From positions 1 through 34,866 of the forward strand of contig JANQMF010000193.1 in the NCBI GenBank assembly GCA_028280225.1: a DNA stretch of 34,866 nucleotides, given 5' to 3'. Below are positions 1 through 34,866 of the stretch, piece by piece. The translations under genes were made by a program, and so were the position numbers. Every line of letters begins with the position of its first letter. The first letter of the stretch is position 1. The stretch is from Pseudomonadales bacterium. Its GTDB lineage: Bacteria; Pseudomonadota; Gammaproteobacteria; Pseudomonadales; Azotimanducaceae. The notes beneath the pieces were generated by a model. That model had not been told where the DNA came from. It did not search any database and saw only the letters and a program-made list of their open reading frames with translations.

Positions 1-1033
1 CGTCGGTTTGGTCGTAAGCAAAGGTAACATCCTGGAAGACTACGTGGGCACCTTGGGTAACTCCGGAGCCCGGGGCCTGGGATAAGGGTGGCACCGCCAG
101 CAGCTCGCTGATCCGATCGATTGCCGCTTCCATAAAATCGAACATGGATGACATATTGGCAAACAGGGCCAACGGCTCGCTAAAGCGGATCGCAATCACA
201 ATCAGGGCGAGCACCGCAGCTACGCTCAGTGAATCGGCCAGGACAAAGGAGATGGCCAGTGCGGCAATGGCCAAAATGCCAATTTGCACTAACGCCGACA
301 TGATGATGGAGGGCAGGGTGATGAGCTTGGTGCCGGCTACCTGTGCCTCGCGCAACCGCGCCAGCGAATCTTGCAGACGCTGTGACTCCTGACCTACCTG
401 GCGCGTAGCCCGCAGTACGCTTAAACCCTGGGTATATTCCACGATATGGGACGCGGCATCCGCGTGGGCAACCACCGAAATGCGATTCTCCCGGGCGCCT
501 GCGGCGCGAATAGTCCGATAAATCGGTACCGCCACGGGAAATAAAATCAGCATGGCCACCGCCAGCCGCCAATCCACGAACAGCGTGGCGATAACGGTTA
601 CCGTGGGTGCCACTATGGTATTGATGACCACGCCGAACAAGCCTCCGGCAATGGAGACCACGTCGTTGACATTCCCCGTAAGGACACTGTTTAAATCACC
701 AGTCTGGCGCCGGGCAAGTTGCTCCAGCGGCATCTGCTTAAGCTGCTCACCAAGGTTCGAGCGCGTTTCGTCGGAGACCTCAATGTACACCCGCCACCCG
801 CAGTGCGATTCACCGAAACGCAGCAAGGCATCAACAATTACCAGGGTGACGATGCCGGTCACATACCACCACACCTGATCGGAACCTTCGGCAAGGGCGA
901 AGAACAGCGGAAACAGAAGAGCGTAGGCCAGCCCCTGGGCCATGGCTGCAAGCATGGCGTAGATTAAGGAGCCGCGCATCAAGTCTGCCCTGGAACCGCA
1001 GGCGCGAATCATATTTCGAAACGTTGTAATCAT
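1..1033 (-). CDS. ABC transporter, half-size membrane/ATPase protein (partial, siderophore-type)
   Basis: The gene runs leftward off the window, so only the N-terminal 344 residues are visible. They form the six-helix exporter-type membrane domain, with several hydrophobic segments and the typical TMD sequence WRLAVAMLILFPVAVPIY. The visible part ends at the start of the nucleotide-binding domain (VVFQDVTFAYDQ); the Walker motifs lie outside the window. The ATG at 1033 has AAGGA just upstream and starts 8 nt after the stop of the neighbouring ABC gene, so the two are co-transcribed and probably form a heterodimer. Paired half-transporters next to TonB receptor and PepSY genes under a Fur box resemble the YbtP/YbtQ and IrtA/IrtB siderophore importers, which have an exporter fold. 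The inner-membrane iron-siderophore role is inferred from this context. A lipid or siderophore exporter is the main alternative. Confidence 0.88.
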   Translation of the reverse strand, partial: MITTFRNMIRACGSRADLMRGSLIYAMLAAMAQGLAYALLFPLFFALAEGSDQVWWYVTGIVTLVIVDALLRFGESHCGWRVYIEVSDETRSNLGEQLKQMPLEQLARRQTGDLNSVLTGNVNDVVSIAGGLFGVVINTIVAPTVTVIATLFVDWRLAVAMLILFPVAVPIYRTIRAAGARENRISVVAHADAASHIVEYTQGLSVLRATRQVGQESQRLQDSLARLREAQVAGTKLITLPSIIMSALVQIGILAIAALAISFVLADSLSVAAVLALIVIAIRFSEPLALFANMSSMFDFMEAAIDRISELLAVPPLSQAPGSGVTQGAHVVFQDVTFAYDQTD

Positions 1034-1041
1034 GTTAGTCC

Positions 1042-2838
1042 TTAAGCTGGCTCTGTTTCATCCGCGCGCAGTCCCCAGCCCTGGGCCCGCTCGAAGTGTG
1101 ACCACAGTTTGGCATACCGGCCCTCATTGGCCACCAGCTCCGCATGGGTGCCCGACTCGATCACGCGGCCCCGGTCCAGTACAACAATCTGGTGGGCGTC
1201 GGTAATGGTCGACAAACGGTGGGCTACAACAATCAGAGTTTTGCCCCGGGCCAGTTCTGCCAATGCCTGGTGAATCTTGGCTTCGTTGTCCGGATCCGCA
1301 AATGCGGTGGCTTCGTCAAGGACAATGATCGGCGCATCCTGCAGAATGGCGCGGGCGATAGTAATGCGCTGGCGCTGTCCGCCGGACAGGCTGGAACCCC
1401 GTTCTCCCACTACCGAATCGTAACCGTCGGGGAGTTCGCTCATGATGAAGTCATGGGCCTGGGCAGCGGTGGCTGCCGCCACAATCGCATCGTCGGTCGC
1501 ATCGGGTTTGCCCAGCTTGATATTGTTTTTTATGCTGTCGCTGAGCAGGAAGGGTGACTGGAACACAAAGGCAACAGATTGCAGCAGTTGGTCAGATGTC
1601 ATCTGGCGGATATCAACCCCGCCAACCCGAATCTCGCCGGCGGTGACATCCCAGAACCGGGGAATAAGCTGGGCAATGGTACTTTTGCCCGCCCCGGATG
1701 GGCCAACCAGCGCGGTCACGGTGCCTGCCGGTATCTTTATGCTGACGTCCGACAGGGCGTTATCCGCCCGGCCTTCGTAACGAAAGGTGACGTTTTTCAA
1801 TTCCACCGATGCATCTTCCGGCGCACTTCCCTGTGACACCTCGGGAATCAGTTCAACCTGGCGCAATTGGCCGATACGTTTAACCGCGGCGCTGGCGTTG
1901 ACCAGTAATTGTTGCAGCCAGACGATAGGGACAATGGATTCCGTGACTGTCGGCGCCAGGATCAGGAACATCATCAGAATGGGTAGCTCCAGAGTACCCT
2001 GGCGCACCATGGGCACGCCCACGGCTAACAGCACCAATACGGTGGGCAGCGCGGCAAATAACGTGCGTGCAATAAAAGCACCGGTCTGCGACTGACTGGT
2101 CCATTCGCGCAGGGTGACCGTCGCCTCGTTCAGCGCTTTGCGGTAACGTTCAAAAGACCCCGAGCCGTCGTCGAAGGTACGTACCACATGCATTCCCTGG
2201 ACATACTCGTTAATGACCCCGTTGATGCGCTCGGTGGCCTTATCCACTCTTTTGCGGGCGACATCGTAGTCGCGAAACGCAAAGAACATGCCGATCATCC
2301 CCACAGGGAACAGCGCCAACGACAACAAAGCCAGACGCCAATCCAGAATGAGCATGAGGATAATGCCTAAAAACGGTGCGGAGAAGGTTTTGGCAAACAG
2401 CGGGGTGCTGTCCGCGACAAAGACATGGAGGGCTCGCACATCGTCCAGGACAATTTTCTTTAACGCGCCGGAACCGGCGTTGACCACGTAACCCAGGGGG
2501 ACTTGGGCCAGGCGCGTGGTCAGTTCAGTGCGCAGTATCTGCTCCAGCCGGAACGCGCCCAGATGTGAAATTCTGAATGAATAGGCGCGGCACACAAAGG
2601 AGGCTGCCACCAGACCCAGGCTGATACCCAACAATAACCACAGCCGATCCGGATTTGGTGCTTGGGCGGTCATTTCCCGGGTGATGGGCAGGAACAGCAT
2701 GATCGATCCAAGCCAGGCGATCAGGCTTAACAAAGACACTGCCATGCCAGTGTAAATCTCGCGGTTGACCGGGGAGATAACGGTCCAAAGACTTAACTCT
2801 TCCTGGGTTGCTTGTTTTTCGGTGTTTGCACTACTCAT
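1042..2838 (-). CDS. ABC transporter, half-size membrane/ATPase protein (YbtP/YbtQ-like)
   Basis: From the ATG at 2838 the protein has 598 residues: an exporter-type membrane domain (about 20-320) and an ABC ATPase domain. Walker A GPSGAGKST is at about 379-387, signature LSGGQ at 484-488, Walker B IIVLDEA at 504-510 and the switch histidine in VVAHRLS at about 540, so the ATPase looks intact. The D-loop region reads DEATAFADPDNE, a form I associate with siderophore half-transporters of the Ybt/Irt group. An upstream in-frame TTG at 2889 would add 17 residues. I prefer 2838 because it is an ATG with AAGG about 9 nt upstream. The gene is the first of a leftward pair, and a Fur box lies about 90 bp upstream. 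The predicted role is inner-membrane uptake of ferric siderophore together with the partner at 1-1033; the substrate is unknown. Confidence 0.92.
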   Translation of the reverse strand: MSSANTEKQATQEELSLWTVISPVNREIYTGMAVSLLSLIAWLGSIMLFLPITREMTAQAPNPDRLWLLLGISLGLVAASFVCRAYSFRISHLGAFRLEQILRTELTTRLAQVPLGYVVNAGSGALKKIVLDDVRALHVFVADSTPLFAKTFSAPFLGIILMLILDWRLALLSLALFPVGMIGMFFAFRDYDVARKRVDKATERINGVINEYVQGMHVVRTFDDGSGSFERYRKALNEATVTLREWTSQSQTGAFIARTLFAALPTVLVLLAVGVPMVRQGTLELPILMMFLILAPTVTESIVPIVWLQQLLVNASAAVKRIGQLRQVELIPEVSQGSAPEDASVELKNVTFRYEGRADNALSDVSIKIPAGTVTALVGPSGAGKSTIAQLIPRFWDVTAGEIRVGGVDIRQMTSDQLLQSVAFVFQSPFLLSDSIKNNIKLGKPDATDDAIVAAATAAQAHDFIMSELPDGYDSVVGERGSSLSGGQRQRITIARAILQDAPIIVLDEATAFADPDNEAKIHQALAELARGKTLIVVAHRLSTITDAHQIVVLDRGRVIESGTHAELVANEGRYAKLWSHFERAQGWGLRADETEPA

Positions 2839-2924
2839 ATCTGCGGCCTTGCAATTAACTCCCCAAGATATCCTTGAGGCTGTCGACAAAAAAATGATGA
2901 CTTTGGTATGATTCTATCCGTAAT

Positions 2925-2943
2925 GCGATTGCAAATCATTCTC
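2925..2943. promoter_or_regulatory. Fur box in the divergent ABC / methyltransferase promoter region
   Basis: The 19 bases match the classical Fur consensus GATAATGATAATCATTATC at 13 positions, including an exact AATCATT core. The box lies between the leftward ABC pair (start 2838) and the rightward methyltransferase gene (start 2976), so one site could control both directions. A possible rightward -35 (TTGCAA, 2929-2934) lies inside it. A nearly identical box occurs at 6390-6408. Confidence 0.72.
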
Positions 2944-2975
2944 ATTTGTCCCCGATGCAAAATAGATTGAAATAA

Positions 2976-3656
2976 ATGTCTGACGAGAACACAAAATCTG
3001 ACTACCGCAGTGCAATCATCGGCCTGTTGGTGGCTGCTGCCCTCCTGGGTGCCTTCATCTGGCGGCTGCCCGTCAACGGCTGGGGTTCCCTGCTTTGGTT
3101 TGCCGTCATGGCTGGCATGAGCATCATCCGCATACCCCACGAACAAAAGGCGAAAAAACTGGCGACCAACGAGACGCGCCAAGGCCGGGTGGAAAACCTG
3201 CTGCTGCTTGGGGTGACGTTGGGCGCTGCGTTGATCCCAGCGATACACCTGGCGACAGGGTTGTTTGGCTTTGCTGATTATCCGGTCCCGGCGCACTGGC
3301 CTTTTCTGGGGTTGTTGCTTGCCGCCCCGGGTCTGTGGCTGTTCTATCGCAGCCATGCGGATTTGGGCAAAAACTGGAGTGTCAGTCTGGAAATACGCAA
3401 GGATCACGGCCTGATCACCCATGGTGTCTACAGTCGCATTCGGCATCCGATGTACACCGCCATATTCTTGCTGTACACCGCTCAAGCTGTATTTATCCAC
3501 AATTGGATTGCCGGGTTGTCGGGGTTGATGACCTTTGGCTTGATGTACCTCATCCGCGCCCCGATTGAAGAAGCCATGATGCGGGAACAATTTGGCCAGG
3601 CTTATGACGAGTATTGCTCCGGCACCGGGCGCCTGTGGCCAAAACTGAGCAAATAA
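2976..3656 (+). CDS. ICMT/PEMT-family membrane methyltransferase-like protein
   Basis: A 226-residue integral membrane protein with about five hydrophobic segments. The C-terminal third carries the conserved pattern of isoprenylcysteine carboxyl methyltransferase and phospholipid methyltransferase relatives: GLITHGVYSRIRHPMYTA at about 147-164, then EEAMM, FGQAYDEY and GRLWPKL. In this superfamily these segments bind S-adenosylmethionine at the membrane face. Bacteria generally lack prenylated CaaX proteins, so the real substrate is probably a lipid or small molecule. The gene starts 33 bp after a Fur box shared with the siderophore ABC pair, which suggests iron-starvation expression and perhaps a role in modifying or handling a siderophore (inference). 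The Shine-Dalgarno sequence is weak. It converges on the MFS gene with a 27-bp gap. Confidence 0.85.
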   Translation: MSDENTKSDYRSAIIGLLVAAALLGAFIWRLPVNGWGSLLWFAVMAGMSIIRIPHEQKAKKLATNETRQGRVENLLLLGVTLGAALIPAIHLATGLFGFADYPVPAHWPFLGLLLAAPGLWLFYRSHADLGKNWSVSLEIRKDHGLITHGVYSRIRHPMYTAIFLLYTAQAVFIHNWIAGLSGLMTFGLMYLIRAPIEEAMMREQFGQAYDEYCSGTGRLWPKLSK

Positions 3657-3683
3657 AACCGTCTTGGGGGTGCCAGCTGAGCA

Positions 3684-4946
3684 CTAGCGCGGCCAACTGT
3701 GGTGTGTTTCGTCAATAATAAACTCATGCTGATGAACCAGATCTCCATGCCGGTGCTCCAGGGTTGTCTCGTCAGGCTGGGGATAAAGACAGAAACAGGC
3801 CAGGGCTGCCAGTAGCGGTAAGCTGCCCATAATCAGAAAGGTGGTTGGCCAGTTGTTCAAACCGCCCAGAAAGCCGGCCAGCAGATAGGTGACCAACCAG
3901 CAGGCGTGAGAAAGGGTGAAGTTGGCGGCAAAGAATGCCGCGCGGTGACGTTCGTGACAGGAGCGGCGCACAACCGCGCCCACGGTGGTTTGCGCAAAGC
4001 CCAAACCAAGGCCAACAACAAACCACATTAATGCCAGGGTTTGCCAGTTTACCCCCATTACACCCACGGATATGGCACCTGCGATGACAAGATTACCTAT
4101 GATAAGCAGCGCGCGTGGTGATAAAGACAGCCGGGGGACTAACATCGCCCCCAGGGCCGTACCCAAGCCGCTGGCTGCAAGAGTCAAGGACATCACACTT
4201 TCCGATTGGCCCAGAAACTGTTGTACGTACACCGCGGTGTTGACAATTACCATGGCGCTGCCGCCGGCAATGCCGATATAGGCAACCGCAACGCCGCGCA
4301 GCCTGGGTGTTTTCAAATACGCGCTGATACCCCACCAGGGGTGGGCAGTCACGGACTGTGTGGTTCGTGAAATTGCGGTTGAACCGATGAGAAAAGCGGA
4401 AAACAAAAAGGTTGCCGCGTTTAGATAAAACAAGTCGCTGAACGTCATTAAGGTGAGCAGGACCGCAGCCAGCAACGGGCTTGCGATCTGTTCAACAGAA
4501 CCGGCAACTTGCGCCCAGGACAGTGCTTTTAAGTAAGCCTGTTCGTTTTTTACCACGCTGGGCAAGAGTGCCTGATAGATGGGTGTGAACAAGGCGGAGG
4601 CGGCACTGATCAGGGTGATGGCGGCGTAAATCTGCCATTCGTGGGTGATCCAGGGCATGACGGCAACGACCAGAGCACGGACAATATCCAATGTAATCAG
4701 GCAGGACCGGGCGGGTATGCGGGCACCTAGCTGGCCGGCAAAGGGAGCAACGCTGACATAGGCAACCATTTTAATGGCCAGGGCTATGCCCAGCACCACT
4801 GCGGCACGTTCCGGCGCAATTTCAATGGCCAACAGGGCCAGGGCGATGGTGCTGACTCCGGAGCCGACCAGGGCTGTGCTGTGTGCGGCAAAAAGCCGCC
4901 GGTATGCCGGTAAGGCAAAGGGCGACTCTTTGGCTATCGGGCGCAT
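3684..4946 (-). CDS. MFS transporter with His-rich C-terminal tail
   Basis: A 420-residue protein with about 12 hydrophobic helices, including an early segment (about residues 27-75) and the loop GARIPARS where the MFS A-motif falls. The last 33 residues are hydrophilic and contain six histidines plus several acidic residues, a possible cytoplasmic metal-binding tail. Its position in the iron island, immediately after a small membrane protein and a PepSY protein, fits siderophore export of EntS type or metal efflux, but no residue fixes the substrate. The start ATG (4946) lies 4 nt after the stop of the 59-residue gene, so translation is probably coupled; no strong Shine-Dalgarno is visible. 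The three leftward genes 6263-3684 look like one operon. Confidence 0.88.
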   Translation of the reverse strand: MRPIAKESPFALPAYRRLFAAHSTALVGSGVSTIALALLAIEIAPERAAVVLGIALAIKMVAYVSVAPFAGQLGARIPARSCLITLDIVRALVVAVMPWITHEWQIYAAITLISAASALFTPIYQALLPSVVKNEQAYLKALSWAQVAGSVEQIASPLLAAVLLTLMTFSDLFYLNAATFLFSAFLIGSTAISRTTQSVTAHPWWGISAYLKTPRLRGVAVAYIGIAGGSAMVIVNTAVYVQQFLGQSESVMSLTLAASGLGTALGAMLVPRLSLSPRALLIIGNLVIAGAISVGVMGVNWQTLALMWFVVGLGLGFAQTTVGAVVRRSCHERHRAAFFAANFTLSHACWLVTYLLAGFLGGLNNWPTTFLIMGSLPLLAALACFCLYPQPDETTLEHRHGDLVHQHEFIIDETHHSWPR

Positions 4947-4950
4947 TGGA

Positions 4951-5130
4951 TCAGGAGCGTCGAATGTAAAATGTTATACCGTAACAACCCACTGCGAATA
5001 ACAAAATGCCACACACAACGTCCAGCCAGCCGTCAAATACCAGGGCAAGATACAGGGCTGCTGCAGAGACAGCGCCCAGCAGCAGGGGCCCCGCCCACAC
5101 CCTGACAAATCTGGAGTTACGCCGGATCAT
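4951..5130 (-). CDS. Small two-helix membrane protein, unknown function
   Basis: A 59-residue protein with two hydrophobic segments (about 14-30 and 34-53) and basic ends (starts MIRRNSRF, ends FYIRRS). I chose the ATG at 5130 because it overlaps the PepSY stop codon in an ATGA arrangement, a common translational coupling signal; a longer reading from 5211 would run through the PepSY coding sequence. It sits between the PepSY and MFS genes with almost no spacing, so it belongs to the iron operon. Small DUF-type membrane proteins (for example DUF3649 or DUF3325) often accompany PepSY proteins in such loci, but I cannot assign this one to a family. Confidence 0.7.
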   Translation of the reverse strand: MIRRNSRFVRVWAGPLLLGAVSAAALYLALVFDGWLDVVCGILLFAVGCYGITFYIRRS

Positions 5131-6263
5131 GATCCGGCAAAGGCAGAAACGTCGGCCAACGCTTCGCGGCCCTGCCGGCGGCGGCGCCACCACAAGACAA
5201 GGCCACTCCAAAGCAGCACAATTGCCGCAACGTCAAGCACCGCCCAGGCTACTTTTAACCAGATGCCGCCGTAGTCGCCAAAATGCAGAGGTTGGGACAA
5301 TAACAGCATTTGCAGATAAGCAGGCAGCTCGGGTGCAGCAATATAGTCTCCCGTATACGCATTGATGATGACCGGTTTGAACAAACGGCTGGAGAGGGGC
5401 TCGCGGCCGGTATTGAAGATGAGGTAGTGCCGGTCGCTGGAATAACCATTGCCGGGAAACATGGCAAAATAGAAATCACTGTCCGGCAGCCGCTGCTGGG
5501 ATTCTTCGAATGCAGCCTGAAACGAGGTGCGCCTGGCACTTTCGGCAATCGGCTGCGCCATGTCGTCGGCCACTATGGTCTGCATATCGGTCATCAACCA
5601 CATCTGAATCATCGGCGAGCCGATAGTGTTCACGGCGCCGGTGATCGACACTACAAAGAGCCAAACCGCAAGGATCATGCCCAGCGAATTATGTAAATCA
5701 AACCAGCGCCGGCGCGTATCCCCATCGCGTACCGTAGCAAAGCTACGGTTCCCCATAAAGGGTGCATACAGTACAACTCCGCTGATGATGGCAAGTAACA
5801 ACAGAATTGTCATAAGCCCCAGGAAAAACATACCCATTTGTCCAGCCAGCAGCTCCACATGGATTTGGGTGAGGGTGCCGAGTAGGCCGTCGTAGGCACT
5901 GCCTGCATCCAGCACACGACCGTCGAAGTTTGAAACTCGGGTTAACAGCGATTCTTCCAGGGGTGCATCAATTGTGCGGCCCAGGCCGACAATGGTGACA
6001 TTGGGGTCTGTCTGCTGGCGTAACACCATTTGCACTACCATCCCTGGATTTGCGGCCTCTGCGGAAGCCAGCAACCCATCAAAATTGAGCACCTGAGATT
6101 TGCCGCTCACGCCATCGTCTTCTTCAGCAAAAAGGCTCTCGAGTTCGTGATGAAAGATCAGGGGCAGGCCGGTCAAGCAGGCGGTCAGGATGAAGAGGGT
6201 ACAGACAAGGCTGGTCCATTCATGTAGCGCAAACCAACGACCCAAGGCGCGCTTGCTTTGCAT
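5127..6263 (-). CDS. PepSY-associated TM protein (PiuB/FpvG-like)
   Basis: A 378-residue inner-membrane protein. The N-terminus FALHEWTSLVCTLFILTACLTG is the usual first PepSY_TM helix with its conserved histidine. Further helices carry IHVELLAG, DLHNSLGM and QPLHFGDYGG, each with a conserved histidine, and a final helix precedes a WWRRRRQ stop-transfer segment. Large periplasmic loops lie between. Family members such as FpvG are implicated in reducing ferric siderophores in the periplasm, releasing Fe(II). The start has a strong AGGAG. The gene is divergent from the TonB receptor across a 218-bp region with a Fur box, and it leads the leftward operon PepSY - small protein - MFS. A ferrisiderophore reductase role is inferred. 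Confidence 0.9.
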   Translation of the reverse strand: MQSKRALGRWFALHEWTSLVCTLFILTACLTGLPLIFHHELESLFAEEDDGVSGKSQVLNFDGLLASAEAANPGMVVQMVLRQQTDPNVTIVGLGRTIDAPLEESLLTRVSNFDGRVLDAGSAYDGLLGTLTQIHVELLAGQMGMFFLGLMTILLLLAIISGVVLYAPFMGNRSFATVRDGDTRRRWFDLHNSLGMILAVWLFVVSITGAVNTIGSPMIQMWLMTDMQTIVADDMAQPIAESARRTSFQAAFEESQQRLPDSDFYFAMFPGNGYSSDRHYLIFNTGREPLSSRLFKPVIINAYTGDYIAAPELPAYLQMLLLSQPLHFGDYGGIWLKVAWAVLDVAAIVLLWSGLVLWWRRRRQGREALADVSAFAGS

Positions 6264-6389
6264 ACTGCTTCTCCTGACCTGCTTACGTGTAAAGAAGAGT
6301 CTTTACGGACCGATGTAACGGACCCACGTGCCGTCACGGTGTGTTGCCGCTGGATATGGACGTCATCATTTTTTTAACACCATTAATAT

Positions 6390-6408
6390 ACAATTGCAAA
6401 TCATTCAC
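6390..6408. promoter_or_regulatory. Fur box and promoter upstream of the TonB receptor
   Basis: The core AATCATT is exact, and 11 of 19 positions match the Fur consensus. The surrounding 20 bases ATTGCAAATCATTCNCATTT also occur at the 2925 box with a single difference, which strengthens the call. A candidate rightward -35 TTGCAA (6394-6399) lies in the box, with TAATGT at 6418-6423 as -10 (18-bp spacer), so Fur binding would block the promoter. A 12-bp palindrome ATGTTATAACAT follows at 6420-6431. Confidence 0.68.
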
Positions 6409-6481
6409 ATTTAGCAATAATGTTATAACATATCAATACGCAGGGGCGCTTTCCGCGCTGACCAGAAAAACAGGGGAAGAA

Positions 6482-8587
6482 ATGAGACTCCGGATCATAT
6501 TGGCTGCCGTACTGGCGGGCAGTTACTTTGTAGACGTGGCTGTGGCCGCTGATGACGATAGCATTGAAGAGATTGTTGTGGTGGGCAGCAAGACCAACGC
6601 AACCCGCCAGGAGCTTGGTACAAGCGTGGGGTACTTCGGCAACGAACGCATCAAGGCTGACGCGATTTACAATGTTGAGGATATCTTTGACCGTACCGCA
6701 AATGCTTATACCGGTACCGCATCATTTGGTGCGTACAGCATTCGCGGTGTGAACAACAACGGCATCGCCGGCGCCATCAATAACTCCAACGCGCTGGCCT
6801 CCATTGTGCTTAATGGTGTGGCGTTGGGGGTCGCATCCGGTGACTACGTAAAACCGTCAATGTTTGATGCCGCCTCGGCGGAAATTCTGCGCGGCCCGCA
6901 GTCGTCCCTGCAGGGTCCAAACTCGCTGATCGGCGCGGTGTATGTGAACTACAACCGTCCCCAGTTTGAGGACAACGACGGCATTTTGCGTGTTGAAGGC
7001 GGGGAGCTCGGCACCGTCCGCGCGGGATATGCGCAAAACTTCGAATTGGTGGATGATGTTTTAGCTGCCCGGATTGTGCTGGAAAAACGTGAATCCGAAG
7101 GGGATGTAGACAACCCGACAACGGGGTCGGACGATGTGCAGCGGGAGGATGAAGAGTCGGTCCGGCTGGCGTTGCGCTGGCAGCCGTTGGGGGATGAGCG
7201 CCTGGCCTTGGATTTGACTTATATAAACAACAACTCGGACTCAAATCCCTTTGCCCTGGTTGTGCCGCCGCCGGGTGGTGGTGATCTTTTTGACCGCCAA
7301 CAGACCTATGACGTAGACGACGAATACCCCTCGGACTTTGAGCAGGTAGCCTTTGAGCTGGGCTGGCAGATCAACGAGAACTGGCGTCTGACTTCGGTTA
7401 CCGGCCACAGTGATTTTGAACTGAAACAGGTTTTTGATGGAGATCTGACACAATTCAGTTTCCTGGAGGTTAACGGCTTCATCGAAGAAGATCTGTTCAG
7501 CCATGAGCTGCGCCTGAACTATGCGGGTGAGCGTGTTGATGCGCTGCTTGGCCTGTTTTACTCAGATGGGGACTACGGCAATGGCTTTGCCGGGTCAGGC
7601 ATTTTCCCCGACGGCATGGGTGGTGTCATGCCGTTCAATACAACCAGCGACAATGACGAGAATATCAAACAGCAGGCGGTTTTTGGCCAGGTGGCCTGGC
7701 GCCTTGCGGACAACTTAAAGCTGACCGTGGGTGCACGGCTGAATCGCGAAGAACGTGACACGGACAACTTCGCGGACAATAACGGTGTGCTCAGTGATCT
7801 GTCGGATGCAGAGACCTTTAATCAGATCATTCCCACTGCGGAGTTGGCCTGGCAAGCCACGGAAACCACATCGGTAGGGTTTAAATATGCAAAAGGGTTC
7901 CAGGCGGGCGGGATCGCCTTTGCCGTTTTCCTGGGGCAAGCCAACGCTTATGACGAAGAATTCACCCACAATTACGAGGTGTTTCTGCGCCATCAATCTT
8001 TGGATGGCAACTTTGTCTTTAATGCCAACGTATTCTACATCGACTGGTCGGACCAGCAGATCGCATCGACCTTACCCGGCGGTTTTCCGGGTTTTGATGA
8101 TCAGATACTCAACGCGGGTGAATCCGAAGTGCGCGGTATAGAAATCGAAGTCGAATGGTCAGCCAGCGAGCAGATCAATCTATTCACCAGCTTCGGCATT
8201 GTGGACACGGAATTTGAAGAATTTGTGTTTAACGGCGTTGATCTGGCGGGGGAGTCTTTCCCTCAGGCTCCCGACTTTAATGCTTCTCTGGGTGTCAACT
8301 GGGAAAGCGGACAAGGCTGGTACGGCAGCGCAACTTATGTCTATGTGGACAAAGCGTTTACGGAAGTTGCCGATCCTGAACTCACCGAACTTGGTGAGCG
8401 AAATCTGCTGAGTGGCCGATTGGGTTATGCGGGTGAGCATTGGCGGGTGTACCTGTGGGGTACCAATCTGCTGGATGATGAATACGAACTGGGCTTGTTT
8501 GACGGTAATACCTTCGGGCTCCCGGGGGCATATGGACGAGTGGGCGCACCCAGATCCGCAGGGCTTGGTGTGCAGTTTGACTGGTAG
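6482..8587 (+). CDS. TonB-dependent outer-membrane receptor
   Basis: From the ATG at 6482 (GGGGAAG upstream) the protein has 701 residues. A longer in-frame start at 6341 would run through the Fur/promoter region and is rejected. Residues 1-22 are a signal peptide ending VAVA. A TonB-box-like EEIVVVGSK follows at about 29-37, then a plug domain ending near LRGPQSSLQGPNSL (about 139-152), and a beta barrel with alternating aromatic strands to the C-terminal GLGVQFDW. Fur-box control and the downstream ABC genes indicate uptake of a ferric siderophore, though Fur-regulated receptors can also carry heme or other metals. The sequence looks more like the Proteobacterial receptors with shortened TonB boxes than like FepA-type enterobactin receptors. 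The ligand is unknown. Confidence 0.95.
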   Translation: MRLRIILAAVLAGSYFVDVAVAADDDSIEEIVVVGSKTNATRQELGTSVGYFGNERIKADAIYNVEDIFDRTANAYTGTASFGAYSIRGVNNNGIAGAINNSNALASIVLNGVALGVASGDYVKPSMFDAASAEILRGPQSSLQGPNSLIGAVYVNYNRPQFEDNDGILRVEGGELGTVRAGYAQNFELVDDVLAARIVLEKRESEGDVDNPTTGSDDVQREDEESVRLALRWQPLGDERLALDLTYINNNSDSNPFALVVPPPGGGDLFDRQQTYDVDDEYPSDFEQVAFELGWQINENWRLTSVTGHSDFELKQVFDGDLTQFSFLEVNGFIEEDLFSHELRLNYAGERVDALLGLFYSDGDYGNGFAGSGIFPDGMGGVMPFNTTSDNDENIKQQAVFGQVAWRLADNLKLTVGARLNREERDTDNFADNNGVLSDLSDAETFNQIIPTAELAWQATETTSVGFKYAKGFQAGGIAFAVFLGQANAYDEEFTHNYEVFLRHQSLDGNFVFNANVFYIDWSDQQIASTLPGGFPGFDDQILNAGESEVRGIEIEVEWSASEQINLFTSFGIVDTEFEEFVFNGVDLAGESFPQAPDFNASLGVNWESGQGWYGSATYVYVDKAFTEVADPELTELGERNLLSGRLGYAGEHWRVYLWGTNLLDDEYELGLFDGNTFGLPGAYGRVGAPRSAGLGVQFDW

Positions 8588-8605
8588 TTGAGGTAAGGAG
8601 CAGTC

Positions 8606-9481
8606 ATGAGTGAGCCGGGTCTTAAGGTTACAGGGTTAACCAAAACCTACAAAGGCGGCGTGCAGGCTTTGGCCGGGGTGGACTTGTCGGTTCAACCTGG
8701 CCTGTATGGGCTGCTGGGACCGAACGGGGCAGGCAAGAGCACGTTAATGCGCACCCTGGCCACCCTGCAGCAGCCTGATGGCGGAAGGGTAACGCTGGAC
8801 GGGGTTGATGTTCTGGCAGACCCGGATCATCTGCGACAGCGCCTGGGCTACCTGCCTCAACAGATTGGCAGCTACCCCGGGGTTTCCGGCCGCAGTCTGC
8901 TTGATCGTCTGGCGTGGTTAAAAGGCCGCACCGACAAACAAATACGCAAACAAGAAGTGGATATGCTGCTGGAACGGGTTAATCTCGAAGCGGACGGCCA
9001 CCGTGCGGTGGCTACCTATTCCGGCGGTATGCTGCGGCGTTTTGGCATTGCCATTGCGCTGATTGGTTCACCGCGTTTGCTGATCGTCGACGAGCCCACA
9101 GCGGGACTTGATCCCGCGGAACGTAACCGTTTTCATCGGGTGTTGGCCGAAATCGGCAGCGATGCGGTTGTATTGCTGTCCACCCATATCGTCGAAGATG
9201 TGGAAAATTTATGTACCCGCTTATCCATTCTGAATGATGGGCGGATTGTTGCCGAAGGCACACCGGAAGACCTCAAAGCCAAACTGGATGGCCGCATCTG
9301 GGAGATCGAAGTCCCCCGCCACGAACCGGTGCCGGACGATGCTTTGCACGCCAGCGCAACCCCTCACGGCACCCGGGTCATTCTGGCGGGTGCCCAACAG
9401 GCGGGATACACCGCACGGGAACCCAGACTGGAAGACGTTTATCACTTTGCCCTCAACCCATCCCTGACCGCTGCAGCTTAA
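8606..9481 (+). CDS. ABC transporter ATP-binding protein
   Basis: A 291-residue ATPase subunit with Walker A GPNGAGKST (38-46), signature YSGGM (138-142), Walker B LLIVDEP (158-164) and H-loop His194. The layout is that of ABC-2/CcmA-type ATPases, with an extra C-terminal domain of about 80 residues after LSILNDGRIVAEGTPEDL. The start has AGGAG and lies 18 bp after the TonB receptor stop, and the permease starts 12 bp downstream, so the three form one operon. It should energise the large permease encoded next. The direction of transport is unclear: ABC-2 systems usually export, yet its Fur-linked receptor suggests a role in iron acquisition. Confidence 0.93.
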   Translation: MSEPGLKVTGLTKTYKGGVQALAGVDLSVQPGLYGLLGPNGAGKSTLMRTLATLQQPDGGRVTLDGVDVLADPDHLRQRLGYLPQQIGSYPGVSGRSLLDRLAWLKGRTDKQIRKQEVDMLLERVNLEADGHRAVATYSGGMLRRFGIAIALIGSPRLLIVDEPTAGLDPAERNRFHRVLAEIGSDAVVLLSTHIVEDVENLCTRLSILNDGRIVAEGTPEDLKAKLDGRIWEIEVPRHEPVPDDALHASATPHGTRVILAGAQQAGYTAREPRLEDVYHFALNPSLTAAA

Positions 9482-9493
9482 GCGAGCTTTATC

Positions 9494-12400
9494 ATGAACC
9501 GTTCCCTGACTGCCTATTTTTGTGGTGAATTTCTGCATGAACTGCAGATGGGCCTGAAGAGTTTTGTGGTGCCGCTGGTTGTTTTTGTACTCAGCATCTA
9601 CATGCTGCTGATCTTCCTTAACGCGGACTATATGCGGGCCATGGGTGCGGTGGATATCTATCGCAACAGTGCCCATCTCACGTACTTGATGGCTTCCGGG
9701 CAGTCGCTGTGGCTGTACTTTGCCTGGGCCTGGGTATTCGCCCAGGTCATTGTGCGTGACCAGAATGCGCAACTGCAAGAAGTGGTTCTGGCGGCGCCGG
9801 TGCCCTTGCAACTCACTTTGCTGGCGCGTTTTGCTGGTGCCCTGGTGATTGCCGTGATCATGGGGGCTTCCGTTTATCTTGGTTTTGTCTCGGCACCTAT
9901 TCTGGTTGCCCTGGGGGCGCTGCCGCCGGAGGCGGTGGGGCCTGCGCCCTGGGCTGCATTTGGCTGGTCACTGTTGGTGTTTACCTTGCCCAATGCCTTA
10001 GGCACCGGCGCCATATTTTTATGTGCCGCCATCTGGACCCGCTCCACTGTTGGTCCCTTCAGTGCTGCTGCCGGGGTTGCCCTGGTGTGGATGGTGGCCA
10101 TGATCGTGTTGCGCGGTGGCGAGGTTGATGTGGCGGCCGCCTCGGTGCTGGACCCGTCCGGCTACTCGGAAGCGGAACGCCAGTCCATGTTGTGGACCCC
10201 GGTGGAGAAAAAAAGCGCCATCATCGCCCTGACGGATCTGCTGGTTTATAACCGCCTGATCTGGATGGTGTTGCCACTTGGTTTGCTGAGCTTTGTCCTG
10301 ATCCGGTTGCGGCGTGAACAGCTGGCCATCGTGGGTAAGGCCCGTATTGACGATGATGACAAAAGCACCATAAACACAGTGCGCGAAGGGCGCCCGGCTC
10401 TGCCCCCCATCGGCACTCCTTCCTGGGTGCGGGCGCTTGCCAACGAGGCGGTCTGGAATTTCAAGTTGATTACCTCCGGGTTCGGGGTGCGGCTTGCTTT
10501 GTTTATGTTGCTGCTGTCCGGGGCCCTGGGTGCGTGGGTGAACTTTGTGGGTCACATAGACGGACCCCTGGTGCCTACCCCCCAGGGACTACTGCCCTTT
10601 GTCGCCGAGTTTTTCTACGTGATTGTTGTTTTTATGGTGGTTGGCTTTGTTGGGGGGCTGATGCGCCGCGATGACCGGCTGGGGTATGACGAGTGGGTGG
10701 ATTCCAGCTTCGCCCCCATGGGGGTACGTCTGCTTGCCAAATGTATCACCGCGCTGGCGCTGATTGCCGTTCTGTGTATTGTACCGGCGCTTTCCTCTCT
10801 GGTGGTAACGGCACTTGGTGCGCCCGCTGCGTTGGACCTTGCCTTCCCCTTTATATTTATGTTTCTGACGTTCTTTCCCGCCTTGGCTGAAGTGGGGGTG
10901 ATGGCAATCTTCGCGCACGCTTTGTTCCGGCGCGCGGGCACGGCCTATGTGGCATCGATATTAATTGCCTTTATCGCCATCATTAATCACGAGGTTTCGG
11001 TAATTGAATACCCGCCCGCGCAAATTGCCATGCCCACCCACGCCCATCCATCCCAGTTGGCCGGCTGGGGGCCCTGGCTGCCCATGATATTTTCCATGGC
11101 CGGCTTGAAACTGGCCCTGTTTGCCGCCGGTGTGGGTTTAAGTTGGTTACTCTGGCGCAGGGGCTCTGTATTCACCGTGACTGAGCGCCTTGCGGCTGCC
11201 CGGGAACGGCTGTTTGGATCGGCGGGTGTGGTCACGGTGACCGCCGGGCTGGCGCTGGTGATGTTTGCGAATCTGCTCAACACTCACTTGGTGGAGGCGG
11301 GAGATTTTGAGACCAAGGCGGAAGAGATTGCCACGGACATAGCCTGGGAGCGAACCTGGTGGCAGCGGGCTGCCCCCTTTGCCCTGCGCGGTGGATCGGT
11401 TGAGGTGAAGTTGGTGCCGGAGGAGCGCACCGGTGACATTGTCTGGCAACTGCAGGGTCTGCGCGCCACACACCTGCACGGCACCCTGCCTCATGGCATT
11501 ACCCTTGAACGGGCCAGCATTGCGGAAGTTGCGCAAACGATTGAACAGGACGGGGATCACTTTGTGGTCCAGGTGCCCAATTGCCGGGTTGAGTGTGACC
11601 TGACCCTGCACCTTGCGGTGGAACATCAGGGCTGGCCCGTGGAAACGGCACCCTGGCTGCATGTCAGCGGGGTGTGGTTGCGGGCGGAAAATATACTGCC
11701 CAGACTGGGTCATGACCCCCGGCGTCTGGTGCGCTCGCTGGGTGACCGCAAAGACTATGGGCTGCCGCAAGAGCTGCCGTCTATGCCGGTTCCGGATGCG
11801 CTGGCGCCAATCCGCGGCGTGGCACCCGCCGGGGAATGGCGCTGGCAAATCGATGCCCCGGCGGGGACTACGGTGGGAGCCCGGGGCGCCGCGCAAGGTG
11901 TATTGGACTTTGCCTTTGTATGGTTGCCGCAAAGTTTGGAATTAGATACCGCGGCAGATGTGGCATTTGTGGCGAGTCAATCGCGGCACCAACAAATCCC
12001 TCTATTCGCGGAAGAAGTGCAAGCATTCAGCGCCTGCGTTGCCGAAGAGTTGGGCCAACAGCCCGACGTACAGACGGTGATTCAGTCGCCGCGGGACCTG
12101 GGTGATATGGCCCTGCATGGCGCGATGTTATGGGCGCCGGAAGACGCCGTTTGGGAATCCGACGGCAGCGGCTCCGGCGGCTGGCAGCGGCAATTTAATC
12201 TGGCCCAAGCGCTCGCCCGCCAGGTTGTGCTGGGTCAGCATGATTTGCGGGCGGAGCATGGTGCCCAGTGGTTGCTGGAGGGTGTGTCCGGTTGGACCGC
12301 GCTGCGTTGTGTGGAACGCCGCAGTGGATTTGAGGCCGGCATGGCATTGCGCAAACTACACGCGGAACAGTTGATCGAAACCTTTGCCGAGTCCGATGAA

Positions 12401-12844
12401 CCCATCACTACAACCGCAGAGGCTTATTCCCCATGGCTGTCACAGTATGCCACCCTGGCGCTGGATAACTGGGGGGCGGCGGACGGTTTGCGCAAGCCTC
12501 AGGCCATTGCCGGCGTCCTGCAAAATGCATCGCGCGAATCTCTTGTCGACGCGCTGGAAAAAACCTTGGGAAGCCAGGAAGTGGTTGCGTTAATGGATGC
12601 ACCCAAGGCAGGTGATGTGACAGTGATGCGATCCGGGGCGGGCCTTGAGATTGTCGCCAGCCGCTGGCTGTGGGCGGTAAGCGGTTGGCAGGTGATGGAT
12701 GCACCCGCACGCCTGCTGTTGCGGGAGCCAGGCACGGACCAGGGTAACTGGGTTGATATGGACCAACCGGACACCACCAAAAGCGGCCTGTTGATTGATG
12801 CAACCGCGTTGTTCGAGCGCACGCTTGAAGACAACAATCTGTAA
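9494..12844 (+). CDS. ABC permease fused to a degenerate M1-peptidase-like domain
   Basis: An unusually large permease of 1116 residues. Residues 1 to about 590 hold two sets of ABC-2-type transmembrane helices, separated by a hydrophilic stretch at about 280-320. Residues from about 610 onward are soluble and probably periplasmic; they resemble the M1 aminopeptidase region known in 'ABC permease/M1 family aminopeptidase' proteins. The zinc site is lost. Where active M1 enzymes have HELAHQWW, this protein has QALARQVV (Gln905, Ala906, Arg909), while WLLEG with Glu929 is still recognisable at nearly the expected spacing. The domain is therefore probably a non-catalytic binding domain. The gene pairs with the ATPase at 8606-9481 and is co-transcribed with the TonB receptor. 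Transport of a siderophore or peptide-like ligand is inference. Confidence 0.88.
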   Translation: MNRSLTAYFCGEFLHELQMGLKSFVVPLVVFVLSIYMLLIFLNADYMRAMGAVDIYRNSAHLTYLMASGQSLWLYFAWAWVFAQVIVRDQNAQLQEVVLAAPVPLQLTLLARFAGALVIAVIMGASVYLGFVSAPILVALGALPPEAVGPAPWAAFGWSLLVFTLPNALGTGAIFLCAAIWTRSTVGPFSAAAGVALVWMVAMIVLRGGEVDVAAASVLDPSGYSEAERQSMLWTPVEKKSAIIALTDLLVYNRLIWMVLPLGLLSFVLIRLRREQLAIVGKARIDDDDKSTINTVREGRPALPPIGTPSWVRALANEAVWNFKLITSGFGVRLALFMLLLSGALGAWVNFVGHIDGPLVPTPQGLLPFVAEFFYVIVVFMVVGFVGGLMRRDDRLGYDEWVDSSFAPMGVRLLAKCITALALIAVLCIVPALSSLVVTALGAPAALDLAFPFIFMFLTFFPALAEVGVMAIFAHALFRRAGTAYVASILIAFIAIINHEVSVIEYPPAQIAMPTHAHPSQLAGWGPWLPMIFSMAGLKLALFAAGVGLSWLLWRRGSVFTVTERLAAARERLFGSAGVVTVTAGLALVMFANLLNTHLVEAGDFETKAEEIATDIAWERTWWQRAAPFALRGGSVEVKLVPEERTGDIVWQLQGLRATHLHGTLPHGITLERASIAEVAQTIEQDGDHFVVQVPNCRVECDLTLHLAVEHQGWPVETAPWLHVSGVWLRAENILPRLGHDPRRLVRSLGDRKDYGLPQELPSMPVPDALAPIRGVAPAGEWRWQIDAPAGTTVGARGAAQGVLDFAFVWLPQSLELDTAADVAFVASQSRHQQIPLFAEEVQAFSACVAEELGQQPDVQTVIQSPRDLGDMALHGAMLWAPEDAVWESDGSGSGGWQRQFNLAQALARQVVLGQHDLRAEHGAQWLLEGVSGWTALRCVERRSGFEAGMALRKLHAEQLIETFAESDEPITTTAEAYSPWLSQYATLALDNWGAADGLRKPQAIAGVLQNASRESLVDALEKTLGSQEVVALMDAPKAGDVTVMRSGAGLEIVASRWLWAVSGWQVMDAPARLLLREPGTDQGNWVDMDQPDTTKSGLLIDATALFERTLEDNNL

Positions 12845-13174
12845 GCCGCCAATCCTCGCTGTGACCGAATTTTTGAGGAACAGTTTATGCCCCGCATGAA
12901 TAAGTGGTTAGATGACCGCATGGAATAAGGTTTTTGCGAATCAGTTTCATCCGGTTACGGTAACCCGGACCGATTATCATAAGACGTGTTGTTATGGTAG
13001 CAGTCAACATTGCCGGGACTTCTAAACCTCTGGCCAGGTACCGGTTACGCGGTTGATCAACATGCCAGGGGGCTGCATGTCCATAGAAAGGTATGCGGGG
13101 TCACCTCACCATCGAGCGGACACTGCGCAGATAAGGCGGTAATATACAGCCACCGCACTCCGGGAGATGATGTA
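12845..13174. other. 330-bp intergenic region with a 13-codon mini-ORF
   Basis: No normal-size gene is supported here. A mini-ORF at 12887-12928 (MPRMNKWLDDRME, then TAA) is preceded by GAGGAA at a suitable distance, so it could be translated, but nothing shows function. An imperfect GGTTAC/GTAACC hairpin at about 12953-12966 has no T-run and is not a convincing terminator. The promoter for the gene at 13175 should lie in this stretch, but I cannot place it. Confidence 0.4.
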
Positions 13175-13570
13175 ATGATTCAAGGCGGATGTTTTTGCGG
13201 ATCGCTGCGTTATGAGATCAACGGTACACTTTGTAAGGCGCGTTCCTGCCATTGTTCCCAATGCCGCAAGGCCTTTAGCGGCGCCGGATCAGCCTATGCC
13301 GAAATCTCACCTGATGCCGTCTTCCACTGGGTGTCCCCCACCGGCAGCCTGAAAACCTATACCTCCGCAGCCGGATGGGGGCTTGGCTTTTGCACTGACT
13401 GCGGCACCTCCTTGTGTGGGGTGTTCCAGGATCAAGTGCATGGCGTCACCCTGGGGAGTGTTGATGGTGATCCCGGTGTGCAAATTGAACAGCATATCTT
13501 TGTTGGCTCTAAAGCCCCCTGGGATCACATTGGGGGAGACGCGCCACAGTTCGATGAATATGCACCCTAG
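13175..13570 (+). CDS. GFA/CENP-V family zinc protein
   Basis: From the ATG at 13175 (GGGAG about 9 nt upstream) the protein has 131 residues. It carries the zinc-binding cysteines of the glutathione-dependent formaldehyde-activating (GFA/CENP-V) fold: C6-x-C8, C25-x-C27-x2-C30 and C73-x2-C76, with the typical opening GGCFCGSLRYEI. The family is named for a glutathione-formaldehyde adduct role that has been questioned for many members, so the substrate is unknown. Longer in-frame readings start at non-ATG codons and lack a Shine-Dalgarno. The VOC gene 43 bp downstream on the same strand may be co-transcribed, and glutathione/aldehyde chemistry would suit that pairing. Confidence 0.9.
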   Translation: MIQGGCFCGSLRYEINGTLCKARSCHCSQCRKAFSGAGSAYAEISPDAVFHWVSPTGSLKTYTSAAGWGLGFCTDCGTSLCGVFQDQVHGVTLGSVDGDPGVQIEQHIFVGSKAPWDHIGGDAPQFDEYAP

Positions 13571-13613
13571 AAATTGTCGCGAGGACAGTGCTTAAAGTTG
13601 CCCGGGCGATGCC

Positions 13614-13985
13614 ATGATGCAAAATCCAGTTTCATATTTCGAAATACCCGTGGCGGATATGGACCGAGCGATTGACTTTTATCAGGCTGTGTTTGCGGTG
13701 TCCCTTACGCGGACCGAGATAGATGGTCATGATATGGCGCTGTTTCCGTTTGATGAAAACGCTCAGGGTATTTCGGGTGCCCTTGCAACCGGTGAAAGCT
13801 ATGTGCCCTCGAGTTCCGGACCCCGCATTTACTTCTTTGTCGAGAACATTGAGGCAACCTTGGATCAGGTCATCACCAAGGGTGGCGAGGTGGCCTATCC
13901 CAAAACATCCGTTGGGGATTTTTGGGTGGCGGAATTTGTGGACAGTGAAGGTAATCAGATTGCCCTGTCATCCGCTAACCCGTAA
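13614..13985 (+). CDS. VOC-family (glyoxalase/bleomycin-resistance fold) protein
   Basis: A 123-residue protein with the paired beta-alpha-beta-beta-beta motif of the VOC superfamily. The first half has YFEIPVADMDRAIDFYQAVF (about 8-27) and the second has RIYFFVENIEATLDQVITKGG and FVDSEGNQIAL near the C-terminus. Usual metal ligands (paired His/Glu) are not evident: the start of strand one has Glu10 but no His, and the C-terminal position where Glu is expected is occupied by Gln or Ala. It is therefore probably one of the non-catalytic or binding-type VOC proteins found widely in bacteria. Two adjacent ATGs at 13614 and 13617 cannot be distinguished. It converges on the selenoprotein gene with a 17-bp gap. 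Confidence 0.88.
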   Translation: MMQNPVSYFEIPVADMDRAIDFYQAVFAVSLTRTEIDGHDMALFPFDENAQGISGALATGESYVPSSSGPRIYFFVENIEATLDQVITKGGEVAYPKTSVGDFWVAEFVDSEGNQIALSSANP

Positions 13986-14002
13986 ACGTATTGATTTAAC
14001 CG

Positions 14003-15223
14003 CTACTGTTCGCGGCTGGTTCGCTGTTGTGCCTGCCCCTGCATACGCCGGGTGTTGAGGATCGAGCGTATGGCACCAAGGGGGTGTCTGCGGAACTGGC
14101 GCAACACCAGGCGCCGCAGATGCGGTTCGCTGTCCATATCCGAGCGGCGTTGGCCGGTATCCCCGTGGAAGCGTAGCCTGGGCATGTCGACCGGCTCGAG
14201 GAAAACCTCCAGGTCCAGTATTTCTGTTTTCGGCTCAAGCAGCACAGCCCCGTCGCTGGCTACTACGCGGACCTCCACCCGGATCGTAATCGAGTCATTC
14301 TCGATGGGTCTGCACTCGGAGATCAGCGCAGCCTGTGCGTAGACGGGAATGACCAGGTCTGTATTCCCCTGGAAGACGGCCACGTTTTCCCCGGCGATGA
14401 TTGTGTCCACAGTGGCTGGTGCGGCGGCATCCGCAATGACCAGTCCGGGTGGTCCGGTTACCGCAACAGAAGTGCCCGGGCCATGGGGACCTGCCCCGGC
14501 AATGATCTGGATACCTTCGCGTGGTTCGATGCGGACCACAATCTGCCGTTCAATACCCTGGCGCAAGGTGCCGCGCCCGCCGTGGAAGTACACGTTAATA
14601 CGCAGGTTGTTGTCCCCGGCTGTGGCGCTGGGCGCGGAAGGGTCAATGGAGATCTCGCCGCGGATACTGTCGATCAGGTGCTCCGGGCTTGAGCGGATCT
14701 TGTAGCTGTTGTGAACGAAGCTGCGGACCAGGTTTCCATCGTTGTCCGTAACAAAGATAGCCGGAAAGGGAACGCCGTAAGCGGGAATGTCGCCGGGTGG
14801 CACCTCGGTGTTCAGCACATGAAAGCGCTTGATCACCTGAGACTTCACGTCGGCGAGCATTGGATATTCAATGTGATAGGTGTCCGAAAAGTTCTTGAGG
14901 GCGCCGACATCGTCATAGGAAATGGCGTAGAGCTTAACCCCCGCTTCGGTAAAGCGGCGATGGGCATCGCGCAGCTCAACGAGCTGCGTAAAGCACGCCG
15001 GTCACCAGACGGCGGATCGGTAAAAGACAATAACCGCGGGTGATGAGCCTCGATCGGTATGGAAGTCGACGAGGTTGCCGTACTGATCCGGCAGGGAAAA
15101 GTCAGGCAGACGCGTGCCGATATCGGGGCCGATGCGCATGCCGCTGGGCAGGTTGGCACGCACAGGCAGGCCCACCGCCGCCGGCGCTTCAAATCCCAGT
15201 TCATCAATTTCGGTTACGCTCAT
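14003..15223 (-). CDS. Redoxin (AhpC/TSA-like) selenoprotein with in-frame TGA (Sec74) and C-terminal extension
   Basis: Conventional ORF calling gives two fragments, 15223-15002 and 14860-14003, which share one reading frame separated by a single TGA at 15002-15004. Read through as selenocysteine, they give a 406-residue protein. Residues about 30-195 are a thioredoxin-fold redoxin: TRLPDFSLPDQYGNLVDF, AVIVFYRSAVW, then U74-P-A-C77, QLVELRDAH, AISYDD and GVPFPAIFVTDNDG. The UGA falls exactly where the resolving/peroxidatic Cys of WCPxC redoxins lies. A hairpin fitting a bacterial SECIS element follows. The second fragment could not be a separate gene, because its first ATG lies inside the redoxin fold. 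Residues about 196-406 form a further region rich in beta-strand pattern that I cannot identify; DsbD N-terminal-like is one weak possibility. GAGGA precedes the ATG. It follows the SDR gene by 42 bp, probably in one operon. Nonsense mutation is the alternative. Confidence 0.85.
14970..15004 (-). promoter_or_regulatory. Candidate bacterial SECIS element with its UGA
   Basis: On the coding (minus) strand the TGA is followed by 13 nt, then CGCAGCTC-GTT-GAGCTGCG: a perfect 8-bp stem with a 3-nt loop whose first base is G, starting 22 nt after the UGA. Bacterial SECIS models, as I recall them, need an apical loop of about 3-14 nt with G at the first or second position, placed about 16-37 nt after the UGA. 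This element meets each requirement. The hairpin lies wholly within coding sequence (QLVELR), as bacterial SECIS elements do. Confidence 0.75.
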
Positions 15224-15265
15224 TCAGGTCCTCGTTTGATCTGTCCTCGATTTTCTTCCAGTGCC

Positions 15266-16063
15266 TCAGAATAGCGAATAGTGCTGGCCACCGTCGATGA
15301 CGATGTTCTGGCCGACGATGAAGCGCGACAGCGGGCTGCACAACAGGGCCGCCATGGGCGCCAGGTCGTCAGCCTGGGCCACAAAACCGGCGGGGATTTT
15401 GTTGTTGGCCAGGAAATGTTCGCGCACCACCTCGGGTTTGGGCTCCAGGCCAAAAGCTTCAGCGTAGGTGCCCATGATCTCGCTGGCGCCTTCGGTGGCG
15501 AACATGCCGGGTAACAGATTGTTAATGGTGATACCGTACTGTGCCACCTCGCGGGAGACCCCGGCGGTGTAGTTGATGAGTGCCGAGCGCGCCGGCCCGG
15601 ACATCAGGCGCCAGATCATCGGATTTTTGGCCGAGAACGTAGCGATGTTGACGATCCGGCCCCAGCCCCGGGTCTTCATCCCCGGAATATAGTTGCGCAT
15701 GATCTCGATGGGGCCGATGAGGGCCGTTTCGATGGATTCGCGCCATTGCTCAGGGGTCAGTTTCAGGAAATCACCGTTGGGATTTGGCGGCTTGATGGTG
15801 ATGGCCAATATGTCCGGGTCCGGGCACGCCTCAAAAAGCGCCTGGCGTCCATCTTCCTTGGAAGAGTCTGCCACAATTGGGGTGACCGTCACCCCGTACT
15901 TCTGCGACATCTCGTCCGCTGCTTGCACCAGCCGTTCCTCGCGCCGGGCGGAGATAAAAAGTTCCGCGCCCGCTTCCGCCAGCCGTTCTGCCGTTGCCCG
16001 ACCCATACCGGCGCTGCCACCGGCCATCAGTGCCTTTTTGCCTTTGATCTGCAGGTCCATCAT
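15266..16063 (-). CDS. Divergent short-chain dehydrogenase/reductase (SDR) lacking YxxxK
   Basis: A 265-residue protein from the ATG at 16063 (GGAG 5-8 nt upstream; a second ATG follows directly). The Rossmann start reads KKALMAGGSAGMGRATAERLAEAGA, a variant of TGxxxGxG. The NNAG motif is replaced by AITIKPPNP, and where the catalytic YxxxK should be the protein has SGPAR in LMSGPARSALINYTAGVSREVA. From memory, a set of FabG-like SDRs has NxxxR-like replacements at this place, so this could be a divergent but functional subfamily; a classical NAD(P)H-dependent carbonyl reduction cannot be assumed. It precedes the selenoprotein gene by 42 bp on the same strand. The AraC regulator lies upstream on the same strand and could control this pair. 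Confidence 0.88.
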   Translation of the reverse strand: MMDLQIKGKKALMAGGSAGMGRATAERLAEAGAELFISARREERLVQAADEMSQKYGVTVTPIVADSSKEDGRQALFEACPDPDILAITIKPPNPNGDFLKLTPEQWRESIETALIGPIEIMRNYIPGMKTRGWGRIVNIATFSAKNPMIWRLMSGPARSALINYTAGVSREVAQYGITINNLLPGMFATEGASEIMGTYAEAFGLEPKPEVVREHFLANNKIPAGFVAQADDLAPMAALLCSPLSRFIVGQNIVIDGGQHYSLF

Positions 16064-16229
16064 TTGCTCCGTGTGCCGCCGCAAGTTTGCACTCGCGGCG
16101 GGTTTGTTGTGGGTTTGTCATGGGTGTCAGTCCACATGGGGACACCGGGGTACAAAGATAGCGGGGTGGTGTTCGGGCAAGAAGTGGCGAACCGGCCAAA
16201 GACTATGCAGATGTGGCCAACTTTGCAGC

Positions 16230-16261
16230 GGGATCACTTTGCTACGGGATCACTTTGCTAT
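16230..16261. repeat. 16-bp tandem duplication at the AraC 3' end
   Basis: GGGATCACTTTGCTA is present twice in tandem with a 16-bp period (16230-16245 and 16246-16261, last base differing). The second copy contains the TAG stop of the AraC gene (16258-16260), so the duplication extends just beyond the gene. A weaker third trace (CCAACTTTGCAGC) lies before it. Confidence 0.85.
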
Positions 16262-17346
16262 GGGGTGAATGAAGTATCCTGACGCAGGGCTGACGGTGGC
16301 CGGCCGCTCCACCGTTTAAAAGCCCGCCCGAAGTCCGACGCGTTGGCAAAACCCAGCTCATAAGCCACGGTGGCGATGGGTGTGGTGGTCTCCGTGAGCA
16401 TACGTGTTGCCAGCCGCAGACGCACCTCGTCCAGCAGTTTCTGATAGCTGGTGCCGGCCTCGGCAAGCTTTCGCCGCAACCCCCGGGAGGACAGGTTCAG
16501 GGCCTGGGCAGCCTCGTCCAGCTTCGGCGGTGAAGTGATCCGATCAACCAGCAGGGCCCGGGCTGTGCCTACAAGGCTTGTTTCAGCCTCGAGTGCCTGT
16601 AGCTGGCGCTCGGTCGTTTCTGTCAGCAGCCGCACCGTTTGCGGGTCTGCCTGCTTAAGGGGCCGGTCCAGCAATTCCTTGTGGAACCAGACCCGGGTGC
16701 GTGGTTTGCAGAACACCATTTCGAAGGGAAAGCGCTCCCGGACGGTTTCGAAATCCTCCGGTGCCGGCACTGTCAGCTCCACGCGCTGGACCAGGTGTGC
16801 CCCGTCCAGCATGCGTCTGAAAAAACGGTCCACAAACAGAGCAAAAGAGCTCATCGCAAAGTAGCCGACCAGGTGGTGATCCAGGATCAGCTCAATGTCC
16901 ATCACCGGCTGGGGGTCCGTGTCGAGGGCCCGGATCTGGAACACGCGGGTAATGATACGGAAGTAGCGGGTGATCGTCTGTAACGCGTGGGCGACCTGGC
17001 CACTGTTGGCGATGGTCAGCAGGGCGAGATTGCTGGTGTGAATGTCCTGGTTAAGGCCCAGGCTCAGAGACAGATGTGGATCGCCGGTGAGCTGCATGGC
17101 CCGCAGCACAAAGGCCTCGTGCTGGGCGATGGTCAGCCGGTAGTGTTCGTCTTCGAGATGCTCCGGGCCAAAACCCAGATCCCGGAACAGCAATTGCCCA
17201 TCGATGCCCAGTTCAACCAGTGCCAGATAGATCTGCCGTGGGTAGAAGGGCAGCAGTACAGGCTCAGCCCGGCTGATCAGCCCCGCGGCTTTGTTCCGGT
17301 TTGCTCTGCTCCACTCAGGCCAGGTATTGTGCGGGTTGTTTGTCAT
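16258..17346 (-). CDS. AraC-family transcriptional regulator
   Basis: A 362-residue regulator from the ATG at 17346. The first 200 or so residues resemble the arabinose-binding-like N-terminal domain found in OruR/ArgR-type AraC proteins (YLALVELGIDGQLLFRDLGF; LSLSLGLNQDIHTSNLALLTIANS). The C-terminal 100 residues are the two-HTH AraC DNA-binding domain: LDEAAQALNLSSRGLRRKLAEAGTSYQKLLDEVR and IATVAYELGFANASDFGRAFKRWSGRPPSALR. An earlier ATG at 17394 would add 16 residues; neither has a strong Shine-Dalgarno, and GGGG before 17346 decides weakly. It is divergent from the NTF2-like gene at 17514 and upstream of the SDR/selenoprotein pair on its own strand, so both are possible targets. Confidence 0.9.
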   Translation of the reverse strand: MTNNPHNTWPEWSRANRNKAAGLISRAEPVLLPFYPRQIYLALVELGIDGQLLFRDLGFGPEHLEDEHYRLTIAQHEAFVLRAMQLTGDPHLSLSLGLNQDIHTSNLALLTIANSGQVAHALQTITRYFRIITRVFQIRALDTDPQPVMDIELILDHHLVGYFAMSSFALFVDRFFRRMLDGAHLVQRVELTVPAPEDFETVRERFPFEMVFCKPRTRVWFHKELLDRPLKQADPQTVRLLTETTERQLQALEAETSLVGTARALLVDRITSPPKLDEAAQALNLSSRGLRRKLAEAGTSYQKLLDEVRLRLATRMLTETTTPIATVAYELGFANASDFGRAFKRWSGRPPSALRQDTSFTP

Positions 17347-17513
17347 GTAACCCCATGATAGGGAAACCTGTACTAAAAGCCGAATCTTCAACATTGCGCA
17401 GGATACGGCTGAGTGGGCACAGGCTGAGGGTATTAACGCGGTTGGGTGGTTCCTGAATGATCACACCATTAATTACCACAAGAAATGATGGTTCACAACA
17501 CAACGGGATTGTC

Positions 17514-17903
17514 ATGACAAAAGACGTCACGCAACTATTGCGCCAACTTTATGTAGATTTCAACGCCCGGAATATTGAACGGATTATGCCGCACTTTGCC
17601 GCAGACGCCGATTGGCCCAACGGCATGACCGGTGGGCGGGAGGTTGGCCACGATGCGATTCGGGGTTATTGGACCAATCAGTGGACGGTCATCAACTCAC
17701 AGGTTACACCCATCTCTTACCGGTTTGCTGACGGGTATGTCATCCTTGAAGTACGTCAACGGGTAACAGACATGGAAGGCGAAACGTTATCAGACGGCGT
17801 GGTTTATCACACCTACTCATTTACCGACGGAAAAATTGCGAGGATGGACATCAGCGCTGACGTTCCGGAAGTTGGGGCTTCTGTAGACGCCATCCCAGCC
17901 TAG
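17514..17903 (+). CDS. NTF2-like/SnoaL-type protein
   Basis: A 129-residue protein with the single cone-shaped NTF2-like fold pattern: an N-terminal helix (LLRQLYVDFNARNIERIMPHF), ADADWPNGMTGG, then repeated beta-strands (VGHDAIRGYWTNQWTVINSQVTPISYRFADGYVILEVRQRV, YHTYSFTDGKIARMDI). This fold houses isomerases, polyketide cyclases and many uncharacterised small-molecule binders, so function is not determined. I chose the ATG at 17514 because CGGGA lies upstream and it matches the family's start; a further-upstream start at 17457 adds 19 residues without support. It is divergent from the AraC gene and may be its target. Confidence 0.83.
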   Translation: MTKDVTQLLRQLYVDFNARNIERIMPHFAADADWPNGMTGGREVGHDAIRGYWTNQWTVINSQVTPISYRFADGYVILEVRQRVTDMEGETLSDGVVYHTYSFTDGKIARMDISADVPEVGASVDAIPA

Positions 17904-17944
17904 CCCGTTCGAATAACCGCGCTTGCATTCAAAAGCCTCCCGAT

Positions 17945-17973
17945 AAATAATGACTGACCGTCAGTCATTATTT
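17945..17973. promoter_or_regulatory. Perfect 29-bp palindrome, probable TetR-family operator
   Basis: The half-site AAATAATGACTGAC and its exact complement GTCAGTCATTATTT flank a single central C. The TGACTGAC-N-GTCAGTCA core is the shape of many TetR/AcrR-family operators. It ends 9 bp before the VOC start at 17983 and overlaps an alternative ATG at 17950, so a protein bound here would block transcription or early elongation of the VOC gene. The TetR gene at 18554 is the nearest candidate binder. Confidence 0.8.
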
Positions 17974-17982
17974 GAGAGTGAT

Positions 17983-18441
17983 ATGTATTTGGGAATGAAC
18001 CACATTGCACTCACGGTGCGGGACCTGGAAGCCTCCATGCGGTTTTATCAAAGCGCGTTTGGCATGGTCCCATTTGGTGCCCGTAAAGGATCCGGGCGGG
18101 TACAACCTCTGGTATCTCCACGCCTGCGTGATCAAATTACGCTGGTGCAATCCGGTGAAGCCGGTGAACTCGGTCGTGGCTTGGGCACCCCCGGTGAGCA
18201 GGGGGGTATTGAGCATTTTGGAATGATGCTTAATCCGGGTGCGAATTTGCAGAAAGTGAAGGCGCGGGTAGAACGTGCGGGCGGTGAATTCGTGACGGAA
18301 ACCACGATTGGCCACGGTATTCCCTCTCTGTTCTTCTCGGATCCGGATGGCTACGTTATTCAATTGACCCGCTTTCCCCGGCGGGCTTGGTGGTATGTGT
18401 TTTACCTGTTTGCAAGACGATGGTTCGGCCGGGGTGGTTGA
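17983..18441 (+). CDS. VOC-family (glyoxalase-fold) protein
   Basis: From the ATG at 17983 the protein has 152 residues; GAGAG lies upstream. The ATG at 17950 is inside the perfect palindrome and was rejected as the start, and 17995 (MNHIALTV) is possible. VOC motifs are MNHIALTVRDLEASMRFYQSAF in the first module and EHFGMMLNPGANLQKVKARVERAGGEFVTE with FFSDPDGYVIQLTRF in the second. His at NHIAL and His at EHFGM are the likely metal ligands, but the fourth ligand position after DPDG is Gln rather than Glu. The C-terminal tail is basic and aromatic (RRAWWYVFYLFARRWFGRGG), suggesting membrane association. It probably forms a unit with the TetR and GPH genes that follow. Confidence 0.82.
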   Translation: MYLGMNHIALTVRDLEASMRFYQSAFGMVPFGARKGSGRVQPLVSPRLRDQITLVQSGEAGELGRGLGTPGEQGGIEHFGMMLNPGANLQKVKARVERAGGEFVTETTIGHGIPSLFFSDPDGYVIQLTRFPRRAWWYVFYLFARRWFGRGG

Positions 18442-18504
18442 GGCATGATGCCGGGTCGTTGTTACAATAGGACGCTGGTAACCCTCCTTTTGGGGATAAA
18501 TCTC

Positions 18505-18525
18505 GAGCGTTTCGTTGGAACGCTC
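18505..18525. promoter_or_regulatory. Inverted repeat in the TetR 5' region
   Basis: GAGCGTT and AACGCTC form a 7-bp perfect inverted repeat around a 7-nt spacer. It lies about 30 nt before the TetR start and after a possible -10 (TACAAT, 18463-18468), so it could be an autoregulatory operator or an RNA hairpin in the leader. No T-run follows, so a terminator is unlikely. Confidence 0.4.
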
Positions 18526-18553
18526 ACAGGTGGAAGTGTCGACTCACACAAAG

Positions 18554-19153
18554 ATGCCAAACAAGCAAACCGCAACAAAAAGCAACAAACCTTCACGCAA
18601 GCGGGTACACGGTATCGATCGGCGCAAAGCCTTAATCGATGCCGGATTGAAGTTACTTGCAACCTCGTCCCCGGAACCCAAGGTGGAAGACATCACGTCA
18701 GCCGCGGGCACCGCCAAGGGTACGTTCTATACCTACTTTTCATCCTGGGATGTATTTCTGGCCGAAGTACGCAACACGCTATTGGTCGACTATGCCAGCA
18801 AAATGCAGGAAAGAACGGCTGGTATCAATCACCGCAACTACTGGCAGCATCTGGAGCAGGAGGTGCATTATTATCTGCGTTGGGCCCAGGATCAGAATCT
18901 TCTTCATCAACGGGTATTTCACGCAGGCTCAACCGAGGAGATTCCACCGGACGTTTCCGCCAGCCATGTTATCGAAAACCTGATTCAGACCGGGGTAACG
19001 CTGGGTCTGGTGCGATCGGGATTGGACATGCCGGTTGTCGCCCCGTTGGTTTTCCAGACGGTCCATGCAGCGGCGGCGTTGGCCAACGCCAAAAACCTCA
19101 AGTCTGTCAGCCGAACCACGGCGGATTACATTCGCGCGGCATTGGCGGCCTGA
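18554..19153 (+). CDS. TetR-family transcriptional regulator
   Basis: About 199 residues from the ATG at 18554; GTG at 18536 and TTG at 18515 are alternatives, and no start has a strong Shine-Dalgarno. The N-terminus is rich in Lys and Arg and is followed by the TetR helix-turn-helix: RRKALIDAGLKLLATSSPEPKVEDITSAAGTAKGTFYTYFSSWDVFLAEV. The C-terminal alpha-helical ligand domain ends with QTVHAAAALANAKNLKSVSRTTADYIRAALAA. It lies between a VOC gene whose start region carries a perfect TetR-type palindrome and a GPH transporter 33 bp downstream; repression of one or both is inferred. The effector is unknown. Confidence 0.88.
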   Translation: MPNKQTATKSNKPSRKRVHGIDRRKALIDAGLKLLATSSPEPKVEDITSAAGTAKGTFYTYFSSWDVFLAEVRNTLLVDYASKMQERTAGINHRNYWQHLEQEVHYYLRWAQDQNLLHQRVFHAGSTEEIPPDVSASHVIENLIQTGVTLGLVRSGLDMPVVAPLVFQTVHAAAALANAKNLKSVSRTTADYIRAALAA

Positions 19154-19186
19154 CCCGCGGGTTTGCGTGTGCAGGTTCCGTCTGAA

Positions 19187-20449
19187 ATGGCGGATCTTCG
19201 CACGCTCTGTGTTTATGCGCTGCCCTTCACCGGTGGCGCGGTCATGCTCTTCGTGGTGCAGTTCTTTTTTCTTAAATACGCAACGGATGTGCTGCTGTTG
19301 CCGCCGGCGGTGGTGGGGACGGTTTTTGCGTTGTCCAAACTGGCTGATGCCTTAACCGATCCTCTCATCGGTTCGGTAAGTGATCTATCCAGGGCCAGGG
19401 GCGGGCGAAGATTGTGGCTATTTGTCTCAACACCGCTGTTGGCGGCAAGTTTCTATTTTCTCTGGGTGCCACCGGCGCACTACAGTGTGGTCTGGGTGTT
19501 TGTGGCATTGGTCGCTTTCTATGTGACGTTTACCGGGTACAACATTCCGCATCTTGCCCTGGCCGCGGAGCTGAGTGCCAATTCACATGCCAAAACGCGC
19601 TTCTACGGTGCACGGCAGATGGTGGAGACAGTGGCAATGCTCACCGCCTTCGCACTCATTCAAATCGTTTCGGATAGTGTCGATCCGCGGGAGTGTGCCA
19701 GTGAACTGATGTTGATCGTATCCGCGGGCATGGGTTTGTTTCTGCTGGGTACACCGTTGTTTATCCGCGAAAGGACGGTTACCGCGACACATGCCACGTT
19801 TCTTCCGTCTGCCGGTGAATTGATGCACAACAATGCGGTTGTGCGTCTGCTGTGGGTATGGTTCTGGGTATTCGCCGCCACCGGTAGTCTTGGTGTGATG
19901 GGCCCGTATGCCGCCGAATACATTCTCGGGCGCCCCGACTTGATCGCGGTGTTACCCGCCAGTTTTGTTGTTGCCGGGCTGGTTTCGATACCTTTTTGGA
20001 TTACGCTGGCAAAACGATATGGTAAGCGTCGGATCTTCATGGCGGGACTTGTCGGTGCCGTTGTTTCGTTGGCGGCCCTGCTGTGGATCCCACTGACGAA
20101 AGTACCCATATTCGTGACCCTGACTGCATGTTGTGGGGTATTCCTCAGTGCACCGTCCATACTTGGGCCCTCGCTCCTGGCTGACGCCGTGGGGGAAGCT
20201 CCAGACCATGCCCCTGGCGCACGACAGGGATTCTATTTTTCACTCTTTGTGCTGTCGGGAAAGGTGGGCGTAGCCGCAGTCACCGCGATCATTGGTATTC
20301 TTATTGCCGCTGTTGGCTATGTTCCGAACGAAGTTCAAAGTGCTGGGGTGCGGGTGAATCTACTTTATGTTTTTGTTGGCTTACCGGTACTCGGCTGCCT
20401 GGTGGGGATGCTTGGCATGATGGACAGGGCTAGTAACAGCGAATCTTGA
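19187..20449 (+). CDS. MFS transporter of the GPH (MelB-like) family
   Basis: A 420-residue membrane protein with about 12 helices. The opening segment VYALPFTGGAVMLFVVQFFFLKYATDVLLL and the loop ALTDPLIGSVSDLSRARGGRRLW are the GPH-family signature, in which DPxxG..SD marks the cation/sugar symport region. Family members carry glycosides, pentosides or hexuronides with Na+ or H+, but many marine members have unknown substrates. The start ATG at 19187 has no strong Shine-Dalgarno; an upstream TTG at 19163 is disfavoured. It follows the TetR gene by 33 bp. The 3' end overlaps the convergent NTF2-like gene by 20 bp. Confidence 0.9.
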   Translation: MADLRTLCVYALPFTGGAVMLFVVQFFFLKYATDVLLLPPAVVGTVFALSKLADALTDPLIGSVSDLSRARGGRRLWLFVSTPLLAASFYFLWVPPAHYSVVWVFVALVAFYVTFTGYNIPHLALAAELSANSHAKTRFYGARQMVETVAMLTAFALIQIVSDSVDPRECASELMLIVSAGMGLFLLGTPLFIRERTVTATHATFLPSAGELMHNNAVVRLLWVWFWVFAATGSLGVMGPYAAEYILGRPDLIAVLPASFVVAGLVSIPFWITLAKRYGKRRIFMAGLVGAVVSLAALLWIPLTKVPIFVTLTACCGVFLSAPSILGPSLLADAVGEAPDHAPGARQGFYFSLFVLSGKVGVAAVTAIIGILIAAVGYVPNEVQSAGVRVNLLYVFVGLPVLGCLVGMLGMMDRASNSES

Positions 20450-20810
20450 TGCCCCAGCGACCACTGACCCTGGTCAGCACCCACAGGTTCTTATGCGCGG
20501 AGATCACTGAACCATCTGATCTGTTGCGGGTGTACTCCAGCAGGTAGTGTCTCTGCGCGTCGTGAGATAAAACCAGGCTTATGCATTGGTACTCCGAGTG
20601 ATGCCACCCTGATTCCTGTTCCAGCCACTGGAAATAGCTCTTGGGCAGGCTATTTGGCGCATTCCATATGGTCTCTTTGTTATCAGCCAGCATAATGTGC
20701 GGGAAGTGCAGGCACGCATCCATATCGATGGTATTGCGCTTGTTGAAAGCGCTGGTGAATTGATTGAGCAATTCAAGCGTATCGGTATGGTCTTCGTGTA
20801 CTGGGGCCAT
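20430..20810 (-). CDS. NTF2-like protein
   Basis: A 126-residue protein from the ATG at 20810 (AAGG about 9 nt upstream). Helix-rich start DTLELLNQFTSAFNKRNTIDMDACLHFPHIMLADNK is followed by a beta-sheet half ending HYLLEYTRNRSDGSVISAHKNLWVLTRVSGRWGIKIRCY, the NTF2-like fold that includes SnoaL-type and DUF4440 proteins. The W-LEQESGWHHS segment carries paired histidines. Function is unknown. The longer reading to 20900 would use a start without a Shine-Dalgarno. It overlaps the GPH gene tail-to-tail by 20 bp and is divergent from the DUF385 gene at 20933. Confidence 0.75.
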   Translation of the reverse strand: MAPVHEDHTDTLELLNQFTSAFNKRNTIDMDACLHFPHIMLADNKETIWNAPNSLPKSYFQWLEQESGWHHSEYQCISLVLSHDAQRHYLLEYTRNRSDGSVISAHKNLWVLTRVSGRWGIKIRCY

Positions 20811-20932
20811 GGCAAACCTTGTAGACGTCAAGACCCTAGTATACGAGGAATGACGGCTGTTGGCCGTATCCAACGTGCAGCCGCCGGCCCCGACTGGCAT
20901 AATCCGACAAAATATGGGGCGGGTTTGTTACG

Positions 20933-21349
20933 GTGGTCTTGCTTGAGTACATCCTTTGGCTGGTGGTTGGATACATTCTACTTGTGTTGATGATTGAAAC
21001 AGTGGTCTGGCGCTTTCAACCACCCATGGAAGGGGCCCTGACACTCATCGTGAATCCGGGTGAAGAGTCTCAGATTGAGCGGCGGCTCGATTCCTTCGAA
21101 TACGGCAGTACCTTGTATGTATCGTCCAACCATTGGTTCAGGTCGTGGTACAGGGCGGTACTGGCGAATCCGGATGTTGAGGTCGTGCGTGATGGGTCTA
21201 CTCGCCGATACCGCGCCGAAGCTGTCCCGGCGCATGAGCACAAAGATCTGTTGAGCAACTACAAGATGGGCTTTGTGCTGCGTCTACTATGCGGGTTTGC
21301 ACCCAGCAAGTTCATACGCTTGACGCCAACCGCAAGCACAGGGGCTTAA
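20933..21349 (+). CDS. DUF385 (deazaflavin-dependent nitroreductase-like) membrane-anchored protein
   Basis: A 138-residue protein starting with GTG at 20933. An N-terminal hydrophobic helix (about 4-23) is followed by a DUF385/PF04075-type split barrel: YGSTLYVSSNHWFRSWYRAVLANPDVEVVRDGSTRRYRAEAVPAHEH. The pattern W-Y-R-x-L-x-x-N-P-x-V-E-V is typical of F420H2-dependent nitroreductases such as Ddn, many of which are in actinobacteria; whether this protein uses F420, FMN or no flavin cannot be read from sequence. The start codon is a judgement: GGGGCGGG is some 15 nt upstream. A second paralogous family member lies at 27721. Confidence 0.7.
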   Translation: MVLLEYILWLVVGYILLVLMIETVVWRFQPPMEGALTLIVNPGEESQIERRLDSFEYGSTLYVSSNHWFRSWYRAVLANPDVEVVRDGSTRRYRAEAVPAHEHKDLLSNYKMGFVLRLLCGFAPSKFIRLTPTASTGA

Positions 21350-21383
21350 CAAATCAGGGTAGCGTGTCTTTGCCTTGTTTCCC

Positions 21384-21956
21384 CTATTCGAACGCTTTTG
21401 CAATCCCAAGCTCAGCCAATTCTTCCGTTGTGTAGCGACGCTCAATGTGTTGCGGGCAATTCCAATCAAAAGCGGCTACCTCAATGATTGCCAGCCGCTC
21501 AACCTTACCGTTGTAGGCAGTGTCCTGGATAAGATTGACGTCCACAGACGTTGATTGTGAAATATTCTGTATGCTCAGCTTGCCCAGCAGTTTCAGGCGC
21601 CGGCGATTTGGATAGTCCATCAGAATGAGGGCGCACTTATCGTTAGCGGCACTGTTGCCGGTGCTGATCAGCTGTGTATTGCCTTTGAAATCTGCGTACG
21701 CAAGGCGGGAAGAATCCAGCACCTTTAAGAACCCCTTGGGACCACCCCGGTGTTGTACATAGGGCCATCCGGATTCTGTGACGGTGGCCAGGTAAAACGA
21801 ATTACGCGCCCCGATAAATTCGGTTTCGCGTTGCGTCAATTTATCATTTGGACCGAAATTTGTTTGTAAACGCTTGTTTTGTTCCCGGCTGCCATAGCTC
21901 TCCTGTGCAAGCTGAACGCCAGGGGTGAACATTATGTCTGCGAATCGGTGCGTCAT
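21384..21956 (-). CDS. Pyridoxamine 5'-phosphate oxidase-like flavoprotein
   Basis: A 190-residue protein with the split-barrel PNPOx fold: FIGARNSFYLATVTESGWPYVQHRGGPKGFLKVLDSSRLAYADFKGNTQLISTGN, NDKCALILMDYPNRRRLKLLGK and a C-terminal helix near RRYTTEELAELG. FMN-binding split-barrel proteins of this 'pyridoxamine oxidase-family' group reduce varied substrates, and few are true PdxH. The ATG at 21956 has GGAGA at a good distance. The longer reading to 22067 crosses the 15-bp tandem repeat and lacks a Shine-Dalgarno. It lies downstream of the YHS and MAPEG genes, on their strand, but a terminator separates it from the YHS gene, so it is probably transcribed alone. Confidence 0.87.
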   Translation of the reverse strand: MTHRFADIMFTPGVQLAQESYGSREQNKRLQTNFGPNDKLTQRETEFIGARNSFYLATVTESGWPYVQHRGGPKGFLKVLDSSRLAYADFKGNTQLISTGNSAANDKCALILMDYPNRRRLKLLGKLSIQNISQSTSVDVNLIQDTAYNGKVERLAIIEVAAFDWNCPQHIERRYTTEELAELGIAKAFE

Positions 21957-21957
21957 T

Positions 21958-21987
21958 GTTGTCTCCAAGTTAGTTGTTTCCAAGTTA
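21958..21987. repeat. 15-bp tandem repeat in the PNPOx leader
   Basis: GTTGTCTCCAAGTTA and GTTGTTTCCAAGTTA lie in tandem with one mismatch. On the minus strand the copies carry GGAGA (the used Shine-Dalgarno) and GGAAA, so the ribosome-binding region has been duplicated. Confidence 0.85.
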
Positions 21988-22083
21988 AACTCACGGTTAG
22001 TGCCTGCGCAGAGTAAGCTTTCCCCGGACCTGATGCCCGGCCGTCGACCTTGAACAAAGCAGTACACAAATGGCTACCCGCAT

Positions 22084-22112
22084 AGATAAAAGGGGCGGTG
22101 TTGCTCCGCCCC
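22084..22112 (-). terminator. Rho-independent terminator after the YHS gene
   Basis: Read on the minus strand, GGGGCGG-AGCAACA-CCGCCCC is a perfect 7-bp GC stem with a 7-nt loop, followed directly by TTTTAT. It begins 7 nt after the YHS stop codon and ends that leftward transcript. Confidence 0.83.
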
Positions 22113-22118
22113 GGTGTG

Positions 22119-22574
22119 TTACAGACGAGAGGGGTGGGTGTTGCGTATATCCGGCCAGCGTGCATCAGCCTTGGCAATTCTCCCGGGTGCGTCTTTTAAC
22201 CAATCATCCTGGATATTGGCATCCAGATTCAGGTACAAATGCCCGTTAACGATCCGCCAGACTTCCGGATCAGCCGCGAACTTCTTGCCGACTGATACGC
22301 CGTATGCACAGTATCCGCCGTAAGCTGGCAGGTATTGATCGGGATTTGCGTCGAACTTTTTCTGGTTGACGCTACTGACAAACAAATAGGTTACACCCTT
22401 GTATTCCGAGGCAAAGTGGCCTGATCCTCGCGCGGGCCGTTTCGCATCGTGGTATGACACGAGGTCGTAACCCGCCACGGCAGGCGTGCTGTGCTGTACG
22501 TCGGCAAATACGTTTGCGCTTGCGGCGAGGGTAAGTGCGGCGAAAACAATACTTTTGAGTTGAATGTTGAACAT
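22119..22574 (-). CDS. Exported YHS-domain protein
   Basis: A 151-residue protein with a signal peptide (about 1-24, LTLAASANVFA) and a mature YHS domain: VAGYDLVSYHDAKRPARGSGHFASEYKGVTYLFVSSVNQKKFDANPDQYLPAYGGYCAYGVSVGKKFAADP. The YHS fold binds metal in some proteins and occurs in stand-alone secreted forms of this length in marine Gammaproteobacteria; a role in metal or stress response is a guess. The start has TAAGGAG at a good distance. It is 21 bp after the MAPEG gene and probably shares its transcript, ending in the terminator at 22084. Confidence 0.9.
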   Translation of the reverse strand: MFNIQLKSIVFAALTLAASANVFADVQHSTPAVAGYDLVSYHDAKRPARGSGHFASEYKGVTYLFVSSVNQKKFDANPDQYLPAYGGYCAYGVSVGKKFAADPEVWRIVNGHLYLNLDANIQDDWLKDAPGRIAKADARWPDIRNTHPSRL

Positions 22575-22595
22575 AAAAATCTCCTTATCGGTGGT

Positions 22596-22985
22596 TTAAG
22601 CAAAAAGGGGTGAGGCAACAAGTACGGTACCCAGAATTCCGGCAAACCAGGCCGCGGTGCGGGCGTAGGGGATGCCGATGATGTAAACAACGGCGTGAAC
22701 CGCGCGTGCCAATACAAACAGTTGCGCACCCAAGGCGCTGGTCGTATTGGCCAGGTCAAGGGTGTAAACGGTCAGAACAACCGGCGCGTAGATCGCAATG
22801 GCTTCAATCTGGTTGCGCACCGCCCGATTCAAGCGGTCGTGCCAGCCTTGCCAGGGTTCGATATTGTGCTGGTTGCCGGCCGCCGTGGGCAGGCCCAGCA
22901 CCAGCACATTGCGGGTGCCTTGCATGAGCGTGAGCAATAACAACAACCCAGCGGCCAGGGCGAGGCTTATCAATTCAATAGACAT
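22596..22985 (-). CDS. MAPEG-family membrane protein
   Basis: A 129-residue protein with four hydrophobic helices (about 4-22, 60-77, 85-101, 110-127). The signature of membrane-associated eicosanoid and glutathione metabolism proteins is visible in GLPTAAGNQHNIEPWQGWHDRLNRAVRNQIEAIAIYAPVVL, where the N-x-x-E segment is the glutathione-contacting helix of the family. Bacterial MAPEG proteins are mostly uncharacterised glutathione S-transferase-like proteins. AAGGAA lies about 12 nt before the ATG. It precedes the YHS gene by 21 bp, so both are likely co-expressed. Confidence 0.88.
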   Translation of the reverse strand: MSIELISLALAAGLLLLLTLMQGTRNVLVLGLPTAAGNQHNIEPWQGWHDRLNRAVRNQIEAIAIYAPVVLTVYTLDLANTTSALGAQLFVLARAVHAVVYIIGIPYARTAAWFAGILGTVLVASPLFA

Positions 22986-23356
22986 GAGAATGTTCCTTCT
23001 TATGATTGAGACAGGTTTGATTAAGTGAATGCGTTTTGGCAGTCAGGCCAGAACGCTTTGTTGGCATCAAGCGGTGGGCTTGACGCTCCAATTTGCGGGG
23101 TTTGCCGGGCTTATATTGCGCAACCGCGGAGCGATGCCTGCTGATGAACCTGCACCCACTCTGCCGGGTGTTTTGCAACAGGGGCAGCGGCCGGGTGTTT
23201 GCACGGTGCAACTGGCACAATGCTTCCATCCTTGAGGTGGTCTGGGCGACCAGCTCACTATTGCCGGGTGCATTTGTTTGCGCAAAACAACAAAAACACA
23301 GCAACCCTAATCCAAAATGTCGGTATTTGGCTGCGCCCATACGCTTGTCCAAGGGC
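22986..23356. other. 371-bp region without a confident gene
   Basis: An ORF reads leftward from an ATG at 23340, with a hydrophobic N-terminus (MGAAKYRHFGLGLLCFCCFAQ) that resembles a signal peptide, but the rest is basic and low in structure and overlaps the MAPEG start. Another frame on the same strand gives MHPAIVSW and CASC...CPCC, which faintly recalls heavy-metal-binding MHPxI/CPxCG motifs. The two frames together might be a frameshifted exported metal-binding protein, but the evidence is too weak to call it. Confidence 0.35.
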
Positions 23357-23773
23357 TTAGCGGGGTGCACTTGCAATGAACTCAACGCGAATACCGCCCG
23401 GGATATGCACCATCATGTGTTCGGTAGGCCCCTGTCCCAGCAGCTCCGGAGCAAACTCAACTGTTACGGTGGAATCTGTTGAGAGCTTGGTGTGCAGTTG
23501 TTGCAGCGCAGCGGATGAAGGCACGGCAAGTGCAAGGTGGTGCAGACCCACGACATTCCTCCGGTCAAAAGATACCGCGGTGGCGGGATCATAGACTTGC
23601 CAGAGCGTAATCATGGTGACCCCATCGGTCACGAAGACTGCGGGATATTCGGGTTTTTCGCCCACCCGGGTGAAATTCAGGGTGTTCAGAAAAAATGCCA
23701 ACGCCTCGTCTAAGTTGGGAACGGTAAGCCCAACGTGATGGGCGCCCTGGGTAATTGCGGTTAACTGGTTCAT
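23357..23773 (-). CDS. VOC-family (glyoxalase I-like) protein
   Basis: A 138-residue protein with two VOC modules: HHVGLTVPNLDEALAFFLNTLNF (about 12-34) and HHLALAVPSSAALQQLHTKL (about 77-96), ending GGIRVEFIASAPR. His12 or His13, the His pair at 77-78 and Glu at VEF are plausible metal ligands, so this copy looks more like a metal-using VOC enzyme than the two others in the window. The glutathione-adduct role of glyoxalase I is not established for such short homologues. It is 46 bp downstream of the exported hydrolase on the same strand and may be co-transcribed. Confidence 0.87.
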   Translation of the reverse strand: MNQLTAITQGAHHVGLTVPNLDEALAFFLNTLNFTRVGEKPEYPAVFVTDGVTMITLWQVYDPATAVSFDRRNVVGLHHLALAVPSSAALQQLHTKLSTDSTVTVEFAPELLGQGPTEHMMVHIPGGIRVEFIASAPR

Positions 23774-23819
23774 GGAATGTCCTTGTGCAATAGGTGTTTT
23801 TTTGCGCTGGCGTTTTGCG

Positions 23820-24875
23820 CTAGCGATCCTGGAGGAACTTCAGTACCAGGGCGGTCACCGCCTCTGGCGCGTCCTCGGTAGAGTAGTGGCCGGCCTGGGG
23901 CAGGATGTGAACCGGAGCGTGCGGAAAGAGCTGCCGGAACAGGGGAATAAAATAACGGTGCTGCAGGGTCTGATCCCGTGCTCCCCATATGGCGATTGCC
24001 GGCTTTTCAACTAGCTGTTGTTTAACGTCCGCTGGGGGTACGGCAAATTCATGCTGGCCGGTGGCAAAACCCAGTGCCCAACCTGTTGGACCCTGGGTGT
24101 AGCTGGGGCTTGGGAAGGGCGCTGTATATGCCCGCAGCCAGGATGGCGTAATAATCTCATTGCGTTCAAAGCCGTTGAGCTTAAGGGTCGACAACATGTT
24201 GTAGTCGAGATTGCCAAGGGTCTGTAACAACGTACCCTTTTTGTGGGCGCTCACAATCCACTGAAACCAGGGTGCCCCGCTTGCGTTGGCGGACAAGGTG
24301 TGCAAAAGATCGGGTTGGCCCAGAGGCATGGGACCGTTCACGGCAACAAATTGTTTAACTCGATTGGGATGGCGGATGGCCAGACCCATGCCTACCGGCC
24401 CGCCGAAGTCATGCATGACCAGGGTTATGCGGGTCAGATCCAGCGCCAGTACCAGGGCTTCCAGGTTGTCAACATGATCCTGCAACCAGTAGGTGCGCGC
24501 GGCAGGTGCGGCACTTTTGCCAAAACCCATGTGATCGGGTACCACAACCCTGGCCCGTGTCGCCCAATGGGCAATCTGATGTCTGAACAGGTAACCCCAG
24601 GTGGGTTCCCCGTGCAGCACCAGCAGTGTGTCTTCCCCGCTGCCTTCGTCCACATAGTGCATGGAGAAACCCGGTGCGCGTGAGTAGTTGGCCGCATAGG
24701 GCCAGGTGCCGGAGAATGTTTCGCCCGCCGGAACCACCGGGTCGATATTCGCATGGGCGGGCATAACCCCATGCCACGCCAAACAAAAAGAGAACAACAG
24801 GGCCCCAATTGGGGAAGCGAGGAGGGGGGTGGGGACCCTGTTGTTACTGCAAACAAAATGAATTCTGGGGGACAC
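23820..24875 (-). CDS. Exported alpha/beta-hydrolase, haloalkane-dehalogenase-like
   Basis: A 351-residue protein with an N-terminal signal peptide (hydrophobic core at about 18-38, cleavage near MPAHA-N). The fold matches haloalkane dehalogenases and related epoxide hydrolases. The oxyanion motif HGEPTWGY is at 88-95, the nucleophile elbow HDFGG has Asp156, the acid is Asp301 (WGARDQ) and the base is His330 (AGHYSTEDAPE). In classical dehalogenases a Trp follows the nucleophile; here it is Phe157, so halide binding is uncertain and an epoxide or ester substrate is possible. The Asp nucleophile argues against an ordinary esterase. The start is GTG, with weak support; the AraC gene lies 107 bp upstream. 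Confidence 0.88.
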   Translation of the reverse strand: MSPRIHFVCSNNRVPTPLLASPIGALLFSFCLAWHGVMPAHANIDPVVPAGETFSGTWPYAANYSRAPGFSMHYVDEGSGEDTLLVLHGEPTWGYLFRHQIAHWATRARVVVPDHMGFGKSAAPAARTYWLQDHVDNLEALVLALDLTRITLVMHDFGGPVGMGLAIRHPNRVKQFVAVNGPMPLGQPDLLHTLSANASGAPWFQWIVSAHKKGTLLQTLGNLDYNMLSTLKLNGFERNEIITPSWLRAYTAPFPSPSYTQGPTGWALGFATGQHEFAVPPADVKQQLVEKPAIAIWGARDQTLQHRYFIPLFRQLFPHAPVHILPQAGHYSTEDAPEAVTALVLKFLQDR

Positions 24876-24982
24876 TTTTTGTGGTGCTCTTGATTGATCA
24901 GTTGGCGCAGATCTTGATGCACGCGCGCGCCAGCCTCTTTCAATAAAGCGACATTTCAGAATTTTTGGGTTTGTTTAGCGGC

Positions 24983-25864
24983 TCAAGTGGCGCGGCGAAT
25001 GGCGCCCGGGGTTGTCCCTAACATTTTTCTGAACGCTGTAGTCATGTGGCTTTGGGATGAAAATCCGGTTGCATAGGCAATTTGTGACAGCGAGTGATCT
25101 GTTTCCTCAAGCAGGTTGCGCGCGGTATCCGTACGCCGGCTAATCACGTAGGTATGAGGTGGCTCGCCCACTGTTCTTTTGAAGGCTCGAATCAGGTGAT
25201 CGTTGGAAACACCCACCAGTTGAGCCAGCTTGTCGATACCTAAATCTCCTTCCAGATTAGCGTCGATATAGGACAGCAGCATGTTGATCAGATCCGGGCT
25301 CATACGGGTGCGCACTTGTTTCTTGCGGGCAACCATGGGTCTGAAGAGTTCAACAATCAGGGTGGTGGCCAGAGCCTCAACGTAGGGTGCTGATGCGTTG
25401 GCGTTGCTTATTTGTGCCCTGATCTTCTTCGCCAGGGCCGTTGTAAACGGGGTTGGGCTACCCAGAATAACCTCTGGATTTATAGCTTCTGCAGGCTCGC
25501 CAAGGCCGCCGCTGATGATGTTACGCATGGCATCGAACTTAATCACAAACGCTAATACTTCCGGCGCCTGTGCGGTTTCACCCTTTAAGGGGAACATTGG
25601 CGGAGCAACAATAAATTCATAGGGGCGCCGCTCGTAGCGTCTGACTCGATCGCCGGCCAGGGAACTGGTGCCTTCAGCGGGGGCAAAATTTATACTGGCA
25701 AATGTTTCCGTTAGCCTGACGTTAAAGTGGCGTTCACCCGGCGGCACCAGTTCGACAATAAAGTTGTGAAACACCAGACGCTCACCCCAAAGTGGCAGGG
25801 TGTCGACCGGCGGGCGGGCTTGTGGAATGATCTGACGGCGGGATTTGCTGGGGCGTTTTGCCAT
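24983..25864 (-). CDS. AraC-family transcriptional regulator
   Basis: A 293-residue regulator with an uncharacterised N-terminal sensing domain and a C-terminal AraC HTH pair at about 195-293: DLGIDKLAQLVGVSNDHLIRAFKRTVGEPPHTYVISRR and SLSQIAYATGFSSQSHMTTAFRKMLGTTPGAIRR. The ATG is 2 bp after the acyl-CoA ligase stop, so ligase and regulator are in one operon, an arrangement that implies the regulator controls its own catabolic unit. The exported hydrolase is 107 bp downstream on the same strand, so it may also respond. The N-terminal half is rich in Arg and Lys, of unknown meaning. Confidence 0.92.
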   Translation of the reverse strand: MAKRPSKSRRQIIPQARPPVDTLPLWGERLVFHNFIVELVPPGERHFNVRLTETFASINFAPAEGTSSLAGDRVRRYERRPYEFIVAPPMFPLKGETAQAPEVLAFVIKFDAMRNIISGGLGEPAEAINPEVILGSPTPFTTALAKKIRAQISNANASAPYVEALATTLIVELFRPMVARKKQVRTRMSPDLINMLLSYIDANLEGDLGIDKLAQLVGVSNDHLIRAFKRTVGEPPHTYVISRRTDTARNLLEETDHSLSQIAYATGFSSQSHMTTAFRKMLGTTPGAIRRAT

Positions 25865-25866
25865 GG

Positions 25867-27387
25867 CTAGTTTGCCGCCAAGACCCGGGCACGTGCTCTG
25901 AGCAGCCGCTTTTGGACCTTGCCCGTGGCGGTGGTGGGGAGTGATTCAAAGTAAACCTTGCAAGGTACCTGGTGTCGCGGCAGGCGTTTTTCGCAAAACT
26001 CAATAATCGACTCATCCCAACTGGTTTTATCAGTATCTTCAGCCAGCTCAACGAAGGCACAGGGTTGAAACACACCTGCCGGATTTTCTATGGCAACCAC
26101 CGCGGCGGCTTGCACTGTTGGATGTTGGTAAATTACATTCTCAATTTCAATTGAAGAGACATAACCCTGCTCTGTGCGGATGGCGTCGTTAACCCGGTCC
26201 TTCACCTCGATACTGCCATCCTCGTGCCAGGAACCCAGATCTCCTGTGTTGAGCCAATCATCCTGCATCAGGGTGCTGCCGCGCAGCCGGATTTCACCCA
26301 GCGAGGTGCCGTCTCTGGGCACCGGTGTGCCCAAGTCGGGATCAACTATGTTGAGTTGTTGGATGGCGGGGGTAGGTTTACCTTGCCAGGTGGGATCTGA
26401 AGGTTGCCCTTCGTTTTGATCGATAAACCCATCCCAGTTTATCGTTGCTGGGCCAAAAGCTTCACTGGCACCATATTGGTGTATGACGCGAATGCCACGT
26501 GTATTGGCCTGTTCGACAATTGATCGTGGCAGGGGGGCACCCCCGGTAATACATGTGACGTTACCGGATAACTTTCCGCCGTAAGCGACCAACTCCCCCA
26601 GGGTACTGGGAGGACAACAGAAAACACTGATATTGAACTTGTTTAAAGCGTTGACAATGTCCGCTGGAGTGGTGCTGGGGATGCAGACGTGGGTCCCGGC
26701 AACGGCGGTCACAGCCCAGATGAAGGAAAGTCCGTTACTGTGAAACATGGGCCAGGTCCACAACATTACGGTGGTGGGTTCAAGGCGAAAGCTCAGTGCA
26801 TTGGACAGTGCAGCAATGTAGGCGGAGCGATGGCTGTGGGATACAGGTTTTGGGTCACCGGTAGTACCCGACGTATAAAATTGTGAAATGGTCTCAAATT
26901 CGTCGAGCGGGTCCGGGAGTAAACTTTCTGCGCCTGCGGTGTCTAACAAAGTTTCGTAGGGGAGAAAGGTGTCGGATACGCCAGCAGCGGTGTTTGTGGC
27001 ATAGACGTGGCTGACGGTTAATTGGCCCAGCAATTGCGGGTCAAATAACCCGGGATCTATGATCAGAACCTTTGCGTGGCACGCCTTAAGCTGTCTGATC
27101 AGGGTCTGGTTGTCCAGGTAGGGATTCAAGGCGGTCACAACACCGTGGGCAGCTGGAATGGCATAGTGTAGTTCCAGCATTTCCAGACAGTTGTTTGTTA
27201 TGACCACAACTTTTTCTCCGGGTGTAATCCCCAGCCCCACCAGCGATGCGGCAATTCGACAGACGCGCGAGTGCAGCCCGCAATAAGACACCGTCCCGTG
27301 GTTGCTGACAACTGCTGGATGGTGCCCAAAAAAAGAGTTTCCCCTGGCTAAAAAGTGTAAGGGTGTCAGTGGTGTTGGATTGTTCAT
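25867..27387 (-). CDS. AMP-binding acyl-CoA ligase
   Basis: A 506-residue ANL-superfamily enzyme that activates a carboxylic acid with ATP and CoA. Core motifs are YTSGTTGDPKPV (171-182; the usual PKGV has Pro instead of Gly), HQYGASEA (303-310), TGDLGSWHEDGSIEVKDR (381-398) and the C-terminal catalytic Lys490 in TTATGKVQKRLLR. The hinge motif following DR reads EQGYVSSIEIE rather than GGENISSxEIE, so two conserved glycines are changed. The start has GGGGG upstream. It is co-transcribed with the AraC gene. Fatty, aromatic or terpenoid acids are plausible substrates; the sequence does not decide. Confidence 0.92.
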   Translation of the reverse strand: MNNPTPLTPLHFLARGNSFFGHHPAVVSNHGTVSYCGLHSRVCRIAASLVGLGITPGEKVVVITNNCLEMLELHYAIPAAHGVVTALNPYLDNQTLIRQLKACHAKVLIIDPGLFDPQLLGQLTVSHVYATNTAAGVSDTFLPYETLLDTAGAESLLPDPLDEFETISQFYTSGTTGDPKPVSHSHRSAYIAALSNALSFRLEPTTVMLWTWPMFHSNGLSFIWAVTAVAGTHVCIPSTTPADIVNALNKFNISVFCCPPSTLGELVAYGGKLSGNVTCITGGAPLPRSIVEQANTRGIRVIHQYGASEAFGPATINWDGFIDQNEGQPSDPTWQGKPTPAIQQLNIVDPDLGTPVPRDGTSLGEIRLRGSTLMQDDWLNTGDLGSWHEDGSIEVKDRVNDAIRTEQGYVSSIEIENVIYQHPTVQAAAVVAIENPAGVFQPCAFVELAEDTDKTSWDESIIEFCEKRLPRHQVPCKVYFESLPTTATGKVQKRLLRARARVLAAN

Positions 27388-27720
27388 GGTCTACCCCCTG
27401 CCCCGGCTAAAGCAGTAATTTTCATTATCAAGTTTGGTGGCAGTGGTCAAGGCCCAGGCAAGGCTCAGGTGGGGGGAAGGCCATGGTCTTTTCACCCTGA
27501 TCCATCCGGGTGGTGCGGCCATTAACAAAATTCTTATACAATTCCCAGGACGTCACCGGAAACATTTTTGTCATCGCCGGTGGAGGTTGCCACTGGCATG
27601 GTTGGATTTGCCGGTATCATTGCGGCAATCAGGCAATCCGGGGTGGCCAACCGGACGCCACTACAGGGACTTTTTGACAACATAATGGCGAGTTTAAGCT
27701 AATCGATTTTGGGGGTAGAC
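27388..27720. other. 333-bp intergenic region
   Basis: Divergent promoter region of the acyl-CoA ligase (leftward) and the DUF385 gene (rightward). A TTGACA occurs at 27674-27679 without a convincing -10 at normal spacing. No gene or repeat is supported; an 83-codon rightward reading at 27434 has no homology I recognise and no Shine-Dalgarno. Confidence 0.45.
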
Positions 27721-28173
27721 ATGAGTGAGCAGACAAACGGGGCGCTGGGATTTCCCTCCGTAAATGCGCTATTGGAATTTAATCGCAGCATTATCGAAGA
27801 ATTCAGAGCCAACGGTGGCCGGTGTGGCGGCCGTTTTGAAGGTAATCCGATGATTCTGCTGACGATGACCGGCGCTAAGTCGGGCAAGACATTAACCACC
27901 CCCCTTAGTTACTGCGTGGATGGGGACGACTGCATTATTTTTGCATCCGCGGGCGGGTCACCTAAACATCCCAATTGGTACCACAACCTGATGGCCAACC
28001 AGGACATAACCATAGAACGCGGTGAAGAAAAATATGCCGCCAAGGCGGTGCTTACCGCCGGGGCAGAACGCGAAGACGCGTTTCAAAAAATGGTTAAAGC
28101 CATGCCGCGATTTGGGGAGTATCAGGAGAATACCGAGCGGGAGATTCCGGTGTTCAAGCTGGTCAGGGTGTAA
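27721..28173 (+). CDS. DUF385 (deazaflavin-dependent nitroreductase-like) protein
   Basis: A 150-residue protein from the ATG at 27721 (GGGGG 8 nt upstream). The family sequence is clear: NPMILLTMTGAKSGKTLTTPLSYCVDGDDCIIFASAGGSPKHPNWYHNLMANQDITIERG. The TGAKSGK and HPNWYHNL motifs are the cofactor and active-site regions of F420H2-dependent nitroreductase relatives (DUF385/PF04075). No membrane helix is present, unlike the other paralogue at 20933. In Gammaproteobacteria the F420 cofactor is not generally expected, so the flavin is unclear. It converges on the TetR gene with 24 bp between stops. Confidence 0.9.
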   Translation: MSEQTNGALGFPSVNALLEFNRSIIEEFRANGGRCGGRFEGNPMILLTMTGAKSGKTLTTPLSYCVDGDDCIIFASAGGSPKHPNWYHNLMANQDITIERGEEKYAAKAVLTAGAEREDAFQKMVKAMPRFGEYQENTEREIPVFKLVRV

Positions 28174-28192
28174 CCTTCTGGCCGGTTCCAGC

Positions 28193-28220
28193 CTGCGCTA
28201 GCGCAGCAGCTTTTTGTATT
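28193..28220 (+). terminator. Possible terminator between DUF385 and TetR genes
   Basis: The 14-bp perfect palindrome CTGCGCTAGCGCAG (28193-28206) is followed 4 nt later by TTTTTGTATTTTTTT on the plus strand. It could end the DUF385 transcript, though the spacing to the T-run is longer than usual and the site overlaps the 3' end of the TetR gene. Confidence 0.45.
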
Positions 28221-28842
28221 TTTTTAACGCTGCCGGGGACATGGCCGGGGCCAGGACCAGGATGGGAGCGCGCTGATACTCCCGCTTGAAACGGTTGTCC
28301 GGGATAATACCCTTCATCCATAACAAGTTGGTCGACCAGGTGCAGGTGCTTAAATTGCGTGCCAGCAGTTCAGGCTCAATCTCCCGGGTCAGTTCCCCCT
28401 GTGCAATCATGTCGTGGACCTGGGCCAGACTCTGCTTGACGTTGTTGACCAGCAGGGTATCAACAATGGGAGAACCAATCTGACCGTTAAATAACATCAG
28501 GGTCATGGCTTTGGCGTAACGGGGTGTTGCCAGAATCTGGTCGGCAATGATGCCGCTGTTGTACAGAACAAACTCGATACCCGTTTTGCCCGAAGAGGCG
28601 GCCCGTTCAGCAAGTTCGGCTAACAGTTCCTGTAAGGAAAGGAGGATCAGGTCGTCCTTATTGCCGAAGCGGTTATACAGGGTCATCAGCGCCACACCCG
28701 CACGCTCCGCCAACAGGCGCATCTGCAGGCCGTCGTAACCTTCCTCGGCAAGTAACTCGCGCGTGCATGCCAGCACCCGGGCCTTCCTTTGGGCCTGGAG
28801 CGGCGTCAGTGTACGTTCTGCTTTCACTGGTGTGTTGTTCAA
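28198..28842 (-). CDS. TetR-family transcriptional regulator
   Basis: About 214 residues from TTG at 28842; GTG at 28827 is equally possible, and neither has a good Shine-Dalgarno. The long in-frame reading to 29214 would cross the P450 promoter and coding region and is rejected. The HTH is KARVLACTRELLAEEGYDGLQMRLLAERAGVALMTLYNRFGNKDDLILLSLQELL. The ligand domain ends in a basic tail (ALKKYKKLLR). The gene is divergent from the P450 operon, and a matching palindrome lies in the shared promoter region, so repression of that operon by a hydrophobic effector is the simplest model. Confidence 0.87.
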   Translation of the reverse strand: MNNTPVKAERTLTPLQAQRKARVLACTRELLAEEGYDGLQMRLLAERAGVALMTLYNRFGNKDDLILLSLQELLAELAERAASSGKTGIEFVLYNSGIIADQILATPRYAKAMTLMLFNGQIGSPIVDTLLVNNVKQSLAQVHDMIAQGELTREIEPELLARNLSTCTWSTNLLWMKGIIPDNRFKREYQRAPILVLAPAMSPAALKKYKKLLR

Positions 28843-28904
28843 AAATACGTCTTTGTGGTGTTGGTGATTGTAACCATCATGGTTCTTAAGCTGAAATAAG
28901 AGAC

Positions 28905-28950
28905 TTGCGTTAATCTCCGGATTGCGTATTATTATAACAGGTTCTAAATA
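28905..28950. promoter_or_regulatory. P450 operon promoter with a KstR-like operator
   Basis: TTGCGT (28922-28927) and TAAATA (28945-28950) have a 17-bp spacer and form a candidate rightward promoter; an alternative is TTGCGT (28905-28910) with TATTAT (28927-28932), 16-bp spacer. Within the spacer, 28933-28946 reads TATAACAGGTTCTA, which matches TnnAACnnGTTnnA, the published KstR (TetR-family, cholesterol regulon) pattern. It may bind the divergent TetR protein. Confidence 0.5.
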
Positions 28951-28974
28951 TTTAGTCAGATAGGCGGGGGGTTC

Positions 28975-30159
28975 ATGTCCGATTTTGATTTTTTTGATCC
29001 TGATTTTCAGAAGCATACCCAAACCCATTTTCAACGCATGCAACGGGAATGCCCGTTTGCACACACCAGTAAACCCTTTGACTGGTATGCGGTGACCCGG
29101 GAGGCGGATGTGGCTGCGCTGCTGAAAGACTGGGACCTGTGGACCAGTTTTTCCGGTCCGGGGCTGGCGCATCAGACCGGTGGTGTTCTGGTTACGGTAG
29201 ATCCGCCGGAACACCTGTTTGACCGCAGACTCATTAACCAGGCCTTTTCACCCGCTCAGCTTCTGGCCATGGAGGACGACATTACGGCGCTGATTGGCGA
29301 GCTTATTGATCGATTTGTTGCGGATGGGCAGGGTGACCTGGTGCAACTGTTTACCGTGCCGGTACCCCTGATTGTCATTTCCCGGCTGCTGGGCCTGGAC
29401 GAAGACCAGGTCACGCAGATGCGGCCCCTTGCGGACGCGGTGATTCACCCGAATACCCCACCCGGTAAAATAGATCGCCCACAGGAAGACACCCCGCAAA
29501 CGCGCTACTTCAAACAGATGATTGATCAGCGCCGGGACATGCACAGCAAAGGGGAGACGCTGCCGGATGACGTGCTGACCACGCTGGTCACGGCGGAGCT
29601 GGACGGCCGCAGGTTAAACGACGTTGAGGTCATGGGGTTTATGGGCTTTCTTTATATTGCGGGCAGCCAGACCACAACCCAGCTTATCGGTAACCTGATT
29701 TATCGTTTGTTGCAACATCCCGAGCAACTTGATCTGTTGATAAACGATTGGTCTTTGCTGCCCAATGCGGTGGAGGAATCCCTGCGTTTTGATTCCCCGG
29801 TGAATGGGCTGTTCAGAACCAATACCCGTGAAACCGAAGTTCATGGGGTGACCATCCCCGAGGATACCAAGGTGATCTGCATGTTTGGTGCCGCCAATAT
29901 AGACCCGCAGTTTTGGGGTGAAGATGCTGGTGAATTTAATATCAGACGCAACCCGCAGCTGACCAAGCGGCACTATGCCTTTGGCAAGGGCATCCACTAC
30001 TGCATGGGCGCGCCTCTGGCGCGCCTGGAGGCACGGGTTGCCGTCAAGGCCATTTTTGAGCGGCTGCCCAACCTGCGGCTTACCGGCGAACCCAAAGAAA
30101 TTGCCGCCCATGTCATGCACGGTGTGGATTCTCTGCCGGTGGCGTGGGATATCGCCTAA
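28975..30159 (+). CDS. Cytochrome P450
   Basis: A 394-residue soluble bacterial P450. The I-helix oxygen-activating motif AGSQTT is at 229-234, the ExxR motif is E268-R271 (EESLR), and the heme-thiolate loop FGKGIHYCMGAPLAR has Cys343. There is no membrane anchor. Bacterial class I P450s receive electrons from a ferredoxin, and a ferredoxin gene starts 13 bp downstream, so the partner is in the operon. The substrate is unknown; the operon context suggests hydroxylation of a hydrophobic ring or chain. The start has a GGCGGGGGG purine-rich stretch before the ATG. It is divergent from the TetR gene. Confidence 0.97.
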   Translation: MSDFDFFDPDFQKHTQTHFQRMQRECPFAHTSKPFDWYAVTREADVAALLKDWDLWTSFSGPGLAHQTGGVLVTVDPPEHLFDRRLINQAFSPAQLLAMEDDITALIGELIDRFVADGQGDLVQLFTVPVPLIVISRLLGLDEDQVTQMRPLADAVIHPNTPPGKIDRPQEDTPQTRYFKQMIDQRRDMHSKGETLPDDVLTTLVTAELDGRRLNDVEVMGFMGFLYIAGSQTTTQLIGNLIYRLLQHPEQLDLLINDWSLLPNAVEESLRFDSPVNGLFRTNTRETEVHGVTIPEDTKVICMFGAANIDPQFWGEDAGEFNIRRNPQLTKRHYAFGKGIHYCMGAPLARLEARVAVKAIFERLPNLRLTGEPKEIAAHVMHGVDSLPVAWDIA

Positions 30160-30172
30160 ATAGGAGGAGAGA

Positions 30173-30367
30173 ATGGCCAAATTAGTGATTGATCTGCACA
30201 AGTGCCTGAATTCCGGTCAATGCGCCTATTTGCAACCCGAGCTGTTTGCATTGAATGATGACGGTGAGCCCCGGGTTGTCGATAGCGCACCAACGGGTGA
30301 TCTGATCGCCAAGGCCAATGACGCCATCACCATGTGTCCGGCGCAAGCCATTAGTCTGGAGGATTAA
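30173..30367 (+). CDS. [3Fe-4S]-type ferredoxin
   Basis: A 64-residue ferredoxin with Cys11, Cys17 and Cys55 (KCLNSGQC and MCPAQAI). The middle position of the usual CxxCxxC set is Ser, so a [3Fe-4S] cluster is expected, as in many ferredoxins that feed bacterial P450s. Its gene is 13 bp after the P450 and 2 bp before the nitroreductase, with GGAGGAGAG at the Shine-Dalgarno position. No ferredoxin reductase gene is in the operon, so a reductase from elsewhere, or a flavoprotein in the operon, must supply electrons. Confidence 0.95.
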   Translation: MAKLVIDLHKCLNSGQCAYLQPELFALNDDGEPRVVDSAPTGDLIAKANDAITMCPAQAISLED

Positions 30368-30369
30368 AG

Positions 30370-30966
30370 ATGGATGTATTAACGGCAATGGATACCTGCA
30401 CCGCCATGCGCTACTTCAAGGCAGATCCGGTGCCAAAAGAAGACCTGGAAAAATTGATTTATGCCGCCACCCGGGCGTCAAATCCGGGGAACAGTCAGGG
30501 TTGGGCATTTTTGATTATCGACGACCCTAAAACCAAACAGGTGGTGGGTGCTAAGGTGCTGGAAGGCATGGCACCTTTTTTTGCCAACCGGCCCGCGGGT
30601 AGGGATGGTGTGGAGGAACGCATGCTGGTGGGTGCGGAACACCTCGCGAAGAACTTTGCCGGGGTGCCCGCCTGGATTGTCGGTATGGCGCGCAAGGTTT
30701 ATCCGCCGCACGACCCTCAGGACAGCTTTATGCATTCAACCATCTATCCCGCGGCGCAAAATATGATAGTGGCGGCCCGGTCCATGGGTATAGGTACCTG
30801 TTTCACCACCTTCCCCGGTCATGCTGAAGCTGAAATCAGGACGTTGTGCAACGTGCCTGACGATCTGCATATGTTTGTTTATGTGGCGGTGGGTTATCCA
30901 CAACGGGACTTTATGCCGGTAAGGCGCAAGCCCATCGAAGAAGTGCTCACCTGGAATCGCTTCTAG
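30370..30966 (+). CDS. Nitroreductase-family FMN protein
   Basis: A 198-residue member of the NAD(P)H- and FMN-dependent nitroreductase superfamily: MDTCTAMRYFKADPVPKEDLEKLIYAATRASNPGNSQGWAFLII at the N-terminus, STIYPAAQNMIVAARSMGIGTCFTTFP in the middle and YVAVGYPQ near the end, where FMN-binding Arg, Ser, Gln and Gly positions are expected. Such proteins also act as enone reductases, dehydrogenases and dehalogenases. Its overlap-scale spacing to the ferredoxin indicates co-transcription. It may reduce an intermediate or act in electron supply to the ferredoxin; which is not shown. Confidence 0.93.
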   Translation: MDVLTAMDTCTAMRYFKADPVPKEDLEKLIYAATRASNPGNSQGWAFLIIDDPKTKQVVGAKVLEGMAPFFANRPAGRDGVEERMLVGAEHLAKNFAGVPAWIVGMARKVYPPHDPQDSFMHSTIYPAAQNMIVAARSMGIGTCFTTFPGHAEAEIRTLCNVPDDLHMFVYVAVGYPQRDFMPVRRKPIEEVLTWNRF

Positions 30967-30991
30967 CCCAGCTATCTAAGGGGAGGAGGAC

Positions 30992-32953
30992 ATGTACGAA
31001 CACGTACTGAGCCCCATTAACATAGGCGGTGTGACGGTGCCCAACCGGGTGGTGCGCACGGCCCATGCCACGGGCATTGGCAATGGACATATGAGTGCGG
31101 AACTCATCGAATATCACGCCGCTCGCGCCCAGGGTGGCGTGGGTTTGACCATCATCGAAATTCTGTCGGTCCACCCGACCAGTCCCGCTTCGCTGAACGC
31201 CTTTGACCCCCGGCTGGGGGGTGAGTACACGCAGCTTTTGGAAGCCTGCGCGCCACATGGGATGAAATTATTCCAACAAATTTGGCATGCGGGGCACAAC
31301 GGTTCACCCCTTGACGGCAGCCCACCCTGGTCAGCGTCGGATATCCCAAGTCCTCAGGTTGGGGTGGTGCCCAGGCCGATGTCAAAAGATCAGATCCAGG
31401 AAATTGTCGGGGCTTATGCTGATGCCGTAAAGTTGTGTAAAGATTCGGGCCTGCACGGGGTTGAGATCCATGGTGCTCACGGCTATTTGCCCCAGCAGTT
31501 CCTGTCCGCCAATACCAACAAAAGAGAAGATGAATACGGCGGCAGCCTGGCCAACCGCATGCGCTTTTTGTTAGAAATTATGCGTGCATGCCGTGTGCAC
31601 GCGGCAGATGGTTTTGCCGTGGGGGTGCGCCTGGCCGCGGATGGGACAACCGGCGGGATTGGACCGGATGAGAACATTGCCGTGACCCGGGTTTTAAAGG
31701 CAGAGGGTCTGGTGGACTTTGTCAACGTCTCCATGGGCAGTTACCACAGTTTCCCCAAGATGATCGGCGGCATGCACGAGCCGGTGGGTTATGAGCTGGA
31801 AACCGCTGAACCCGTGGCCCGGGCGAGTGGTGAAGTGCCGTCCATTGTTACGGGCAGATTCCGCACCCTTGAGGAAGCGGATCAGGTGATTCGCCTGGGC
31901 CAGGCGGATCTGGTGGGCATGACCCGGGCCACCATCGCGGATCCGGATCTGGTCAGCAAAACTCAGCGCGGTCAAGCCAATCGGGTGCGGCCCTGTATTG
32001 CATGCAACCAGGGTTGTGTGGGCCAATTGTTAGGCCCGTTGCGCAAGGTTGGCTGTGCGGTAAATGCCGGTGCCGGTTTTGAAACCCGGTGGGGGGATGA
32101 CAAGCTTACGCAAACAGACAATGCCAGACATGTTTTGGTTATTGGGGGTGGTCCCGCCGGGATGGAAGCGGCGCGCGTAGCGGCCAGGCGCGGGCACAAG
32201 GTTACCCTGGCGGAAGCCATGCCGGATCTGGGGGGCACCCTGGAATTGGCCAGTCGTGCACCCACCCGGCAGCAGTTCAAAGATTTTGTGCTTTGGTTGC
32301 AGGATGAAATTTATGCTGCGGGGGTGCAGGTCAAGCTGTCTACCTATGTGACCGCGGATGACCTGGCGGCATTTGCTCCGGACCATATCATATTGGCCAC
32401 CGGTGCTGAGCCCCGGATGGATGGTTTGCAAATGTCCCATCCCGGTGAGGCCATCCGGGGGATAGAGCTGGGGCACGTGATGTCCAGCAATGACCTATTC
32501 CATCAACCCGGCGCCATCCGGGCTACCCATGCCCTGGTGATAGATGACGTTGGCCACTATGAAGGCCTGGCCAGCGCGGAGCATCTGGCCAAGTCCGGCA
32601 CCAAGGTCACTTTGGTCACAAGGCTGCCCACCCTTGCGCCTGAGGTCAGAAGTGCGCTGATGGTGGACCCGGCCCTGGAACGTTTGAGCACCCTGGACTT
32701 CACCTATCATGTGGGTACACGGGTACTGAAAACAGACGGCCAGTCGGCTGAGTTGCAAGCGGTTACGGGTGGCGATGTGTGGCGGGTGAATGCGGATCTG
32801 GTGGTATTTATTTCCTTGAACCGGCCCCGGACGGACTTGTTGCAATCTATCCAGGCACAGTCGATTCCGCATACCCTGGTGGGAGACGCCAACGCCCCGC
32901 GGTTTCTGGTCCGCGCCGTGGCTGAAGGGCATGCCGCCGGCCGCTCCATCTAA
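30992..32953 (+). CDS. Old-yellow-enzyme/dienoyl-CoA-reductase-like flavin and Fe-S oxidoreductase
   Basis: A 653-residue enzyme with an N-terminal FMN-binding (beta/alpha)8 barrel (HGAHGYLPQQFLSANTNKREDEYGG), a four-cysteine 4Fe-4S segment (Cys335, Cys338, Cys342, Cys355, in CIACNQGC and VGC) and a C-terminal pyridine nucleotide-disulfide-type domain with Rossmann GGGPAG at 385-390. This is the layout of 2,4-dienoyl-CoA reductase, trimethylamine dehydrogenase and BaiCD/BaiH-type enone reductases. It reduces an activated C=C or an enone/dienoyl ring in the likely pathway. AGGGGAGGAGG precedes the ATG, 25 bp after the nitroreductase stop. Confidence 0.94.
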   Translation: MYEHVLSPINIGGVTVPNRVVRTAHATGIGNGHMSAELIEYHAARAQGGVGLTIIEILSVHPTSPASLNAFDPRLGGEYTQLLEACAPHGMKLFQQIWHAGHNGSPLDGSPPWSASDIPSPQVGVVPRPMSKDQIQEIVGAYADAVKLCKDSGLHGVEIHGAHGYLPQQFLSANTNKREDEYGGSLANRMRFLLEIMRACRVHAADGFAVGVRLAADGTTGGIGPDENIAVTRVLKAEGLVDFVNVSMGSYHSFPKMIGGMHEPVGYELETAEPVARASGEVPSIVTGRFRTLEEADQVIRLGQADLVGMTRATIADPDLVSKTQRGQANRVRPCIACNQGCVGQLLGPLRKVGCAVNAGAGFETRWGDDKLTQTDNARHVLVIGGGPAGMEAARVAARRGHKVTLAEAMPDLGGTLELASRAPTRQQFKDFVLWLQDEIYAAGVQVKLSTYVTADDLAAFAPDHIILATGAEPRMDGLQMSHPGEAIRGIELGHVMSSNDLFHQPGAIRATHALVIDDVGHYEGLASAEHLAKSGTKVTLVTRLPTLAPEVRSALMVDPALERLSTLDFTYHVGTRVLKTDGQSAELQAVTGGDVWRVNADLVVFISLNRPRTDLLQSIQAQSIPHTLVGDANAPRFLVRAVAEGHAAGRSI

Positions 32954-33045
32954 CAAGATATATCTGTCCTTAAAGGTGCCGGGTATGGCCGTCGGATGAA
33001 ATCGGCTTTATGATGCACCCCAAGATAAAATTTTCAGGAGGATAT

Positions 33046-33810
33046 GTGTCAGCCCAACCACTTAAAGACCGGGTTTGCGTCGTTACCGGTGCTGCTTCGG
33101 GGATTGGCCGTGCAGCGGCAACATTGCTGGCATCCCGGGGGGCAACGGTGATTGTCCTTGATCGTGATGAAGCGGGTGTGGGCCGGGTGGTTGAGGAACT
33201 CAACGCAGCCGGCGGCAGTGCCCACGGCCAAGTTTTCGACCTGATGAACAGTGCAGTAATACCTGACCTGGTAGACCGGATTTACCAGGCACATCAGCAT
33301 ATTGACGTGTTGATCAATTGCGCGGGATATCGGGGTAAACACCAACCTCTGGGATCCGTTGAACTGGACATCTGGGAGCAGACCCTGGGGATTAATCTCA
33401 CCGCACCCATGCTGTTGATTCAATGTGTGGCCCCACGCATGGCCGACCGGGGTGCCGGCGGCAAAATTGTCAACATCTCCTCGGGTGCCGGCCAGGTGGC
33501 CGGTTATGCACCAGCCTACTCCTGCTCAAAAGCTGCACTCAACCAATTAACCCGCAGCGCGGCGGGCCGTTACGGCCGCCATGGAATTAACGTGAATGCG
33601 GTAGCGCCGGGTCTGGTTGAAACGCCGGGACTGGAAACCGTGGAGAATCTTGAACGCGAGGTTCAGCCCGGGGGGCGTATGGCCAACCTGCTGCGCAAAG
33701 TCACGCAACCGGAAGATGTTGCTGAACTGATTGTCTTTTTGTCCAGCGAAACGTCAAATCACATTACCGGACAAACCATACACATCAACGCCGGGTCGCT
33801 GGTTGTTTAG
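33046..33810 (+). CDS. Short-chain dehydrogenase/reductase with GTG start
   Basis: A 254-residue classical SDR with cofactor motif TGAASGIG (14-21), NCAG in DVLINCAG, catalytic serine in the NISSG segment (about 144-146) and Tyr158-x3-Lys162 (YSCSK), so NAD(P)-dependent alcohol/ketone chemistry is likely. I chose GTG at 33046 because an ideal AGGAGG lies 4-9 nt upstream; two earlier ATGs at 33010 and 33013 lack a Shine-Dalgarno. It is 92 bp after the oxidoreductase and probably the last gene of the P450 operon. Its 3' end is followed by a hairpin shared with the convergent dioxygenase gene. Confidence 0.93.
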   Translation: MSAQPLKDRVCVVTGAASGIGRAAATLLASRGATVIVLDRDEAGVGRVVEELNAAGGSAHGQVFDLMNSAVIPDLVDRIYQAHQHIDVLINCAGYRGKHQPLGSVELDIWEQTLGINLTAPMLLIQCVAPRMADRGAGGKIVNISSGAGQVAGYAPAYSCSKAALNQLTRSAAGRYGRHGINVNAVAPGLVETPGLETVENLEREVQPGGRMANLLRKVTQPEDVAELIVFLSSETSNHITGQTIHINAGSLVV

Positions 33811-33818
33811 GCAAACGT

Positions 33819-33856
33819 GGACCCCGGAGTCTGTTGTAACAGCAGACTCGGGGTCC
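33819..33856. terminator. Hairpin between convergent SDR and TauD genes
   Basis: GGACCCC, then a bulged G, then GAGTCTG pairs with CAGACTC followed by GGGGTCC: 14 bp of stem around a 9-nt loop. It sits symmetrically in the 58-bp gap between two convergent genes, a typical position for a bidirectional terminator. A T-run is absent on both sides, so termination could need Rho. Confidence 0.6.
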
Positions 33857-33868
33857 GGATAAGGATAA

Positions 33869-34705
33869 CTAAGCGCTCAGCGATTCACCTTCGAGGGTGA
33901 TGCGGTGCATCAGTCTCTTCTGGCCCTGGTAATCATTCACCGCCCAATGCCAGGTGGCGCGATTGTCCCAGAACGCCAGGGTGCCCACTTGCCAATGTAA
34001 TCGCGTGGTGTGTTCCGGGCGTCCCACGTGCTGGTACAAATACTGAAGCAGCGGGGCTGATTCATCCTTGGTCCAGCCTTCAAACCGCAAGGTAAATCCG
34101 GGATTAACGTACAGGGATTTGCGCCCGGACAGGGGATGGGTGATAACAACCGGGTGAATGGCGTCTTGTACTGCCGCGTCAGCATTATTAAAACGCGCTA
34201 ACAACTCGCGGGGTTGGTTGGTGTTGTTGCCAAAAACGTGCCGGGAGGAATGCACCGCATTCAGGCCGGCCAGGGTATCTTTAAGACCATCGGATAAACT
34301 GTCATATGCAGCACAGGTGCTGGCGAACAAGGTATCGCCGCCGGTTTCCGGAGTTTGCAGTGCATACAACATAGAGCCAAGGGCGGGGATCTGGTCGTAA
34401 GAATGATCCGTATGCCATCCGCCGCCAATGTTGGCCTTCTGTTTGGGTTCTTTGCGGACCTCAGCTATGTTGGGATAACCGTCTACCTGGGGAAAGAAGC
34501 GGTTGACGTTAATTTCCCCAAAAGATTCAGCCAGCGCAATATGATCCTCGGGGGCCAGTTTTTGTTCACGAAAAAACAACACACTGTATTCGGCAAAGGC
34601 ACTGCGCAACTCAGCCATCAGTTGATCATCCAGGGCGCTCAGGTCCACGCCCCGCACTTCGGCGCCCACAGCACCGGTTGGGGTTATTGAGACGGTTTGA
34701 GACAT
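33869..34705 (-). CDS. TauD/TfdA-family Fe(II)/2-oxoglutarate dioxygenase
   Basis: A 278-residue enzyme. The iron triad is His98-x-Asp100 (GGWHTD) and His253 (TWHW), and the 2-oxoglutarate-binding arginine is Arg268 in MHRITL. TauD relatives hydroxylate the carbon next to a sulfonate, ether or other leaving group, releasing succinate and CO2. TauD, TfdA, AtsK and related enzymes cannot be told apart here. The start has AAGGAGG. It converges on the P450 operon across a hairpin and could be part of the same catabolic purpose, but it has its own promoter region near the window's right edge. Confidence 0.95.
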   Translation of the reverse strand: MSQTVSITPTGAVGAEVRGVDLSALDDQLMAELRSAFAEYSVLFFREQKLAPEDHIALAESFGEINVNRFFPQVDGYPNIAEVRKEPKQKANIGGGWHTDHSYDQIPALGSMLYALQTPETGGDTLFASTCAAYDSLSDGLKDTLAGLNAVHSSRHVFGNNTNQPRELLARFNNADAAVQDAIHPVVITHPLSGRKSLYVNPGFTLRFEGWTKDESAPLLQYLYQHVGRPEHTTRLHWQVGTLAFWDNRATWHWAVNDYQGQKRLMHRITLEGESLSA

Positions 34706-34781
34706 GGCATTCCTCCTTCGAACCTAATTGTCGCCCGTGCCAGGGGCAGGTTGGATGGGGATTATTACCCCACGAACAGTA

Positions 34782-34821
34782 CTTAGGCAAAGTATTTAGG
34801 CAAAGTAGTTAAGCAAAAAGT
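34782..34821. repeat. Three imperfect 13-bp direct repeats upstream of the dioxygenase gene
   Basis: CTTAGGCAAAGTA, TTTAGGCAAAGTA and the weaker GTTAAGCAAAAAGT lie end to end at 34782-34821. They are 77 bp upstream of the TauD-family start. Their role is unknown; regulator-binding iterons are one possibility. Confidence 0.75.
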
Positions 34822-34866
34822 GGGCCAGGTAACCTGGTCTTGGGAGTCCATACCCAAGCACCTACC

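Follow-up and report, generated by a model that had tools for sequence, protein, structure and literature searches.

A predicted UxxC redoxin selenoprotein of a Pseudomonadales bacterium, with homologues that carry a DsbD_N-like domain

The window, i.e. the whole stretch of DNA analysed here, comprises 34,866 nucleotides and corresponds to contig C99 of a draft genome of 4.44 Mb (242 contigs, 96.7% complete). Its minus strand contains a frame of 406 codons that ends in TAG and includes a single in-frame TGA (Table 1). Translated with TGA as U, the frame gives 406 residues with one U, at residue 74, in the context FYRSAVW-U-PAC, and Cys77 is retained. Under translation table 11, the same frame appears as an ORF of 285 aa (14860-14003) and an upstream piece of 73 codons, the two truncated ORFs that a preliminary description of this DNA had expected from standard annotation. 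Its single frame, lone TGA, coordinates and residue numbers were likewise right, as was its placement of the TGA at the cysteine of a WCPxC motif, seen here as W-U-P-A-C.

The Pfam models AhpC-TSA and Redoxin (E 4.1e-15 for the latter) both span the TGA. As the AhpC-TSA match crosses this codon, and homologues align over nearly the full length with TGA at the same codon, the frame is more than chance. The region is most likely one gene, seemingly cut by a stop, in which TGA is read as selenocysteine, and we are close to certain of the predicted selenocysteine at residue 74. None of the NCBIfam models scores above its own cut-off on the protein; the SelL-related redox protein model (NF040769) matches the redoxin part weakly, with 22.8 bits, far under its curated cut-off of 120. 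No hydrophobic signal segment or membrane anchor is visible by eye at the N-terminus, and the cytoplasm is therefore the likely location of the protein.

Table 1 Features of the selenoprotein locus and further redoxins with in-frame TGA in the source genome (G000).
Feature	Position	Strand	Evidence
Selenoprotein gene, 406 codons and TAG, single in-frame TGA	14003..15223	-	Frame read with TGA as U
Codon 74, TGA for selenocysteine in the motif W-U-P-A-C	15002..15004	-	Same codon TGA in 29/29 and 79/79 covering homologues
AhpC/TSA (redoxin) domain, residues 35-166	14726..15121	-	PF00578, E 4.7e-28
SECIS-type hairpin, 8-bp upper stem, 3-nt loop GUU, 21 nt past TGA	14970..14988	-	Folding and covariation
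C-terminal region, residues 195-354, aligning with the DsbD_N-like domain of homologues, without Cys pair	14162..14641	-	Alignments
L002 redoxin, W-U-P-F-C	G000:C75:10753-11256	+	In-frame TGA, PF00578
L003 redoxin, W-U-P-Y-C	G000:C54:26654-27100	-	In-frame TGA, PF00578
L004 redoxin, W-U-P-A-C	G000:C195:12653-13126	+	In-frame TGA, PF00578

The structure model of the protein (pLDDT 92.8, pTM 0.90) resembles peroxiredoxins and ResA-like proteins among the best 50 of 1342 PDB matches, in alignments of 137-199 columns that we take to be the redoxin half. Peroxiredoxins of the Bcp/PrxQ type are the best sequence and fold matches. Four of the five PDB alignments listed are with peroxiredoxins; in each of them, Cys77 is paired with the conserved Cys, and Sec74 with the S/T that precedes this Cys by three residues. 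These matches speak for a selenoprotein that is a thiol peroxidase (peroxiredoxin), in which Cys77 would be the peroxidatic residue and Sec74 its partner. In peroxiredoxins, however, the peroxidatic Cys is preceded by T/S at a distance of three residues, and in the window protein the T/S position of T/S-x-x-C is occupied by Sec. The ResA fold also matches, and here Sec74 lies on the first Cys of WCxxC, so that Sec74 and Cys77 align with the W-C-x-x-C pair. The available parts of two reviews contain tables that separate PF00578 UxxC proteins from TxxU peroxiredoxins (PMC13188914, PMC9312934). We therefore regard a peroxidase role as unlikely.

Given the PDB alignments, a predicted thiol:disulfide oxidoreductase is most likely the better supported assignment. 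The function had been left as "thiol peroxidase or disulfide reductase"; the disulfide side of that pair is favoured, and the peroxidase side is lowered by the same alignments. The window copy combines a PF00578 domain with UxxC, the hallmark of Prx-like UxxC thiol:disulfide oxidoreductases. It differs from the ResA type in having Sec for the first Cys, an extra C-terminal domain and no anchor by eye. Taken as a whole, including its predicted role, the description as a UxxC Prx-like thiol:disulfide oxidoreductase selenoprotein is probably correct.

The TGA is shared by the relatives. In the source organism's family, 100 of 200 genomes, its own included, contain matches at E 1e-20 or better, and a homologue is also present in G050, which belongs to the same genus. 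TGA is present at the equivalent of codon 74 in all 29 family loci fetched (L025-L053), nearly all of which read W-U-P-P-C. Among named genomes, a single-sequence scan returned no relative and an alignment query returned 144; the TGA counts cover the best 80 of these, the remaining 64 lying outside all of them. A script that would also accept C, S or T read TGA in 78 of the 80 loci. Read directly, L089 has TGA too, and the site lies outside L101, so that all 79 covering named loci, a set that partly overlaps the 29 family loci, have TGA. The labels of the named records span Gammaproteobacteria, Alphaproteobacteria, Deltaproteobacteria/Myxococcota, Acidimicrobiia, Acidobacteria, Dehalococcoidia and Spirochaeta, although nearly all are metagenome bins, whose taxonomic labels can be wrong. 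TGC or TGT at this codon in sister sequences, which the preliminary description held to speak against its own proposal, is absent from the two-domain homologues read.

Cysteine forms are found only among distant redoxins. A search of the class outside the family at E 1e-40 gave one genome of 274, the source genome itself. The phylum search at 1e-30 gave six of 398, namely the source genome and five Cys redoxins. All five are shorter and distant, match over the redoxin part only, and contain W-C-P-Y-C with TGC or TGT, thereby supplying the Cys aligned with U that had been proposed as a check. At the level of sequence, these redoxins and the TGA homologues are the Sec/Cys pair expected of a selenoprotein. 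The source genome also contains three further PF00578 redoxins with an in-frame TGA and the motif W-U-P-x-C (Table 1).

To the 3' side of the TGA, dN/dS is 0.068-0.147 in six of ten homologue pairs, those with a downstream dS below 1.3, and this low ratio indicates that the relatives' sequence beyond the TGA is protein-coding. The same six pairs have values of 0.065-0.099 on the 5' side (one upstream dS is 1.44). Saturation is approached or exceeded in the other four pairs, which include both comparisons with the window copy; between the window copy and L031, dN/dS is 0.147 upstream and 0.31 downstream of the TGA. In a tree of 88 rows, the window copy forms a long branch of 1.27, the place of which is unsure. 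The long branch, together with the loss of two conserved cysteines, suggests that the function of this copy may have drifted, and the same two features could point to a pseudogene or a sequencing error, the TGA being a true nonsense change and the frame dead. Yet the window copy has 332 open codons past the TGA, its relatives are under purifying selection on both sides of it, and the same-codon TGA in every two-domain homologue read refutes such an explanation for the protein family as a whole; for this copy we give it hardly any weight.

The source genome encodes most of the machinery for selenocysteine. We found selA (521.2 bits, cut-off 267.9), selB (339 bits, cut-off 242.25) and selD (272.5 bits, cut-off 125). 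The first two are adjacent on contig C49, where the contig end cuts selB after 382 codons. The selD frame (L022, G000:C181, 1411-3555, minus strand, 714 aa) is fused behind a pyridine nucleotide-disulphide oxidoreductase domain. Of the four genes that the preliminary description had proposed to look for, naming absence of the machinery as a refutation, selA, selB and selD are thus present over curated cut-offs, and tRNA-Sec (selC) was not found in the draft assembly. Rfam gives five hits there, the best of which, at 42.5 bits, stays below the gathering score of 47; ARAGORN assigns the five to Ser, Gly, Ser, Trp and Ser tRNAs.

Relatives indicate where the missing gene may lie. tRNA-Sec scores above the cut-off in 24 of 33 genomes chosen within the family (own genome included), and is absent above the cut-off in six relatives chosen for having the redoxin (G141, G187, G123, G091, G064 and G022). 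At 25 fetched loci (L134-L158), ARAGORN reports 23 tRNA-Sec, one Lys and one Ser tRNA. Ten of the 25 have a SelB match upstream on the same strand, and in nine of these ten the tRNA starts about 810-890 nt past SelB residue 347-351 (about 1,350 nt in the tenth). SelB is roughly 620 residues long. From this spacing and length, the tRNA-Sec of the relatives is placed approximately at the end of selB. In certain lineages, Gammaproteobacteria included, selC lies within or overlaps selB, according to the part of PMC13188914 available. Judging from the relatives, the most likely place of the missing tRNA-Sec is the assembly gap at which selB breaks off.

Downstream of the TGA, the sequence folds into a SECIS-type hairpin. 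The 50 nt from the TGA have a minimum free energy of -23.2 kcal/mol (z -2.95), a value as low being reached by 2 of 200 shuffles. The GUU loop, 8-bp stem, distance of 21 nt and -18.7 over 45 nt agree with the bSECIS model as set out in the available part of PMC13188914. The same agreement is seen in 54 of 200 synonymous recodings of the window and, across the family, in 64 of 86 homologues compared with 4218 of 17200 recodings (24.5%). Rfam searches of 13800-15500 returned six hits, all below gathering scores, and no Rfam family at the site.

The conserved part of the hairpin consists of the inner six pairs, without the outermost and the loop-closing pair. Numbering from the T of TGA as 0, pair 17/33 is standard in 79 of 83 distinct sequences (51.4 in shuffles), occurring as G-C or C-G; for pair 20/30 the count is 81 of 83 (73.8 in shuffles), with G-C, A-U and G-U forms; none of 2000 shuffles reached the observed support for either, although relatedness of the sequences inflates these and the following counts. 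The changes seen at pair 20/30 are silent, as they affect the third base of a Gln codon (position 20) and the first base of a Leu codon (position 30). The outermost (16/34) and loop-closing (23/27) pairs are standard in 47 and 40 of 83, the same as in shuffles. In 39 picked sequences, 96.6% of the cells of the six inner pairs contain a standard pair, compared with 89.3% after shuffling (0/500 shuffles as high), and 15 cells are changed on both sides against 5.4 in shuffles, with 0/500 as high. The number of pairs with two-sided change, two, is not above shuffles (1.9). Of 86 distinct sequences, 73 form all six of the inner pairs, compared with 6.5 expected from synonymous recoding, for which codons were drawn by the window's codon usage, one organism's usage being applied to all sequences. 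Five of the ten sequences listed (L025, L029, L031, L077 and L112) fold no better than their own recodings.

The absence of tRNA-Sec from the assembly would fit a TGA that is read as Trp or Cys, or by plain read-through, without selenocysteine, but selA, selB and selD are present, TGA is a normal stop elsewhere (it ends three of the 15 long ORFs chosen in the window and several of the homologous genes themselves), distant homologues have Cys at the equivalent of residue 74, and the hairpin covaries; we judge such decoding extremely improbable. The proposal of a selenoprotein is supported by selA, selB and selD, the conserved TGA, the SECIS-type hairpin and the purifying selection in relatives.

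The C-terminal region of the homologues resembles the N-terminal domain of DsbD. Pfam DsbD_N (PF11412) matches 19 of 20 aligned members, and the region taken alone gives a match in 12 of 13 at E up to 1. Two Cys are nearly invariant in the homologues, spaced C-x(3-5)-C within a motif that resembles QACDDxxC. Unlike the DsbD domain itself, this region is fused behind a redoxin. The Cys pair is present in 101 of 108 proteins of both sets, not all distinct, six of which are too short. The window copy is the only one without it, i.e. one of the 102 long enough to judge, and has no PF11412 match at E 0.01. A PDB sequence search with a profile of the C-terminal domain gave nothing at E up to 1.

We compared seven window neighbours with ORFs around the 80 named homologues (best 80 of 144) at 1e-10, and two of them matched, an SDR and a frame of 1116 aa. 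Counterparts of the SDR in L087 and L102 share about 40% identity with it and lie more than 1 kb away from the redoxin; those in L058, L066 and L073 share 24-27%. The 1116-aa frame has a 28%-identical relative near the homologue in L093. In the window, this open frame lies at 9494-12844 on the plus strand and has no Pfam match at E 0.001. Other genes recur next to the redoxin in Halieaceae (12 loci) and Acidimicrobiia (13 loci) and are absent from the window.

In the proposed mechanism, SelB and tRNA-Sec would enable the ribosome to insert selenocysteine at the UGA of codon 74, and the downstream hairpin would guide this decoding. Sec74 would then attack substrate disulfides or oxidised thiols, and Cys77 would resolve the resulting selenyl-sulfide, in the manner of the two Cys of a ResA-like WCxxC. 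The DsbD_N-like domain of the relatives contributes a second pair, C-x(3-5)-C, which may exchange electrons with the U-C pair of the same chain, an internal relay modelled on DsbD. As the window copy has lost this pair, it should need an outside partner such as thioredoxin. A broader picture is offered tentatively, with more doubt than confidence: the subfamily would join a UxxC redoxin to a DsbD-alpha-like domain as a soluble, self-contained two-centre relay, in Sec form only as read and in several phyla, and the window copy would be a derived member, in which the second centre is lost and the domain remains as a scaffold.

The kind of protein is not new. UxxC Prx-like selenoproteins were in print by 2005, when the available part of a Sargasso Sea study already counts them among previously known families (PMC1088965), and they appear in the part seen of a bacterial survey (PMC1794560). 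Excerpts of the GOS study describe Prx-like 1-3, with Prx-like 2 and 3 fused to unnamed or other domains (PMC2398784). Prx-like thiol:disulfide oxidoreductase selenoproteins with PF00578 and UxxC are listed in tables from the accessible sections of two reviews (PMC9312934, PMC13188914). As far as these partial sources go, the window protein shares with them the Pfam domain, UxxC, the marine setting, the hairpin past the UGA and the Cys homologues. It differs in the DsbD_N-like C-terminal fusion of its relatives, the GOS fusions being compared by description.

While the UxxC Prx-like kind is already known from marine bacteria, the C-terminal DsbD_N-like domain of the homologues is less expected. 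The fusion was not found in the literature searched, outside which most subscription journals lie. The term "DsbD" occurs nowhere in the available text of PMC1088965, PMC2398784 or PMC9312934; its single occurrence in that of PMC13188914 refers to another protein, the rhodanese/DsbD fusion-like TsoB. The DsbD_N fusion may be the same as a GOS form with unnamed domains. The same literature search, again with most subscription journals outside it, found no paper on selenocysteine in Halieaceae.

The analysis rejoins a split gene that ordinary annotation breaks. It also directs attention to a lineage of marine Gammaproteobacteria in which selenocysteine serves in several redoxins. The two-domain homologues read, in which a DsbD-type domain is joined to the redoxin, include no Cys form, and their fusion makes it possible to test why selenocysteine is retained there.
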